Positions 1 to 64,000 of a DNA stretch of 64,000 bases are shown here, one piece after another. The position numbers were made by a program, and so were the translations under genes. Each line of letters opens with the position of its first letter. The stretch's first letter is position 1. The notes beneath the pieces are model-generated. The model had not been told where the DNA came from. It ran no database searches and saw nothing but the letters and a program-made list of their open reading frames with translations. Source of the DNA: an uncultured Tateyamaria sp. (GTDB taxonomy: Bacteria; Pseudomonadota; Alphaproteobacteria; Rhodobacterales; Rhodobacteraceae); NCBI GenBank assembly GCA_947501275.1, contig CANMVD010000001.1, positions 806,001-870,000 on the forward strand. The letters are read 5' to 3'.

Positions 1-584
1 TTGCGCACGAACACCCGCAGGCCGAAAAACACGACCACGTTGTGCTGCACATGAACAACGGTGCGCGTATCACGTTCAATGACCCGCGGCGGTTCGGTGC
101 GATGGACCTGATGCAGACTGCCACTGCAGACCAGCACAAATTGTTGGCTGTGCTGGGTCCTGAACCACTTGGCAACGACTTCCACGAAAACCACCTGATC
201 GCTGCATTCAAAAACAAGAACACGCCCGTCAAATCGGCACTGCTGGATCAGAGAATCGTCGCGGGTTTGGGCAACATCTATGTGTGTGAAGCGTTATTCC
301 GTGGTGGCATCGCACCGACGCGCAAAGCGGGCCAAATTTCGAAACGCCGTGTCTCCGCCCTCGTGCCCATCATCCGTGACGTGTTGTCAGAAGCGATCGA
401 AGCAGGCGGTTCATCCTTGCGTGACTTCCGCCAAGCCGATGGAGAACTTGGATATTTTCAACACCGCTTTGATGTGTATGGGCGCGAAGGTGCACCCTGT
501 TCGACCACCGGATGCACCGCGCACATCACCCGTATCGTGCAATCGGGGCGGTCTTCTTTCTACTGCAAGTCGTGCCAATCATAG
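1..584 (+). CDS. mutM: Formamidopyrimidine-DNA glycosylase, C-terminal part (5' end outside window)
   Basis: Base-excision repair glycosylase/AP lyase that removes oxidised purines such as 8-oxoguanine. The reading frame is open from the first bases of the window, so the catalytic N-terminal Pro-Glu is not visible. What is visible is the core segment with [15 protein letters not shown], the helix-two-turn-helix segment ([19 protein letters not shown]) that binds DNA, and a C-terminal zinc finger ending in YCKSCQS with its paired cysteines upstream (CSTTGC). The gene ends 63 bp before an enoyl-CoA hydratase on the same strand. Identification is firm; only the missing 5' part is uncertain. Confidence 0.95.
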
Positions 585-647
585 CTTGAAACGATGTGCT
601 AGAGTGGTAATGCTCGGCCCTCAATGGCAACGGATGAAAGCAGACAC

Positions 648-1424
648 ATGGCCTATGAGACGATCATCGTCGACTTAGAAGACCACATCGCCAAAATCAC
701 CCTAAATCGCCCTGACGCACTGAACGCGCTCAACGACCAGCTGATGACAGAGCTGGCTGATGCTATGGCAGCCGCGCAAAGCAACGATAAGGTGCGGTGC
801 ATTGTGATTACCGGTTCGGAAAAGGCATTCGCCGCCGGGGCTGACATCGCGATGATGAAAGACAAATCCTATGTCGAAGTCTTCACCGAAGACCTGTTCG
901 GCCCAGAAACCGATGTCATCACCCGCACCCGCAAACCTGTAATTGCCGCCGTGGCTGGTTACGCGCTGGGCGGGGGCTGCGAACTGGCAATGATGTGCGA
1001 CTTTATCATTGCTGCCGACACGGCCAAATTCGGACAGCCCGAAATCAACCTCGGGGTTATGGCGGGAATCGGGGGCACCCAGCGCCTTACGCGCGCAGTG
1101 GGCAAGGCCAAGGCGATGGACATGAACCTCACCGGGCGCTTTATGGACGCCGAGGAGGCCGAGCGTGCTGGGCTGGTCAGCCGCGTCGTACCTGCCAAAA
1201 AACTCATGGACGAAGCAATGGGCGCAGCCACCAAGATCTCCGAGAAATCGATGATCTCGGCCATGGCGGTCAAGGAATCAGTGAACCGCGCCTTCGAAGT
1301 CCCTCTGCGTGAAGGACTGCTGTTTGAACGCCGCGTGTTCCACTCTCTCTTCGCCACTGAAGACCAGAAAGAAGGTATGAGCGCGTTCCTCGAAAAACGC
1401 GAAGCGCAGTTCCGGGACAAGTAG
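648..1424 (+). CDS. Enoyl-CoA hydratase, crotonase family
   Basis: A 258-residue crotonase-fold protein that probably hydrates trans-2-enoyl-CoA in fatty-acid beta-oxidation or a related acyl-CoA pathway. The oxyanion-hole segment AFAAGADI (about residues 60-67) and the two catalytic glutamates, Glu112 in GGGCEL and Glu132 in GQPEINLG, are present with the 20-residue spacing of classical enoyl-CoA hydratases. I chose the ATG giving [10 protein letters not shown] because family members start there; an upstream in-frame ATG at 624 adds eight residues without better support. A TTGAAA-like -35 sits near 586, but its -10 is poor. It stands alone between mutM and rpsT, so the exact acyl substrate cannot be read from context. 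Confidence 0.9.
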
Positions 1425-1516
1425 TACTTTGGTCCGATCACAGTTTCTTCTGACTGAAAATACCACGGGGGAAAGCGCGCAGCGCTTGGGGGCGGAGCTC
1501 CCTTATCCCTGCGGTG

Positions 1517-1545
1517 TTGACTCGGAATTGTCTCAGGCCTATACG
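1517..1545 (+). promoter_or_regulatory. Probable sigma-70 promoter of rpsT
   Basis: TTGACT (1517-1522) and TATACG (1540-1545) are separated by 17 bp, giving a good housekeeping promoter with a predicted start near 1552, about 40 nt before the rpsT start codon. The match is by inspection only. It fits a short, strongly expressed ribosomal-protein transcript that ends at the hairpin at 1879. Confidence 0.6.
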
Positions 1546-1590
1546 CGCCACTTCTGAAACTACCGCACCAATAGATTGGGACGAGATAAA

Positions 1591-1854
1591 ATGGCAAATT
1601 CGCCTCAGGCCAAGAAACGGGCCCGCCAAAACGCGAAACGTTTCGAAGTGAACAAAGCACGCCGCTCGCGGATTCGCACGTATCTGCGCCGCGTCGAAGA
1701 GGCGATCGCCTCTGGTGATAAGGACGCAGCGGGCGAGGCCCTCAAAGCGGCACAGCCCGAACTGATGCGCGGAATCACTAAGGGCGTGTATCATAAAAAC
1801 ACCGTTGCCCGGAAAATGTCGCGACTCTCCGCTCGGGTGAAGTCGCTGGGCTGA
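1591..1854 (+). CDS. rpsT: 30S ribosomal protein S20
   Basis: Small-subunit ribosomal protein S20, 87 residues, which binds 16S rRNA early in assembly. The sequence is very basic and begins [13 protein letters not shown], the usual S20 start, with the conserved helical segment and a C-terminal [16 protein letters not shown]. The ATG at 1591 was preferred over the in-frame upstream start at 1576 because S20 proteins start at MAN. It is monocistronic: a promoter lies in front and a strong intrinsic terminator 25 bp behind. Placement just upstream of dnaA is common in alphaproteobacteria. Confidence 0.97.
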
Positions 1855-1878
1855 TTCCCCCGTAACGCGAAGATAGAA

Positions 1879-1906
1879 AGCGCCGCTGATGAGCGGCGCT
1901 TTTTTT
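1879..1906 (+). terminator. Rho-independent terminator of rpsT
   Basis: AGCGCCGC (1879-1886), loop TGATGA, GCGGCGCT (1893-1900), then a T run. The perfect 8-bp GC-rich stem with a U tract is 25 bp after the rpsT stop codon. Confidence 0.9.
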
Positions 1907-2353
1907 GTTTTTGACATAAAAACAAGGCCTGCACAGATTCTCTCTGCAAAAAATCGGAGTCAATAATGAAGTTCTGTGGACGCACCGCTCACGATCTTGC
2001 TACCACCCTTCTTGCGACTCGTCGTCGCCTTGGGGGGACAGGCCACACCCGGACATAGCAACAGCTGTTCTGGTGTGGCGCGGAAACGTCAGTTTACTGA
2101 CGCTGCTGTGTTTGTTGGGGATCATTGATCCAAAGCTGACCTGTCAAAATTTGGGTGTGCGGGACGGCATATAGCGTCTGATCGGGACTTCCCGACTTCG
2201 ATGCTGTGCCCTGTCTGTAAATATCCGGAAGGATCGAGTCCGCCGACGTTAGGCAGCGGGGTGGTTTCGGTCGGCCTTGAGTAGTGAGTGTAGGCCCAGT
2301 GCGCGGGCAGTTTTGAAGATGTTAACCGACGGCTGAAGGGACGGTACGTACAA
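1907..2353 (+). promoter_or_regulatory. Long gene-free dnaA leader/promoter region
   Basis: About 450 bp without a credible gene. TTGACA at 1911-1916 with CAGATT at 1934-1939 (17-bp spacing) is one possible promoter, which would give a long 5' leader. A small hairpin (CGTCAG, TTTA, CTGACG) lies at about 2087-2102. A half CtrA-like motif, TTTT-N7-TTAAC, is at 2311-2326. The ribosome site of dnaA is GAAGGGA, about 10 bp before the ATG. I find no TTATCCACA-type DnaA box cluster and no AT-rich unwinding element, so this does not look like the origin despite lying next to dnaA. Confidence 0.45.
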
Positions 2354-3739
2354 ATGACGCAAGAAGAATGGGGACAGCTGAGACAACGGCTGCTCAAGAC
2401 AGTAGGCCAGAACAATTACACAACGTGGATCGAACCACTCAAGTTTCGCGACATGCAAGATGGTGTGGCCACCTTTAACGTACCAACCAATTTCATGGGC
2501 AACTATGTCAGCCAGAACTTCTCCGACTTGATTCTGCATGAACTGAAGTCCGAAGATGACAGTGTGCGTCGCCTCAGCTTTGCCGTGGCCGCAAATTCAC
2601 ATGGGCGACCCAGCATCCCCGCAGTGACCCAACCGACATCCGTCCGTGCCGCATCTGCTAGCCATTCGGCCTCAACCAGCGCGCCAGCACATTCCGTCCT
2701 ATCCGCCGCGCCACTGGATCGCCGCTTTACCTTTGACAGCTTTGTTGTGGGTAAACCTAACGAACTGGCCCACGCCGCAGCCAAGCGCGTTGCCGAAGGT
2801 GGTCCGGTCACCTTCAACCCATTGTTTCTCTATGGTGGTGTTGGTCTCGGCAAAACCCACCTGATGCACGCGATCGCTTGGGAACTGCAAACCCGCCGTC
2901 CTGATCTGAATGTGCTCTATCTCTCTGCCGAACAATTTATGTACCGCTTCGTCCAAGCCTTGCGTGATCGCAAAATGATGGACTTCAAGGAAATCTTCCG
3001 CTCCGTCGACGTGCTGATGGTCGATGACGTCCAATTCATCGCCGGCAAAGATTCCACGCAAGAAGAGTTCTTCCACACCTTCAACGCGCTGGTGGATCAG
3101 AACAAACAAATCATCATCTCCGCAGACCGCGCCCCGGGCGAAATCAAAGACCTAGAGGACCGCGTGAAGTCCCGTCTGCAATGCGGCCTCGTCGTAGATC
3201 TGCACCCCACCGACTACGAACTGCGCCTCGGCATTCTGCAATCCAAAGTCGAACAGCAAATGGCCACCTACCCTGATCTGCGCGTTGAAGAGGGCGTCCT
3301 GGAGTTTCTGGCTCTGCGAATCTCGACCAATGTGCGTGTCCTCGAAGGGGCACTGACGCGGCTCTTCGCCTTTGCCTCACTTGTGGGCCGCAAGATCGAC
3401 ATGGACCTGACGCAGGACTGTCTGGCCGATGTTTTGCGCGCGTCTGAGCGCAAAATCACCGTCGAAGAAATCCAGCGCCGTGTGTCCGAACACTACAACA
3501 TCCGCCTGTCGGATATGATCGGCCCCAAACGCCTGCGCAGCTATGCCCGTCCCCGTCAGGTGGCGATGTATCTGTGCAAACAACTCACCTCGCGCTCCCT
3601 GCCTGAAATCGGGCGTCGCTTTGGCGGACGGGACCACACAACAGTGATGCATGGCGTGCGCCGCATCGAAGAGCTGAAACAGCAAGACGGCCAGATCGCA
3701 GAAGACCTCGAACTGCTGCGCCGCTCGCTCGAAGCCTAG
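2354..3739 (+). CDS. dnaA: Chromosomal replication initiator protein DnaA
   Basis: AAA+ initiator ATPase that binds DnaA boxes and opens the origin. At 461 residues it is of normal length. Domain I is about residues 1-90, followed by a short Ser/Ala-rich linker. The AAA+ core has Walker A GGVGLGKTH at about 160-168 and Walker B DDVQFIAG at about 222. The C-terminal DNA-binding domain carries the DnaA signature GRDHTTVMHG at about 425. It is followed by a pseudogene rather than directly by dnaN, so the usual dnaA-dnaN adjacency is interrupted by about 1.1 kb. The probable origin is some 50 kb to the right. Confidence 0.98.
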   Translation: MTQEEWGQLRQRLLKTVGQNNYTTWIEPLKFRDMQDGVATFNVPTNFMGNYVSQNFSDLILHELKSEDDSVRRLSFAVAANSHGRPSIPAVTQPTSVRAASASHSASTSAPAHSVLSAAPLDRRFTFDSFVVGKPNELAHAAAKRVAEGGPVTFNPLFLYGGVGLGKTHLMHAIAWELQTRRPDLNVLYLSAEQFMYRFVQALRDRKMMDFKEIFRSVDVLMVDDVQFIAGKDSTQEEFFHTFNALVDQNKQIIISADRAPGEIKDLEDRVKSRLQCGLVVDLHPTDYELRLGILQSKVEQQMATYPDLRVEEGVLEFLALRISTNVRVLEGALTRLFAFASLVGRKIDMDLTQDCLADVLRASERKITVEEIQRRVSEHYNIRLSDMIGPKRLRSYARPRQVAMYLCKQLTSRSLPEIGRRFGGRDHTTVMHGVRRIEELKQQDGQIAEDLELLRRSLEA

Positions 3740-3779
3740 GCCACAGCGTCAAGTAATCCGTTGATCGCTCAACACATTG

Positions 3780-3807
3780 CCTCCACTCATCCGTAAATGG
3801 GTGGAGG
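3780..3807 (+). promoter_or_regulatory. Stem-loop covering the ribosome site of the following pseudogene
   Basis: CCTCCACTCAT (3780-3790) can pair with ATGGGTGGAGG (3797-3807) around a CCGTAA loop, an 11-bp stem with one G-U pair. The right arm contains the GGAGG Shine-Dalgarno (3803-3807), 5 bp before ATG 3813. No T run follows, so it is not a typical terminator. It is better read as a structure that could mask the ribosome site, or as a remnant of one. Confidence 0.5.
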
Positions 3808-3812
3808 AAAAC

Positions 3813-4636
3813 ATGACTGATTTTACAGTTAGCTAAGATTCCGGATGCTACAGTATCGGGTTTTTCAACTCATCAACCTACCCCGGCAGTGTCACGATCC
3901 AGAACGCCTCAGCGCTCGCTGGTGTCAAAGTACTTGCATAGGTCTGGAACGGCGGCGCCGCGGTCAGTGGCTTTATGCAGGTGACGTCCGCGTTTATCGT
4001 CTCCAACACGCTCAACGGCAGAGACCAACTGCGCGTCTTCATCAAACCAGATGAGAACGTGAACGGGGACGACCTGCAACTGTCTTTTGATGTCTCCAGA
4101 TCGAGGCGCTTTGACCCCTCTGTCATCACCGTTCCGCGTGACTTCGACATCGTGGCATCAGAAGATTCACCAATTGGGCTGACGATCAGCAATTCCATTG
4201 CAGACGAATCCGACTCGACGCTGCAGATCGGCTCTGTCAGCGATTCCGATCCCGACAATTACCCAGCACTGGACAATCAGCTTTTTTGACCCGACCTTTG
4301 GGCAGCTTTCCATGAGCTTTGACCGGCTCGTTGCGCTGAACGGTCTGGACTACACATAACCGCGCGACAGCGGTCTCCATGACATCGATGGGCTGAGCCG
4401 GATCGAACTAGATGTTGTGTTACGCGCGACAGACCCGGACGAGGCCGTGATCGACCTTGGCACGATTGGACCTGACCTGATCGAAGGCAGCCAAGATTTT
4501 AGCCAATTGAGCATCCGTGAGACCGGCAACGGCACAGTTCTTGTCACCTGTGGGGGGTGAGCGCGTGGTGCTTGTGGACGACAATGGCACCCTGACAACT
4601 GCTGATCTGACCGAAAGCGACTTCATTTTCGTCTAG
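3813..4636 (+). pseudogene. Decayed secreted or surface protein, calcium-binding/hemolysin type
   Basis: Starting at an ATG with an excellent GGAGG site, the frame reads MTDFTVS and hits TAA at 3834. It continues in frame with recognisable protein sequence to TAG at 3939 and on to TGA at 4287. There a run of six T marks a frameshift into the next frame (FFDPTFGQLSMSFDRLVALN), which meets TAA at 4357 and TGA at 4558. A run of six G at 4552 marks a second frameshift to a tail ending in DLTESDFIFV and TAG at 4634. The acidic Asp/Gly-rich composition and the DDFIF-like ending resemble C-termini of large calcium-binding proteins of roseobacters, but the exact family is not certain. Three in-frame nonsense codons plus two shifts mean a dead gene. 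Confidence 0.75.
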
Positions 4637-4656
4637 GCGCAGCATTTGCACCACAG

Positions 4657-4684
4657 ACAGGTCCCCTTGAGGGCACCTGTTTTG
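4657..4684 (+). terminator. Probable terminator retained behind the pseudogene
   Basis: ACAGGT-C-CCC, loop TTGA, GGG-C-ACCTGT (4657-4680) is a 9-bp stem with one C-C mismatch, followed by TTTT. It lies 20 bp after the last stop codon of the pseudogene and would insulate dnaN. Confidence 0.55.
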
Positions 4685-4816
4685 CATTTGGCTCCCCGTG
4701 ATCTTGACGACCCCGCCGCCAAACTGGACAAACAACAAAAGCCTTGTGATGCGGTGTGGTTGGGATAGTGTGCCCTTCCGGTGAAATGCCCCGAAAATCT
4801 GCTGGGAGTGGGACAT

Positions 4817-5935
4817 ATGAAAATCAGTGTGGAACGCGGCGTATTGCTGAAAGCGGTCAGCCAAGCCCAATCCGTCGTCGAACGGCGCAACACGATCCCG
4901 ATCCTCGCCAATGTGCTGATCGAAGCCGAAGGCTCTGACGTGACCTTCCGCGCCACCGATTTGGACATCGAAGTCGTCGACAAAGCCCCCGCACAGGTCG
5001 AACGCGCAGGCGCCACCACAGTCGCTGCCACAACCCTGCATGAGATCGTGCGCAAATTGCCTGACGGAGCCCTCATCACCCTCAGCGCCGACAGCGCCGC
5101 AGGGCGTTTGTCGGTTGAAGCGGGACGGTCAAACTTTTCACTCGCGACACTGCCCAAGGAAGATTTTCCCGTGATGGCATCGTCCGAATACGCTTCGAAC
5201 TTCTCCGTACCGGCAGCCCAGTTGCGCCGTTTGTTCGACAAATCGAAATTCGCCATTTCGACCGAAGAGACGCGCTACTATCTGAACGGCGTTTACATGC
5301 ATATCGCCGAAGGCGACGATGGTACGGCCCTGCGCTGTGTGGCCACCGATGGCCACCGACTTGCCCGCATCGACAGCGCACTGCCCGAAGGGTCCGCAGA
5401 TATGCCTGGCGTGATCGTGCCGCGCAAAACAGTGGGCGAATTGCGCAAACTGCTGGACGAAGACGACATGCAGATCGCGGTCAGCGTGTCTGAAACCAAG
5501 GTTCGCTTTGCGACGCCCGACATCACCCTGACTTCCAAAGTCATCGACGGCACCTTCCCAGATTACACCCGCGTGATCCCTGCGGGCAACACCCGCAAGC
5601 TGGAAGTAGACGCATCCGATTTCGCCAAGGCTGTAGACCGTGTTGCAACCGTATCGTCCGAACGATCCCGCGCTGTGAAGTTGCAATTGGACGAAGACCG
5701 CTTGGTCTTAAGCGTCAATGCACCCGACAGCGGCGCGGCTGAGGAAGAACTGGCTGTGGCCTATGCAGACGAACGTCTCGAAATCGGGTTCAACGCCAAG
5801 TACCTTCTGGAAATTGCCAGCCAAGTGGATCGCGAAAACGCTGTCTTTATGTTCAACTCGTCCGGCGACCCGACCCTGATGCGGGAAGGCAATGACCTGT
5901 CGGCTGTCTACGTCGTCATGCCGATGCGTGTGTGA
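4817..5935 (+). CDS. dnaN: DNA polymerase III subunit beta (sliding clamp)
   Basis: Ring-shaped processivity clamp of the replicase, 372 residues, the normal length for the family. It starts MKISVERGVLLKAV and ends with the typical YVVMPMRV tail. Three clamp subdomains are recognisable by length and by motifs such as RRNTIPILANVLIEA near the N-terminus and TDGHRLARID in the middle. The start was set at 4817, after a GGGAG ribosome site; the longer frame from 4781 adds unrelated residues. recF follows 64 bp downstream, so the two may share a transcript. Confidence 0.97.
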   Translation: MKISVERGVLLKAVSQAQSVVERRNTIPILANVLIEAEGSDVTFRATDLDIEVVDKAPAQVERAGATTVAATTLHEIVRKLPDGALITLSADSAAGRLSVEAGRSNFSLATLPKEDFPVMASSEYASNFSVPAAQLRRLFDKSKFAISTEETRYYLNGVYMHIAEGDDGTALRCVATDGHRLARIDSALPEGSADMPGVIVPRKTVGELRKLLDEDDMQIAVSVSETKVRFATPDITLTSKVIDGTFPDYTRVIPAGNTRKLEVDASDFAKAVDRVATVSSERSRAVKLQLDEDRLVLSVNAPDSGAAEEELAVAYADERLEIGFNAKYLLEIASQVDRENAVFMFNSSGDPTLMREGNDLSAVYVVMPMRV

Positions 5936-5999
5936 CGATTGTTCTGCGAATAATCGTGCCACCGGCAGGGAATTGTTTTGAACAGAGAAGGGGCAGCGC

Positions 6000-7100
6000 A
6001 TGACGCTGTCCCTTTCTGCATTAACGCTGTCTCATTTCCGCTCGCACAAGGTGGCGCGTTTGGCATTGGACGCACGGCCCGTCGCAATTTGTGGACCCAA
6101 CGGTGCGGGCAAGACCAACATCCTTGAAGCGGTGTCCCTGTTTTCTCCCGGACGAGGACTGCGCCGATCTTCAGCCGAAGACATGACCCGACGTCCTGAG
6201 GCTCTGGGGTGGAAACTGACAGGAGTTTTGCATTCTCTGGCGCAAGTCCATGAAGTCGAGACATGGTCCGAAGGTGGTGCCGCACGGCAGGTTCGCATTG
6301 ATGGCAAGGCCGCCGCACAAACGGCATTGGGCCGCATTGCCCGTGTGTTGTGGCTGATTCCTGCAATGGACAGACTGTGGATTGAAGGAGCTGAAGGGCG
6401 GCGGCGATTCCTGGATCGCATGACCCTGAGCTTTGTACCCGACCATGCCCAACAATCGTTGGAGTACGAAAAAGCCATGCGCGAGCGCAATCGTTTGCTC
6501 AAAGACATGGTGCGCGATGCCCATTGGTATGCGGCCCTGGAAACACGCATGGCAGAGACAGGAACCGCCATTCATGCCAATCGATTGCAGGCACTAAAGG
6601 ATCTGGAAGAGGCACAGAGCGGCGCACAAACAGCCTTCCCGGCCGCTAATTTGACCCTGCAACCGGGTGAGCTGGGGATGCCAGACACCGTGGACGGTTT
6701 ACGGGATGCGCTGGCCGCCGGTCGCAAACGCGATTTATCAGCCGGGCGGACTCTGATCGGGCCACACCGCGCAGATCTCTACGGTGTCTATGCCGCCAAG
6801 GATGTACCCGCCAAGGATTGTTCAACCGGCGAGCAAAAGGCGCTGCTTGTGTCACTGATCCTTGCAAACGCACGGGCCTTGGCACGGGATTTTGGAGCGC
6901 CACCACTTTTGTTGCTGGATGAAGTGGCTGCACATCTGGATGCAGATCGCCGTGCTGCGCTCTATGACGAGATATGCGCCTTGGGCGCACAGGCGTGGAT
7001 GACAGGGACAGAGACGTCGCTGTTTGAGGGGTTGGGGCAGCGGGCGCAGTACCTCAACGTCACAGAGACGGACGGTGCCAGCATGGTGGATACGTTATGA
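6000..7100 (+). CDS. recF: DNA replication and repair protein RecF
   Basis: SMC-like ATPase that helps load RecA at gaps, 366 residues. Walker A GPNGAGKTN is at about residues 32-40, the ABC-type signature STGEQKALL at about 276, and Walker B LLLLDEVAAHLD near 303. AGAAGGGG gives a good ribosome site before the ATG. Its stop codon overlaps the start of a LysE-family exporter (ATGA at 7097), implying translational coupling of two unrelated functions. In many relatives recF is followed directly by gyrB. Confidence 0.95.
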   Translation: MTLSLSALTLSHFRSHKVARLALDARPVAICGPNGAGKTNILEAVSLFSPGRGLRRSSAEDMTRRPEALGWKLTGVLHSLAQVHEVETWSEGGAARQVRIDGKAAAQTALGRIARVLWLIPAMDRLWIEGAEGRRRFLDRMTLSFVPDHAQQSLEYEKAMRERNRLLKDMVRDAHWYAALETRMAETGTAIHANRLQALKDLEEAQSGAQTAFPAANLTLQPGELGMPDTVDGLRDALAAGRKRDLSAGRTLIGPHRADLYGVYAAKDVPAKDCSTGEQKALLVSLILANARALARDFGAPPLLLLDEVAAHLDADRRAALYDEICALGAQAWMTGTETSLFEGLGQRAQYLNVTETDGASMVDTL

Positions 7101-7717
7101 CACTCGGTATTTGGGATATCGCACTATATGCGGGCGCACTGCTGGTTCTGTTCCTCACGCCCGGACCCGTCTGGGTCGGGTTGATTGCACGCAGCCTGTC
7201 GGGCGGGTTCCACGCGGCGTGGCCGCTCGCACTAGGCGTGGTCATCGGAGACGTGCTGTGGTCGCTGTTGGCGATCTTTGGGATCACTTGGATCCTGTCG
7301 CTATATGGTGGCTTTCTCGAGGTGCTGAAGTGGGTGGCAGCAGGGATCTTTGTGCTGATGGGCGTTCTGGTGATCCGCGGCGCGGGCAAGGCCATCGGCA
7401 CCGACAGCAGGCTCACCCGACCCGGTATGTGGGCCGGATTTGTCGCCGGGCTTGCGGTGATATTGGGCAACCCCAAAGCGATCCTGTTTTACATGGGGAT
7501 GCTGCCGGGCTTCTTCGATCTGACTCGGCTGACATGGCTGGATATCGCAATCATCATATCACTTTCAGCCATTGTGCCGCTGTTTGGAAACCTCGCCATG
7601 GCGCTGTTCATCGACCGTGCGCGGCGTTTGATATCCTCGCCTACGGCCCTCAGACGAATGAACCTAACAGCGGGTGCCTTGCTCATCTGCGTGGGCCTGG
7701 TCATCCCCCTGACGTAA
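7097..7717 (+). CDS. LysE/RhtB family exporter
   Basis: Inner-membrane protein of 206 residues with about six hydrophobic segments, probably exporting amino acids or related small molecules. The family motif near the N-terminus (LFLTPGPVWVGLIARSL, about residues 17-33), the GDVLW segment, and the conserved GNPKAILFY stretch in the second half mark it as LysE/RhtB/Cmr type. The start overlaps the recF stop by 4 bp. The substrate cannot be told from sequence. It separates recF from gyrB, which carries its own promoter just behind this gene. Confidence 0.88.
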   Translation: MTLGIWDIALYAGALLVLFLTPGPVWVGLIARSLSGGFHAAWPLALGVVIGDVLWSLLAIFGITWILSLYGGFLEVLKWVAAGIFVLMGVLVIRGAGKAIGTDSRLTRPGMWAGFVAGLAVILGNPKAILFYMGMLPGFFDLTRLTWLDIAIIISLSAIVPLFGNLAMALFIDRARRLISSPTALRRMNLTAGALLICVGLVIPLT

Positions 7718-7731
7718 AACGCAAAATCTTG

Positions 7732-7770
7732 TGTCACCTGCGTGACATTCCCCCCCGAAAACGGTATATT
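7732..7770 (+). promoter_or_regulatory. gyrB promoter with inverted repeat overlapping the -35
   Basis: GTGACA (7742-7747) and TATATT (7765-7770) are 17 bp apart, a strong sigma-70 match, with a predicted start about 20 bp before the gyrB ATG. The -35 is also the right arm of a perfect inverted repeat TGTCAC-CTGC-GTGACA (7732-7747). That geometry would suit a repressor operator, although the repeat may be coincidental. Confidence 0.6.
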
Positions 7771-7797
7771 TTGCGCAACTTCATAAAGGCCCGATAA

Positions 7798-10215
<2,418 letters not shown>

Positions 10216-10218
10216 GCC

Positions 10219-10899
10219 ATGGCGACACCCGAAGCTGCGTATGACCTTCTAGCTCGTTGTGACACGCCCAACAACCAGGACATGCTGGCGCGCGCGAGAG
10301 ACTTTTACGATCAGATCAAGACACGGCGGACTGTGCGGGACTTTGACACTGCCCCCGTCCCCCAAGACGTAATCGAAGCCTGCATTGCTGCGGCTGGTAC
10401 TGCCCCTTCCGGGGCCAATCAGCAGCCATGGCATTTCGTGGCAGTCAGAGACGCCGAAACGAAACGTCAAATCCGTGACGCTGCCGAAGCCGAGGAACGC
10501 AGATTCTATGATGGCGGCGCGGGTGACGCATGGCTTGAGGCACTGGCGCCAATCGGGACGGATGCAGACAAACCACACCTGGAAGACGCCGCGTGGTTGA
10601 TCGTGGTCTTTGCCCAACGCTACGGAGTGAACCCAGACGGCAGCCGAGCGAAACATTACTATGTGCCCGAAAGCGTAGGGATTGCGACGGGGATGTTGTT
10701 GACCGCCTTGCACATGTCGGGGTTAGTGACGCTAACGCACACACCCAACCCTATGGGGTTCCTGCGGGACCTGTTGGGGCGACCAGACAGCGAAAAAGCG
10801 ACAATGATCATTGCGGTCGGTCACGCTGCCCAGGGAGCAACTGTCCCGAAAATGGCCAAGATCAAAAAACCGCTTTCTGATATTCTGACTGTACGCTGA
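10219..10899 (+). CDS. Iodotyrosine-deiodinase-like FMN nitroreductase-fold protein
   Basis: FMN-dependent nitroreductase-superfamily protein, 226 residues. RRTVRDF (about 36-42) and SGANQQPWHF (64-73) form the FMN site. Unlike ordinary nitroreductases it carries the lid of iodotyrosine deiodinase: Glu93, Tyr97 and Lys118, at the spacing (4 and 21) of human Glu157, Tyr161 and Lys182, which clamp the amino-acid zwitterion. Downstream, HYY, ESVGIATGMLLTAL, GLVTLTHTP and LLGRP also follow the deiodinase pattern. Reductive dehalogenation of halotyrosines is therefore a reasonable inference, untested here. It sits 3 bp after gyrB and ends 3 bp before the extensin-like gene, so all three may share a transcript. 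Confidence 0.85.
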   Translation: MATPEAAYDLLARCDTPNNQDMLARARDFYDQIKTRRTVRDFDTAPVPQDVIEACIAAAGTAPSGANQQPWHFVAVRDAETKRQIRDAAEAEERRFYDGGAGDAWLEALAPIGTDADKPHLEDAAWLIVVFAQRYGVNPDGSRAKHYYVPESVGIATGMLLTALHMSGLVTLTHTPNPMGFLRDLLGRPDSEKATMIIAVGHAAQGATVPKMAKIKKPLSDILTVR

Positions 10900-10902
10900 A
10901 CA

Positions 10903-11616
10903 ATGCGGATCGTCTCTGTGCTCTATGCGCTTTTGACGCTGGCGTTGATGGCGGCAGCGGGCCTCGTTCTTCTCATACTTGTGCCCAACACGCCGCTACC
11001 GGATGCATGGAACCCGACGAAATCGCTGCATGTCGCGGATCCTGTGACTCCGCTGACCAGTTGGAAGCTCGGACTTGCATTGGCAAACGGCGACAGTTGC
11101 CGTGCGGCATTGCACACTGGCGCGCAGTTTGATGTGATGCCTGACCTCAGCGCCAATGCGCAATGTGGGATCAGCGATCGGGTCCGCCTGCATGGGATCG
11201 CAAACACAGATCTCGCACCCGTCGAAACGCGCTGCCAAACAGCGCTCAGGCTCGCGATGTGGCACACGCACGGGATCACACCCGCAGCCCAACGGCACTT
11301 TGATCAAGGCATTGCCCGGATCCACCATGCCTCCAGCTACAATTGCCGCGCCATGCGAACCTCAAATGGAAGCACCGGACGGATGAGCACGCATGCTACA
11401 GCAGAGTCGATTGATATCTCCGGGGTCACACTTGAGGACGGGCGCAAGCTGACACTGCTTACGGGTTGGCCCGCCACAGACGCACGCGCACCTTTCTTTC
11501 GAGATCTCAGAAACAGCGCCTGCATGTGGTTCCGGGTCACGCTGGGCCCAGACTACAACCGTCTGCACGCAGATCACTTCCACCTGCAGCACACCGGTTG
11601 GGGCCTGTGTCGCTGA
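10903..11616 (+). CDS. Extensin-like C-terminal domain protein
   Basis: A 237-residue protein with a hydrophobic N-terminal anchor or signal (about residues 5-28) followed by an exported domain rich in conserved cysteines and histidines. Motifs such as MSTHATAESIDISG (the STHA.A.DI pattern) and LHADHFHLQ near the C-terminus match the bacterial extensin-like family. That family is structurally related to metal-dependent peptidoglycan carboxypeptidases, so a cell-wall role is likely but inferred. The start lies 3 bp after the preceding gene. I do not see a nearby partner that defines its substrate. Confidence 0.8.
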   Translation: MRIVSVLYALLTLALMAAAGLVLLILVPNTPLPDAWNPTKSLHVADPVTPLTSWKLGLALANGDSCRAALHTGAQFDVMPDLSANAQCGISDRVRLHGIANTDLAPVETRCQTALRLAMWHTHGITPAAQRHFDQGIARIHHASSYNCRAMRTSNGSTGRMSTHATAESIDISGVTLEDGRKLTLLTGWPATDARAPFFRDLRNSACMWFRVTLGPDYNRLHADHFHLQHTGWGLCR

Positions 11617-11705
11617 CGGCTGCACGAATATTTCCAGATTACGCCAAAATCTTGCCGCTTCAAACGCACACCGTATGGCCAAAGCAATCACGCAGAGGCC
11701 AGACC

Positions 11706-12269
11706 ATGGCACACGGACAGGACGCATTTGCAAACCGACTAGCGCGACTGGGGGAAACCCACGCACAGCGGCAAGACATCCAATCCTTGAACGCCAAGAC
11801 CGCGCAAGGATCAAAACCAGAATGGGTATCTAACCTTGGGTACCCTGCATCCATAGTCGGGGCATGCATTGTCGGCCTTCTGACTGTTGTCGCTTCGCGC
11901 TATATAATGTTCCATATCAATGGCACGCCAAACCCGAACGATGATCCCGACATGACGATGATCATCGACGGCGCACTTGCCTTCGGGCTGGCCTTTATGC
12001 TGCGCACCGCATTGCACATGAAACTCAAGGAACACCTCGCCGCAAAGACAGTGGGCATCTGGATCGCGCTGACCTGTATGCATAATCTGGTGCACGCGTA
12101 CCCGGCTGTCTGGTCAAAGGCATTCTCGCCTGCATGGGTGGCAAGCGTCACCGAAATGACCGAGCCAAGTTCCTTTTTCATCCGCGGGATGAGCTTTAAA
12201 ATTAACGGCCAGAGCAGCACCGAAGACTCCGGTGCTCAAAAGTCTGAAATCAAAATCAACCGCCACTGA
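11706..12269 (+). CDS. Hypothetical membrane protein
   Basis: Unrecognised 187-residue protein. The N-terminal 45 residues are charged and polar (AFANRLARLGETHAQR), followed by about three hydrophobic segments near residues 50-72, 90-108 and 120-137. The tail is polar and Ser/Lys-rich. The ATG at 11706 follows an AGAGG ribosome site; the open frame extends upstream but that part reads like out-of-frame sequence of the preceding gene. It lies 89 bp downstream of the extensin-like gene and upstream of a DUF2853 gene. I assign no function. Confidence 0.7.
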   Translation: MAHGQDAFANRLARLGETHAQRQDIQSLNAKTAQGSKPEWVSNLGYPASIVGACIVGLLTVVASRYIMFHINGTPNPNDDPDMTMIIDGALAFGLAFMLRTALHMKLKEHLAAKTVGIWIALTCMHNLVHAYPAVWSKAFSPAWVASVTEMTEPSSFFIRGMSFKINGQSSTEDSGAQKSEIKINRH

Positions 12270-12401
12270 CCCCACCGTGACCCGCATGATCCCGCTAGGG
12301 GGAAAACTACCCGAACTTTTCCTTTGTTTCGGCAGGCTTGCTGAATTAACCTTTTCCGCAAGGTCAGAGACATTGGCCAAGTCCAGCAAAAGGGAATGAA
12401 C

Positions 12402-12743
12402 ATGGGCAAACGGGACGAGTTGATCGCGCAATACGCAGACGATCTGAAAAACAAATGCGGCATGACGCCAGACATGGATCTGCTGACCAAGGTCACAATC
12501 GGCTGTGGCCCTGCGATCTACAACGCGGATGCGTCCACTGTGGCAGGCAGCCAGAAATCTGAGCTGGAAACCGTCAAGGAAAATTTCCTGATGAAAAAGC
12601 TTGGCCTCAAAGACGGCCCCGAGCTGATGGATGCCATTAACAGCGTCATCGAAACCTATGGCAAATCCGAGCGCAACAAATACCGCGCCGTTGTGTACTA
12701 CATGCTGACCAAGCACTTCAAAAAAGAGTCAGTGTACGGCTAA
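12402..12743 (+). CDS. DUF2853 family protein
   Basis: Small cytoplasmic protein, 113 residues, of the DUF2853 family, recognised from the opening KRDELIAQYADDLKNKCG and the MDLLTKVTIGCGPAIYN segment. It is mostly helical in appearance, with two cysteines and no signal. Its function is unknown. ATG 12402 is about 8 bp from the AAAGGGA ribosome site; ATG 12396 would be too close. A perfect 12-bp terminator hairpin follows 23 bp after the stop, so the gene probably ends its transcript. Confidence 0.8.
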   Translation: MGKRDELIAQYADDLKNKCGMTPDMDLLTKVTIGCGPAIYNADASTVAGSQKSELETVKENFLMKKLGLKDGPELMDAINSVIETYGKSERNKYRAVVYYMLTKHFKKESVYG

Positions 12744-12766
12744 AGCTTCTTACGAAAGTCCTAATT

Positions 12767-12802
12767 GAAACACCCGCTGGTTAAGCGGGTGTTTCTGTTT
12801 TG
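12767..12802 (+). terminator. Intrinsic terminator after the DUF2853 gene
   Basis: GAAACACCCGCT (12767-12778), loop GGTTA, AGCGGGTGTTTC (12784-12795), then TGTTTTGG. The stem is a perfect 12 bp. Confidence 0.85.
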
Positions 12803-12826
12803 GGTCCAATGCGACACACTCGGAGA

Positions 12827-12970
12827 TTGAAATTTCTTTGGTTTCCGGCTACCTATCTGTTGTCAGACCAGAAAGGTCAGACCCGAAATTCTACCAGTCG
12901 TACGGTGGCCTACGGGAGTACGCGCGGGGTGAACAGGGTTCTGATCTAGTGAGGTCAGAACCCTTTTTTC
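12827..12970 (+). ncRNA. Possible small RNA with its own terminator
   Basis: Between two terminators lies about 130 bp with no convincing gene. TTGAAA (12827-12832) followed after 17 bp by TACCTA (a weak -10) could start an RNA near 12862. A clear intrinsic terminator, GGGTTCTGA (12936-12944) pairing with TCAGAACCC (12955-12963) and then six T, would end it at about 12970, giving about 108 nt. The terminator cannot serve the DUF2853 gene, which already has one, and points the wrong way for the leftward gene beyond. No known RNA family was recognised. Confidence 0.35.
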
Positions 12971-12993
12971 GTTCAGCATTCTTACCAGACACA

Positions 12994-13389
12994 TCAGAAC
13001 AGGGTCAGTACTGCCCCGATCACTGCGCTGCCGAATGTAGAGTATCCGCCATCGATCAGGGTCAATCGAAAGGGCCGCCCGGCGTATCCATAGTTTGTGG
13101 CCAGCCATGGAGCAGCCATAAACAACCCAAAACCAAGGCCCGAAACCAGCCCTTCGCCAAACGTATCTATACCGCTCAACACAAAAACGTGCCGCATCAT
13201 GCCCGCTACGAGGATTACTGCCACAAGGCTGGTGATGTATGGCACGGGGTTGGCGCGATTGGCCGGTTTCCCCGTTTCATCTACGGCTACACCTGACGCG
13301 GCCACCCAAGGTTTGGCCAATAGCCCATACCAGATCGCGCCAAAGACGAAGCCTGCAAAGCCCGCCACAAATACTGCCAAATATCCCAT
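12994..13389 (-). CDS. DUF1761 domain membrane protein
   Basis: A 131-residue integral membrane protein with about four hydrophobic segments, recognised as DUF1761 from the N-terminal AGFVFGAIWYGLLAKPW pattern (the conserved G..WY...F/G..W motif) and the C-terminal LIDGGYSTFGSAVIGAVL. The family's function is unknown. It is the last gene in a leftward run that includes the EVE, YciI, gpsA and tsaD genes. Its stop lies 24 bp from the terminator of the possible sRNA on the other strand, so the two transcripts converge. Confidence 0.8.
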   Translation of the reverse strand: MGYLAVFVAGFAGFVFGAIWYGLLAKPWVAASGVAVDETGKPANRANPVPYITSLVAVILVAGMMRHVFVLSGIDTFGEGLVSGLGFGLFMAAPWLATNYGYAGRPFRLTLIDGGYSTFGSAVIGAVLTLF

Positions 13390-13452
13390 ACAACCCTCCG
13401 TTCTGCATTATTCTGCAGACATCGTGCCAGAGAGCGGGACATTTCCCAAGGG

Positions 13453-13872
13453 CTAAGGTTGCACACCGGCCAATTCGCAAACGACCTTCCATTCGTCCGG
13501 CGTAACCGGTTGTACAGACAGGCGCGAATTTCGGATCAAAGCCATGTCTGTCAAGCGCGGATCGGCTTTGACCATTTCCAACGTCACGGGCGTTTGCACA
13601 GGCGACACCGCCTTGATGTCCACACAGTCCCATTTCGGATCATCGGTTGTGCTGTCGGGATGGGCCTCGGCCATCACCTCGACTATGCCCACAACTGCCT
13701 TTTCCGTTTGCGAGTGATAGAAAAAACCGCGATCGCCAACAGCCATGGCACGCATGAAGTTACGCGCCTGATAGTTGCGCACTCCATCCCATTCCTCACC
13801 TGCATCGCCCTTGGCGACCTGATCGTCCCAACTCCATGTTGAGGGTTCGGATTTGAACAACCAATAATTCAT
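13453..13872 (-). CDS. EVE domain protein
   Basis: A 139-residue single-domain EVE protein, of the PUA-like fold found in THYN1 relatives that read modified bases. The start MNYWLFKSEPSTWSWDDQ and the motifs WDGVRNYQARNFMR and GDRGFFYHS are diagnostic. ATG 13872 was chosen because EVE proteins begin just before the YWLFK strand. This start overlaps the stop of the upstream YciI gene by 4 bp, indicating translational coupling. No restriction or defence genes are nearby, so a nucleic-acid quality-control role is more likely than defence; both are inference. Confidence 0.88.
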   Translation of the reverse strand: MNYWLFKSEPSTWSWDDQVAKGDAGEEWDGVRNYQARNFMRAMAVGDRGFFYHSQTEKAVVGIVEVMAEAHPDSTTDDPKWDCVDIKAVSPVQTPVTLEMVKADPRLTDMALIRNSRLSVQPVTPDEWKVVCELAGVQP

Positions 13873-14144
13873 GCGCCAATCACCTGCTTCCATGCGGTGA
13901 TATGCACGTCACGAAACAACCCGGCCTTTGCATATGGATCGTTGTCGGCCCATGCCTGCGCCGCCGCTAAATCGTCCACTTCCAGCACGATAAGCGAACC
14001 GCAGGGATTGTCTTCGCCGTCCAGAAAGGGGCCCGCCTGGCGCACAACACCTGTGGTTTCCAGATACTCAAGGTGCGCAGGGCGGTTTTCCATCCGTACG
14101 TCCAACGCACCATCCTTGTCCCAAGCCATCAACGCATAAAACAT
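13869..14144 (-). CDS. YciI family protein
   Basis: A 91-residue YCII-related protein with the ferredoxin-like fold of small dehalogenase-like or muconolactone-isomerase-like enzymes. It shows the expected start FYALMAWDKDG, the central HLEYLETTG and AGPFLDGEDNPCGS, and the conserved DDP-type segment here as ADNDPYAKAGLF. The reaction is unknown for this family. It overlaps the EVE gene downstream by 4 bp and starts 1 bp after the gpsA stop, so the block is a single operon. Confidence 0.85.
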   Translation of the reverse strand: MFYALMAWDKDGALDVRMENRPAHLEYLETTGVVRQAGPFLDGEDNPCGSLIVLEVDDLAAAQAWADNDPYAKAGLFRDVHITAWKQVIGA

Positions 14145-14145
14145 C

Positions 14146-15093
14146 TCATTCCTCCTTCAGCGGGCGGGCCATCAGCCGCGCCATCGCACCTTGCACATCC
14201 ACGGTGCCTTCGACCAGATCCGCAATCGCCATTGAAACGGGCAAATCCAAATTGTGATCACGCGCCACGCCCCGCAATGCCCGTGCTGTGGCCGCACCTT
14301 CGACTGTGATCGCGGCATCAAAGTCGTCACCCGCCCCAAGCGCAAATCCCAAACGATAGTTGCGCGATTGATCCGACGTGCAAGTCAATGCCAAATCCCC
14401 AAATCCGCTCAGGCCATTCAGCGTATCGGGATGCGCACCAGCAGATGCGGCAACACGCTGCATCTCGGTAAAACCGCGGGTCATCAAAGCAGCGCGCGCA
14501 CTGTCGCCAAGCCCTGCCCCCATCACCGCACCGCATCCAATGGCGATGACATTCTTCAATGCCCCACCCAACTCTGCGCCAGCTATGTCTTGTGAGCGGT
14601 AAATGCGCAAACTGGGTGTAGACAGTTTTGTCTGAATTTCTGCGCCACGAACTGTGTCGACACAGGCCAGCGTCAAAGCGGTCGGCAACCCACCTGCGAT
14701 ATCCGCCGCAAAGCTGGGGCCGGTCAAAACCGCAACGGTTCCCGCAGATGACAAAATGCGACTTGGTCCGCGCCCGGATGCAATGTCGATACCTTTGCAG
14801 CAAGCGACGGCGACACAACCGGACAGGTCCAGATCTTGAACAAGGAAACCGAGTGACTGCATCGGTACGCAAAACAGAACTAAATCTGCCTGCAATGCAG
14901 TCTCTAGCTCATGACAAATTGCAATATTGGGTGACAAGGTGTGCCCCGGCAATCGGCGCGCGTTTGTGCGCGTGCCCGCCATCTCAGCGCAATGATCTGC
15001 ATCTCTCGTCCACAGTGTCACCGGACCGTTGTGTGACACTGCAATTGCCAATGCCGTGCCAAAAGCGCCTGCCCCCAATACGGCGACCGTCAT
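14146..15093 (-). CDS. gpsA: Glycerol-3-phosphate dehydrogenase [NAD(P)+]
   Basis: Cytoplasmic enzyme that reduces dihydroxyacetone phosphate to sn-glycerol-3-phosphate for phospholipid synthesis, 315 residues. The N-terminal Rossmann motif is [12 protein letters not shown] (about residues 4-15). The catalytic lysine lies in [13 protein letters not shown] and the signature continues with [13 protein letters not shown]. The start overlaps the stop of tsaD by 4 bp. tsaD-gpsA linkage with the small YciI and EVE genes is a recurring arrangement in this bacterial family. Confidence 0.95.
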
Positions 15094-16187
15094 GCCTTGG
15101 CTCCTTTCTTTCCAGAACCGAGCATTGCTGCACTTTCAGTATCAAGAGGCATCCGCGGACGCGCTGACAAACCCATACCATCGGGCGCACGATGCGGCAT
15201 CTGTTCAATCGTGGCGGCAGCGATCATCGCTGCATTGTCTGTGCATAAACCCAGAGGTGGAGCTAGAAAATCGGTATCAAACGCGCTACAGACAGTCTCT
15301 AACACAGTTCGAATGGCCATATTCGCAGCCACACCACCGGCGACGCACAACACAGGCTGATGCGGGTTCTGAGCCAAATAGACCGACAAAGCGTGTGCCG
15401 TCTTTGCGGCCAGACTATCCGCGACCGCTGCCTGAAATGACGCAGCAAGATCGGCTTGGTCCTGCGCGCGTAATTGGTTGAGATCATCCACACAATCATC
15501 CCTCGCCCGCAGCACCGCCGTCTTCAAACCAGAAAAGCTCAGATCACATCCCGGTTTGTGAGTCAGAGGGCGTGGAAAGGCAAAACGGGCCGCATCTCCC
15601 GACCGGGCTGCCGCTTCAACTGCAGGCCCACCCGGTTGGCCGAGCCCGATCAAACGAGCGACCTTGTCAAAGGCCTCACCGGGGGCATCATCAATTGTAC
15701 CGCCAAGCCGTTCAAAGCGAACAGGGTTGTGCGCGATCAAGAACTGGCAATGACCACCCGACACCAGCAACATGAGATATGGAAATTGCACACCATCCGT
15801 CAAGCGCGGCGTCAAAGCATGGCCCGCCAGGTGGTTTATCCCGTAAAGCGGCAGACCACTTGCCGCCGCCAACCCCTTAGCTGTCATCACGCCGGACACT
15901 ACGCCGCCAATCAATCCCGGCCCACAGGTCACACCGATTCCATCAACGTCATCCAAAGACAAGTCTGCATCGCGCAACGCTGCCGCCACACAGACGTCTA
16001 GCACTTCGGCATGGGCGCGCGCTGCAATCTCGGGCACGACACCGCCAAACCCCGCATGCAGATCGGTTTGGCCATACACAACGGAAGACAGGATATGCAT
16101 GTCGCCGGGCACGCCGGATACCACAGCAGCGGCCGTGTCATCACAACTGCTTTCCAGCGCAAGAACGGTGGCAGTTTCGGGCATCAT
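15090..16187 (-). CDS. tsaD: tRNA N6-threonylcarbamoyladenosine transferase TsaD
   Basis: Catalytic subunit for t6A37 formation in ANN-decoding tRNAs, 365 residues. [13 protein letters not shown] near the N-terminus, the metal-binding histidines in PEIAARAH and in INHLAGHA, and the ASKH-fold motif [10 protein letters not shown] are all visible. Its partner TsaE is encoded at 32.6 kb in this window. The start is either of two adjacent ATGs at 16187/16184. It is divergent from hemD, with only 47 bp between the start codons, so the two promoters must overlap or lie inside the genes. Confidence 0.96.
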
Positions 16188-16234
16188 TCATGTCTCGTTG
16201 CGAAAAGTGCCCCGGCGGGGTAACACCCTAAGCC

Positions 16235-16948
16235 GTGGCAAACAATGCACTCTCCAGACCCGTTCCCTTGCTGATGACGCGCCCCTTGGCATCATCGCAA
16301 AGATTTGTGGCTAACCTTCCACGAAAAATCGCAATTCATGTTACGCCAGTGATCAGCCCTCTTTTGCAGATCGAACCGCGCAACAGAACGGTTTCGCTGA
16401 CGGATGAGGATGTTGCGATCTTCACATCGAAGCACGGTGTACAATTCGCGCCACAAGGGTCTGGGCGAACGGCCTTCTGTGTAGGCCCCGGCACAACGCG
16501 GGCCGCCAAGGATTCGGGGTGGAAAGCCATAAACGCGGGTGGCAATGCCGACGCGCTTGTTAACACGATCAAGGATCAGAAACCGAAAGGTCAACTGGTG
16601 CACATGTCCGGGCACCATACGCGTGGTAACGTAAGCGAGCGTCTGAACGCGGCGGGCCTGACCACAAAAACCATCACGCTATATGATCAAACGCAAATTC
16701 CGCTTACGAAAGAGGCATTAGACCTGCTTTTGGGGGACTTGCCCGTCCTCATTCCCCTTTTTTCACCTCGTACTGCTGCGCAATTTGCCACGGTAGCTCC
16801 AGACACGCGCAATACGGTCCTCATTGCGCTCAGTAGGGCCGTCGCGAAAGAAGTCGATGGGTTTGTGCCGGATAGGCTCTATATCGCCAAGGAACCGAAT
16901 GCCAAAGCGATGATCGCGACGATTGCAGATGCCCTGACACGCATTTGA
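16235..16948 (+). CDS. hemD: Probable uroporphyrinogen-III synthase
   Basis: A 237-residue protein resembling HemD, which cyclises hydroxymethylbilane for haem, sirohaem and cobalamin synthesis. Supporting features are PLLMTRPLASSQRF at the N-terminus, VAIFTSKHGVQFAP, FCVGPGTTRAAKDSGW, the HMSGHHTRGN segment and LIALSRAVAKEV, in the order expected for this weakly conserved family. Context also supports it: a mitofilin-like and a HemY-like gene follow, as in other Rhodobacteraceae. The start is uncertain; GTG 16235 is used, but ATG 16274 would cut into the first strand. Confidence 0.8.
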   Translation: MANNALSRPVPLLMTRPLASSQRFVANLPRKIAIHVTPVISPLLQIEPRNRTVSLTDEDVAIFTSKHGVQFAPQGSGRTAFCVGPGTTRAAKDSGWKAINAGGNADALVNTIKDQKPKGQLVHMSGHHTRGNVSERLNAAGLTTKTITLYDQTQIPLTKEALDLLLGDLPVLIPLFSPRTAAQFATVAPDTRNTVLIALSRAVAKEVDGFVPDRLYIAKEPNAKAMIATIADALTRI

Positions 16949-17027
16949 TCGGGTTGAGAGGCGCGCAGTGGCAGAGTAAAGTTTGTTTGGCATGTCAGCG
17001 ACATGTGAGAATCGGAAGGGGATGATT

Positions 17028-18317
<1,290 letters not shown>

Positions 18318-18330
18318 AGGGGCCCCGCTT

Positions 18331-19815
18331 ATGATCTGGTCTTTGGTTAAAATAATTCTTTTTGTTGTTGCCGTCGCTGCGCTGGCGCTTGGAGCCGGTT
18401 GGCTATTGGAAAGCGAAGGCGGCATTACTGTTGTCGTTGCAGGTACAGAGTACCCGCTTGGGCCGTTGCAATCTGTTATCGCCCTAATTGTTTTGGTCAT
18501 CGTGATCTGGATCGGGCTCAAGCTGCTTGGCCTTCTGATCGCCACATGGAAATTCCTTAACGGTGATGAAACTGCGATCTCGCGGTATTTTGCCCGCAAC
18601 AAAGCCGCACGCGGTTATGATGCATTAGCCGAAGGTATGATGGCGCTGGCCTCTGGCGAAGGGCGCGTTGCGCTGGCCAAAGCGGAGAAAGCCGACCGCT
18701 ACCTGGACCGTCCCGAATTGACCAACCTGCTGACTGCGCAGGCGGCAGAGCTGGCCGGGGACCGCAAGAAAGCGGAGGAAACCTATCGCAAGCTGGTGGA
18801 AAACGACGCCACACGCTTTGTTGGTGTACGCGGCATCATGAAGCAAAAGCTGGCGGACGGAGACACGGAAACAGCGCTGAAACTGGCGCAAAAGGCGTTT
18901 GCACTGAAACCGAAACATGTCGAAACGCAGGACGTTTTGCTGACGCTTCAAGCCCAAAAGGAAGACTGGACCGGAGCACGGCAAACCCTCAGCGCCAAGC
19001 TTAAGCATGGTTCGCTTCCACGTGATGTGCACAAACGTCGCGATGCGGTTCTTGCACTCAGTCAAGCGCGCGCCGTCTTTGCCGAAGACGAAACGATTGA
19101 AGCACGTGAAGCCGCAATCGAGGCAAACCGCCTGTCGCCCGATCTGATCCCTGCCGCCGTCATGGCCGCAAAAGGCTATATCGAGCAAGGGCAAAAGAAA
19201 TACGCAACGCGCGTTCTGAAGAAAGCATGGGAAGCGACACCTCACCCGGAACTTGCCGCTGCTTTTGCTCATATCGAACCAGACGAAACGCCAGCGGCCC
19301 GACTCAAGCGGTTTACGGCGCTGACGCGCAGCCACTCCGACAATCCGGAAACCAAGATGCTTTTGGCTGAACTCAACCTCGCGGCCGAAGATTTCCCGGC
19401 AGCACGTCGTGCCATGGGCGATCTGTTTGAAACTGACCCGACAACGCGGTCAGCCACACTGATGGCCGCAATTGAGCGGGGCGAAGGCGCAAGTGATGCC
19501 GTGGTGCAGGGGTGGTTGGCACGCGCTGTAACAGCGCCACGCGGTCCACAGTGGGTCTGCGACAACTGTCACAACATTCACAGCGAGTGGGCGCCTACTT
19601 GCACCAATTGCGACGCCTTTGACACTTTGGCTTGGACGCGTCCGCCAAGCGCCGAGGTCTCCCTGCCTGGCGGATCGGAAATGCTGCCGCTTTTGGTGGG
19701 AGCGCCAGAAGGCACGCGCAATGCTGTTGTTCCGGTTGAACCTGATGCGCCCGCAGATGACAGCGATGTGGTCGAGGCTGAAGACCTCGGCAACCCCACG
19801 TCAAAAACCGCGTAA
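18331..19815 (+). CDS. HemY-like TPR membrane protein
   Basis: A 494-residue protein with the HemY N-terminal domain: two hydrophobic segments (about residues 4-22 and 45-70) followed by GDETAISRYFARNKAARGYDALAEGM and a long array of TPR-like helices. The C-terminus adds a rubredoxin-like zinc ribbon, with cysteine pairs in CDNCH and CTNCD about 17 residues apart, then an acidic tail. Despite the historic name, this family is not protoporphyrinogen oxidase; its role near haem-synthesis genes is unclear. It starts 13 bp after the mitofilin-like gene and is surely co-transcribed with it. Confidence 0.85.
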   Translation: MIWSLVKIILFVVAVAALALGAGWLLESEGGITVVVAGTEYPLGPLQSVIALIVLVIVIWIGLKLLGLLIATWKFLNGDETAISRYFARNKAARGYDALAEGMMALASGEGRVALAKAEKADRYLDRPELTNLLTAQAAELAGDRKKAEETYRKLVENDATRFVGVRGIMKQKLADGDTETALKLAQKAFALKPKHVETQDVLLTLQAQKEDWTGARQTLSAKLKHGSLPRDVHKRRDAVLALSQARAVFAEDETIEAREAAIEANRLSPDLIPAAVMAAKGYIEQGQKKYATRVLKKAWEATPHPELAAAFAHIEPDETPAARLKRFTALTRSHSDNPETKMLLAELNLAAEDFPAARRAMGDLFETDPTTRSATLMAAIERGEGASDAVVQGWLARAVTAPRGPQWVCDNCHNIHSEWAPTCTNCDAFDTLAWTRPPSAEVSLPGGSEMLPLLVGAPEGTRNAVVPVEPDAPADDSDVVEAEDLGNPTSKTA

Positions 19816-19965
19816 CATTCCCGGTTATTTGGCCCCAAAATGACCGGTCACGCGGTTTATTGCTGGCAGGTTGCCGCTTTTGGTGAATTGACGCTAGGTC
19901 TGGAAGAAAAACCCCGCTAAAAAGCTGTCCAAGGCTGGGGCTGCACCGGCCGTGGGGGACGTATC

Positions 19966-21078
19966 GTGCAAAGACTGCTCAAACTATCACTCATATTCTG
20001 CGCCGTGGCCTTTGTGGCCGCATGTTCCTTGCCGCGCGGCGCTGCAATCCAGGGCGAAATCACCCGCAATCAAAATGACGAAGACGCAGCCTTTGCGGTC
20101 GAACCCATCACCCGCGACAGCATTGATACCTTGCGCGCATGGCCCGTGACCGGATGGGCCGGACATTATCATTGGTTCCGCGACGCGCATGGCCCGAAAT
20201 CTAACGTTATCCGTACGGGCGATCTGATTGATCTTGTGATTTGGGACAACCAAGCCAATTCGTTGCTGACATCCGAACAGGAAAAAAGCGTAACGATGAC
20301 CGGGCTGGCGGTCTCCCCTGCCGGAACAATATTTGTTCCCTACATCGACGAAGTACAAGTGCGCGGCAAAACACCCGAAGCCGCCCGTGCCCACATTGCC
20401 GGGCAACTTGAAAACGTGGTGCCCTCCGCACAGGTACAACTCTCGCTCACATCAGGGCCTGACAATTCAGTGGACGCGGTGCGCGGCTTTTCCAGCCCTG
20501 GCAACTATCCATTGCCCAACCGCAACTACACACTGCTCAGCCTGATCTCTGCGGCAGGCGGTATCGACAGTTCGCTTGAAAACCCTTTGATGCGTGTCAT
20601 TCGCGGCGGGAAAACCTACGAGATCCGGGCAGACAGATTGTTTGAACAGGCCTCTGCCAACGTCGTTCTGCGCGGCGGGGACAAGATCATCGTGGAAGAG
20701 GACGACCGTTATTTTGTTGCCCTTGGAGCAACAGGATCCGAAACCATTGTGCCGTTCAATCAGGAACGGATCACCGCTATCGAAGCGCTCGCCCTGCTGG
20801 GCGGACTCTCGGACAGCCGCGCCAACCCCAAGGGTGTGTTGATTCTGCGGGAATACTCCGGCAAACAAACCCGCCTTGATCGATCAGGCCCACCCAAGGA
20901 ACAGGTGGTTTTCACAATCGACCTCACTTCGGCGGATGGTCTGTTTGCGGCGAACAAATTTCAGATAAATCCACGCGATCTGGTGATGGCGACCGAAAGC
21001 CCAGTCAACTCGATCCGCACGGTGTTCGGTCTGATAGGTGCCGTTGTGGGTGCAGGCAACGCATTGGACAGTAACTGA
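19966..21078 (+). CDS. Wza-like polysaccharide export lipoprotein
   Basis: Outer-membrane polysaccharide export protein, 370 residues. A GTG start gives a lipoprotein signal peptide with lipobox VAAC (Cys20). The Poly_export domain follows (GDLIDLVIWDNQ, then VSPAGTIFVPYIDEVQVRGKTPEAARAHI) and then two SLBB-type segments (GFSSPGNYPLPNRNYTLLSLISAAGG and a second one around ITAIEALALLGGLSD). In capsule loci it pairs with a Wzc-type kinase and glycosyltransferases, but none are present here, so the export partner must be encoded elsewhere. The 150 bp upstream hold no recognisable gene. Confidence 0.88.
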   Translation: MQRLLKLSLIFCAVAFVAACSLPRGAAIQGEITRNQNDEDAAFAVEPITRDSIDTLRAWPVTGWAGHYHWFRDAHGPKSNVIRTGDLIDLVIWDNQANSLLTSEQEKSVTMTGLAVSPAGTIFVPYIDEVQVRGKTPEAARAHIAGQLENVVPSAQVQLSLTSGPDNSVDAVRGFSSPGNYPLPNRNYTLLSLISAAGGIDSSLENPLMRVIRGGKTYEIRADRLFEQASANVVLRGGDKIIVEEDDRYFVALGATGSETIVPFNQERITAIEALALLGGLSDSRANPKGVLILREYSGKQTRLDRSGPPKEQVVFTIDLTSADGLFAANKFQINPRDLVMATESPVNSIRTVFGLIGAVVGAGNALDSN

Positions 21079-21230
21079 TTTCCAGTGATGTGACCGCCTG
21101 AAATGGACAGCCCACGCGGTTTAGGGAATGGTTGGACGAACCACGCTGTAATCAAATGCCGGAACTAATCATGTCGGGGCTCTTCACAGCCTTCTCGATG
21201 TGATCAGGTTCGTGCGTTTTGATCCACCAT

Positions 21231-22868
21231 TCAGCCCGACGGGCCGAAAGATTCAAAGTGGATACAGCCTGCAGGAACACCCTCCGCTTCAAGGCCATTG
21301 CGAATATCGGCGAGGAACACCGCAGGGCCGCACAGCATGTAATGCGCGTCTGGCCCAGCACCCAGTGCAACCAGATCCTTGGCCGTTATTCGACCCTCTA
21401 CGTCATATTTTCGATCCAGCATATCGGCGTCGTTGGGGCGGCTGTAGAAGGTCCGTGAGTGCAAGTTTTCGTTGCCGCTGACGATCCCATGAACCTCTGC
21501 CCGCAAGGCATGGTCGCGGCTGTTGCGTGCGCCATGAATATACCACACGTTGCGGCCATTTTGCCGTGCACTCGCGTGTAGTGCCGAAACCATGGGCGTC
21601 AGCCCGACACCAGCACTGACAAGAACCAATGGAGCGGTCTTGGACGGTATAACAAAGTCACCGGATGGTTTCCCCGCCTCGATGATACTACCTTCGGGCA
21701 ATGCATCGTGAAAGAATTGCGACACCAACCCCTTGTCTTCACGCTTGATGCTGATGCGATAGGCCGAATGGTCGTCGGGTGAGCTGGACAATGAATAGCT
21801 GCGCTTTGACATACCGATTTGGCCGGGAATTTGCACTTCCACGGGAAGATGTTGCCCAGCTTCAAATGGATCAAGCGCGCCGCCATCAACTGGCTCAAGA
21901 TAGAACGAAGTGATGCTGTCGCTTTCCTTCTCGCGTTTTACGATCTGCAAGCGGCGGTTCAGGTGATCCTGTTTTGCCCAGCGCAAGCCGACCGCTGCCG
22001 GCCGCTCCAACACACCCTCAACCTCAACAATGATCATGCGCCGTGCGTCTGGGTCGTGAGCGTTCCTTGGCGCCCAATCGATGCTCGCCCGCCCTGTGAT
22101 ATGCAAAAGTCCGCCCGTTTCGAAATCCACAAACAACAGTCCAATGCGTGGATCAGACACCAGATTGCCAATCGTGTTGAAAAAGTTGTTCCCAGCGTAG
22201 TCAGGGATTTGGAGGCGGTTTGGCCCGTCTACATGAAAAAAGCCAGCTGCCCCGCCACGATGGCTTGCATCAAACCCGTTTGAAGCGGCGCCAGGCGTTC
22301 CTTGATAGCCAGAGCCGATAAACATGGTATCTGCGGCAGCAATCTGGGCCATTTGAGCCGGTGTGAGGACCGTATCGCGCAGAGCTGCTGTTGCGGGTTG
22401 TTTGGGAACACGGGCCCACGCGCGTTCATGAATGTATTGCGGGCAATTGCCAAAAGTTTGTCGAATGTCGATCTGGTAGCCATCTTGTGCGCCTCGGATG
22501 TGCCCGCTGAAGCGGTTGCGACGGCGGGTCGCCAGCTCAATGCCCAGAACACCAATATCTGTGCCAGCGGCAAAGGCCTGTGCCAGCGGGTCGGTTGCAT
22601 CAGCTTCCACATCAAGCTTGATAGTGCGCGGATCAGGAGAAGAAGCAAACCCGTCGGGCCCCTCCAACATCGTGATCCATGTCTGGCCCTCGGCATCAGC
22701 GCCAGAGACAACAAGAAACGGCAGGCTGGTGTGAAATGCGCGATGCTGTTCAGGTAGATAGTCCCGAATAAACCCACCGGCCCATTGCGCCACGTCTCCG
22801 ACACCAACATTCGCCTGCGCCTTCAATTCACCTACGTGAAACGGATTGATTGGCTGTGTCGTCGGCAT
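21231..22868 (-). CDS. Pyridoxamine-phosphate-oxidase-like / flavin reductase fusion, no ferredoxin tail
   Basis: A 545-residue two-part protein. Residues 1 to about 320 form a split-barrel flavin-binding (PNPOx-like) part, with LQIPDYAGNNFFNTIGNLVSD. Residues from about 325 on form a ferredoxin-NADP-reductase-type module with the FAD motif RSYSLSS, the NAD-binding GVGLTPMVSAL, and YMLCGPAVF near the end. The protein stops right after HFESFGPSG. Longer relatives continue into a 2Fe-2S domain, but I find no frame coding one behind the stop. It is the last gene of a leftward operon with a glutathione transferase and an NTF2-like protein. The electron acceptor is unknown. Confidence 0.82.
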   Translation of the reverse strand: MPTTQPINPFHVGELKAQANVGVGDVAQWAGGFIRDYLPEQHRAFHTSLPFLVVSGADAEGQTWITMLEGPDGFASSPDPRTIKLDVEADATDPLAQAFAAGTDIGVLGIELATRRRNRFSGHIRGAQDGYQIDIRQTFGNCPQYIHERAWARVPKQPATAALRDTVLTPAQMAQIAAADTMFIGSGYQGTPGAASNGFDASHRGGAAGFFHVDGPNRLQIPDYAGNNFFNTIGNLVSDPRIGLLFVDFETGGLLHITGRASIDWAPRNAHDPDARRMIIVEVEGVLERPAAVGLRWAKQDHLNRRLQIVKREKESDSITSFYLEPVDGGALDPFEAGQHLPVEVQIPGQIGMSKRSYSLSSSPDDHSAYRISIKREDKGLVSQFFHDALPEGSIIEAGKPSGDFVIPSKTAPLVLVSAGVGLTPMVSALHASARQNGRNVWYIHGARNSRDHALRAEVHGIVSGNENLHSRTFYSRPNDADMLDRKYDVEGRITAKDLVALGAGPDAHYMLCGPAVFLADIRNGLEAEGVPAGCIHFESFGPSG

Positions 22869-22940
22869 TGTACGAACCCTTTCATGATCAGGAGGACTGC
22901 GCGCCGCAGAGAGGTTCCTACTCCGGCACGCAACTTTGCC

Positions 22941-23567
22941 TTAAGCCAACTCGGGGATGGGTGAGGTGACCATGCCAACAAAGCCAGGTTGCTGTTCAAT
23001 GCGCTCCAGCCACGCGCGGACATTTGGAAAAGGTGCAAGATCAACGCCACCTTCTGGAGCGTGGGCGACATAGCTGTAGCCTGCCACGTCCGCGACTGTG
23101 ATCTTGTCAGTCGCCAGCCAGTCTCGACCGTCCAGATGCGTCTCCATAATCTTCAACAGATCATGGGACTTTTCGACAGCTGCAGCGTGGTCGTGACTGG
23201 TGCCAAACACCTTGACCAAACGCGCGGCACACGGACCTGCATAGATATTATCAGCCGCAATCGTCAGCCAACGCTGAACTTCGGCGGCATCTTTCGGGTC
23301 AGACGGTAACCAGTCGGATCCTTTGGCATAAGTGTGCACAAGATAGGCCAGGATCGCATTGCTGTCGGCCAGCGTGTAACCGCCATCATCAATTGCTGGC
23401 ACCAGTCCGAACGGGCTGATCCTAAGGAAGTCAGGGGCCTTGTGTGCGCCGTTGGCCATATCAAGGTCTATTGTCTCATATGGCAGGCCCAGAAGCGCCA
23501 ACATTAGCTCTGCGCGATGGCTGTGGCCAGATTTTGGGGTGCGGTAGAGTTTGATGGGAGTGGTCAT
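22941..23567 (-). CDS. Glutathione S-transferase family protein
   Basis: A 208-residue GST with the thioredoxin-fold N-terminal domain, opening IKLYRTPKSGHSHRAELML, where Ser/His near residue 14 would contact glutathione. The conserved cis-proline segment FGLVPAIDDGGYTLADSNAI and the helical C-terminal domain with ITVADVAGYSYVAHAPEGG follow. The start MTTPIKLYR was chosen because GSTs begin just before the first strand. It is co-oriented with the flavin reductase fusion (72 bp downstream) and the NTF2-like gene (24 bp upstream), suggesting a detoxification operon. Confidence 0.9.
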   Translation of the reverse strand: MTTPIKLYRTPKSGHSHRAELMLALLGLPYETIDLDMANGAHKAPDFLRISPFGLVPAIDDGGYTLADSNAILAYLVHTYAKGSDWLPSDPKDAAEVQRWLTIAADNIYAGPCAARLVKVFGTSHDHAAAVEKSHDLLKIMETHLDGRDWLATDKITVADVAGYSYVAHAPEGGVDLAPFPNVRAWLERIEQQPGFVGMVTSPIPELA

Positions 23568-23591
23568 GTATCTGTCCAATCTTGGATGAAG

Positions 23592-24068
23592 TTAAAAACT
23601 GAAATCGCTGAGTGAGGGATGATCTTCGGGGCGGCGCCCGAGTGGCCATCGAAACTTGCGATCTTCTTCGCGAATGGGCGCTTCGTTGATGCTGGCATGA
23701 CGAACTGCCATGTAGCCGCTCTCGTCGAACTCCCAGTTTTCGTTGCCGTAGGCGCGAAACCAGTTGCCGCTGTCGTCGTGGTATTCATAGGCATAGCGCA
23801 CAGCGATGCGGTTGCCGTTGTAGGCCCAAAGCTCCTTGATCAGGCGATAGTCCAATTCCTTGTCCCACTTGCGAGTCAGGAATTCTTCTATCGGCTTGCG
23901 GCCCTGCGGGAATTCCGCGCGGTTGCGCCATTTGCTGTCCGGCGTATAAGCAAGCGCAACCTTAACTGCGTTACGGCTGTTCCAGCCGTCTTCCGCAAGG
24001 CGGACCTTTTCGCGGGCTGTCTCTTCATTAAATGGAGGCAGTGGATAACGCGGAGCTTCACGTGTCAT
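23592..24068 (-). CDS. DUF1348 / NTF2-like protein
   Basis: A 158-residue cytoplasmic protein of the SnoaL/NTF2-like fold, DUF1348 type. The family pattern [22 protein letters not shown] is at the N-terminus, followed by [10 protein letters not shown], the [19 protein letters not shown] core, and [18 protein letters not shown]. Small members of this fold bind or convert hydrophobic compounds, but the substrate here is unknown. It lies between a short unknown gene upstream and a GST downstream, all facing away from a LysR regulator. Confidence 0.88.
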
Positions 24069-24091
24069 TGTTTCGTCCTTGTGAGTGCAAG

Positions 24092-24343
24092 TCAGGCGAT
24101 CGGTGCATTGATCGCAGGCAGTTCGATCGCAGAATGAGAGACTTCGTTTATGTGGCTCGACAGCACGTCCCGTGCGATCAGGCCAATCATCGTGACACTC
24201 GCGTATCTGGTCGCGCGCAGGTCCAGGAGATCATGAATGCCCAAGCGGTTCTTGATCGACAGCCCCTTGGTTGCATGCATAGCGGCCTTACGTGCCTGCC
24301 CGCGGGCCTTATCGACACTGGCAAGAATGGGTGGGCAGTTCAT
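24092..24343 (-). CDS. Small hypothetical protein at the head of the LysR-divergent operon
   Basis: An 83-residue open frame with an AAAGGA ribosome site at proper distance from its ATG, 23 bp upstream of the DUF1348 gene and facing the LysR gene. The sequence ([24 protein letters not shown] in its first half) has a basic, helical look. I recognise no family and see no signal peptide. It could be a real small protein, a leader for the operon, or a chance frame; position and ribosome site favour a gene. Confidence 0.45.
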
Positions 24344-24409
24344 GTCGTTGATCCTTTGGATGGGGCTCTCTGTGTCCTCGCACCCTAGATACAGGCAAAC
24401 AAATTTGAT

Positions 24410-24439
24410 AATAATGACGCAAATGTAAAAGACATTATT
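24410..24439. promoter_or_regulatory. Inverted repeat, candidate LysR-regulator operator
   Basis: AATAATG (24410-24416) and CATTATT (24433-24439) form a 7-bp inverted repeat with a 16-bp spacer in an AT-rich patch, about 30 bp upstream of the LysR start codon and between the divergent genes. LysR-type activators usually bind such sites in the shared control region. Confidence 0.45.
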
Positions 24440-24466
24440 TCACTTTCGGCAATTATGAGGTGCAAC

Positions 24467-25363
24467 ATGGACCGCTTGCAATCCTTGGAAGTGTTTGTCG
24501 CAGTAGCCGAGGCAGGCAGCTTTTCAGGTGGCGCCCGCGCGATGGGCATCAGTGCGCCGTCCGCGACCCGAGGTGTCAATGAACTGGAAGAGCGTCTGGG
24601 CGCGCGACTCTTCATCAGAACCACCAGAGTGGTGCGCCTTACGGACGTTGGACAGGCTTACCTTGAAGACGTGCGCGCTATTCTGGCTGATCTCGGCGCA
24701 GCCAGTGACAGCGTTTCGGGCGCCATTGGAAAGCCAAAAGGGGTTCTCAGGCTGACGTCGCCAGTCGAATTCGGGCGCATTCACATCGCCCCAATTTTGG
24801 CAGAGTATCTTGACCTGAACCCGGGCATGACCGCCAGCATGTTGATGGTCGACCGCGTGGTCAACTTGGCCGAAGAAGGCTTGGATATCGGAGTCAGAAT
24901 CGGGCCTTTGACTTCACCTGGATTAATGGCCGTAAAGGTCGGGCAGGTCAGGCGTGTGATTTGTGGGTCGAAAGAGTACTTCGCAAAACACGGCTTACCG
25001 CAGACACCTGACGATCTGTCACAGCACCGTATCGTCGCGTCCGCACCGGCGACTTACAGCAATGAATGGCGGTTTGGAAAAAGCCAGGACATTGTGACTA
25101 AGGTGGCCCCCCAGCTTGCGATGACCAGCGTTGCAGCGGCTGTATCTCTGGCCAGATCCGGATGGGGTTTGACCCGCGCACTTTCGTATCAGGTTGGCCC
25201 AGACCTTGAATCAGGGCAGCTACAGACTGTTCTTGATAACTATGAACCGGATCACCTGCCGATCCATCTCATTCACTACGAAGGGCGACGGGTATCGACA
25301 AAAGTCCGCAGTTTTCTGGATCTCGCCCGGGAACGACTGCGACAATCGCCAACCCTGAACTAA
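24467..25363 (+). CDS. LysR family transcriptional regulator
   Basis: A 298-residue LysR-type regulator. The winged helix-turn-helix occupies about residues 1-60 (FVAVAEAGSFSGGARAMG, ATRGVNELEERLGARLF). The periplasmic-binding-protein-like effector domain follows from about 90, with GLDIGVRIGPL in its core, placing it in the CrgA-like subgroup. ATG 24467 has a GAGG site in front and gives the standard MDRLQSLEVFV start. It is transcribed away from the operon encoding the NTF2-like protein, GST and flavin reductase fusion, which it most likely controls. The inducer is unknown. Confidence 0.92.
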   Translation: MDRLQSLEVFVAVAEAGSFSGGARAMGISAPSATRGVNELEERLGARLFIRTTRVVRLTDVGQAYLEDVRAILADLGAASDSVSGAIGKPKGVLRLTSPVEFGRIHIAPILAEYLDLNPGMTASMLMVDRVVNLAEEGLDIGVRIGPLTSPGLMAVKVGQVRRVICGSKEYFAKHGLPQTPDDLSQHRIVASAPATYSNEWRFGKSQDIVTKVAPQLAMTSVAAAVSLARSGWGLTRALSYQVGPDLESGQLQTVLDNYEPDHLPIHLIHYEGRRVSTKVRSFLDLARERLRQSPTLN

Positions 25364-25401
25364 GCCGAACCTTGCCTTGCTGGCACGACACCGAGCGCGA
25401 C

Positions 25402-25440
25402 AAAAAAAGGGCCCCGCCGCGACTGCGGCAGAGCCCTTTC
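25402..25440 (-). terminator. Terminator of ahcY on the minus strand
   Basis: Read on the minus strand, AAAGGGCTC...GCCGC / GCGGC...GGGCCCTTT forms an interrupted hairpin followed by seven T (complement of A 25402-25408). It starts about 20 bp after the ahcY stop. It also lies behind the convergent LysR gene, where it has no strong T run. Confidence 0.75.
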
Positions 25441-25459
25441 CATTAATTATCCGAAACGC

Positions 25460-26848
25460 TTAGTAGCGGTAGTGCTCAGGCTTGTAAGGGCCTTCCGGCT
25501 TAACGCCGATATAGGACGCCTGTTCGCTGTCCATCTGAGTCAGTTTGACCCCAATGCGGTCAAGGTGCAGACGGGCGACTTTCTCGTCCAGATGCTTGGG
25601 CAGAATGTACACTTCGTTGTTGTACTCGTCGCCTTTGGTCCACAACTCGATCTGGGCCAGCACCTGATTGGTGAAAGACGCAGACATCACAAAGGACGGG
25701 TGGCCCGTGGCGTTGCCAAGGTTCAGCAGACGACCTTCAGACAGCAGGATCAGCCGATTGCCATTCGGCATCTCGATCATGTCCACCTGCTCCTTGATGT
25801 TCGTCCACTTGTGGTTCTTGAGGTTCGCCACCTGAATTTCGTTGTCGAAGTGGCCGATGTTGCCGACGATGGCCATGTCCTTCATCTCGCGCATGTGCTC
25901 GATGCGGATCACGTCCTTGTTGCCCGTTGTGGTGACAAAGATATCCGCCGTGCTGACCACATCTTCGAGCGTGGTGACTTGGAACCCGTCCATTGCCGCC
26001 TGCAATGCGCAGATCGGATCAACCTCGGTCACGATCACACGGGCGCCTGCACCGGCCAGCGACGCCGCGGAACCTTTGCCGACATCGCCATACCCCATAA
26101 CAACAGCAACCTTACCAGCCATCATCGTGTCGGTAGCGCGGCGGATGCCGTCAACCAGTGATTCCTTGCAACCATATTTGTTGTCGAACTTCGATTTGGT
26201 GACAGAATCGTTCACGTTGATTGCAGGGAACGGCAACTGCCCATCGCGCACCAGCTGATACAGGCGGTTCACACCGGTGGTGGTCTCCTCTGAGACGCCT
26301 TTGATCTGGTTGCGCACCTTTGTGAACCAACCGGGGCTTTCGGCCATGCGCTTCGCGATCTGCTTCTTGATCACTTCTTCTTCTTCAGAAGATGGAACCG
26401 GAATGATATCTTCGCCCGCTTCGGCACGTGCACCCAACAGAACATACAGCGTAGCATCGCCGCCATCATCAAGGATCATGTTGGGCAGATCGTCAAAAAG
26501 GAACGACTTATCCAGGTAATCCCAGTGCTCTTCAAGGCTTTGGCCCTTGATCGCAAAGACCGGCACACCGCTTGCAGCAATCGCCGCCGCCGCATGGTCC
26601 TGTGTTGAAAAGATGTTGCACGACGCCCAGCGTACATCCGCACCCAGCGCCACCAGCGTTTCAATCAGAACGGCTGTCTGGATCGTCATATGAAGCGAAC
26701 CGACAATGCGCGCGCCGGACAGTGGCTTGCTCTCTCCGTATTCTTCGCGCAGCGCCATCAGGCCCGGCATTTCGGTCTCTGCGATATCCAATTCCTTGCG
26801 GCCGAATTCCGCCAGCGCGATATCCTTGACGATGTAGTCCTGAGCCAT
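25460..26848 (-). CDS. ahcY: Adenosylhomocysteinase
   Basis: NAD-dependent SAH hydrolase that splits S-adenosylhomocysteine into adenosine and homocysteine, relieving product inhibition of methyltransferases. It has 462 residues starting [10 protein letters not shown]; the frame extends much further upstream but only this start, behind an AAGGA site, fits the family. [14 protein letters not shown] (about residue 80) is in the substrate domain, the NAD motif [10 protein letters not shown] is at about 255, and the protein ends in the classical KPEHYRY. The minus-strand leader of about 150 nt shows no SAH-riboswitch pattern that I recognise. It is divergent from an HD-hydrolase gene. Confidence 0.97.
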
Positions 26849-27002
26849 CTTTGCATCCTTGTTACGAGTCACGGGGCAGATAGCACTGCAACCCCGCCAG
26901 AACAATCGCCCGCGTCGTTTGGCCGTACCGGAGCGCGGTCGAGCAAACGGTTTCCCTCGCCTGACACACGCGCTAGGACTGAGACCAAAGAGGATCATAC
27001 CC

Positions 27003-27599
27003 ATGGCCAATCCCCCCCGCGCATGGCAACGAATGCTGTCCGGCCGCAGGCTCGACCTGCTGGACCCAACGCCAATGGACATCGAGATCGAAGACATCGC
27101 GCATGGGCTAGCCTTTGTGGCACGCTGGAACGGGCAGACTGTTGGGGACTACGCTTACTCCGTTGCTGAACACTCGCTTCTGGTCGAAACGCTGTTTGGA
27201 CGACTCGCGCCAAAAGCCCCAGCCAAATGGAGACTGGCCGCGCTGCTGCACGACGCGCCAGAATACGTGATCGGGGATATGATCTCGCCCGTCAAAGCCG
27301 CTGTTGGGCCGGGCTACGGTGCTCTGGATGAACGGCTGGAGGCAGCAATCCACATCCGCTTTGGCCTGCCCGCAAAGGTACCGTTACAGATCAAAAGACA
27401 GATCAAGAAGGCTGACAAGATCAGCGCCTGGATGGAGGCGACGCAAATCGCAGGTTTCACCGAAGCCGAAGCAACCAAGTTTTTCGGCAAGCCCGACGCG
27501 CAATTGATCAACGACCTGACTATCGTCCTGCGGCCCCCAGTCGAAACCCGCACCGATTACACCAACCGTCACAATATGCTGCTGGAGCAATGCATATGA
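27003..27599 (+). CDS. HD domain hydrolase (YfbR-like)
   Basis: A 198-residue metal-dependent HD-domain phosphohydrolase resembling 5'-deoxynucleotidase YfbR. The metal residues are visible as His in VAEHSLLV (about residue 55), HD in [14 protein letters not shown] (about 83) and a later Asp in [11 protein letters not shown]. The start follows AGAGG. The GNAT gene begins inside its last codons (ATG 27596), so they are coupled. A nucleotide substrate is likely by family but not proven. Confidence 0.85.
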
Positions 27600-28084
27600 T
27601 CAACGTCCGCCCCGCCATTCGCCTGGATGCGCCCTCGATGGCCAAGCTGCTGAACAAGATCATCATCGACGGAGGCACAACTGCCCTGACAAAAACAGTG
27701 ACTGGCGAAGATTTGTTGGAACGCATGTCGGCTAACGATGGGCGTACGGCATGGCATGTGGCCGTCAACGCTGACGAAGCTGTAGTCGGCTTCCAGTGGA
27801 TTGCACCAGGTGGCAGCTATCTGCCACCGCAGGCTGCAGAAATCGCTACCTTCGTCGAGGTCGGGCAAACGGGCTTGGGTATCGGATCAAAGCTCTTTGA
27901 TGCAACCAAGGCCGCGGCAAAGTCTTTGGGCTACGGCTGGATCAACGCCAACATCCGCGCGGATAACGAAGGCGGACTGATCTATTACCAATCGCGTGGT
28001 TTTGTGGATTACGGGCGGATCGAAGATTACAAAATGGAAAACGGACAAACCGTGGACAAGGTTCTGAAACGCTACGACCTCTGA
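27596..28084 (+). CDS. GNAT family N-acetyltransferase
   Basis: A 162-residue acyltransferase with the GNAT fold: VGFQWIAP strand, then the acetyl-CoA pyrophosphate-binding stretch VEVGQTGLGIGSKLFDATKAAAKSLGY (the Q/RxxGxG/A motif), and the C-terminal INANIRADNEGGLIYYQSRGF. The start ATG 27596 overlaps the stop codon of the HD hydrolase; an alternative ATG lies 6 bp upstream. The acceptor substrate is not evident from sequence or neighbours. Confidence 0.88.
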   Translation: MINVRPAIRLDAPSMAKLLNKIIIDGGTTALTKTVTGEDLLERMSANDGRTAWHVAVNADEAVVGFQWIAPGGSYLPPQAAEIATFVEVGQTGLGIGSKLFDATKAAAKSLGYGWINANIRADNEGGLIYYQSRGFVDYGRIEDYKMENGQTVDKVLKRYDL

Positions 28085-28208
28085 TCAAGCTCAGTACTAC
28101 GTGCCCAAGAGTTGACCATGAACGCAATGCACTCCCTACATTAGGGGTGCGATGAAAAAACGGGCGCACATAAGACCAAATCTTCTTCTGAGCAAAATAC
28201 CATGGGGT

Positions 28209-28229
28209 CTGGGGCAAAGCCCCAGTTTT
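28209..28229 (+). terminator. Short terminator after the GNAT gene
   Basis: CTGGGGC (28209-28215), AAA loop, GCCCCAG (28219-28225), TTTT. It is compact and GC-rich, sits 5 bp from the convergent regA stop codon, and could end rightward transcripts from the HD/GNAT pair. Confidence 0.65.
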
Positions 28230-28233
28230 CATC

Positions 28234-28788
28234 TCAACGCGGCGAACGTTTGGCCAAAATGCGCTGCAATGTGCGACGATGCATATTCAAACGACGCGCC
28301 GTTTCCGACACATTGCGATCGCACAATTCATAAACGCGCTGAATATGCTCCCAGCGCACACGATCTGCACTCATGGGATTCTCTGGCGGCGGGGGCAAGT
28401 CGTCACCATTGGCCAAAAGAGCGTTGGTAATGTCAGTAGCATCCGCGGGCTTTGACAGATAGTCAGTTGCACCGATTTTGACAGCCGCCACGGCCGTGGC
28501 GATGGCACCATAGCCGGTCAACACAACCACGCGGGCGTCCGGGCGCTTTTCGCGCAGCACCTCTACCACGTCCAAGCCATTGCCGTCTTCCAGACGCAAA
28601 TCGACAACCGCAAAGGCTGGCGGACGCGCCGTGGCAATGGCCTTTCCCGCCGCAACCGACTCTGCCGTTTCCGTTTCAAATCCGCGTTTTTCCATAGCTT
28701 TGGCAAGACGACGCAGAAACGGCTCGTCATCGTCGACCAGCAACAAAGTCTTGTCTTCGCCAATCTCAGTCATCGCGGCTTCGGCCAT
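28234..28788 (-). CDS. regA: Global redox response regulator RegA/PrrA
   Basis: Response regulator of the RegBA (PrrBA, ActRS) system, 184 residues, controlling photosynthesis, respiration, carbon and nitrogen fixation genes in relatives. The receiver domain has the acidic pocket VDDDE (about 18-22), phospho-acceptor Asp63 in VVDLRLEDG and Lys in LSKPADA. A run of prolines links it to a Fis-type helix-turn-helix, NVSETARRLNMHRRTLQRILAKR. The start MAEAAMTEIG follows a GGGAG site. Together with senC and regB next door this is the canonical cluster. Confidence 0.96.
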   Translation of the reverse strand: MAEAAMTEIGEDKTLLLVDDDEPFLRRLAKAMEKRGFETETAESVAAGKAIATARPPAFAVVDLRLEDGNGLDVVEVLREKRPDARVVVLTGYGAIATAVAAVKIGATDYLSKPADATDITNALLANGDDLPPPPENPMSADRVRWEHIQRVYELCDRNVSETARRLNMHRRTLQRILAKRSPR

Positions 28789-28869
28789 CTTTTTCTCCCG
28801 GTTCCAAATCGTCTGGCTACGCAGAACTATGGGGCGCGACCCCGCCTTCGTCAATTTTTTGCGGAAAAA

Positions 28870-29490
28870 TCAGGCATTTTCTACAAAACAAGCCACACGA
28901 TCCGCCATGGTTTCTGCGCTGACATCCCTGCGAAAGAATTCGACAAACCCATGCTCAGGCAGCACCAGATAGGTAAAGGTCGAATGGTCCACCAAATAGA
29001 ACTCGTCAGATTTATCGTGAGCCTTGTAGTAAGTCCGATATGTCTTGCTAGCTGCGTCGGTCTGCTCGGGAGTACCGGTCAATCCAATCATCTTTTCGTG
29101 CAGGTTGTAGGCAAAGTCACCCACAAGCTCTGGCGTGTCACGCTCTGGGTCAATGGTAATGAAAACCGGGGTCACCGACATGCCGCGTTCTGCAAGAACA
29201 TCAACAGCTTCTGCGTTGCGCGCCGTGTCAAGCGGACAGACATCGGGGCAGAACGTGTAACCGAAGTAGATCAATGAAGGCTCGGTGATCACATCGGCAT
29301 CCGTAACCGTTTCGCCTTGCGCGTTCACCAACTCAAACGGTCCGCCGATCTCGTTTCCATCACCTGCAACTTGGGTGGCATTACACTGGCCAAAGGCTGT
29401 GTCCGTTCCCCCACTTACCGAAAACCATACCAGGACCCCGATAAAAATGGCGGCGACAAGGGCGGCAACCGGTGCAATGATACGCGTCAT
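28870..29490 (-). CDS. senC: SCO1/SenC (PrrC) copper chaperone-like protein
   Basis: Membrane-anchored periplasmic thioredoxin-fold protein, 206 residues, that delivers copper to cytochrome c oxidase and influences RegB signalling in relatives. One N-terminal transmembrane helix (about residues 5-25) is followed by the copper motif Cys81-Pro-Asp-Val-Cys85 and a distal His in LVDHSTF. It lies between regA and the divergent regB, the usual arrangement. The 77-bp gap between senC and regB start codons should hold both promoters. Confidence 0.95.
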   Translation of the reverse strand: MTRIIAPVAALVAAIFIGVLVWFSVSGGTDTAFGQCNATQVAGDGNEIGGPFELVNAQGETVTDADVITEPSLIYFGYTFCPDVCPLDTARNAEAVDVLAERGMSVTPVFITIDPERDTPELVGDFAYNLHEKMIGLTGTPEQTDAASKTYRTYYKAHDKSDEFYLVDHSTFTYLVLPEHGFVEFFRRDVSAETMADRVACFVENA

Positions 29491-29567
29491 GACAGACCTT
29501 TTTTCGCTGTGATCCCCTCTTAGCTATCAGGCCCAAGCGACAGTTCAATAAACGAAGTAGTGACACA

Positions 29568-30962
29568 ATGGCGCAACCCGACCTTAGTCTTCTCACCGGC
29601 CAGCAACGATCGAACTGGATTCGCCTGCGCACTATGATCCTGCTGCGTTGGGTGGCTATTGTCGGGCAACTTGTCGCACTAACAGTGGCGCAGCGGTATT
29701 ACGGCCTGCAGTTGGAATTGGGGCTGTGCTACCTGGCTGTTGGCGTGTCGGTTATCGGCAATCTCATCGCCATTTTCGTGTTTCCCGAAAACAAACGTCT
29801 GAATGAAACAGAAAACCTGCTGATGGTCATGTTCGACCTTCTTCAACTGGCGTTCCTGTTGTTCTTGACGGGCGGGCTGCACAATCCATTTGCCTTGCTT
29901 TTGCTGGGGCCAGTGTCGATCTCTGCTGCTGTGTTGACCACCCGATCTACGCTACTGGTCGGAGGGACAGCAATTGTGCTGGTCACCTTATTGTCCGAGT
30001 TCCACCTGCCCCTGCGTACGCAGCAAGGGTTCATACTGCGCATTCCTGATCTGTTTGTGTTTGGTAACTGGATTGCGCTAGTCATCGCGATCAGTTTTTT
30101 CGGGGCATATTCCCGCCGCGTGACATCTGAAATCCATTCCATGTCCGACGCCCTGTCTGCCACGCAAATGGCCTTGTCGCGGGAACAGAAACTAACGGAC
30201 CTCGGGGGCGTTGTCGCCGCTGCCGCACACGAACTGGGCACGCCGCTTGCGACGATCAAGTTGGCCAGTGCAGAACTGATAGAAGAACTAGATGACCGTC
30301 CCGAATTGCGCGAAGATGCCGCCCTGATCCGTGAGCAAGCAGATCGGTGCCGCGACATCCTGCGAGACATGGGGCGCGCTGGCAAGGACGACTTGCACCT
30401 GCGACAGGCTCCGTTGATGACAGTTGTTCAAGAGGCGGCAGAACCCCACACCCACCGCGGCAAATCCGTGCATTACACCCATGATCCCGACGCAGGGGCC
30501 GAGATTGATCAGCCCGCGATCCTGCGCAAACCCGAAATCATTCACGGATTGCGCAACCTCGTGCAAAATGCCGTCGACTTTTCCCGTGCTCATGTTTGGA
30601 TCGAAGCGCACTGGACTGCCGAGCATATCACGTTGCGGATCATGGACGATGGTCGCGGCTTTCCTCCACAGCTTTTGGGACGCATTGGTGATCCGTTTGT
30701 GAGACGACGCAAATCCGGCAGTGATGGGCAGCAGAGGCCGGAATATGAGGGCATGGGATTAGGCCTGTTCATTGCCAAAACACTGTTGGAGCGTTCGGGC
30801 GCCGAATTGTCCTTTAGCAACGGAAGTGATCCATATGGTGACGAAGACCCAAGCAGCCACATCGGCGCAGTGGTCGAAGTCATATGGCCGCGCGACAAGA
30901 TTGATGCACGGATCGGGGAAAATGCAGTACCAACTGGGCTAAATGCCCCAATTACCGTATAA
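29568..30962 (+). CDS. regB: Redox sensor histidine kinase RegB/PrrB
   Basis: Membrane sensor kinase, 464 residues, that phosphorylates RegA. Six hydrophobic segments lie within about residues 25-185, including the quinone-site motif GGLHNPFALLLLGP. The dimerisation/phospho domain has His221 in AAAHELGTPLATI. Cys261 in DRCRDIL corresponds to the redox-active cysteine of Rhodobacter RegB. The ATP-binding boxes follow (NLVQNAVDFS, DDGRGF, GMGLGLF). Its direct signal is thought to be quinone and cysteine redox state, known from the family. The downstream PAS gene begins after a 90-bp gap containing a CtrA-type site. Confidence 0.96.
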   Translation: MAQPDLSLLTGQQRSNWIRLRTMILLRWVAIVGQLVALTVAQRYYGLQLELGLCYLAVGVSVIGNLIAIFVFPENKRLNETENLLMVMFDLLQLAFLLFLTGGLHNPFALLLLGPVSISAAVLTTRSTLLVGGTAIVLVTLLSEFHLPLRTQQGFILRIPDLFVFGNWIALVIAISFFGAYSRRVTSEIHSMSDALSATQMALSREQKLTDLGGVVAAAAHELGTPLATIKLASAELIEELDDRPELREDAALIREQADRCRDILRDMGRAGKDDLHLRQAPLMTVVQEAAEPHTHRGKSVHYTHDPDAGAEIDQPAILRKPEIIHGLRNLVQNAVDFSRAHVWIEAHWTAEHITLRIMDDGRGFPPQLLGRIGDPFVRRRKSGSDGQQRPEYEGMGLGLFIAKTLLERSGAELSFSNGSDPYGDEDPSSHIGAVVEVIWPRDKIDARIGENAVPTGLNAPITV

Positions 30963-30985
30963 AATTCATGTTTCGTAAAGATTTC

Positions 30986-31001
30986 TTAATGGTCTGTTAA
31001 C
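30986..31001 (+). promoter_or_regulatory. Perfect CtrA-type binding site
   Basis: TTAA (30986-30989), seven bases, then TTAAC (30997-31001): an exact match to the alphaproteobacterial CtrA box TTAA-N7-TTAAC. It lies 50 bp before the GTG start of the PAS protein and 24 bp after regB, in a short intergenic region, which is where a CtrA-activated promoter would have its -35. Confidence 0.7.
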
Positions 31002-31051
31002 CTCGGTACATCATCTTCGAGTAGCCCGGTTTTCAAACAGCGGTACCACTC

Positions 31052-32575
31052 GTGTCGATTCTCGAAATGACTTTTGTCTTGCTGTGTGCTGCGCTTGCGG
31101 CAGCCGTTGGCATTGCCTTTGTGATGTTGGGTCAAACACGCCCCGTCTCAAACCGGCAATCGCCTGATCGGGGCATGCACTTTTTGTTCCGTGACTGCGA
31201 TCTGCAACATGCTTCACCGGATGGGGCCGCGTTGATGTCCGGTGCCTATGGCGAAACAGATTGGCATGCTCTTCGTGCCATGCTCGCACCTCGCTTTCCC
31301 AACTTGCCCGATGATGAAGGTTTGCGCACGCTAGATACAACAACGATCGCCGCCATTGACCCATTGGACCGCGGTGTTGTTCATCTTGCCCGCGAGGATG
31401 AGATCATTCGTGTCGCCGTCACAGAAACGGACGCAAGCGAAGCACCTACAGCACACACCATTCGCTCGCTCCAAAGCGAAAACAGCATCCTTAGGCTGGC
31501 GGCGGACGAAGCTCCGTATCCGATCTGGATGGTCAACGAGACAGAGCATGTGATTTGGTGCAATCACACCTATGAGGCATTGGCCAACACCCACGGCGTC
31601 GCCAGCATCGACACAGATGACTCGCTGTTTCCGCTCGACACGCTTAAACGCGCCCGAAACGGATCGGTGCGGGCGAAACTGAAAACTGCAGGCGATGATG
31701 TAAACCACTGGTACGATGTCACCGCGATCACGTCCGGTGCGCAAACCGTCTGCCATGCTGTTGATATTAACGCAGTGATCCAGGCCGAAGTCGCGCAGCG
31801 CAACTTTGTGCAAACACTGGCAAAGACGTTTGCGCAACTGTCCATCGGTCTGGCCATTTTCGACCGCAATCGCCAGCTCGCCCTGTTCAATCCAGCCATT
31901 GTTGATCTTACCTCTCTGCCTGTTGAATTTCTGAGCGCGCGGCCCGATCTATCGACCTTTTTCGACAGACTCCGCGACAACAGGGTCATGCCGGAACCAA
32001 AGAACTACACATCTTGGCGGCAAGAGATTTCCAATGTCATCGCAGCAGCCACTCATGGCAGCTACCAAGAGACTTGGACGCTCGACACCGGGCATACATA
32101 CCGGGTCAGCGGCCGGCCACATCCCGATGGGGCGGTCGCCTTTCTGATCGAAGACATCACAGCGGAAATCGCCCTGACGCGGAACTTCCGCGCAGAGCTT
32201 GAACTGGGGCAATCCGTGATGGACACAATTGACGACGCCATCGTTGTGTTTTCTGCCGCTGGTGTGCTGACCTTTTGCAACTCTGCCTATCGCTCTCTCT
32301 GGAAACTGGATCCCGACAATAGCTTTGCAGATGTAACAATCGCGGACTCTCTGAAAGCGTGGCAATCCCAGTGCCAACCAGATCCCGACTGGAGCGACAT
32401 GCGCGACTTTGTGATGAAGCTGGGCGAACGTGAACATTGGAACACAACCGTGTTGCACAGTGAACTCGGACCTCATCGCGTGGATCTGACCCCCATCGTG
32501 TCGGGTGCAACCGTGGTGCGATTCAACGCTCTGGCAGGTCCTCGCATCAAAGAGGGTGCGCTCGCGTCAGTCTAA
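31052..32575 (+). CDS. PAS-domain membrane protein, DivL-like, lacking a kinase domain
   Basis: A 507-residue protein with one N-terminal transmembrane helix (about residues 5-25) and several PAS-like regions, including APYPIWMVNETEHVIWCN (about 151), SIGLAIFDRNRQLALFNPA (about 265) and ETIDDAIVVF-type sequence at about 390. No histidine-kinase phospho-acceptor or ATPase boxes follow; the protein ends after the last PAS. I infer it is the rhodobacterial form of DivL, the PAS protein feeding the CckA-ChpT-CtrA relay, from its architecture, the CtrA box in front and the tsaE-amgK-murU genes behind. GTG start; ATG 31067 is an alternative. Confidence 0.75.
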   Translation: MSILEMTFVLLCAALAAAVGIAFVMLGQTRPVSNRQSPDRGMHFLFRDCDLQHASPDGAALMSGAYGETDWHALRAMLAPRFPNLPDDEGLRTLDTTTIAAIDPLDRGVVHLAREDEIIRVAVTETDASEAPTAHTIRSLQSENSILRLAADEAPYPIWMVNETEHVIWCNHTYEALANTHGVASIDTDDSLFPLDTLKRARNGSVRAKLKTAGDDVNHWYDVTAITSGAQTVCHAVDINAVIQAEVAQRNFVQTLAKTFAQLSIGLAIFDRNRQLALFNPAIVDLTSLPVEFLSARPDLSTFFDRLRDNRVMPEPKNYTSWRQEISNVIAAATHGSYQETWTLDTGHTYRVSGRPHPDGAVAFLIEDITAEIALTRNFRAELELGQSVMDTIDDAIVVFSAAGVLTFCNSAYRSLWKLDPDNSFADVTIADSLKAWQSQCQPDPDWSDMRDFVMKLGEREHWNTTVLHSELGPHRVDLTPIVSGATVVRFNALAGPRIKEGALASV

Positions 32576-32629
32576 CACCGCATTCCCTTTGTGGCTTGCA
32601 GTGACCGGACGGGCAGATAGGTTGGCACA

Positions 32630-33103
32630 ATGCTGACCTCGCCGCATAAACTGGATTTGCCCGATGCCGACAGAACGGCCCGGTTTGGTGCGGCCATGGC
32701 TCAGGCGTTGACCCCCGGTGACTGCGTGTTGTTGTCCGGGTCGGTGGGCGCGGGTAAAACTCACTTCGCCCGAGCTCTGATCCAATCCATCCTTCCAGTG
32801 CCCGAAGATGTACCTTCGCCGACTTTCACGTTGGTGCAAACCTACGACACCAATCGCGGCCAACTGTGGCATGTGGATCTGTACCGTATCAGCATGGATG
32901 CAGAAATTGACGAACTTGGCCTGATTGATGCGTTTGACAGTGCCATCTGCCTTGTAGAATGGCCTGACAGATTGGGTTCGCTTGCGCCAAAAAACGCATT
33001 GAACATCGCATTGGACACGGCGGGCGAGGGGCGGCAGGCGACACTGTCCTGGAGCGATGAAAAGTGGATTACATACCTGAATGAAGCAAAACAGAATGTC
33101 TGA
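32630..33103 (+). CDS. tsaE: tRNA threonylcarbamoyladenosine ATPase TsaE
   Basis: P-loop ATPase of the t6A synthesis complex, 157 residues, partner of TsaD (encoded at 15-16 kb). Walker A SVGAGKTHFARAL is at about residues 40-52. SPTFTLVQTY and HVDLYRI follow, both typical for the family, then LVEWPDRLG. It overlaps the downstream kinase gene by 8 bp. The gap of 54 bp from the PAS gene shows no terminator. Confidence 0.95.
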   Translation: MLTSPHKLDLPDADRTARFGAAMAQALTPGDCVLLSGSVGAGKTHFARALIQSILPVPEDVPSPTFTLVQTYDTNRGQLWHVDLYRISMDAEIDELGLIDAFDSAICLVEWPDRLGSLAPKNALNIALDTAGEGRQATLSWSDEKWITYLNEAKQNV

Positions 33104-34121
33104 CTATCGCGCACAACAAGCACAGGACTTTCTGCGCGCCGCCGGATGGCATGACGCCATGCAACTCACGATTGCCGGTGATGCCTCGAACCGAAGATAC
33201 GACAGGCTGACCTCCAAGGACGGGTCGGTCGCCATTCTGATGGACGCCCCGCCCAGCAAGGGTGAGGATGTCCGTCCGTTTGTCCATATCACCACCTTTT
33301 TGCGGCAACAGGGGCTATCGGCGCCTGCTGTCTATGCAGAGGACCCGCGCCACGGCTTCCTGCTCCTCGAAGACCTTGGGGACGATCTGTTTGCCCGCGT
33401 TGTCCAAGAACAGCCCGAACGCGAGCAAGCGCTTTATGAATCGGCTGTTGATGTACTTGTCCATTTGCATCGCGCACCAGCGCCAGACCTGCCAGCCTAC
33501 GATGCTGCCACGATGACACCTTTGGCCGCGTTGGCTTTTGATTGGTACCAGCTGGGCGCAATGGGCAAAGTGGATGCGGATGCCAAACAACATTTTGAAA
33601 ATGCCTTTTCTGCGGCGCTTCAGCCACTTGATGCGGACATATCCGTTCTGATCCAGCGCGACTATCACGCCGAAAACCTACTATGGCTGCCAGATCGAGC
33701 AGGTGTCGCATGTGTTGGTTTGCTGGATTATCAGGATGCCATGTTGGGCCACCCGGCTTATGATCTTGTATCCATCTTGCAAGACGCCAGGCGCGACGTA
33801 AGCTCCGAATTGGCAGAGCGAATGATCGACCGCTACTTGACAGCCACGGAGATGAATCCGGCAGCATTTCGCAATGCCTATGCTCTGCTGGGGGCGCAAC
33901 GCAATTTGCGCATTCTGGGCGTGTTTGCACGGCTTTCCCTGTCTTATGGCAAGCCACATTACGTCGATCTCATTCCCCGGGTCTGGAACCACCTGCAGAC
34001 ATGCCTCCTCCAACCAGCCTGCGCTGACGTAGCGACGACCCTGCAAAATCAAATGCCCCAACCAACCCCAGAAATCCTTCAAAGTCTCAAAGATCAATGC
34101 GCGACACAGTCCCACCCATAA
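33096..34121 (+). CDS. amgK: Sugar kinase of the aminoglycoside phosphotransferase fold, AmgK-like
   Basis: A 341-residue APH-fold kinase. The N-lobe shows GDASNRRYDRL, and the catalytic loop DYHAENLLWLP is followed by the metal-binding LLDYQDAMLGHPAYDL. Next to a MurU-like nucleotidyltransferase this matches AmgK, which phosphorylates the anomeric position of N-acetylmuramic acid in the cell-wall recycling route that bypasses MurA. ATG 33096 overlaps the tsaE stop; the upstream start at 33081 is possible. Function is inferred from family and pairing. Confidence 0.85.
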   Translation: MSDYRAQQAQDFLRAAGWHDAMQLTIAGDASNRRYDRLTSKDGSVAILMDAPPSKGEDVRPFVHITTFLRQQGLSAPAVYAEDPRHGFLLLEDLGDDLFARVVQEQPEREQALYESAVDVLVHLHRAPAPDLPAYDAATMTPLAALAFDWYQLGAMGKVDADAKQHFENAFSAALQPLDADISVLIQRDYHAENLLWLPDRAGVACVGLLDYQDAMLGHPAYDLVSILQDARRDVSSELAERMIDRYLTATEMNPAAFRNAYALLGAQRNLRILGVFARLSLSYGKPHYVDLIPRVWNHLQTCLLQPACADVATTLQNQMPQPTPEILQSLKDQCATQSHP

Positions 34122-34801
34122 TGCTGTACGCCGCTGGGTTTGGGACGCGCATGCGCGACCTGACCAAAGGCCGGCCCAAGCCGCTTGTGCCAGTTGCGGG
34201 CAAGGCATTGATCGACCACGCCCTCGATCTGGTTGATGACGTTGCACCGCCCCGCGTGGTAGCCAATTTGCATTACCTGCCAGACATGTTGGAACGTCAC
34301 CTTATAGGATCCGGTGTCCATACGATCCGTGAAGAACCGGACATCCTTGAGACCGGCGGCGGGTTGCGCAATGCATTGCCGCTTTTAAACTCTGACACCG
34401 TGATCACCCTGAACACAGATGCAATCTGGGCTGGCGCTAATCCCGTTCAGATATTGTTGGAAAAATGGAACCCTGAGAAGATGGATGCGCTGTTGATCAG
34501 CGTTCCACTCAATCATGTGTATGGGCGTGCCTCTGAGGGGGATTTCAACCTTGCCGATGACGGACAATTGCGACGTGGGCCGCATGTTACGCATGACATT
34601 GTGTATGGCGGCGTACAGATCCTCAAAACTCAAGGATTGCACGACATCTCCGAAACTTCGTTTTCGCTTAACCTTTTGTGGAACCAGATGGCGCAATCTG
34701 GTCGGTTGTTTGGCGCGCACTACCCGGGAGACTGGTGCGATGTCGGCAGTCCCGAAGGCGTTATAGAAGCCGAAGCGATGTTGGCGCGCGCGCATGTTTG
34801 A
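34097..34801 (+). CDS. murU: N-acetylmuramate-1-phosphate uridylyltransferase-like protein
   Basis: A 234-residue nucleotidyltransferase of the sugar-phosphate type. The signature LYAAGFGTRMRDLTKGRPKP (about residues 10-29) carries the G-x-G-T-R-x-x...K-P-K motif, followed by LVPVAGKALIDHAL, and it has the ETGGGLRNALPLL segment. Together with AmgK it would convert recycled MurNAc to UDP-MurNAc. It overlaps amgK by 25 bp and addB by 8 bp, so the region is one operon. Identity as MurU rather than another nucleotidyltransferase rests on pairing. Confidence 0.85.
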   Translation: MRDTVPPIMLYAAGFGTRMRDLTKGRPKPLVPVAGKALIDHALDLVDDVAPPRVVANLHYLPDMLERHLIGSGVHTIREEPDILETGGGLRNALPLLNSDTVITLNTDAIWAGANPVQILLEKWNPEKMDALLISVPLNHVYGRASEGDFNLADDGQLRRGPHVTHDIVYGGVQILKTQGLHDISETSFSLNLLWNQMAQSGRLFGAHYPGDWCDVGSPEGVIEAEAMLARAHV

Positions 34802-37748
34802 ACCTAGTGATCGTCCCAGGCTGTTTGGGTGCGCTCCCGGCATAGATTTTCCCGCCGCAGTGCTGAACGGTCTAGAAGCGCGTATGCAAGACCGCGCACC
34901 GGATGCGTGGGCGCGTGTCACGCTCCTGGTGAACACGCAACGCATGGCGCGAAGGCTCCGCGCGATGTTTCAAGAGGGCCCCCCACGCCTGTTGCCGCGC
35001 ATCCGCATGTTGACCGACTTGGATGAACTGCTGCCCGGAGCGCCCCTGCCCGCTGCAACATCGGGCCTGCAAAGACGGCTGGAGCTTGCGACGCTGATCA
35101 ACAAGTTGATCGAGAAAACCCCAGATCTTGCTGCCCGCACCGCCAGCTTTGACCTCGCGGACAGCCTTGCCAATCTGATGGATGAGATGCAGGGCGAAGG
35201 CGTCGTGCCGCATAAAATTGCCGAACTTGATGTGTCTGATCAATCGGGACATTGGGCCCGGGCGCAACAGTTTATCAACATTGCCCAAGACTACATCAAG
35301 GACAGCCGCCAATCCCCTGATCCTGAGGCACGTCAGCGTGCCACAGTTGAGCAGCTAGCAGAGCATTGGCGCAATCATCCCTTGACGGATCCTGTGCTGG
35401 TTGTTGGTTCCACCGGATCACGCGGCACCACGCAATTGCTGATGCAGGCCGTTGCCGCGCTTCCTCAGGGTGCGGTGATATTGCCCGGCTTTGACTACAC
35501 TCTGCCTCCACCCGTCTGGAGCGGGATGCTTCGAGACACGGCATCCGGCGAGGACCATCCGCAATTCCGTTTCGTCAAATTGATGCGCTTGCTGGACCTG
35601 CAGCCTACCGACATCATGCCGTGGTCCGATATGCGTCCACCATCCGAGACACGCAATCAATTGGTATCTTTGGCTTTGCGCCCAGCCCCCGTTACGGATG
35701 CGTGGCGCATTGAGGGCCCGGAGTTGTCCGGCCTGACATCTGCCACAGAAAAACTGACCTTGGTTGAAGCCGAAAGCCCGCGTGCAGAGGCCCTCGCCAT
35801 TGCCATGCGATTGAGGGTTGCCGCCGAGGATGGTCAGCGCGCCGCGCTGATCACGCCCGACAGAATGCTGACGCGACAGGTCACAGCCGCACTTGATCGT
35901 TGGAATATCCTGCCGGATGACAGTGCCGGCACCCCGCTACATCTGTCTCCGCCAGGGCGTTTCCTGCGGCAGGTTGCCGGGCTGTTTGCAAGACAACTGG
36001 ATGCCGAAGCGTTGCTGGCTTTGTTGAAGCATCCGCTGGCGCATTCCGGAGGCGCACGCAACCTGCACCAGCTGAATACGCAACGGCTTGAACTGCAGAT
36101 CCGCAAAGACGGACTGCCTTATCCGGACGCCGTCGGGCTTGCACGGTGCGCGGTACGGGCCCGACCCAACGCGCCAGAAGAAATCACGCCATGGGCCACA
36201 TGGATTTCGGAAACAGTCTGTGATCGCCATACGCAAGAGTCAAAACCACTGGCCAACTGGATCACCCTGCACGAACGTTTGGCCGAAGCCCTCGCCGCTG
36301 GCCCTGATCCTGATACCGACAGTCTGCTTTGGCAACGTCAGTCTGGCGAAGCCGCGCGTGCCGTGATGTCAAATCTCGCGGATCATGCCGTATATGGGGA
36401 AGCAATGAGCGCGGCGGACTACGCAGCCCTTGTGGATTTGGTCCTGTCTCAGGGTGAAGTGCGTGACCGCGACGCCCCACATCCTCACATCATGATCTGG
36501 GGGACTCTGGAGGCACGCGTTCAAGGCGCGGAACTGGTGATCCTTGCTGGACTGAATGATGGTACGTGGCCCGAGGCGCCCCCTCCTGATCCTTGGTTGA
36601 ACCGGAAGATGCGCAGCGATGCCGGCTTGCTGTTGCCAGAACGAAGGATCGGTCTGTCAGCTCATGACTTTCAGCAAGCCATCGCGGCACCCGAGGTTTG
36701 GCTGACTCGGTCGATCCGCTCAGATGACGCCGAAACCGTCCCTTCCCGCTGGATGAACCGGCTTCAGAACTTGATGACAGGGCTACCGGATGCAGGTGGC
36801 GTCGCAGCATGGGAGGCAATGTCGTCGCGTGGCGCGCATTGGCTGCAACAAGCTGCCTTGCTGGATGTCGCCACCGAAGTGGAAAAAGCTGTTCGCCCCT
36901 CTCCCCAACCGCCCGTCGAAGCGCGCCCAATGCGCCTAACGATCACCGAAATTCAGACCCTAATTAGGGATCCTTACGCTGTTTACGCCAAGCATTGCCT
37001 GAGACTGCGGGCATTGCGACCCCTTGTGCAGACACCCGACGCATTGCTGCGGGGGATCCTGTCACATGAGGTTATGGAGAGCTTTGTCAGGGCAACGGTT
37101 GCCGACCCAGACAGCCTTAATGTCGAAAATCTGTTGTCGCATGTCTCTGAAATTTTGAACCGAGACGTGCCTTGGCCTGCAGCTCGCGCCCTGTGGACGG
37201 CCCGTTTTCAGCGCGCGGCAGAATGGATTGTCGCAACCGAAAAAGAGCGTCAGTCAATTGCCACACCGATTGCGTTGGAAGCCGAGGCCAAGGGCAAGCT
37301 CGTTATGGCCGCAAGCGGCATTACACTTGAGGGGCGCGCTGACCGGGTCGATCTGGATCAGAGTGGCGATGTGATCCTCTATGACTACAAGACAGGCCAA
37401 CCACCTTCCAAGGATCAACAGCTGTATTTTGACAAGCAACTTTTGATTGAGGCCGCCATGATCGAACAAGGCGGCTTTGCTGACATTGGTCCATGTCCAG
37501 TTCGAGCGGCTCAATTCATTGGGCTGGGCAACCCGCCCAAGACAGTGGACGCCCCGCTGGGGGAAGAACCGCCAATAAAGGTCCTGGCCGCGTTGGACGC
37601 CTTGTTGCATGCGTACCAAGCGCCCGACAAAGGGTTTACATCCCGGCGCGCAATTTACACGGAACGAGAAGCACGGGACTATGATCAATTGGCTCGGTAT
37701 GGCGAATGGGACGTGGCGGAAGACGCTGTCGCGATCAAGCTGACATGA
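34794..37748 (+). CDS. addB: AddB subunit of the AddAB helicase-nuclease
   Basis: Double-strand-break processing subunit, 984 residues. The N-terminal part is an inactivated helicase-like region with LLVNTQRMARRLRAMF near residue 45. The C-terminal PD-(D/E)XK nuclease lies near residues 840-865, with GRADRVDL and DYKTGQPPS. The cysteines that bind an iron-sulphur cluster in Bacillus AddB are not apparent, as is usual for the alphaproteobacterial type. Its stop overlaps the addA start (ATGA). It presents DNA ends for RecA loading together with AddA. Confidence 0.93.
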   Translation: MFEPSDRPRLFGCAPGIDFPAAVLNGLEARMQDRAPDAWARVTLLVNTQRMARRLRAMFQEGPPRLLPRIRMLTDLDELLPGAPLPAATSGLQRRLELATLINKLIEKTPDLAARTASFDLADSLANLMDEMQGEGVVPHKIAELDVSDQSGHWARAQQFINIAQDYIKDSRQSPDPEARQRATVEQLAEHWRNHPLTDPVLVVGSTGSRGTTQLLMQAVAALPQGAVILPGFDYTLPPPVWSGMLRDTASGEDHPQFRFVKLMRLLDLQPTDIMPWSDMRPPSETRNQLVSLALRPAPVTDAWRIEGPELSGLTSATEKLTLVEAESPRAEALAIAMRLRVAAEDGQRAALITPDRMLTRQVTAALDRWNILPDDSAGTPLHLSPPGRFLRQVAGLFARQLDAEALLALLKHPLAHSGGARNLHQLNTQRLELQIRKDGLPYPDAVGLARCAVRARPNAPEEITPWATWISETVCDRHTQESKPLANWITLHERLAEALAAGPDPDTDSLLWQRQSGEAARAVMSNLADHAVYGEAMSAADYAALVDLVLSQGEVRDRDAPHPHIMIWGTLEARVQGAELVILAGLNDGTWPEAPPPDPWLNRKMRSDAGLLLPERRIGLSAHDFQQAIAAPEVWLTRSIRSDDAETVPSRWMNRLQNLMTGLPDAGGVAAWEAMSSRGAHWLQQAALLDVATEVEKAVRPSPQPPVEARPMRLTITEIQTLIRDPYAVYAKHCLRLRALRPLVQTPDALLRGILSHEVMESFVRATVADPDSLNVENLLSHVSEILNRDVPWPAARALWTARFQRAAEWIVATEKERQSIATPIALEAEAKGKLVMAASGITLEGRADRVDLDQSGDVILYDYKTGQPPSKDQQLYFDKQLLIEAAMIEQGGFADIGPCPVRAAQFIGLGNPPKTVDAPLGEEPPIKVLAALDALLHAYQAPDKGFTSRRAIYTEREARDYDQLARYGEWDVAEDAVAIKLT

Positions 37749-40700
37749 CGGCGCTTAATGAAGCCAGCCGTCGCCAGCATGATGCCGCCCGTCCCGGGGT
37801 ATCGACTTGGCTGTCCGCCAACGCGGGGTCAGGCAAAACGCGCGTTTTGACAGACCGGGTAGCCCGGTTGTTGCTGGATGCAGTCGAACCGCAGCACATT
37901 CTTTGCCTGACATACACCAAGGCCGCCGCGTCGGAGATGCAAAACCGTCTTTTCCAGCGCTTGGGTGCTTGGGCAATGCTGGACGATGATGATCTAAGGC
38001 GTGCTCTGGAAGAGCTTGGGCTGGATCGCGTGCCCACCACCGTTGATTTGCAAGCTGCCCGGACACTGTTTGCACGCGCTATTGAAACTCCAGGTGGTTT
38101 GAAAATTCAGACAATCCACTCATTTTGTGCGTCTCTCTTGCGGAGATTTCCGCTTGAGGCAGGGGTGAGCCCGCAGTTCAAGGAAATTGAGGACAGAGCC
38201 GCCGATCTGCTACGGAATGAGCTATTGGACCGTATGGCTGACGGGGGTGATGCGCATTTGGTAACGGCACTTGCGCAGCAGTATTCAGGCGATGACATTC
38301 TGAAGTTAACCCGGCAAATAGTCTCTAACAAAGCGGATTTTGGCATTCATACAATGGACGACGCACTCATTGCCTTTGGGTTACCCCAAGGTCTGAGTGT
38401 CGACAGTCTGGTCCAGCAAACCTTTGTGCCGGGTAACCTGGAGCTCATACGAACGGCTGCCGTGGCTTTGTTGCAAGGCAGTGCGAATGACGTCAAGGCC
38501 GGTACCGCTTTGGAGCGTGTTCAGACGCTGGACATCACAGCCCTTCCCCATTTGTTCGACGCATTCTTGACCAAGGCTGGTACACGGAAAAAGTCTTTTC
38601 CAACCAAAGCCACAGCAGATCGCATGTCGGACACATTGCCTGCGTTGGCGGCTTTGGTTGAAAGAGTGGAGGACGCGCAAAATGCGCTGACGGGCCTCAA
38701 TGCGGCCGAGCGGACATTCCATCTGCACCGGTTTGCCCGCCAATTTCGTGCACTTTATACGCAGGCCAAACAGGATCGTGCGTGGCTGGATTTTGACGAT
38801 CTGATTCAAAAAGCGCGCGACCTGCTGAGTGATGTGCATGTCGCAGCGTGGGTGCTGTATCGGTTGGATGGCGGCATCGACCACATTCTGGTTGACGAAG
38901 CACAGGACACCAGCCCCACGCAATGGGATGTCATTCGCAAACTGGCCGAGGAATTCTCCAGCGGTGACGGTGCGCGTGCAGATGTGACAAGAACCATCTT
39001 TGTTGTCGGAGACAAAAAACAATCGATCTATTCGTTCCAGGGTGCTGACCCACGAGAGTTTGATCGGATGCAGGCAGAATTCGATACTAAACTGGCTGAA
39101 TCCGGGCAAACCTTGTTTGATCTCACACTGGATCATTCTTTCAGATCATCCCCGGCGATCCTCGAGCTGGTGGATCATGTTTTTAAGGAAGACGAAGCAG
39201 CGGGATTTGCGCCTGACGGATCACACATCGCCTTCCACAACGATATGCCAGGTCGTGTTGATCTTTGGCCGCTGGTTCCCAAACCCGAAGTGATTACGGA
39301 ACGGGATTGGTTTGATCCAGTTGACCGTCGCAGCCCAGAACATGAACAACGCACCTTGGCCCAAGCGATTGCCCGCCAGATAAAGGATATGGTGGACAGC
39401 GAAACACCGATCCCGGATGGCGATGGAATGCGACCGGTTCAACCGGGTGATTTCCTTATTTTAGTGCAGCGCAGATCCGGTGTGTTTTCCGAGATCATCC
39501 GCGCCTGCAAAAAATGTGATCTTCCCATCGCAGGGGCAGACCGCCTCAAAGTTGGTGCCGAAATTGCGGTAAAGGATCTCGGTGCTCTACTGTCTTTTCT
39601 CGCAACGCCGGAAGACAGCCTGTCGCTGGTGACGGCACTCCGCTCCCCGCTGTTTGGATGGACTGAGCAGGACATTTTCACGCTGACCCACCGTCGCAGT
39701 ACAGAATTCGTTTGGGAAACATTGCGCGGGCTGGATGAGCAACACCCTAAAACAGTCTCTGTTCTGAAGGATCTGCGGGCCAATATCGACTACTTGCGCC
39801 CCTATGATCTGATCGAACGGATGCTGACGCGTCATGGTGGGCGGAAACGACTGTTGGCGCGTCTTGGCAACGAAGCCGAAGATGGAATTGATGCACTTCT
39901 GTCTCAGGCGCTCGCCTACGAGCGCGGTTCAGTGCCTTCGCTCACCGGTTTTCTGACGTGGATGGAAACTGACGATCTCGAAATCAAACGGCAGATTGAC
40001 AGTGCATCCAACCAGATACGGGTGATGACCGTGCATGGCGCCAAGGGGTTGGAAGCCCCGATCGTTATCTTGCCCGACTGTGCCAAACGCACAATCCGGA
40101 TGACAGATGACATCGTCACGATCAACAGCACGCCGATGTGGCGTATGCCGTCCGGCCAACAACCTGACCTCATGCAAGAGGGGCTTGATACACTACGCGA
40201 TGCGCAACTTCAGGAGTCGCTGCGTCTACTGTATGTTGCTCTAACGCGGGCAGAAAAGTGGCTTATCGTTGCAGCTGCCGGAGAGTTGTCCAAGGATGGC
40301 AAAGACTGGTGGCAGCGCGTTGAAGCTGGAATGAAAACCGGTGGCGCATCGCAAATCAATACGCCAACGGGGAGCGGGCTCCGAATGGAGAACGGCAATT
40401 GGACGCTGTCGGCCAATGCCACCACAACAGAAGTAGGTGTAAAAGAATCGCCTCTTGCTGAAGTGTTTGACCGTCCAAGCCCCACGCCACCGCGCGCGAC
40501 CCAAACCATCTCTCCATCCGATCTGGGTGGCGCCAAGGCGTTGCCCGGTGATGGTCTTGCCGAGGACGAAGCGAAATCCTACGGCACCTTTGTCCACTTA
40601 TTGCTTGAGGAATTGCCGCTGAGTTCAGGTGACACCGTTCAAACGCGTTTGGAGCAATTGCGGGGCGGCAGTGATCTGTCACCTGAACTGACAGACGATG

Positions 40701-41092
40701 CGTGCGCAAGCGTTCTGCGCATTCTGAACACCCCTGCTTTGGCGCATATTTTTGCGCCCGATGCCCTTGCTGAAGTGCCCTTTGTCAGCACGCTGTCGGA
40801 TCAACCAATTCACGGCACAATCGACCGTTTGATTGTCACGCCAGAGCGTGTGGACATCATCGACTACAAGACCAATCGTGTTGTCCCTGAGACGCCGGAT
40901 GCATGCCCTGAAGGACTATTGCGGCAAATGGGGGCATATCGCGACGCAATAACCCAGATCTATCCGGATCGAGACGTTCATACATGGATCCTTTGGACCC
41001 AAGATGCGACGCTGATGGAGTTGCCGCACGATATCGTGACAGCCGCGCTTGAACGTGCGCAATATCTTGACGTTTCGGGACCGGCTTCTTAG
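37745..41092 (+). CDS. addA: AddA subunit, UvrD-type helicase and nuclease
   Basis: Superfamily-1 helicase/nuclease, 1115 residues. Walker [18 protein letters not shown] is at about residues 26-42, [11 protein letters not shown] follows (motif Ia), the DEAQDTSP Walker B is near 383, and motif VI is [17 protein letters not shown] near 825. The nuclease motif is GTIDRLIV...DYKTNR near 1024-1045. The start at 37745 overlaps addB; the frame extends upstream but only this start gives the family N-terminus. With AddB it resects breaks for RecA. trxA follows 41 bp later. Confidence 0.95.
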
Positions 41093-41133
41093 GTTCACCG
41101 CCTAACGCTTCATTCCGTTCAGGAGATATGAAC

Positions 41134-41454
41134 ATGGCAACCGTGGCCGTAACCGACGCAACCTTTGACGCCGAAGTCAAAAACTCCGAAGTTCCCGTAG
41201 TTGTGGACTTCTGGGCCGAGTGGTGTGGACCATGCAAACAGATCGGCCCGTCGCTCGAAGAGCTGTCAGCCGAGATGGACGGCAAAGTGAAAATCGTCAA
41301 AGTGAATGTGGACGAGAACCCGAATTCACCCGCTCAAATGGGCGTTCGCGGCATTCCAGCCTTGTTCATTTTCAAAGACGGTCAGGTGATTTCAATCCGC
41401 GCCGGAGCCGCACCCAAGGCGGCACTGCAAAGCTGGATCGAAGACTCAATCTAA
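41134..41454 (+). CDS. trxA: Thioredoxin 1
   Basis: Thiol-disulphide reductase of 106 residues. The active site Trp30-Cys31-Gly-Pro-Cys34 sits in the normal fold, with the cis-Pro segment [11 protein letters not shown] and the trailing [12 protein letters not shown]. The start MATVAVTD follows CAGGAGAT; the in-frame ATG 6 bp upstream is too close to that site. It ends with a strong terminator, closing the operon that begins far upstream with the PAS protein or tsaE. Confidence 0.97.
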
Positions 41455-41476
41455 GCTTTGGCTTCCCAAGACAACA

Positions 41477-41502
41477 AAGCCCCTTGCGAGGGGCTTTTTT
41501 TG
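41477..41502 (+). terminator. Terminator of trxA
   Basis: AAGCCCCT (41477-41484), TGCG loop, AGGGGCTT (41489-41496), followed by T residues. It lies 22 bp after the trxA stop and directly before the end of the convergent phosphotransferase gene. Confidence 0.92.
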
Positions 41503-41504
41503 TG

Positions 41505-42479
41505 TCATCTGCACGCGTTACGCGCCAAAAATATGATGCTGTCCAATCTGATCTTTTGCCGCCAACTTCGACGGTTCGCATCAAAAGGGATCAATCGCCA
41601 ATCGTTCAGTAGCTGCACAAATGGCACGAAGCGAACAGCTGGATCGTTTTTGTCTACCAAATCATATCCGGCAAAGAATGCATCAATGGTGGTTGTCGCC
41701 AGAACTTCGCCGGGCGCAACTTCGGAATCAGGCTGAAACAGCTCGGCATAGTCCATCAGTATACGGGCGATATCAAACCCGACGGGTGCTGTGGTTGGTG
41801 GTTTGAAATCCAGTCCTGTTTCTCCATCAGGTCCAAGTAGTATGTTCCGTAAATTGAAGTCGCCATGCTTGTCGGCTGAGATCGTTTGCCTGTCCTGCAC
41901 ATCTGCCGCACGACGTTCGATCAAGTCACAGCATTGCAGGAACAAATCAGGTTCCGGGACAAGCATCGTACCGCTTGTCAAATCATCCGCCAGACGCACT
42001 GCATGTTGCACCATGAATTTAGGTTGGTAGATGCGCTGCTCTGTTGCGCCGCTGGCATGGAACGCTGCCAGCCAAGCGCCTGTTCGCCGTAGCATCGGCC
42101 CGTGTGATCGCCCTTTTTCCAGATGATCATTCAACGTCTTGCCTTTGGCTTCTGTCATTACAACAAAGTTGCCGGTGTCATCGGCAAACAGCACGTTTGG
42201 TGCGTGCGCATATTCTCGGGACTTTAACCGCTGGTACGCTCCACGCAGCGCGACAACACCCTCTACAAGGTTTTCACCAGGAGGTGCTGAAAAAACCCGT
42301 TTCAAGATCAGATTCTTCGGCCCGCTAAGGCGAACGACAATGTGACTGCGTTTAGGTTCATCCTTTTGCCAGATCAATTTTGCACGAAACGCATTCGGGT
42401 CCAGTCCAAGCGATGGCGCGACTTTGGCCCACTCCGCCAATGCCTGTTTCACCCTTGGATCTGTTCGTCCCAACACCAT
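41505..42479 (-). CDS. APH-fold phosphotransferase family protein
   Basis: A 324-residue kinase-like protein of the aminoglycoside phosphotransferase superfamily. The catalytic loop is ADKHGDFNLRNILLG and the metal-binding part lies in GLDFKPPTTAPVGFDIARIL, with Lys and Glu candidates in the N-lobe (LILKRVFSAPPGEN). It is unrelated at family level to the AmgK gene 8 kb upstream and stands alone on the minus strand between trxA and hslV. No antibiotic-resistance role is implied; many such genes phosphorylate sugars or lipids. The substrate is unknown. Confidence 0.75.
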   Translation of the reverse strand: MVLGRTDPRVKQALAEWAKVAPSLGLDPNAFRAKLIWQKDEPKRSHIVVRLSGPKNLILKRVFSAPPGENLVEGVVALRGAYQRLKSREYAHAPNVLFADDTGNFVVMTEAKGKTLNDHLEKGRSHGPMLRRTGAWLAAFHASGATEQRIYQPKFMVQHAVRLADDLTSGTMLVPEPDLFLQCCDLIERRAADVQDRQTISADKHGDFNLRNILLGPDGETGLDFKPPTTAPVGFDIARILMDYAELFQPDSEVAPGEVLATTTIDAFFAGYDLVDKNDPAVRFVPFVQLLNDWRLIPFDANRRSWRQKIRLDSIIFLARNACR

Positions 42480-42509
42480 GGCCTTACATGATCACAGGCT
42501 TGCATCGGA

Positions 42510-42538
42510 TTGAAGCCATGGATGCAAAGGCGCATATA
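42510..42538 (+). promoter_or_regulatory. Possible promoter of hslV
   Basis: TTGAAG (42510-42515) and CATATA (42533-42538), 17 bp apart, lie about 30 bp before the hslV start. A heat-shock sigma-32 element (CTTGCAT at 42499) is nearby but too far from this -10 to form a good pair. Confidence 0.4.
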
Positions 42539-42566
42539 GTGCATCAACACGAATTGGAGACATCAC

Positions 42567-43124
42567 ATGGCAGACACCGAATTTCCCGGCTGGCACGGCA
42601 CCACAATCATTGGGGTAAAAAAGGGGGACGAGGTTGTCATTGCAGGCGATGGTCAAGTGTCCTTGGGTCAAACGGTGATCAAGGGGACAGCGCGCAAGGT
42701 CAGGCGCCTGTCTCCGGGTGGATTTGATGTAGTGGCAGGATTTGCCGGATCGACGGCAGATGCATTCACGCTGTTGGAACGCCTCGAAGCCAAGCTTGAG
42801 GCAACACCGGGTCAACTGGCACGGGCAAGTGTTGAACTGGCTAAAGATTGGCGAACGGACAAGTACCTACAGAAACTGGAAGCAATGCTGATCGTCACTG
42901 ATGGCAAGGAACTGTTGGTGATCACCGGTGCAGGTGACGTTCTGGAGCCTGAGCACAATGTTGCTGCTATCGGCTCTGGTGGAAATTTTGCCCTCGCGGC
43001 GGCGCGCGGCATGATTGACAGCGATAAAGATGCCGAAACCGTTGCACGCGATGCGATGGCTATTGCAGCTGATATTTGCGTTTACACCAACGGAAATCTC
43101 ACCGTGGAGAAAATCAGCAAATGA
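42567..43124 (+). CDS. hslV: ATP-dependent protease subunit HslV
   Basis: Peptidase subunit of the HslUV (ClpQY) protease, 185 residues. The proteasome-type active-site threonine pair is in WHGTTIIG, so an 11-residue leader before Thr must be removed for activity, unlike E. coli HslV where only Met precedes it. [13 protein letters not shown] and the C-terminal [12 protein letters not shown] are conserved. The gene is followed with a 4-bp overlap by an aldo/keto reductase rather than by hslU, which lies 1.65 kb further on. Confidence 0.96.
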
Positions 43125-44161
43125 GTGGCATGACCTATACGCGCATGGGCAACAGTGGCCTTGTTGTCAGTCGCATGTGTTTTGGAACAATGACCTTTAA
43201 CCACGGATCGGAATGGATCCCCGGTGTTGCGAAAGTTGGGCGAACCGACGCCACAAAGATGGTGCACCACGCTCTAGATGCTGGCGTAAATTTTTTCGAT
43301 ACCGCTGATGGGTATTCTTCGGGCGAGTCCGAGGACATTCTTGGCAAAGCTCTTGGCAAACGGCGCAATGAAGCGGTTATTTGCACCAAACTTGGATTTC
43401 GCCAATCTGATCAGATTGGCGATGCAGGTCTGAACCGCAGCCACGTATTGAAGCAAGTAGAAGGCAGTCTGAACCGCCTCGGAACGGATCACATCGATCT
43501 GCTAGTGCTGCACAAAACCGACTTTACGACGCCAATGGAAGAAACCTTGGCGGCCCTGCAAACCGCAGTAGAGCACGGGAAAGTGCGTTACATTGGCGTA
43601 TCCAACTGGCCGGCTTGGCAAGTTGCCCGCGCCACACAGTATCAAAAAGACCACCGTATGACACCGTTTGTCGCTGGTCAGTACCTGTACAACGCGGTTG
43701 CGCGGGACATCGAACAGGATGTTCTGCCAATGATGTCTGAAATGAGCGCAGGCCTTATGGCATGGTCCCCGTTAGCGGGCGGGCTGTTGTCCGGAAAGTA
43801 TGATCCTGCAGATCTTGAGTCAGGTGACGGCCGTTTGAGCGAAGGCGGCGATTTCCTTGGAATTGATACTGATACCGCACGTAAAATGGTTGAGACTTTG
43901 GATGAAATTGCAAAGTCCCATGAAACACATCCCGCGACCGTCGCATTGTCGTGGTTGCTTGCTCAGCATCGCACCCACAGCGTTATCTTCGGTGCCTCGA
44001 AGATGAGCCATTTAGACGCGGCATTAGCAGCTCCAGAACTCATTCTCAGCGACGACGAAATTTCTCGGCTCACCATCATCGCACCGCCAGGAAAGAGATA
44101 TCCACATTGGTTCGACACAATGATGACCGATGAGATCAATACCAAGATCCTAGGCGCATGA
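43121..44161 (+). CDS. Aldo/keto reductase
   Basis: A 346-residue NADPH-dependent oxidoreductase of the AKR superfamily. [21 protein letters not shown] carries the catalytic Asp/Tyr, and Lys and His follow in ICTKLGF and LLVLHKTD. The NADPH phosphate-binding end is [15 protein letters not shown]. The start [14 protein letters not shown] was chosen because it overlaps the hslV stop (ATGA) and matches AKR N-termini. It interrupts the hslV-hslU pair, and its transcript ends at a strong hairpin just after the stop. Confidence 0.9.
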
Positions 44162-44191
44162 AAAAGGCCGCTGAGAGACAGCGGCCTTTTT
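44161..44191. terminator. Bidirectional terminator between the aldo/keto reductase and DM13 genes
   Basis: AAAAAGGCCGCTG (44161-44173), AGAGA loop, CAGCGGCCTTTTT (44179-44191): a perfect 13-bp stem with A and T flanks, so it can end transcripts from both convergent genes. Confidence 0.9.
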
Positions 44192-44213
44192 ACATCTTTG
44201 CAGAATGATGTGA

Positions 44214-44609
44214 TCAGTTCAATTTAGCGACGCCCAAGGGCACGTTGAACTTTTCGCACCAGATCCAGACTTCGTTGTATTTGGACGCGTCGATCCCCGC
44301 AGGCACATCGAAGGTCTGCTTGCCTGAATTGGCTTTCAGCAGACCCATCAACGTGTCTTTGTCATATCCGTTTTGGCCCAGCGCCACTTTGGGGTCCGGC
44401 GCTCCGTCGAACCAGAAATCATCCAGCAGGATCACTTGGCTTTTGCCATTGGCAGTTACAACTTCGGCGCGCCCCTTTGTGACATGGTTGCTTGCCCCGG
44501 TGAATTCACCAATTCGGCCATGACCGCCAGCCAGTGCCGGAAGGGAGGGCAGGACGGTGGATGCGAGAAGGGTGGCTGACCCGAGAAGGAATGTACGACG
44601 GTTGGTCAT
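44214..44609 (-). CDS. Tat-exported DM13 domain protein
   Basis: A 131-residue periplasmic protein with a twin-arginine signal (NRRTFLLGSATLLAST, residues about 3-18, ending in PALAGG). The remainder is a DM13 domain, recognised by FTGASNHVTKGRAEV, the WFDGAPDPKVALGQ segment, FDVPAGIDASKYNEVWIWC and the closing FNVPLGVAKL. The single conserved cysteine is suspected of redox or cofactor binding in this family. The start is the ATG before NRRTF with a GGAGAG site. It lies head-to-head with hslU and tail-to-tail with the aldo/keto reductase. Confidence 0.88.
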   Translation of the reverse strand: MTNRRTFLLGSATLLASTVLPSLPALAGGHGRIGEFTGASNHVTKGRAEVVTANGKSQVILLDDFWFDGAPDPKVALGQNGYDKDTLMGLLKANSGKQTFDVPAGIDASKYNEVWIWCEKFNVPLGVAKLN

Positions 44610-44778
44610 GATGCTCTCCATGTGCGTGTGACAAGGGCAAGTTACGCGTTTGGTGCGACAAAAGAACCTGCCCTCGCGCGCACGTGAATTGAAGGCATTG
44701 AATCGTGTCAGTTTGGTTGCGTTTTCGCTGAATTCGCATAGGTAACATCGACGGATTGTAACAAAAGCGGCGCCCAAA

Positions 44779-46086
44779 GTGACAGATTTAACTCCTCGCG
44801 AAATCGTTTCCGAACTCGACCGATTCATTATTGGCCAGAATGACGCCAAGCGGGCGGTCGCTGTGGCCCTGCGCAATCGCTGGCGGCGCAAACAACTAAA
44901 CGACGACCTGCGCGATGAGGTTTACCCCAAGAATATCCTGATGATTGGGCCGACCGGTGTCGGGAAAACAGAAATCAGCCGCCGTTTGGCGAAGCTGGCG
45001 CGCGCCCCGTTCCTCAAGGTTGAAGCAACGAAGTTCACCGAAGTAGGCTATGTCGGGCGTGACGTGGAGCAGATCATTCGCGATTTGGTGGATGCCGCTA
45101 TTGCCCAAACACGTGAACTGATGCGCGAAGACGTCAAGGCCAACGCCCGCGCTGCGGCCGAAGAGCGTGTGATCGAGGCTATCGCTGGAACCGATGCCCG
45201 TGACGCCACGCGCGAAATGTTTCGCAAAAAACTCAAGTCAGGAGAGTTGGACGATACAGTGATCGAGCTTGATGTTGCCGACACATCCAGCCCATTTCCG
45301 ATGATGGATATACCCGGGCAACCAGGCGGCGGGGCAGGGATGATGAACCTCGGGGATCTGTTTGGCAAAGCCATGGGTGGGCGCACCACCCGCAAGAAAA
45401 TGACAGTAGCCCAGAGCTATGATGTGCTGATCGGAGAAGAAGCTGACAAGTTGCTGGATGATGAGTCGGTGAACAAGACAGCACTGGATGCCGTTCAGGA
45501 AAATGGAATCGTCTTTCTGGATGAAATCGACAAGGTCTGCGCGCGCTCGGATGCGCGCGGCGGCGATGTCAGCCGCGAAGGTGTGCAGCGGGATTTGTTG
45601 CCCCTGATCGAAGGAACGACAGTCAGCACAAAACATGGCCCTGTTAAAACGGACCATATCCTTTTCATCGCGTCTGGTGCATTTCACATCGCCAAACCGT
45701 CGGACTTGCTGCCTGAACTACAGGGCCGCTTGCCCATCCGGGTCGAACTGCGCGCGCTTACCGAGGACGACTTCGTTCGCATTCTGACCGAAACCGACAA
45801 CGCTCTTACGCTGCAGTATACAGCATTGATGGCGACAGAAGAAGTTGTCGTCACTTTTGAGCCTGACGGGATCCGCGCCTTGGCTGAAATCGCGGCAGGT
45901 GTGAACCAGAGCGTTGAAAACATTGGTGCGCGAAGACTTTATACTGTGATGGAACGGGTGTTCGAAGAATTGTCCTTTACTGCCCCAGATCGCAGTGGTG
46001 ACGAAGTTGTTGTGAACGCAGACTTTGTTCAGTCGCATCTCGGCGAATTAGCGCAGTCCACGGATCTAAGCCGCTACGTGCTCTAG
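44779..46086 (+). CDS. hslU: HslU ATPase of the HslUV protease
   Basis: AAA+ unfoldase, 435 residues, that feeds HslV. It has a GTG start giving [20 protein letters not shown]. Walker [17 protein letters not shown] is near residue 57, and the intermediate domain runs from about 110 to 240. Walker [35 protein letters not shown] follows, then the sensor and C-terminal [16 protein letters not shown] pattern. The C-terminus DLSRYVL inserts into HslV. It has an independent upstream region because it is separated from hslV by two genes, one of them on the other strand. Confidence 0.97.
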
Positions 46087-46138
46087 CCTGCGCGGTTTAT
46101 TTGGCTTAGGCCAAATATATAAACCGATATTGGGACAT

Positions 46139-47242
46139 ATGATGCGCTGGTGTATGGTTTCCCTGATCTTGTTGCTTGCGGCCTGTAGTGACCGGACTGC
46201 GGCGCCGATACGGCCCGATGCGCTGAGTGTCGGGATCAACCGGGATATTTTTGTCGGGACATCGCGTGCTATCAACACCCAAGGCGAATATGGAATCGGG
46301 CGCGCGTCGTCGCTGAGTTTGTTACAGGCAACGGTTTCAATTCCACCCGACCGAAGCATCGGGACAGTTTCAGACGGTTTTGAAAAACCCAAGCCAGAAC
46401 GTGACTTTGTGCTTGCCCGAATGACCGAGTATGAGGGCGCTTCCAGATTTGCGGCGTCTCTAAAAAAGGACATCGCTGCCAAGTCAGACGCACAACAGGA
46501 AGTGACGGTCTTTGTGCACGGCTTCAACAACAGTTTTTCGGATGCTATTTTCAGGATGGCACAGCTTGGCCATGATCTAGAATTGCCGGGTGCCCAGGTC
46601 AGTTATGCATGGCCCAGCCGGGGAAACCCTCTTGGGTATGAATATGATCGCGACAGTGCATTGTTTGCCCGTGACGGGTTGGCAGAGCTTTTGCAGATCG
46701 TAAAGTCGGCGGGACGGCCAAACATCATCCTCGTTGCTCACTCGATGGGCAGCGCCTTGGTTATGGAAACTCTGCGCCAGTTGGAAATTGCGCAACCCGG
46801 TTGGGTCGGCGAAAATATCCAGGGGATCATTTTGATGTCGCCTGATATCAACGTCGATGTGTTTCGAAGCCAGTTTCGGTATCTTAAAACTGTGCCAGAC
46901 CCGTTTGTTGTGTTCGTCAGTCGAAAAGATGCCGTTTTGCGTTTGTCTTCTCGATTGCGCGGCGAGAAAAACCAACTGGGCAACATCGAAAACGCAAACG
47001 ACGTGTCTGACCTGCCCATCACAATTGTTGACGTCACAGCGTTTTCAGATCGCAAATCGGGCAACCATTTCATCGCTGGTGGCTCACCCGCCCTGATACA
47101 ATTGCTGCGCAGATCCGAGGACTTGGATCGCGAGTTTTTGCGTGGAAGAAATGGAAATACGGTTGTCGTTCCGGGTCAGCGTAGGATCGTGCGACGAGTA
47201 ACAGAAATTGACCTCGTCCCCTTGCCAAGCGAATCCCGATAG
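46139..47242 (+). CDS. Alpha/beta hydrolase lipoprotein (DUF900)
   Basis: A 367-residue lipoprotein with signal MMRWCMVSLILLLAAC (lipid-modified Cys16). The hydrolase core has VFVHGFNNSFSDAIFRMAQL (oxyanion region), the nucleophile elbow VAHSMGSALVME with Ser, and a later Asp in SPDINVD. A distal His in GNHFIAGG completes a plausible triad. It matches the DUF900 group of esterase-like proteins. The substrate is unknown. Its last base is the first base of the MFS start codon region (1-bp overlap), so the two are coupled. Confidence 0.86.
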   Translation: MMRWCMVSLILLLAACSDRTAAPIRPDALSVGINRDIFVGTSRAINTQGEYGIGRASSLSLLQATVSIPPDRSIGTVSDGFEKPKPERDFVLARMTEYEGASRFAASLKKDIAAKSDAQQEVTVFVHGFNNSFSDAIFRMAQLGHDLELPGAQVSYAWPSRGNPLGYEYDRDSALFARDGLAELLQIVKSAGRPNIILVAHSMGSALVMETLRQLEIAQPGWVGENIQGIILMSPDINVDVFRSQFRYLKTVPDPFVVFVSRKDAVLRLSSRLRGEKNQLGNIENANDVSDLPITIVDVTAFSDRKSGNHFIAGGSPALIQLLRRSEDLDREFLRGRNGNTVVVPGQRRIVRRVTEIDLVPLPSESR

Positions 47243-48486
47243 TGACGTCAAAAACCGTAACCACTTCGGAACTGTCTTTCTTCGTCAAAAATGCTCGATG
47301 GCTGTCCGCCGGAGCTCTTTTGACCTTCCTGTCTTCCTTCGGACAGACCTTTTTCATCTCAATCTTTGCCGCCAAAATCCAGTCCGACTTTGCTCTTAGC
47401 CATGGTGATTGGGGTCTCATCTACTTGGTTGGCACAACGGCTTCGGCCGCTGTGATGATTTGGGCCGGTGGACTGACCGACCGTTGGCGGACGCGATCAC
47501 TCGGGGCAGGGGTTTTGGCGTTACTGGCAGTTTCCTGCATTGCCATGGCACTGAACCCATACGCTGTTTTGCTTCCAGTCATCATCTTTGCACTGCGCTT
47601 GACTGGTCAGGGTATGACCAGCCACATCGCAATTGTCGCGATGTCACGATGGTTCGTTGCAACACGCGGCCGGGCCTTGTCAGTCGCAACGCTTGGTTTT
47701 TCAATTGGCGAGGCGTTCTTGCCGCTGGCGTTTGTCGCGTTGATGACGGTTTTGGACTGGAGAGTTTTGTGGGTGGTCGCAGCCGCGGCTGCGTTCACAG
47801 GCATTCCGTTGCTCATGGGCTTGCTAAAGTCAGAACGCACCCCGCAATCCATGGCACATGAAAACCAAAGTGTCGGCATGGGCTCAAGGCATTGGACTCG
47901 CACCGAGGCCCTCAGACATCCCTTGTTCTGGTCAATGGCACCCGCGCTTGGCGGCCTGTCTGCGTTCGGAACAGCGTTCTTTTTTCAACAAGCCTACTAT
48001 GCGGACTCAAATGGGTGGACGCATGTGTCATTGGTCGCACTGTTTCCTGTCTACACCGTAGTCGGGATTGGCGCGATGATCCTGTCGGGTTTGGCTTTGG
48101 ACCGGTTCGGAACGGCGCGACTTATGCCATTTTATCAGTTGCCAATGGTTGTCGCGTTTTTCATTTTTGCGACTGCAGGGTCACTATGGGCTGTTGCGCT
48201 TGGTCTGTGTTTCTTTGCCGTGTGTTCCGGCGCAAACTCAACTTTGCCAAATGCGTTCTGGGCGGAGTTTTACGGGACGCGTCACATTGGGGCGATCAAA
48301 GCCATGGCAGCCGCTGTCATGGTTCTTGGGTCAGCTATTGGGCCCGGACTCACAGGCAAGCTGATAGATTTACAAATCGATCTGAACACGCAGTACATAG
48401 GTGTTGCTGTGTATTTTCTGGGTGCAGCGGCATTGATGTGGTTTGGCATCCAGCGCGCGCGCCAGACGCTACCGGCTTTTGCGTAA
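47242..48486 (+). CDS. MFS transporter
   Basis: A 414-residue major facilitator transporter with about 12 hydrophobic segments. The loop motif between helices 2 and 3 is GGLTDRWRTRSLGAG, a version of the GxLaDrxGrkxxl pattern, and helix 5 carries FSIGEAFLPLA. A GTG start overlaps the preceding stop. The 3' end overlaps the convergent Smr gene by 18 bp. Nothing in sequence or context defines the substrate. Confidence 0.85.
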   Translation: MTSKTVTTSELSFFVKNARWLSAGALLTFLSSFGQTFFISIFAAKIQSDFALSHGDWGLIYLVGTTASAAVMIWAGGLTDRWRTRSLGAGVLALLAVSCIAMALNPYAVLLPVIIFALRLTGQGMTSHIAIVAMSRWFVATRGRALSVATLGFSIGEAFLPLAFVALMTVLDWRVLWVVAAAAAFTGIPLLMGLLKSERTPQSMAHENQSVGMGSRHWTRTEALRHPLFWSMAPALGGLSAFGTAFFFQQAYYADSNGWTHVSLVALFPVYTVVGIGAMILSGLALDRFGTARLMPFYQLPMVVAFFIFATAGSLWAVALGLCFFAVCSGANSTLPNAFWAEFYGTRHIGAIKAMAAAVMVLGSAIGPGLTGKLIDLQIDLNTQYIGVAVYFLGAAALMWFGIQRARQTLPAFA

Positions 48487-49062
48487 ATAAACGTAATACG
48501 CACCGCCACCGCCATGACGCCCGTGTGCCTGGGACACCTGCAACACGGCGGACGACAATGGCGCCATAGACAACCATTGCGGCACTTGGTGGCGCAACAC
48601 ACCGAACCGAACAGGGATCGGACCGCCTTCGTCGCGGTGTTTGCCCTTGCCTGTTACCACAAGAACCAAGCGCCTGCCTCGCGCCTGCATATCGAGGATA
48701 AAACGGATCAAAGTAGGATGCGCGCGATCCAACGTCATACCGTGAAGATCCAATTTGGCCTCTGGCCGCAACTTACCGCGTTTCATCTGATCAAACGCTT
48801 TGCGATCCATTTGAAGCTGGCCCGTTTTCACCCGATCCACGACCGTAGGTGCAAGATTGACCATAGTGGTCGGTTTACTGTCCTTAGAACCTGTTGGTTT
48901 TGGTGCAACAGCAAAGGTGGATACAGGGCGTTCAACTGCGGGGGTAGGGGAAACAAAATCTTCGGGCGAGAACGGCTTTACCGGGTGCAGGCGTTCGGTG
49001 CGTTCCGTGACCTTGCGCCACAGTGCTTCTTCTTCTGGATTCAATCGACGGCGCCTGGTCAT
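48469..49062 (-). CDS. Smr/MutS2-type domain protein
   Basis: A 197-residue protein with an N-terminal basic, low-complexity part and a C-terminal Smr domain (from about residue 95): LDLHGMTLDRAHPTLIRFI, VLVVTGKGKH and SAVLQVSQAHGRHGGGGAYYVYL. Stand-alone Smr proteins of this kind bind and may cleave nucleic acid, including RNA on stalled ribosomes. It overlaps mltA upstream by 4 bp and converges on the MFS gene with an 18-bp coding overlap. Confidence 0.9.
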   Translation of the reverse strand: MTRRRRLNPEEEALWRKVTERTERLHPVKPFSPEDFVSPTPAVERPVSTFAVAPKPTGSKDSKPTTMVNLAPTVVDRVKTGQLQMDRKAFDQMKRGKLRPEAKLDLHGMTLDRAHPTLIRFILDMQARGRRLVLVVTGKGKHRDEGGPIPVRFGVLRHQVPQWLSMAPLSSAVLQVSQAHGRHGGGGAYYVYLRKSR

Positions 49063-50117
49063 GAAGCACCTTCGGGCAAGAGCGCATAAGCTCGCTGAAT
49101 TGGCATCAACACCATTAGTCGTCCGGGATCACGCAAGCGGCCAGCTTGGCGTCCTGCACGATCACCTGTACCAAAAAAAACATCCGCGCGCTGCGAACCC
49201 TTGATCGCAGAGCCGGTATCTTGCGCGATCATCAAACGCTTGAGCGGGTTCTTCCCCTCTTTTTCAATCCACACGGGTGAACCGAGCGTCACATAGGCCG
49301 GATCGACCGCGATTGAACGCATTGCTGTTATTGACCGGTTCATTGCACCCAATGGACCACGATCAGACGGCACTTCGCTTACCTCGCGAAAAAAGACGTA
49401 GGACGGGTTGTGATACAGCAGATCCCGTCCAGCCTGTGGATTGCGATTGACCCAGTTTTTAATGACCTGGGCGCTGACCTGATGGGCTTGATACACACCG
49501 CGACGCACCAGTTCTTTGCCGATTGAACGGTACTCGTGCCCATTTGCTCCAGAATAACCAACACGGATGGTACGACCATTTGGCAGTTTGATCCGCCCTG
49601 AGCCTTGGATCTGGAGAAAAAATAGCTCGACCGCATCGTCGACCCACGCGATCTCAAGGCCACGACCCGACATGACGCCGCTTTCCAATATGTCCCGCCG
49701 CGTGAACCATGGGCGGGACACGCGCGCTTCGGGTGGCATCGCATAGACGGGAAAACGGTAACGGGACGAGCGGCGCAGCGCGCCATCCAGCTCTGGTTCA
49801 AAGTAACCTGTGAACAGCCCGGGTTGCCCGTCTTCGATCAGGACAGGGCGAAAGAACAGCTCGAAGAAAGATCGCGGGTCCGGCACATCTGACGACAGTG
49901 CACAAAGCGCACGCCAATCGGGATCCTTCATATCGTTGCAGGTGTTGCGGAACACGTCGAATGCAGCGGCGTGGTCGTCTTCAGCCCATCCATCAAGGGC
50001 TGAATAGTCCATGATGGAATACCGAATTTCGGCTGCAGCGTTGCCTGTCATGGCAACACCGCACACCAAAAATCCGAAAACGGCATGGATTACGCGTCTG
50101 TAGAAACCAGCAACCAA
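49059..50117 (-). CDS. mltA: Membrane-bound lytic transglycosylase A
   Basis: Peptidoglycan-cleaving lytic transglycosylase, 352 residues with a TTG start. The signal (RRVIHAVFGFLVCGVAMTGNAAA) lacks a lipobox. The core includes GLFTGYFEPELDG, FLQIQGSGRIKLPNG, SYVFF and the C-terminal AQDTGSAIKGSQRADVFFGTGD, where the catalytic Asp lies. It overlaps the Tim44-like gene by 28 bp and the Smr gene by 4 bp. The long overlap hints that the true start could be a little further in, but an ATG at about residue 23 would destroy the signal peptide. Confidence 0.92.
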   Translation of the reverse strand: MVAGFYRRVIHAVFGFLVCGVAMTGNAAAEIRYSIMDYSALDGWAEDDHAAAFDVFRNTCNDMKDPDWRALCALSSDVPDPRSFFELFFRPVLIEDGQPGLFTGYFEPELDGALRRSSRYRFPVYAMPPEARVSRPWFTRRDILESGVMSGRGLEIAWVDDAVELFFLQIQGSGRIKLPNGRTIRVGYSGANGHEYRSIGKELVRRGVYQAHQVSAQVIKNWVNRNPQAGRDLLYHNPSYVFFREVSEVPSDRGPLGAMNRSITAMRSIAVDPAYVTLGSPVWIEKEGKNPLKRLMIAQDTGSAIKGSQRADVFFGTGDRAGRQAGRLRDPGRLMVLMPIQRAYALLPEGAS

Positions 50118-50749
50118 TTTGGGTCGTCAGCCCCCATCGTGCGGGCAAAAGACCATGTGTCTTTCTGCCGTTTTACTTCTGTCAGGCTGCCCTCAACGAT
50201 ATCACCGCCGCGATCGCGGACAGCAGATGTCAGCTCGGAAACAAATCGTATCGTGACTTCGCCTTCCTGTGTTTCCTCGTTCAGCGTCGCGTTGACCAAT
50301 TTCATTTCGCGCACGCCGATAAAGTCCGCCTCGATGGTCAGCCCCTGATCTTCGCGCGCGGCCACACCATCCACAAATGACTCATAGATGTCTTCGGACA
50401 GGAATGGCTGTATTTCGGCCAGTTCTCCGCGCTCATAACCCATGACGATCATCTCATAGGCACCTCGGGCGCCCTGCAAAAAGTCTGCGACGTGAAATGA
50501 AGGTTCCAAGCGTTTCATGCCTGTCAACGCTTGTGCCGCATCGCTGTCTTCATCAACATGATCTGTGATGTCTAGATCGGGACCGCCTTCGATAACTTCA
50601 AGTTCAGGACGATTGCTGCGTTCGGCACCCTGACGAGGCAAAGGGGGTTGTTCAAACCCCTCGCGCGTGCCCAGCACGTTCTTCAGACGCAGGATCAGGA
50701 AAACAGCAATGCCGGCAAGAACCAGCAATTGGATCAACGGAGAGTTCAT
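50090..50749 (-). CDS. Tim44-like domain protein
   Basis: A 219-residue protein with one N-terminal transmembrane helix (PLIQLLVLAGIAVFLILRL), an acidic linker (about residues 50-75) and a Tim44-like C-terminal domain, with FLQGARGAYEMIVMGYERGELAEIQPFLSEDIYESF. This is a bacterial relative of the mitochondrial import motor subunit; its bacterial role is not established. It is divergent from fxsA and secB, an arrangement common in this family and suggestive of envelope or protein export functions. Confidence 0.88.
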   Translation of the reverse strand: MNSPLIQLLVLAGIAVFLILRLKNVLGTREGFEQPPLPRQGAERSNRPELEVIEGGPDLDITDHVDEDSDAAQALTGMKRLEPSFHVADFLQGARGAYEMIVMGYERGELAEIQPFLSEDIYESFVDGVAAREDQGLTIEADFIGVREMKLVNATLNEETQEGEVTIRFVSELTSAVRDRGGDIVEGSLTEVKRQKDTWSFARTMGADDPNWLLVSTDA

Positions 50750-50863
50750 TCATACCTCGTTAAACGCATCGGGTGGCGGGAGCGTATCAAGACCCTTATG
50801 TAGGTGACGGGGTGGCCCAAGTCCACCGCAGCACGGATTTGCATGACTGAAAGGATGTCGCAC

Positions 50864-51334
50864 ATGTGGCTGTTTATCGCCTTCGTGACCGTTCCACTGA
50901 TTGAAATTGCGCTTTTCATTCAGGTTGGAGGCGCAATAGGCCTATGGTCGACGCTCCTTATTGTGATCGTCACAGCCATTATTGGTACGTATCTGGTGCG
51001 TCAGCAGGGGCTGCAGGCCCTCAACAATGTGCGTCGCTCGTTTGGTGGCTTACAGGATCCAAGCGAAGCCTTGGCCCATGGAGCGATGATCCTGTTTTCT
51101 GGCGCGTTACTTTTGACACCTGGGTTTTTTACAGATGCCGTTGGATTTGGGCTGTTGATCCCTAGTGTCCGATCGATTGTCTTCAAATGGGCGAAATCGC
51201 GCGTTCATGTTGCGTCGTTTTCCACACAGACGGGGCATACACACTCCCAATCAGATGTTGTTGACGGGGAATACACCGAAATTTCGGAAGATGCGCCGAA
51301 AGTGGATGGACCTTCTGGTTGGACCAAGCATTGA
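50864..51334 (+). CDS. FxsA family membrane protein
   Basis: A 156-residue inner-membrane protein of the FxsA family, with MWLFIAFVTVPLIEIALFIQVGGAIG, then TAIIGTYLVRQQGLQALN and GALLLTPGFFTDAVGFGLLIP, and a polar acidic tail. The start ATG 50864 is about 10 bp from AAAGG; ATG 50855 overlaps that site. The family name comes from a phage-exclusion effect in E. coli, and a general role is unknown. secB follows 60 bp downstream. Confidence 0.88.
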   Translation: MWLFIAFVTVPLIEIALFIQVGGAIGLWSTLLIVIVTAIIGTYLVRQQGLQALNNVRRSFGGLQDPSEALAHGAMILFSGALLLTPGFFTDAVGFGLLIPSVRSIVFKWAKSRVHVASFSTQTGHTHSQSDVVDGEYTEISEDAPKVDGPSGWTKH

Positions 51335-51394
51335 GGCTACTCGACCAAGCTGATACCAGACACAAAATTTGAATGCCGACAGGAGAGTCCTCAT

Positions 51395-51880
51395 ATGGCC
51401 GAAGAAGAACAAGCCGCCGCCCCACAGGGTCCACAAATGCGTGTCCTCGGACAGTTCATCCGAGATATGTCGTTTGAAAACATCGTTGCGCAAAAGGGCG
51501 GCTCCCCCGACATGCAGCCAGATGTTCAGGTACAAGTGAACCTCGACGCCAAAAAGCGGACGCCGGACAATCAGTTCGAATCTTCAATCAAATTGAATGT
51601 CACATCCAAGGACAAGGAAAGCGATGCTGTCCTGTTTGTTCTTGAGATCGACTATGTCGGTATCTTCTTCATCGACAATGTTCCCGAAGACCAGATGCAT
51701 CCATTCCTGCTGATCGAATGCCCGCGCATGATCTTCCCATTCCTGCGCCGCGTTGTCAGCGACATCACGCGCGATGGTGGCTTCCCGCCGCTGAATCTGG
51801 AAAACATCGACTTCGTTTCGCTGTACCGCAACGAAATTGCCCGCCGCCAAGCGGCAGAAAGCCCCAAGCTCGACGCTTGA
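51395..51880 (+). CDS. secB: Protein-export chaperone SecB
   Basis: Cytoplasmic export chaperone, 161 residues, which keeps preproteins unfolded for SecA. Conserved elements include QFIRDMSFENI, VQVNLDAKKRT, FVLEIDYVGIFFI, HPFLLIECPRMIFPFLRRVVSDITRDGGFPPL and the closing DFVSLYRN. GGAGA precedes the start. Its terminator lies about 40 bp behind, inside the 3' codons of the convergent dnaQ gene; the two stop codons are 1 bp apart. Confidence 0.97.
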   Translation: MAEEEQAAAPQGPQMRVLGQFIRDMSFENIVAQKGGSPDMQPDVQVQVNLDAKKRTPDNQFESSIKLNVTSKDKESDAVLFVLEIDYVGIFFIDNVPEDQMHPFLLIECPRMIFPFLRRVVSDITRDGGFPPLNLENIDFVSLYRNEIARRQAAESPKLDA

Positions 51881-51881
51881 G

Positions 51882-52568
51882 TCAGCGCGGCCACAAAGTG
51901 CTATCACCTAGATCTGAGACAAAGGCGGCGTGAGCCGCCTTTTCTTTTTCTGACAGACGAGAGGGTAGGGCCGTTTCCCTAGGTTTGGCCGTCCAACTGT
52001 CAGTACTTGTCGTGACCCCCTGTTTGGCTGACTCTGTCGACAATCCGAAGTCAGGTTGCCGACCGCCGATCAGTTCGAGGTAAACCTCGGCTAAAATTTC
52101 GCTGTCCAGCAAAGCGCCGTGCAGCGTACGTGCAGAGTTATCAATGCCAAATCGACGGCACAGCGCATCAAGCGATGCAGGTGAGCCCGGAAAACGGCGA
52201 CGTGCGATATCAAGTGTATCAATGGCTTGTTCGTACGGGATCTGCGGCAAACCCATCCATTTGAGTTCCGCATTCAGAAACTTCATGTCGAAGGCGGCGT
52301 TGTGAATGACCAGCTTGGCGTCACCGATGAAATCCAGGAACGCTTGACCGATTGCCGCAAACTTTGGCTTCCCCCTGAGGAAGTCATCGCCCAACCCGTG
52401 CACTTCGAACGCCTCTTGAGGCATTGAACGTTCCGGATCGATGTATTCATGGAATTGGTTTTTGGTCGGTACGTGACCAATCAGTTCAATCGCCCCGATT
52501 TCGACGATGCGGTCACCACCTTGCGGATCAAACCCGGTGGTTTCTGTATCCAGAACGATTTCACGCAT
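51882..52568 (-). CDS. dnaQ: DNA polymerase III epsilon subunit (3'-5' exonuclease)
   Basis: Proofreading subunit of the replicase, 228 residues. The DnaQ exonuclease motifs are VLDTETTGFDP (Exo I, residues 5-15), HNAAFDMKFLNAE (Exo II, near 93) and LHGALLDSEILAEVYLEL (Exo III). The last 23 codons hold the secB terminator hairpin in the opposite strand. It is the final gene of the maf-aroE-coaE-dnaQ operon running leftward from the origin, with an 8-bp overlap with coaE. Confidence 0.96.
   Translation of the reverse strand: MREIVLDTETTGFDPQGGDRIVEIGAIELIGHVPTKNQFHEYIDPERSMPQEAFEVHGLGDDFLRGKPKFAAIGQAFLDFIGDAKLVIHNAAFDMKFLNAELKWMGLPQIPYEQAIDTLDIARRRFPGSPASLDALCRRFGIDNSARTLHGALLDSEILAEVYLELIGGRQPDFGLSTESAKQGVTTSTDSWTAKPRETALPSRLSEKEKAAHAAFVSDLGDSTLWPR
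51921..51950 (+). terminator. Terminator of secB embedded in dnaQ codons
   Basis: AAAGGCGGC (51921-51929), GTGA loop, GCCGCCTTT (51934-51942), then TCTTTTTC. On the other strand the same bases code for KAAHAAF near the end of DnaQ, so the sequence serves two functions. Confidence 0.85.
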
Positions 52569-53154
52569 GATTGAGCCTGCCCCTAATGTCCTTGATCACA
52601 GAATGAACCTGCGCTTGTGCGTGTTCAAGCGTATCCGTCGCAATGACATAGTCCGCTCGTGCGCATTTTTCTTCGTTTGGCATTTGTTTGTTCCGGATTG
52701 TCAGGAACTGCTCTTTGCTCATGGTTCCACGCGCCATCACACGTTTTTCCTGCTCTTCTGGTGACACAGAGACACATGCCACAGCATCCATTGCCTGATC
52801 GCCGCCGGTTTCGAACAGCAGCGGAATGTCGAACACAAGAATTTCTGACGTTGTGTTTTCAATGAAGGCGGCTCGATCCTGCGCGACCAAAGGGTGCACG
52901 ATACTCTCCAATGTTTTCAGCACCGATGCATCCTGAGCGATCAACTCTTTCAAGTAGTCGCGAGAAACTGTTCCTGAAACAACCGCGTCGGGGAATTGCG
53001 CGGCGATTGGCACCACAGCGCTGCCGCCTTTTGAATATATTCTGTGCACAGCGGCATCCGCGTCCCAAACTGCACATCCAGCAGCTGCGAACATCCGGGC
53101 AGTGGTCGATTTGCCCATGCCGATTGAACCAGTCAAACCAAGTTTGAACATCAC
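52561..53154 (-). CDS. coaE: Dephospho-CoA kinase
   Basis: Last enzyme of coenzyme A synthesis, 197 residues. The P-loop is LTGSIGMGKSTTARMF (about residues 7-22), followed by DADAAVHRIYSKGG, then VFDIPLLFETG and the RV-type lid region (VSPEEQEKRVMARG). Two adjacent ATGs are possible starts; the second (53151) overlaps the aroE stop. It lies in the origin-proximal maf-aroE-coaE-dnaQ operon, a conserved alphaproteobacterial arrangement. Confidence 0.96.
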   Translation of the reverse strand: MMFKLGLTGSIGMGKSTTARMFAAAGCAVWDADAAVHRIYSKGGSAVVPIAAQFPDAVVSGTVSRDYLKELIAQDASVLKTLESIVHPLVAQDRAAFIENTTSEILVFDIPLLFETGGDQAMDAVACVSVSPEEQEKRVMARGTMSKEQFLTIRNKQMPNEEKCARADYVIATDTLEHAQAQVHSVIKDIRGRLNHA

Positions 53155-53981
53155 CGCAAAGCTGCGGCGCGGGTGGCGCTATCAACAATAGGACGTTTGC
53201 CAAACCAGCGTTCAAATGCCGGGACCGCTTGGTGCAGCAACATACCAAGACCATCTACCGTGATACATCGACGTTCTTCTGCTTCGGCCAACAGCCGTGT
53301 GCGCAAAGGCGCGTACACCAGATCGGTCACCACAGTCCCTGCGCGCAAACCATCAAGTGGGACGCGTAATTCCGGTTTGCCGATCATTCCCAGTGAAGTC
53401 GTGTTTACCACAAGCGTGGAGTCATCAAGGATGTTCCCGGCTTGCACCCAGTCCACCACCGTAACCCGCATGCCAAAATCCTCGGCCAATTTTTCCGCCC
53501 GTACACGGGTTCGGTTGGTCAGAAAGATTTCGGGCACTCCTGCATCGGCAAGAGAAGCGACCACAGCCCGCGCTGCGCCGCCTGCACCCAACACAGCCGC
53601 GGGCCCGGCGGCAGGGTTCCAATTTGGCGCGCCGGCTTTGAGGTTCTCGATAAACCCGTACCCATCTGTATTGTCAGCGTGGATCTTGCCATCTTTCCGG
53701 AAGATCAGTGTATTTGCGGCACCTATCAGCGTCGCGCGATCTGTGACGAGATCCGCGAGTTCCAGTACAGCTTCTTTGTGTGGAATCGTGATGTTTACAC
53801 CAACAAATCCAGCCTTGGGCAACATTGTCAAAACCTCACGGAGGTCCTGGGTGGCGACATCCATGGGGACGTAATCACCGGGCAATCCGTGTGTGCGCAG
53901 CCAGTGCTTGTGAATCTGAGGGGACTTGCTGTGTCCAATTGGAGTTCCAATGACCCCAGCCAAGGGAATTTTTCCCGCCAT
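53151..53981 (-). CDS. aroE: Shikimate dehydrogenase
   Basis: NADPH-dependent reduction of 3-dehydroshikimate in aromatic amino acid synthesis, 276 residues. GTPIGHSKSPQIH near residue 12 binds shikimate. The catalytic Lys and Asn are in VNITIPHKEAVL (about 60) and Asp in NTDGYGF (about 103). The nucleotide motif is GAGGAARAVVASL, and the C-terminus has DGLGMLLHQAVPAFERWFG. The start lies 12 bp after the maf stop. Confidence 0.96.
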   Translation of the reverse strand: MAGKIPLAGVIGTPIGHSKSPQIHKHWLRTHGLPGDYVPMDVATQDLREVLTMLPKAGFVGVNITIPHKEAVLELADLVTDRATLIGAANTLIFRKDGKIHADNTDGYGFIENLKAGAPNWNPAAGPAAVLGAGGAARAVVASLADAGVPEIFLTNRTRVRAEKLAEDFGMRVTVVDWVQAGNILDDSTLVVNTTSLGMIGKPELRVPLDGLRAGTVVTDLVYAPLRTRLLAEAEERRCITVDGLGMLLHQAVPAFERWFGKRPIVDSATRAAALR

Positions 53982-53993
53982 TGCCTTGCCGTT

Positions 53994-54599
53994 CTAACCT
54001 TCAATTGCACCGCGTAGCGTCAAAAACGCCAGCAGTTCTAAAAGTGGCATACCAAGGACATGAAAGTAATCCCCCTCGATATTATGAAATAAACGAACGC
54101 CCTCCGCCTCCAGCTGATAACCCCCGACACAGTGTTGTATCTGGTCCCAGTTGCGGTCGACGTAACCGTTTAAGTAGGCATCAGAGAATTCCCGCATTCT
54201 CAACCTGACTTGTCCAACGTGACGCCAGATTGGCTGCCCTTCGTGATAGATGACAGCAGCCGATAAGAGCGCGTGGCGCTCGCCGCGCAGCTGTTTGAGT
54301 TGCGCAAGAGCGTGATCAGGGTTCTTCGGTTTCGACAATATCTGATCGCCATGGGCAAGTATCTGGTCACATCCAATGACCATTGCCTCTGGATGCTTCA
54401 GTGCTGTTTTGCGGGCCTTTGCCTCGGCGAGAACATCTGCAATATCGCGGGCTGACGCGCCTGTTTCATCCGCTTGGATGCTCATCTTAATGGTTTCTTC
54501 ATCAATTCGAGGGACGCTTACCTCGAACTGGACACCGGCATTTCGCAACATCTCAGCACGAATGGCTGATCCTGATGCGAGAACCAAGGGGATAGACAT
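53994..54599 (-). CDS. maf: Maf-like nucleotide pyrophosphatase
   Basis: Nucleoside-triphosphate pyrophosphatase of the Maf/YhdE family, 201 residues, proposed to remove non-canonical or modified nucleotides. LVLASGSAIRAEMLRNAG opens the protein, then the conserved ARDIADVLAEAKA and VIGCDQIL follow, then the CVGGYQLEAEGVRLFHNIEGDYFHVLGMPLLEL stretch. MSIPLVLAS was chosen as start; the frame reads further into the origin region but with no family similarity. It is the first gene left of the probable origin. Confidence 0.94.
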   Translation of the reverse strand: MSIPLVLASGSAIRAEMLRNAGVQFEVSVPRIDEETIKMSIQADETGASARDIADVLAEAKARKTALKHPEAMVIGCDQILAHGDQILSKPKNPDHALAQLKQLRGERHALLSAAVIYHEGQPIWRHVGQVRLRMREFSDAYLNGYVDRNWDQIQHCVGGYQLEAEGVRLFHNIEGDYFHVLGMPLLELLAFLTLRGAIEG

Positions 54600-55008
54600 G
54601 AGGATAACCCTGTGAGTGTCTGAGGAATATGGTGTGTGTCGGTTTGTGAGGTTTTGACTTGACGGCTGCAAGTCGTCTTTTGCTTCGTGACCCACCGATT
54701 CCTGCTCGTTTCATCCAGTGTAGACAAGAACAAGCCGTTTGTTGTGAGTTGAACTGTTTTTACAAGCTTGTCCACAGATTCGTTCATAGAAACGATTTGT
54801 CATTTTCCTCGTAAGTATTTGTAAATATAATATATTTCTCTGTTGTTGAACCTTAATGTAAGCGATAGCGGTCAATCCTCCCCACTGTGGAAAACCGTAC
54901 GGGAAAACAGATAATCCACAGAAAATGGTGCCCCTACAAAATCATCATCCTTTCTCTTTTCTTTTATTTATTTATTAGGGTCCACGAACCTTTCGGGAGA
55001 GTGGTGAC
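54600..55008. other. oriC: Probable chromosomal replication origin (oriC)
   Basis: A 409-bp gap between divergent genes. DnaA-box-like 9-mers, each one mismatch from TTATCCACA, are TTGTCCACA (54768-54776, plus), TTTTCCACA on minus (54886-54894) and TAATCCACA (54912-54920, plus). An AT-rich stretch (about 54806-54840) lies between the first and second, and a second T-rich tract at about 54940-54977. Context fits alphaproteobacterial origins: maf-aroE-coaE-dnaQ on the left, hemJ-rho-mnmE-mnmG-rsmG-parAB on the right, and parS sites nearby. hemE and the DUF299 regulator, often adjacent in relatives, are not here. The placement is inferred. Confidence 0.75.
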
Positions 55009-55458
55009 ATGGGTGACTGGCTAGCAAATCTCTATCCTTGGATAAAAGCGTTTCACATCATGGCCGTGATCGCATGGATGGCTGCACTGTTTTACCTTCC
55101 TAGGCTGTATGTCTATCACGCTGAGCAAGTTGGATTGTCGGGCGATACGCATAAGCTGTTTCAGACGATGGAATACAAGCTTTTGAAAGTGATCATGACG
55201 CCTTCCATGATAGCCACATGGGTTCTGGGCATTTGCCTTGCTACGATACCAGGTGTGATTGATTGGAGTGCCGTTTGGCCATGGACTAAACTGTTTGGGA
55301 TCGTGGCCATGTCAGGATTTCATGGATGGTTGAGCGCGCAGCGCAAAGTATTTGCGGCAGGCGGTCCGATCAAGACCGGGCGCCAGTATCGCATGATGAA
55401 CGAAGTTCCTACGTTGCTGATGGTTCTGATCGTTTTGTCAGTTGTCGTGAAATTCTGA
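55009..55458 (+). CDS. hemJ: HemJ-type protoporphyrinogen IX oxidase
   Basis: Inner-membrane haem-synthesis enzyme, 149 residues with four hydrophobic segments. The N-terminal AFHIMAVIAWMAALFYLPRLYVYH holds the conserved His that binds haem, and MEYKLLKVIMTPSMIATWVLG has the second conserved region; HGWLSAQRKVFA follows. GGGAGAG precedes the ATG. It is the first gene on the right of the origin and probably heads the rho-mnmE-mnmG-rsmG-parAB series, although rho has its own promoter. Confidence 0.92.
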   Translation: MGDWLANLYPWIKAFHIMAVIAWMAALFYLPRLYVYHAEQVGLSGDTHKLFQTMEYKLLKVIMTPSMIATWVLGICLATIPGVIDWSAVWPWTKLFGIVAMSGFHGWLSAQRKVFAAGGPIKTGRQYRMMNEVPTLLMVLIVLSVVVKF

Positions 55459-55463
55459 ATTCA

Positions 55464-55492
55464 TTGACTCCGATTAATCTGATGTCTATGTG
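55464..55492 (+). promoter_or_regulatory. Possible promoter of rho
   Basis: TTGACT (55464-55469) and TATGTG (55487-55492), 17 bp apart, lie just after hemJ. They would give a leader of about 85 nt before rho, long enough to allow the autoregulation known for rho in other bacteria. Confidence 0.45.
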
Positions 55493-55582
55493 AGCCAAGC
55501 GCCCTGTTCTGGGTTTGCAGCAGCTTTTGCAATCTTCACCACCATGCCGCTCGGCTTCAGAGCGCAGTGATAGAGTATTTCC

Positions 55583-56854
55583 ATGACACAAGAACGTCTC
55601 GCGCTTGCCGATCTTAAGGCGCAAACACCCAAGAACCTTCTCGCAATGGCGGAAGAGTTGGAGATCGAAAACGCCTCGACCATGCGTAAAGGCGAGATGA
55701 TGTTTCAAATCTTGCGGGAGCGTGCTGACGAAGGATGGGAAGTCTACGGCGATGGCGTGTTGGAAGTTCTTCAAGATGGCTTCGGCTTCCTTCGTTCTCC
55801 CGAAGCAAACTATCTGCCGGGCCCTGACGATATTTATGTCTCACCTGATATGATCCGTCAGTATTCGTTGCGGACCGGAGACACGATTGACGGTCTGATC
55901 AAGGCGCCTGATGACAACGAGCGTTACTTTGCATTGACCAGTGCGACACGGATTAACTTTGAAGATCCTGAGAAGGCTCGGCACAAGATCGCATTTGATA
56001 ACCTGACCCCGCTCTATCCAGATGAACGTCTGACGATGGAGACGGATGATCCAGCGACAAAAGATCGCTCGGCCCGGATCATTGATCTGGTATCCCCAAT
56101 CGGGAAGGGGCAGCGTTCACTGATCGTGGCTCCGCCGCGTACGGGTAAAACCGTATTGTTGCAGAACATCGCCTCCAGCATCGAAAAGAACCATCCAGAA
56201 TGTTACCTGATTGTTCTTTTGATTGATGAACGACCCGAGGAAGTCACCGACATGCAAAGGTCTGTGAAAGGGGAGGTTGTCAGTTCCACATTTGACGAAC
56301 CGGCAACGCGTCACGTGGCTGTGTCTGAAATGGTCATTGAAAAGGCAAAGCGCCTTGTGGAACACAAGCGCGACGTTGTCATCCTGTTGGACTCCATCAC
56401 CCGATTGGGTCGCGCCTTTAACACGGTTGTGCCCTCATCCGGTAAGGTTCTGACAGGTGGTGTGGATGCAAATGCTTTGCAGCGCCCAAAACGGTTCTTC
56501 GGTGCGGCTCGGAATATTGAAGAAGGTGGATCGCTGACCATCATTGCAACGGCACTGATTGATACAGGCAGCCGCATGGATGAAGTAATCTTTGAAGAAT
56601 TCAAGGGCACGGGTAACTCGGAAATCGTGCTTGATCGTAAGATTGCGGACAAGCGCGTGTTCCCCGCTATCGATATTCTCAAGTCCGGTACGCGGAAAGA
56701 AGACCTGTTGGTGGACAAGATCGATCTCGCCAAGACATTCGTTTTGCGGCGCATCTTGAACCCCATGGGAACGACCGATGCGATCGAGTTCCTGATTTCC
56801 AAACTGAAACAGACTAAGACCAACAGTGAGTTCTTTGATTCAATGAACACCTAG
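55583..56854 (+). CDS. rho: Transcription termination factor Rho
   Basis: RNA-dependent hexameric helicase/ATPase that ends transcription, 423 residues. The N-terminal helical and cold-shock-like RNA-binding domain includes [19 protein letters not shown] and [23 protein letters not shown]. Walker A is [14 protein letters not shown] (about 181), followed by [17 protein letters not shown] and the Q/R-loop region. It ends with [20 protein letters not shown]. It is a conserved neighbour of the origin in this bacterial class. Confidence 0.97.
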
Positions 56855-56873
56855 CGCTTCGGAGGTCTTCCAA

Positions 56874-58157
56874 ATGGATACGATTTTCGCCCTGGCAACG
56901 GCGCAGGGGCGGGCAGGCGTGGCTGTTATTCGAATTTCGGGGCCTGATGCGTTTGACATTGGCATGGGCCTTGTGGGTGATCTTCCTGCGCCTCGCCGAA
57001 CCGGTGTTCGTTACGTGCGAAATAGCGCGGGCGAAGTTTTAGATGAAGCTATGGTTTTGGCTTTTGCAGGGCCGGCCAGCTTCACAGGTGAGGACGTTGT
57101 CGAGCTGCATCTTCACGGTAGCATAGCCGTCGTTCAGGCTATTCTGAAGGAGTTGTCTCAAAGCACTGCGCGCATAGCAGATCCGGGAGAATTTACGCGA
57201 CGGGCTTTGGACAACGACAAATTGGATCTGCTGCAAGTTGAAGCTTTGGGTGATCTGATTTCCGCTGAGACAGAAATGCAGCGGCAACAGGCCATGCGGA
57301 TGTTGTCTGGCGATGTCAGTCAAAAGATCGAAGAGTGGCGTGCACAACTCATTCGCGCAGCCGCCTTGATCGAAGCGACGATAGATTTTGCTGACGAAGA
57401 CGTGCCAGTTGATGTGTCAGAGGAAGTTCAGGCTTTGCTCGGATCCGTTCATTCGGACATGGAAAGAAACGTACAGGGTTATGCGACTGCAGAACGTGTC
57501 AGGGTCGGTTTTGAAGTGGCAATTGTTGGTCGGCCAAACACGGGTAAGTCGACCTTGCTCAACAATATTGCGCGAAGAGAGGCTGCTATAACTTCTGCGC
57601 AAGCGGGAACGACGCGTGATATTATTGAAGTACGTATGGATCTGAATGGTTTACCGGTTACGATTCTGGATACAGCGGGTTTGCGCGATGGGGCAGATGA
57701 TGTTGAATCGAAGGGCATTGAGCGGGCGGTGGAACGAGCCACTGCCGCTGATTTGCGTATCTTCATCATGGAGCCAGGAGAAGATCTTGGAATCCCACAT
57801 CTGACACAAGATATTGTTGTTGCCCCTATGGCTGATACTAGATCTGATAATTTGCCGTCGGTTTCTGGAAAAACTGGCGAAGGCGTTCAACGTCTCGTGG
57901 ATGACGTCACAGCAGTATTGAGCGACCGCGTTCAATCAGCCGGGCTTGTCACCCATGAACGGCATCGACGTGCTTTTGTGTCTTCCGTTCAGAATCTCAA
58001 CGCTGCGTCGCGCAGTGTTGGAAATGGTCCGGACTACTATGATATCGCTGCTGAAGAAGTCCGAACTGCGATTCGAGAGCTTGAAGTCGTCATTGGGCGA
58101 GTTGATGTAGAAAACCTGTTGGGTGAGATCTTTTCGAGCTTCTGCTTGGGTAAATAA
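56874..58157 (+). CDS. mnmE: tRNA modification GTPase MnmE
   Basis: GTPase that with MnmG installs the 5-carboxymethylaminomethyl group on wobble uridine, 427 residues. The N-terminal folate-binding part has [20 protein letters not shown], the G domain starts at [15 protein letters not shown] (about 221) with G3 DTAGL, and the catalytic C-terminal Cys is in FCLGK at the extreme end. GGAGG precedes the ATG. The stop lies 4 bp before the mnmG start, so the two partners are made together. Confidence 0.97.
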
Positions 58158-58161
58158 GAGG

Positions 58162-60030
58162 ATGTTTCACGTGAAACAATTTGATGTCATTGTCATCGGT
58201 GGTGGACATGCTGGCTGTGAAGCTGCGCATGCGTCTGCGCGCATGGGTGCATCAACCGCTCTTGTTACGATGAAGATTTCAGACCTTGGCGTCATGTCTT
58301 GTAATCCGGCGATTGGCGGGTTGGGCAAAGGGCACCTGGTTCGGGAAATTGATGCCATGGACGGTATCATGGGTCGCGTTGCGGATGCGGCAGGTATTCA
58401 ATTCCGGCTGTTGAACCGTCGGAAAGGACCGGCGGTGCAGGGCCCGCGCACGCAGGCCGATCGTGAAATTTACCAAGCTGAGATGCGGGAGGCAATTTCA
58501 AACACACCTAACCTTACTGTCATCGAGGCGGAGGTCACGGATTTCATCATGGATGGCAACAGTGTTGTTGGTATCACAACTGCCAAGGACGAACAGGTTC
58601 GTGGGAGTACGGTTATTCTGACAACTGGAACCTTCTTGAGGGGGCTGATCCATATTGGCGACAAGTCTTACGGGGGCGGTCGCATGGGGGACGCTGCGGC
58701 GACCCGGTTGGCAGAGAGAATTGATGACTTCGGTTTGCCTTTAGGTCGACTGAAAACGGGTACACCGCCACGGCTTGCGAAACAGTCGATCAATTGGGAA
58801 GATCTTGAGACGCAGGAAGCAGATGAAAACGCGTCGATGTTTTCCTTCATGTCTACTGCGCCAGCCCTCCGGCAAGTCTCCTGCGGCATCACGCATACTA
58901 ATGAGAAGACACACGACATAATTCGCCGAAACCTAGAGCGATCGGCGATGTATGGCGGGCATATAGACGGTGTCGGACCCCGTTATTGCCCATCAATCGA
59001 AGACAAAATTGTCCGATTTGCCGATAAGACATCGCACCAGATTTTTCTAGAGCCAGAAGGGTTGGGGTTGGAAACGATCTATCCTAACGGCATTTCGACC
59101 TCTCTGCCTGCAGAAGTTCAAGAGGATTATGTACGTTCAATTGCAGGCCTTGAGCAGGCTAAGATCCTTCAACCCGGATATGCCATTGAATACGATTACG
59201 TTGATCCTCGAGCATTGAACTCTGATCTGAGTGTACGGAACATTGGTGGGCTATATTTTGCAGGTCAGATCAACGGAACAACGGGGTACGAGGAGGCGGC
59301 GGCACAAGGTCTTGTCGCTGGGTTAAATGCGGCGCGTAAGGCTTTTGATCAAGACCGCGCAATTTTCCGCAGGGACAACAGCTATATTGGTGTGATGATT
59401 GACGACTTGGTAACACGTGGTGTTACGGAGCCATACCGTATGTTCACATCCCGTGCTGAGTTCAGATTGTCGCTTCGGGCAGACAATGCGGATCAACGGT
59501 TGACTGAATTTGGTCTGGCACTGGGGTGTGTTGGCCAAGACCGCGCCGCTGTATTTGGAGAAAAACAAAAACAGCTCGCGTCCGGTCGTGAGCGCATGAA
59601 TCGAGCAGAGTATACGCCAAAGCAGATCTCTCAAGCCGGAATTAAGATTAATCAAGACGGAACCAAACGCACACCATTTCAGCTTTTGTCTTTTCCAGAC
59701 GTCACTTTTAATGATGTGATCGCCTTGGATTCAGACCTTGGGGACATTCCAAGCGAGATCCAGGACCAATTATCGCGGGATGCGTTGTACGCCAACTATA
59801 TCGCCAGGCAGAAGAATGATGTTGAGCGCATGCGGAAGGACGAAAAACATTTGATCCCAGCAGATTTTTCATATGAAACTGTCACAGGTCTATCTTCTGA
59901 ACTGCGTGGAAAACTAGAAGCCATACGTCCTACAGACCTCTCGCAGGCGTCTCGCATTGACGGTATGACGCCGGCAGCATTGGCGCTTATTCTTGGACGT
60001 ATGCGTTCGATGGCGAAAAAAAGCGCATGA
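58162..60030 (+). CDS. mnmG: tRNA uridine-5-carboxymethylaminomethyl synthesis enzyme MnmG (GidA)
   Basis: FAD enzyme partner of MnmE, 622 residues. The FAD motif [19 protein letters not shown] is near residue 10. The conserved [21 protein letters not shown] and [15 protein letters not shown] follow, and the second nucleotide region is [17 protein letters not shown]. The chosen start gives MFHVKQF, encoded by a perfect parS palindrome; a longer frame upstream lacks similarity. Its stop overlaps the rsmG start. Confidence 0.97.
58163..58178. other. parS: parS centromere site 1 (perfect palindrome)
   Basis: TGTTTCACGTGAAACA, identical to the consensus ParB-binding parS. It overlaps the start codon of mnmG, 3.2 kb to the right of the proposed origin. 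Confidence 0.92.
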
Positions 60031-60638
60031 TTCACATCCCGGATTGGTACGACGGAAATGTTTCACGTGAAACACTGGAACAATTTGGTATTTTTCAGGA
60101 CCTACTGCGCACATGGACCAAGAGAATAAATCTTGTTTCCAAGAACTCGGTAGACAGCATACCAATCCGCCACATCTGGGATTCTTCCCAAGTTTACCAC
60201 AAGGCAGATGGTGTTTGGCTCGATCTGGGGTCTGGTGGTGGGTTGCCTGGTATTGTCGTCGCGATATTGCGCCAATCTGATAGCAATGAACACGAAACTG
60301 TCTTGGTGGAAAGCGACCAGCGAAAATGTACATTCTTGCGCACCTGTGTTCGCGAGTTAAACCTCAACACACGGGTCATCAACGCACGAGTAGAAAATGC
60401 AGATGCGCAGGAAGCGTCCGTGATTTCCGCGCGGGCCCTCACATCCCTTGATCGGTTGCTGGGCTATGCTAAGAGGCATCTCGCAGAAGGAGGAACGTGT
60501 GTTTTCCTGAAGGGTGCTACTTGGAAAGATGAAATACGTGCAGCTGAGATGAACTGGCGGTTTTCATACGTGGCAACGCCCAGTAAAACGAACGCTGAAG
60601 CCGCCATTCTCACGATAAAGGACATAGAGCTTGTCTGA
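60027..60638 (+). CDS. rsmG: 16S rRNA m7G527 methyltransferase RsmG (GidB)
   Basis: SAM-dependent methyltransferase of 203 residues modifying G527 of 16S rRNA; loss is known to give low-level streptomycin resistance. [25 protein letters not shown] is the family N-terminal motif, [18 protein letters not shown] the SAM site (about 72), and [17 protein letters not shown] the later core. The start ATG overlaps the mnmG stop. Codons 11-16 (NVSRET) contain the second parS palindrome. It overlaps parA by 8 bp. Confidence 0.95.
60059..60074. other. parS: parS centromere site 2 (perfect palindrome)
   Basis: A second exact TGTTTCACGTGAAACA, 1.9 kb from the first and inside rsmG codons. With two copies this close to parAB and the origin, this is the probable centromere region. 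Confidence 0.92.
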
Positions 60639-61440
60639 TCCTACCCGACCGAAGGGTCCAAAAATTATCTCGGTGGCAAACCAAAAGGGTGGCGTCGGCA
60701 AAACGACGACCACAATTAACCTTGCTGCAGCTTTGGTCGAGGCTGGTTTTAAGGTGTTGTTGATCGATCTTGATCCACAGGGCAACGCGTCAACTGGACT
60801 GGGTGTTGAGCAAGTAGATCGAGAGTTCACAACATACGAGCTGTTACTTGAAGATATCCATTTGAACGACGTGATCTTGTCGACAAATATCTCTGGATTG
60901 CACATTGTGCCATCGACAGTTGATTTGAGCTCTGCTGATATGGAGTTGTTGTCGAATGAGAAGCGCAGTTTTCTGCTGCATGATGCTTTGCGGCAAACTG
61001 CTATGGATGCATTCGGGTTCGATTTCATTCTGATTGACTGCCCACCATCACTCAATTTGTTGACAGTCAACGCCATGATCGCGTCTCACTCGGTGCTCAT
61101 TCCTCTACAAAGTGAATTTTTTGCCTTGGAGGGTTTGTCCCAGCTGATGCTCACAATCCGTGAAGTGCGCCAGACCGGTAATCCAAATCTGCGCATAGAG
61201 GGCGTGGTGCTGACTATGTACGATGCTCGAAACAACCTGTCGCAACTTGTAGAGCAGGACGCGCGTAAAAACCTCGGCGACTTGGTTTTTGTGACGAAAA
61301 TCCCTCGGAACGTGAGGGTCAGCGAGGCGCCATCATATGCGATGCCGGTCCTGCAATATGATACGACATCAAAAGGCGCAGCAGCCTATCGCGCCTTGGC
61401 GAAAGAAGTAGTGCGAAACAACAGTGCGCAAGGGGAGTGA
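60631..61440 (+). CDS. parA: Chromosome partitioning ATPase ParA (Soj)
   Basis: Deviant Walker ATPase, 269 residues, that drives separation of ParB-parS complexes. KGGVGKTTTTINLAAAL holds the deviant Walker A (Lys near residue 19 and 25), DLDPQGNASTGLG the following switch, and LIDCPPSLNLLTVNAM the Walker B region. It uses TTG as start, overlapping the rsmG stop, with no good alternative downstream. parB follows 2 bp after the stop. Confidence 0.95.
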   Translation: MSDPTRPKGPKIISVANQKGGVGKTTTTINLAAALVEAGFKVLLIDLDPQGNASTGLGVEQVDREFTTYELLLEDIHLNDVILSTNISGLHIVPSTVDLSSADMELLSNEKRSFLLHDALRQTAMDAFGFDFILIDCPPSLNLLTVNAMIASHSVLIPLQSEFFALEGLSQLMLTIREVRQTGNPNLRIEGVVLTMYDARNNLSQLVEQDARKNLGDLVFVTKIPRNVRVSEAPSYAMPVLQYDTTSKGAAAYRALAKEVVRNNSAQGE

Positions 61441-61442
61441 AC

Positions 61443-62330
61443 ATGTCGAGTAAAGATAAAAAACGCGGCTTGGGTCGAGGTTTGTCTGCATTGATGGCTG
61501 ATGTTGGCGAACCGGCTTCGGAACAGCCCACTGCCCGGGCAGCAGATCAGTTGATACCTATTGAGAAGATTGTTCCTAACCCGGACCAACCGCGCAAGCA
61601 GTTTGATGCGGGGATGTTGGACGATCTTGTTGCTTCTATCAAGGAGAAGGGAATTCTTCAGCCACTGATCGTAAGGAGAGTCGAAGATCTCTATCAGATC
61701 GTTGCAGGTGAACGCCGTTGGCGGGCAGCGCAGCAGGCTCAACTGCATGAAGTTCCAGCTCTTATTCGCGATTTTTCAGATACTGAGGTGCTGGAAGTCG
61801 CAATCATTGAAAATATCCAGCGAGCGGATCTGAATTCAATCGAAGAGGCCGCTGGATATAAGCAATTGATGGACCGGTTCGGTCATACTCAAGAAAAAAT
61901 GTCAGAAGCGCTTGGGAAGAGCCGTAGCCATATCGCCAACTTGTTGCGGTTGTTGCAGTTGCCCACGTCCGTTCAAAACCTTGTCCTTGATGGTTCGCTT
62001 AGCGCTGGTCATGCCCGAGCTTTGATAACTGCAGATGATCCAGAATCGCTGGCGCGGAAGGTGATTGCTGGCGGCCTCTCTGTTCGAGCAACTGAGGCCT
62101 TGGTCAAGAAGTCTGCTGTGGCAGATGGCAAGGCCGTAAGAGTACCGACACAAGCAAAGACAATGGAGAAAGACGCAGACACGCGCGCGCTGGAAAACGA
62201 TCTGTCCGCTGCCACTGGTGTCAAAGTGACTTTGAACCACAAAGCAGATGGTGAAAGTGGTGAAATGGTTCTGCGATACAGCAGTTTGGATGAACTTGAT
62301 GAGTTATGCCGGAAGTTGAGCGGCGGTTAA
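61443..62330 (+). CDS. parB: Chromosome partitioning protein ParB (Spo0J)
   Basis: CTPase-type DNA clamp that loads at parS, 295 residues. The basic start KKRGLGRGLSALM, the CTP-binding ParB/Srx region (GERRWRAAQQAQLHEVPALI, about residue 85-104) and the ENIQRADLNSIEEAAGYKQLM box are present. They are followed by the helix-turn-helix KMSEALGKSRSHIANLLRLLQLP and a C-terminal dimerisation domain. AAGGGGAG precedes ATG 61443. Its 3' end overlaps the convergent hemW gene by 4 bp. Confidence 0.96.
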   Translation: MSSKDKKRGLGRGLSALMADVGEPASEQPTARAADQLIPIEKIVPNPDQPRKQFDAGMLDDLVASIKEKGILQPLIVRRVEDLYQIVAGERRWRAAQQAQLHEVPALIRDFSDTEVLEVAIIENIQRADLNSIEEAAGYKQLMDRFGHTQEKMSEALGKSRSHIANLLRLLQLPTSVQNLVLDGSLSAGHARALITADDPESLARKVIAGGLSVRATEALVKKSAVADGKAVRVPTQAKTMEKDADTRALENDLSAATGVKVTLNHKADGESGEMVLRYSSLDELDELCRKLSGG

Positions 62331-63469
62331 CGCAAGAGTTGGCGCAAGATCTCGTTCAATATCATAAATCCTTGATTTGAAACGGAAATTACGCCGTTTC
62401 TATGTTTTAGGTAACCTTCATCTGACAATCGGCTCAAGGTTCTATCGTTGATCGGGGTATCTGATAAGGAGTTAAATCGTTCCAAGATCACACCATCGCG
62501 CAAACGCAGACCCATAAGGAGTAGCTCAGTCGCTTGGTCGTTGCGTGAAAGTGCGTTTCGGTGTTCTCGGTCACTGCCGTTTAGCCAGCCATCTGGCATC
62601 CGGGTTTGCTCAGTAGACCATCGTTGTCCATCGATCGTCAGTCGGCCATGAGCACCTGGCCCAATCCCGATGTAATCCCCATATTCCCAGTAAATTTTGT
62701 TGTGTCGTGACTCCGCTCCATCCTTGGCATGGTTGGACACCTCATATCTTGGCATCCCTGCTGCAGCGCATAACTCTTGGGTCAGAAGATACATGTCCGC
62801 CGACAAATCGTCGTCTGGAAGTCCTCTGAGTTTACCAGAAGCGTATCTGTCACCGAACGCCGTGCCTGCCTCGACGGTCAATTGGTATAAGGACACATGA
62901 TCCAACCCCAATCGCAAAGCATCCGATAACTCTGATTGCCATTGCTTTAGTGACTGATTTTGACGCCCGTACATCAGATCAAAGCTGACCCGTTCAAAGG
63001 TGGATCGAGCAATTTCAAATGCCGCCAAGCCTTCTTGAGCTGTGTGCATGCGACCCAAAGCTTGAAGATCAGGGTCATTCAGCGCCTGAATCCCCATGGA
63101 CACTCGATTGACCCCAGCAGATCGGAACGCTGAAAATCGGGAGGCTTCAACTGAAGTTGGATTTGCTTCTAATGTGACCTCAAGGTCATTGGCCAATGGC
63201 CACGTTTTGGAAACTAAGTCCAAAATCGCCGAGACTGTCGAAGGCTCCATCAAACTTGGCGTGCCTCCGCCAAAGAACACCGTTCGCAACACTCTGCCTT
63301 CGGTTTCTTGTCCAACGCGGGCTATTTCGTCCAGGTAAGCGGACGTCCACGCCTGATGATCCACGCTGCGTGAAACATGACTGTTGAAATCGCAATAGGG
63401 GCACTTGGCCGCGCAGAAAGGCCAATGGATATACAGGCCGAAACCGCCGGCTTCCCAATCCTCAGCCAA
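62327..63469 (-). CDS. hemW: Radical SAM haem chaperone HemW
   Basis: Oxygen-independent-coproporphyrinogen-oxidase-like radical SAM protein, 380 residues, now considered a haem chaperone (HemW). The 4Fe-4S motif is FCAAKCPYCDFNSH (Cys-x3-Cys-x2-Cys, about residues 18-25). FFGGGTPSLM and LEANPTSVE follow, then VSMGIQALND and the C-terminal HemN region. It is convergent with parB (4-bp overlap) and overlaps rdgB by 8 bp on the same strand. HemW and HemN are hard to separate, but the extra HemN cysteine context is absent. Confidence 0.93.
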   Translation of the reverse strand: MAEDWEAGGFGLYIHWPFCAAKCPYCDFNSHVSRSVDHQAWTSAYLDEIARVGQETEGRVLRTVFFGGGTPSLMEPSTVSAILDLVSKTWPLANDLEVTLEANPTSVEASRFSAFRSAGVNRVSMGIQALNDPDLQALGRMHTAQEGLAAFEIARSTFERVSFDLMYGRQNQSLKQWQSELSDALRLGLDHVSLYQLTVEAGTAFGDRYASGKLRGLPDDDLSADMYLLTQELCAAAGMPRYEVSNHAKDGAESRHNKIYWEYGDYIGIGPGAHGRLTIDGQRWSTEQTRMPDGWLNGSDREHRNALSRNDQATELLLMGLRLRDGVILERFNSLSDTPINDRTLSRLSDEGYLKHRNGVISVSNQGFMILNEILRQLLR

Positions 63470-64000
63470 AACAACCCTTAATTAGTTTGTTGAAGCTATC
63501 CGCACGATGACTGATGGCGTTTTTCTCGTCATGAGTCATTTCCGCAAAAGTCCTATCGTGGCCAAGAGGTTGGAACATCGGATCATAGCCATGTCCCTGT
63601 TTGCCACGAATGGGCCAAACAAGTGTCCCGTCTACAGTTCCGGCAAAGATCTCTTCATGGCCGTCCGGCCATGCCAGAACCAAGGTCGAGCAAAACCGCG
63701 CGGTCCACGGCTGCGCCGCATTTGTCTTGAGTATCTCATCATGCGTGCGGGTCATGGCCATCATAAAGTCGCGGCCATTCTCCGTTTCTGCCCAATCCGC
63801 AGTGTACACGCCGGGCGCTCCGTCTAGCGCATCGACTTCAATGCCGGAATCATCTGCAAGTGCAGGTAAACCCGTTGCAACAACCGCTGCACGTGCTTTG
63901 ATGCGCGCATTCCCGACAAAGGTTTCTTCAGTTTCTTCTGGTTCATCCAGCTTCATCTCGGCAGCGCCTACGACGGATACGCCGAAAGGCGCGAACAGCT
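63462..64000 (-). CDS. rdgB: dITP/XTP pyrophosphatase RdgB, N-terminus outside window
   Basis: Inosine/xanthosine triphosphate pyrophosphatase that cleanses the nucleotide pool. The frame is open to the right edge (LFAPFGVSVVGAAEM before KLDEPEETEETFVGNA), so the first strand with the substrate-binding SxNxxK motif lies outside. Visible motifs are GLPALADDSGIEVDALDGAPGVYTA, HGYDPMFQPLG with the metal and base-binding residues, and ISHRADSFNKL near the C-terminus. It is co-oriented with hemW (8-bp overlap), the usual order. Confidence 0.94.
   Translation of the reverse strand, partial: LFAPFGVSVVGAAEMKLDEPEETEETFVGNARIKARAAVVATGLPALADDSGIEVDALDGAPGVYTADWAETENGRDFMMAMTRTHDEILKTNAAQPWTARFCSTLVLAWPDGHEEIFAGTVDGTLVWPIRGKQGHGYDPMFQPLGHDRTFAEMTHDEKNAISHRADSFNKLIKGCFG

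Follow-up and report, generated by a model that had tools for sequence, protein, structure and literature searches.

The gene at positions 31052 to 32575 on the plus strand of the window (the whole 64,000-nucleotide stretch analysed here) is, as judged by homology, the short divL of Rhodobacterales. Very probably it has its own CtrA-activated promoter and closes a positive loop that runs from CtrA through DivL and CckA back to CtrA. The CtrA box in front of the gene is established as real by its conservation, not by the single copy present in the window. For this species, four points are inferred: that CtrA binds the box, that it activates divL, where transcription begins, and that DivL acts on CckA. 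The core of the claim is already in print; what is added here is the large number of loci checked and the natural deletions described below.

Identity of the PAS protein

The open reading frame starts with GTG, encodes 507 amino acids and stops shortly after its last PAS domain. A single N-terminal hydrophobic stretch was recognised by eye. Pfam matched the families PAS_7, PAS_8, PAS and PAS_4 only and found neither HisKA nor HATPase, which agrees with the description in an earlier note on this DNA of a membrane PAS protein without a kinase part. The classical Caulobacter-type pseudokinase half, with its H-box tyrosine, is absent. A PDB profile search returned one weak match, a BvgS chain, and a PHROGs search returned none.

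The short DivL was found in 289 of 292 Rhodobacterales genomes (E ≤1e-10), nearly always as a single match, and once in the genome that carries the window. Outside the family, the profile matched long proteins in 139 of 237 genomes (E ≤1e-15). From the 26 best-scoring long-protein loci outside the family, 20 were taken as an outgroup sample; their open frames measure 629-1080 amino acids, one being cut by a contig end. An H-box tyrosine, which we take to be the mark of DivL, is present in 18 of these 20 homologues, and the other two did not fit the search pattern. Downstream and on the same strand, tsaE and amgK occur in 8 of the 20 loci, twice directly and six times after a gap of about 0.5-2.3 kb. 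The series tsaE-amgK-murU-addAB, according to the earlier note, is presumably the usual divL neighbourhood in Caulobacter.

Within the family, long forms of DivL occupy 3 of the 127 loci examined (L196, L198 and L199). L196 and L199 have a HisKA match and no HATPase match, and L198 has neither. A tree built from 42 family and 11 outgroup rows places L196 and L199 on the outgroup side, apart from the short-form clade; L198 and the short form L197 join at the base of the short clade, where both have long branches and an unsure placement.

It is scarcely credible that this is a PAS protein unrelated to DivL: its missing pseudokinase half, NCBIfam matches that are only weak and lie in PAS stretches of other kinases, and the 98 of 241 genomes of the class with no match to the short-DivL profile would suit such a reading, but the long homologues outside the family, their tyrosine, the tsaE and amgK genes downstream and the position of the two long in-family forms in the tree all speak against it. 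The DivL-like nature suggested in the earlier note thus holds, on the homology to long DivL, the shared downstream genes and the nearly constant single copy per genome.

Conservation of the CtrA box upstream of divL

The box, TTAATGGTCTGTTAAC, occupies positions 30986 to 31001 on the plus strand and matches the full site TTAA-N7-TTAAC exactly. As the earlier note had stated, it lies 50 bp before the GTG of the PAS gene at 31052. Taken singly, it is weak evidence. When up to one mismatch is allowed, the window holds 4 matches where 3.73 would be expected, and 37 of 20,000 shuffled versions of its 240-nt stretch between regB and divL contained a box. Over both strands of the whole genome there are 22 exact matches versus 25 for the reversed pattern; since this is no enrichment, the genome-wide count was left aside as evidence.

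Conservation was measured in 127 loci, which by our tally represent all but one (108) of the 109 genera in which DivL was matched. They comprise a subset of 86 (the locus of the window, 29 others and 56 picked mostly one per further genus) and a subset of 41 from further genera outside those of the first; one more genus (G081) was left out, its match lying at a contig end. In each locus we scanned 240 nt, the first base lying 20 nt ahead of the regB stop. Between regB and divL, 107 of the 127 loci hold an exact box (77/86 and 30/41), 102 of them on the plus strand and 5 on the minus strand only. Shuffled stretches gave a mean of 0.12 exact boxes and a maximum of 2 in 200 rounds, and the reversed pattern gave no exact match in the 127 loci. 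Spacers of 4, 5, 6, 8, 9 and 10 yielded 0-1 exact matches in either subset, and a spacer of 3 yielded 2 among the 86 loci in a first, slightly different scan. The divL-tsaE junction, used as a further control, contained no exact box in any of 119 loci. With one mismatch permitted the box is found in 119 of the 127 loci (84/86 and 35/41), a less telling figure because spacers of 4, 5, 6, 8, 9 and 10 then also score, in 3-20 of the 86 and 1-8 of the 41 loci.

By automatic count, 20 of the 127 loci have no exact box. Inspection by hand of the eight worst, those with at least two mismatches, showed an exact box just beyond the scanned region in L163 and L193 and none in the other six, which leaves 18; the totals given here keep the automatic count. 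A named set of 80 loci, which overlaps the set described above and is not independent of it, has the exact box in 70 of the 76 loci with regB in the stretch, versus 1 for the reversed pattern and 1 for a spacer of 5. At the outgroup loci, the exact box is present in 3 of 20. The conservation upstream of homologues that the earlier note proposed to examine is observed within the family.

It is very improbable that the box arose by chance and that divL is transcribed only by read-through from regB. The lack of genome-wide enrichment would agree with chance, and so would a gap between regB and divL in which no terminator-like site was found with read-through, the terminator and sigma-70 scans there being otherwise uninformative. 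Against chance stand the 107 boxed loci, compared with the shuffled mean of 0.12, and a variable spacer followed by a −10-like element in register.

Three family genomes lack a DivL match even with the profile: G138, G251 and G232. The last is also without above-cut-off CtrA, ChpT and RegB. G138 and G251 keep all three (one in-frame TAA was counted in the CtrA match of G138), so the relay genes for CtrA and ChpT can persist without DivL, which is dispensable to the relay there. In both, tsaE follows regB directly, and the stretch between them is free of boxes even when one mismatch is allowed. As regB is kept and the box is not, the box belongs with divL rather than with regB.

Promoter layout and direction of control

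We aligned the 102 plus-strand boxes. The spacer bases vary, the first being C in 68% of the boxes, and the right half tends to extend as TTAACCAT (72, 48 and 57%). A −10-like element follows the box, with A at +12 (61%) and +13 (53%) and T at +16 (54%) and +17 (59%), and the distance from the box to the first in-frame start has a median of 47 nt. In the window the corresponding element would be CATCTT at positions 31012 to 31017 (+), a weak candidate that fits two of the four conserved positions (A at 31013 and T at 31017). The box itself is exact, and it would lie at the −35 region going by the family-wide −10-like element, which the window matches in part. In Rhodobacter sphaeroides, CtrA promoters are reported to have the end of the box 23-24 nt before the start and an A at −11 (PMC6180460). 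The element seen across the family fits this arrangement, and a divL transcription start is thus tentatively predicted near 31024.

Phosphorylated CtrA would bind the box, overlapping the −35 region, and switch divL on. DivL, as a membrane PAS protein, would favour the kinase state of CckA, whose phosphate would pass to ChpT and on to CtrA, giving positive feedback at the relay's sensor end. That CtrA acts on its own upstream sensor, as the earlier note proposed, is the best model.

Published data bear on several of these steps. Brilli 2010 (PMC2877005) reports that the kinase domain is missing from the DivL of cluster B Rhodobacterales and predicts that CtrA controls CckA and DivL there, forming a feedback; because of this prediction, the main claim of the earlier note is not new. 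The divL transcript is reported as reduced in ctrA, cckA and chpT mutants of Dinoroseobacter shibae, which has a predicted CtrA site at divL (PMC4046655), and divL1 as reduced in ctrA and cckA mutants of P. inhibens (PMC12363192); each of these two species has two genes called divL, either of which may be the orthologue of the window gene. In R. capsulatus, divL is reduced in ctrA knockouts (PMC6363796), and DivL is cited as acting on CckA/CtrA phosphorylation (PMC9143464, PMC6363796). A box alone does not prove control, because the cckA gene of Ruegeria KLH11 has a full site and yet is described as not responding to CtrA (PMC3692519).

CtrA might instead repress divL through the box, in a negative feedback, and some promoters are indeed reported to be repressed by CtrA (PMC6180460). 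We regard this as improbable, since the box is placed as in activated promoters and divL falls rather than rises when ctrA is mutated in D. shibae, R. capsulatus or P. inhibens. Activation within a positive loop is the best reading because of the position of the box, the −10-like element and these expression data.

The closest published counterparts are the Rhodobacterales short DivL proteins rcc00042 of R. capsulatus and Dshi_3433 of D. shibae, described like the window protein as PAS proteins without a kinase (PMC4046655, PMC6363796, PMC6473078). Both genes are reported as lower in ctrA mutants and as preceded by a CtrA site, a predicted one in D. shibae, as the window gene is by its box; likened in this way by published descriptions, they show no feature that distinguishes them from it. 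Short DivL together with absent DivK is described as a common trait of Rhodobacterales (PMC9430884). The cluster B circuit of Brilli 2010, in which CtrA controls itself, cckA and divL, likewise combines a kinase-less DivL with no DivK, and in the present genome ctrA (with one mismatch), the CckA-like gene and divL are all boxed.

Caulobacter DivL is reported to act upstream of CckA (PMC7200025) and to have a pseudokinase half (PMC6473078), whereas the window protein ends after its last PAS domain; the homology of its PAS half to the window protein is drawn through the long alphaproteobacterial DivL proteins. The Osp circuit of R. sphaeroides (PMC9430884) resembles the proposed DivL loop in that a CtrA-activated regulator feeds back on CckA, but Osp, a response regulator with a single domain, inhibits CckA, while the PAS protein DivL is reported to promote CckA activity.

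The prediction of 2010 has now been checked at scale, with the exact site before divL in 107 of 127 loci and gone in G138 and G251. Because of this conservation, and because the box is gone together with divL in two genomes, a positive loop at the sensor end is a sound default for Rhodobacterales. G138 and G251 are natural knock-outs, and L196, L198 and L199 are long-DivL relatives, with which the role of the loop can be probed.

Gene order and a possible redox link

Upstream of divL and on the same strand lies regB, encoding the redox sensor histidine kinase, at 29568 to 30962 (NF045988 RegB equivalog, 802.6 bits, cut-off 570), which bears out the earlier placement of divL directly behind it. 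Further upstream, on the minus strand, are senC/SCO1 (28870 to 29490; PF02630) and the response regulator gene regA (28234 to 28854; NF033791, 323.2 bits, cut-off 250). Downstream, all on the plus strand, the earlier note had read tsaE, amgK and murU. The first name stands firmly, tsaE at 32630 to 33103 matching PF02367 and TIGR00150 above cut-off; the other two are better called amgK-like (a kinase gene, 33081 to 34121; NF045698, 290.7 bits) and murU-like (a nucleotidyltransferase gene, 34097 to 34801; NF045697, 187.2 bits), as their scores fall below the curated cut-offs of 500 and 370. In G251, no credible amgK match lies between tsaE and the murU-like reading frame (L302).

Across the family, regB adjoins divL in 126 of the 127 loci and tsaE follows in 119. 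The best explanation of the locus is that divL has a promoter of its own, predicted from the conserved sequence, within this nearly fixed regB-divL-tsaE order. All three long forms have regB adjoining, and of these only L198 has the exact box. Together with the placement of the long forms in the tree, their neighbours and boxes suggest that regB may have become the neighbour of divL ahead of the decay of the kinase half, and that the box may have become fixed around that decay. The H-boxes of L196 (G110) and L199 (G141) read ISHRLRTP and ISHQMRTP, with histidine versus the tyrosine of 18 of the 20 outgroup DivL proteins; both proteins thus carry a phospho-acceptor-like histidine with no recognisable ATP-binding domain.

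The pairing of regB and divL might itself be functional, regB transcription or RegA activity setting DivL levels and redox thereby feeding the CtrA relay. We consider this unlikely, though it fares best among the alternatives. The adjacency extends to the long forms L196 and L199, which are without the exact box; in R. capsulatus, loss of RegA is reported to lower the CtrA regulon, and FnrL binding next to divL is said to be suggested by ChIP and in silico data (PMC7232146). According to the same report, RegA regulates no relay gene other than chpT. The adjacency alone is weak evidence because tsaE is nearly as constant a neighbour; moreover, regB persists without divL in G138 and G251, and regB stands beside divL in 0 of the 20 outgroup stretches. 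The broader version, that read-through or RegA input sets DivL and couples oxygen or redox state to CtrA output family-wide, is a shade more doubtful still. If true, redox coupling would reach motility and the gene transfer agent across the whole family.

The three mentions of divL in PMC7232146 do not bring in the regB neighbourhood, and, among the papers listed that name both genes, no title or abstract opening has the pairing as a topic, although it may have been published elsewhere. In R. capsulatus, regB transcripts are reported as unchanged after loss of CtrA relay genes (PMC7232146), in keeping with a box that goes with divL rather than regB. The adjacency is nearly fixed but shows no mechanism. 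A functional redox link through RegB is unlikely, and the positive loop from CtrA through DivL is the reading we prefer.

Relay genes and other CtrA boxes in the same genome

The genome that carries the window encodes CtrA (NF045991, 432.6 bits), ChpT (PF10090, above cut-off) and a hybrid kinase with PAS, HisKA, HATPase and receiver domains, called CckA-like by its architecture only; a gene transfer agent gene is also present. An exact box precedes the likely GTG of the CckA-like gene by 53 nt, and a box with one mismatch precedes the ctrA start by 57 nt, so that these two genes and divL share the same box layout. In 9 of 9 genomes (L200, L284-L291), the best box of ctrA is one or two mismatches off and lies 48-59 nt before the start; it often reads GTAAC-N6-TTAAC, unlike the mostly exact box of divL.

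Beside 16 exact-box places of this genome, the plausible targets are the CckA-like gene and a luxR-type gene. The other neighbours are mixed (RTX-repeat reading frames, a COX1 reading frame, an aminotransferase and reading frames with no Pfam hit), some exact boxes fall inside coding sequence, and we do not claim a wider CtrA regulon from these boxes. RTX-repeat reading frames lie downstream of three exact CtrA-type boxes (L008, L012 and L023). In L009, a box at positions 1501-1516 that matches on either strand precedes a LuxR-type autoinducer-binding regulator by about 165 bp; a box is likewise reported at quorum-sensing genes of D. shibae (PMC4046655).
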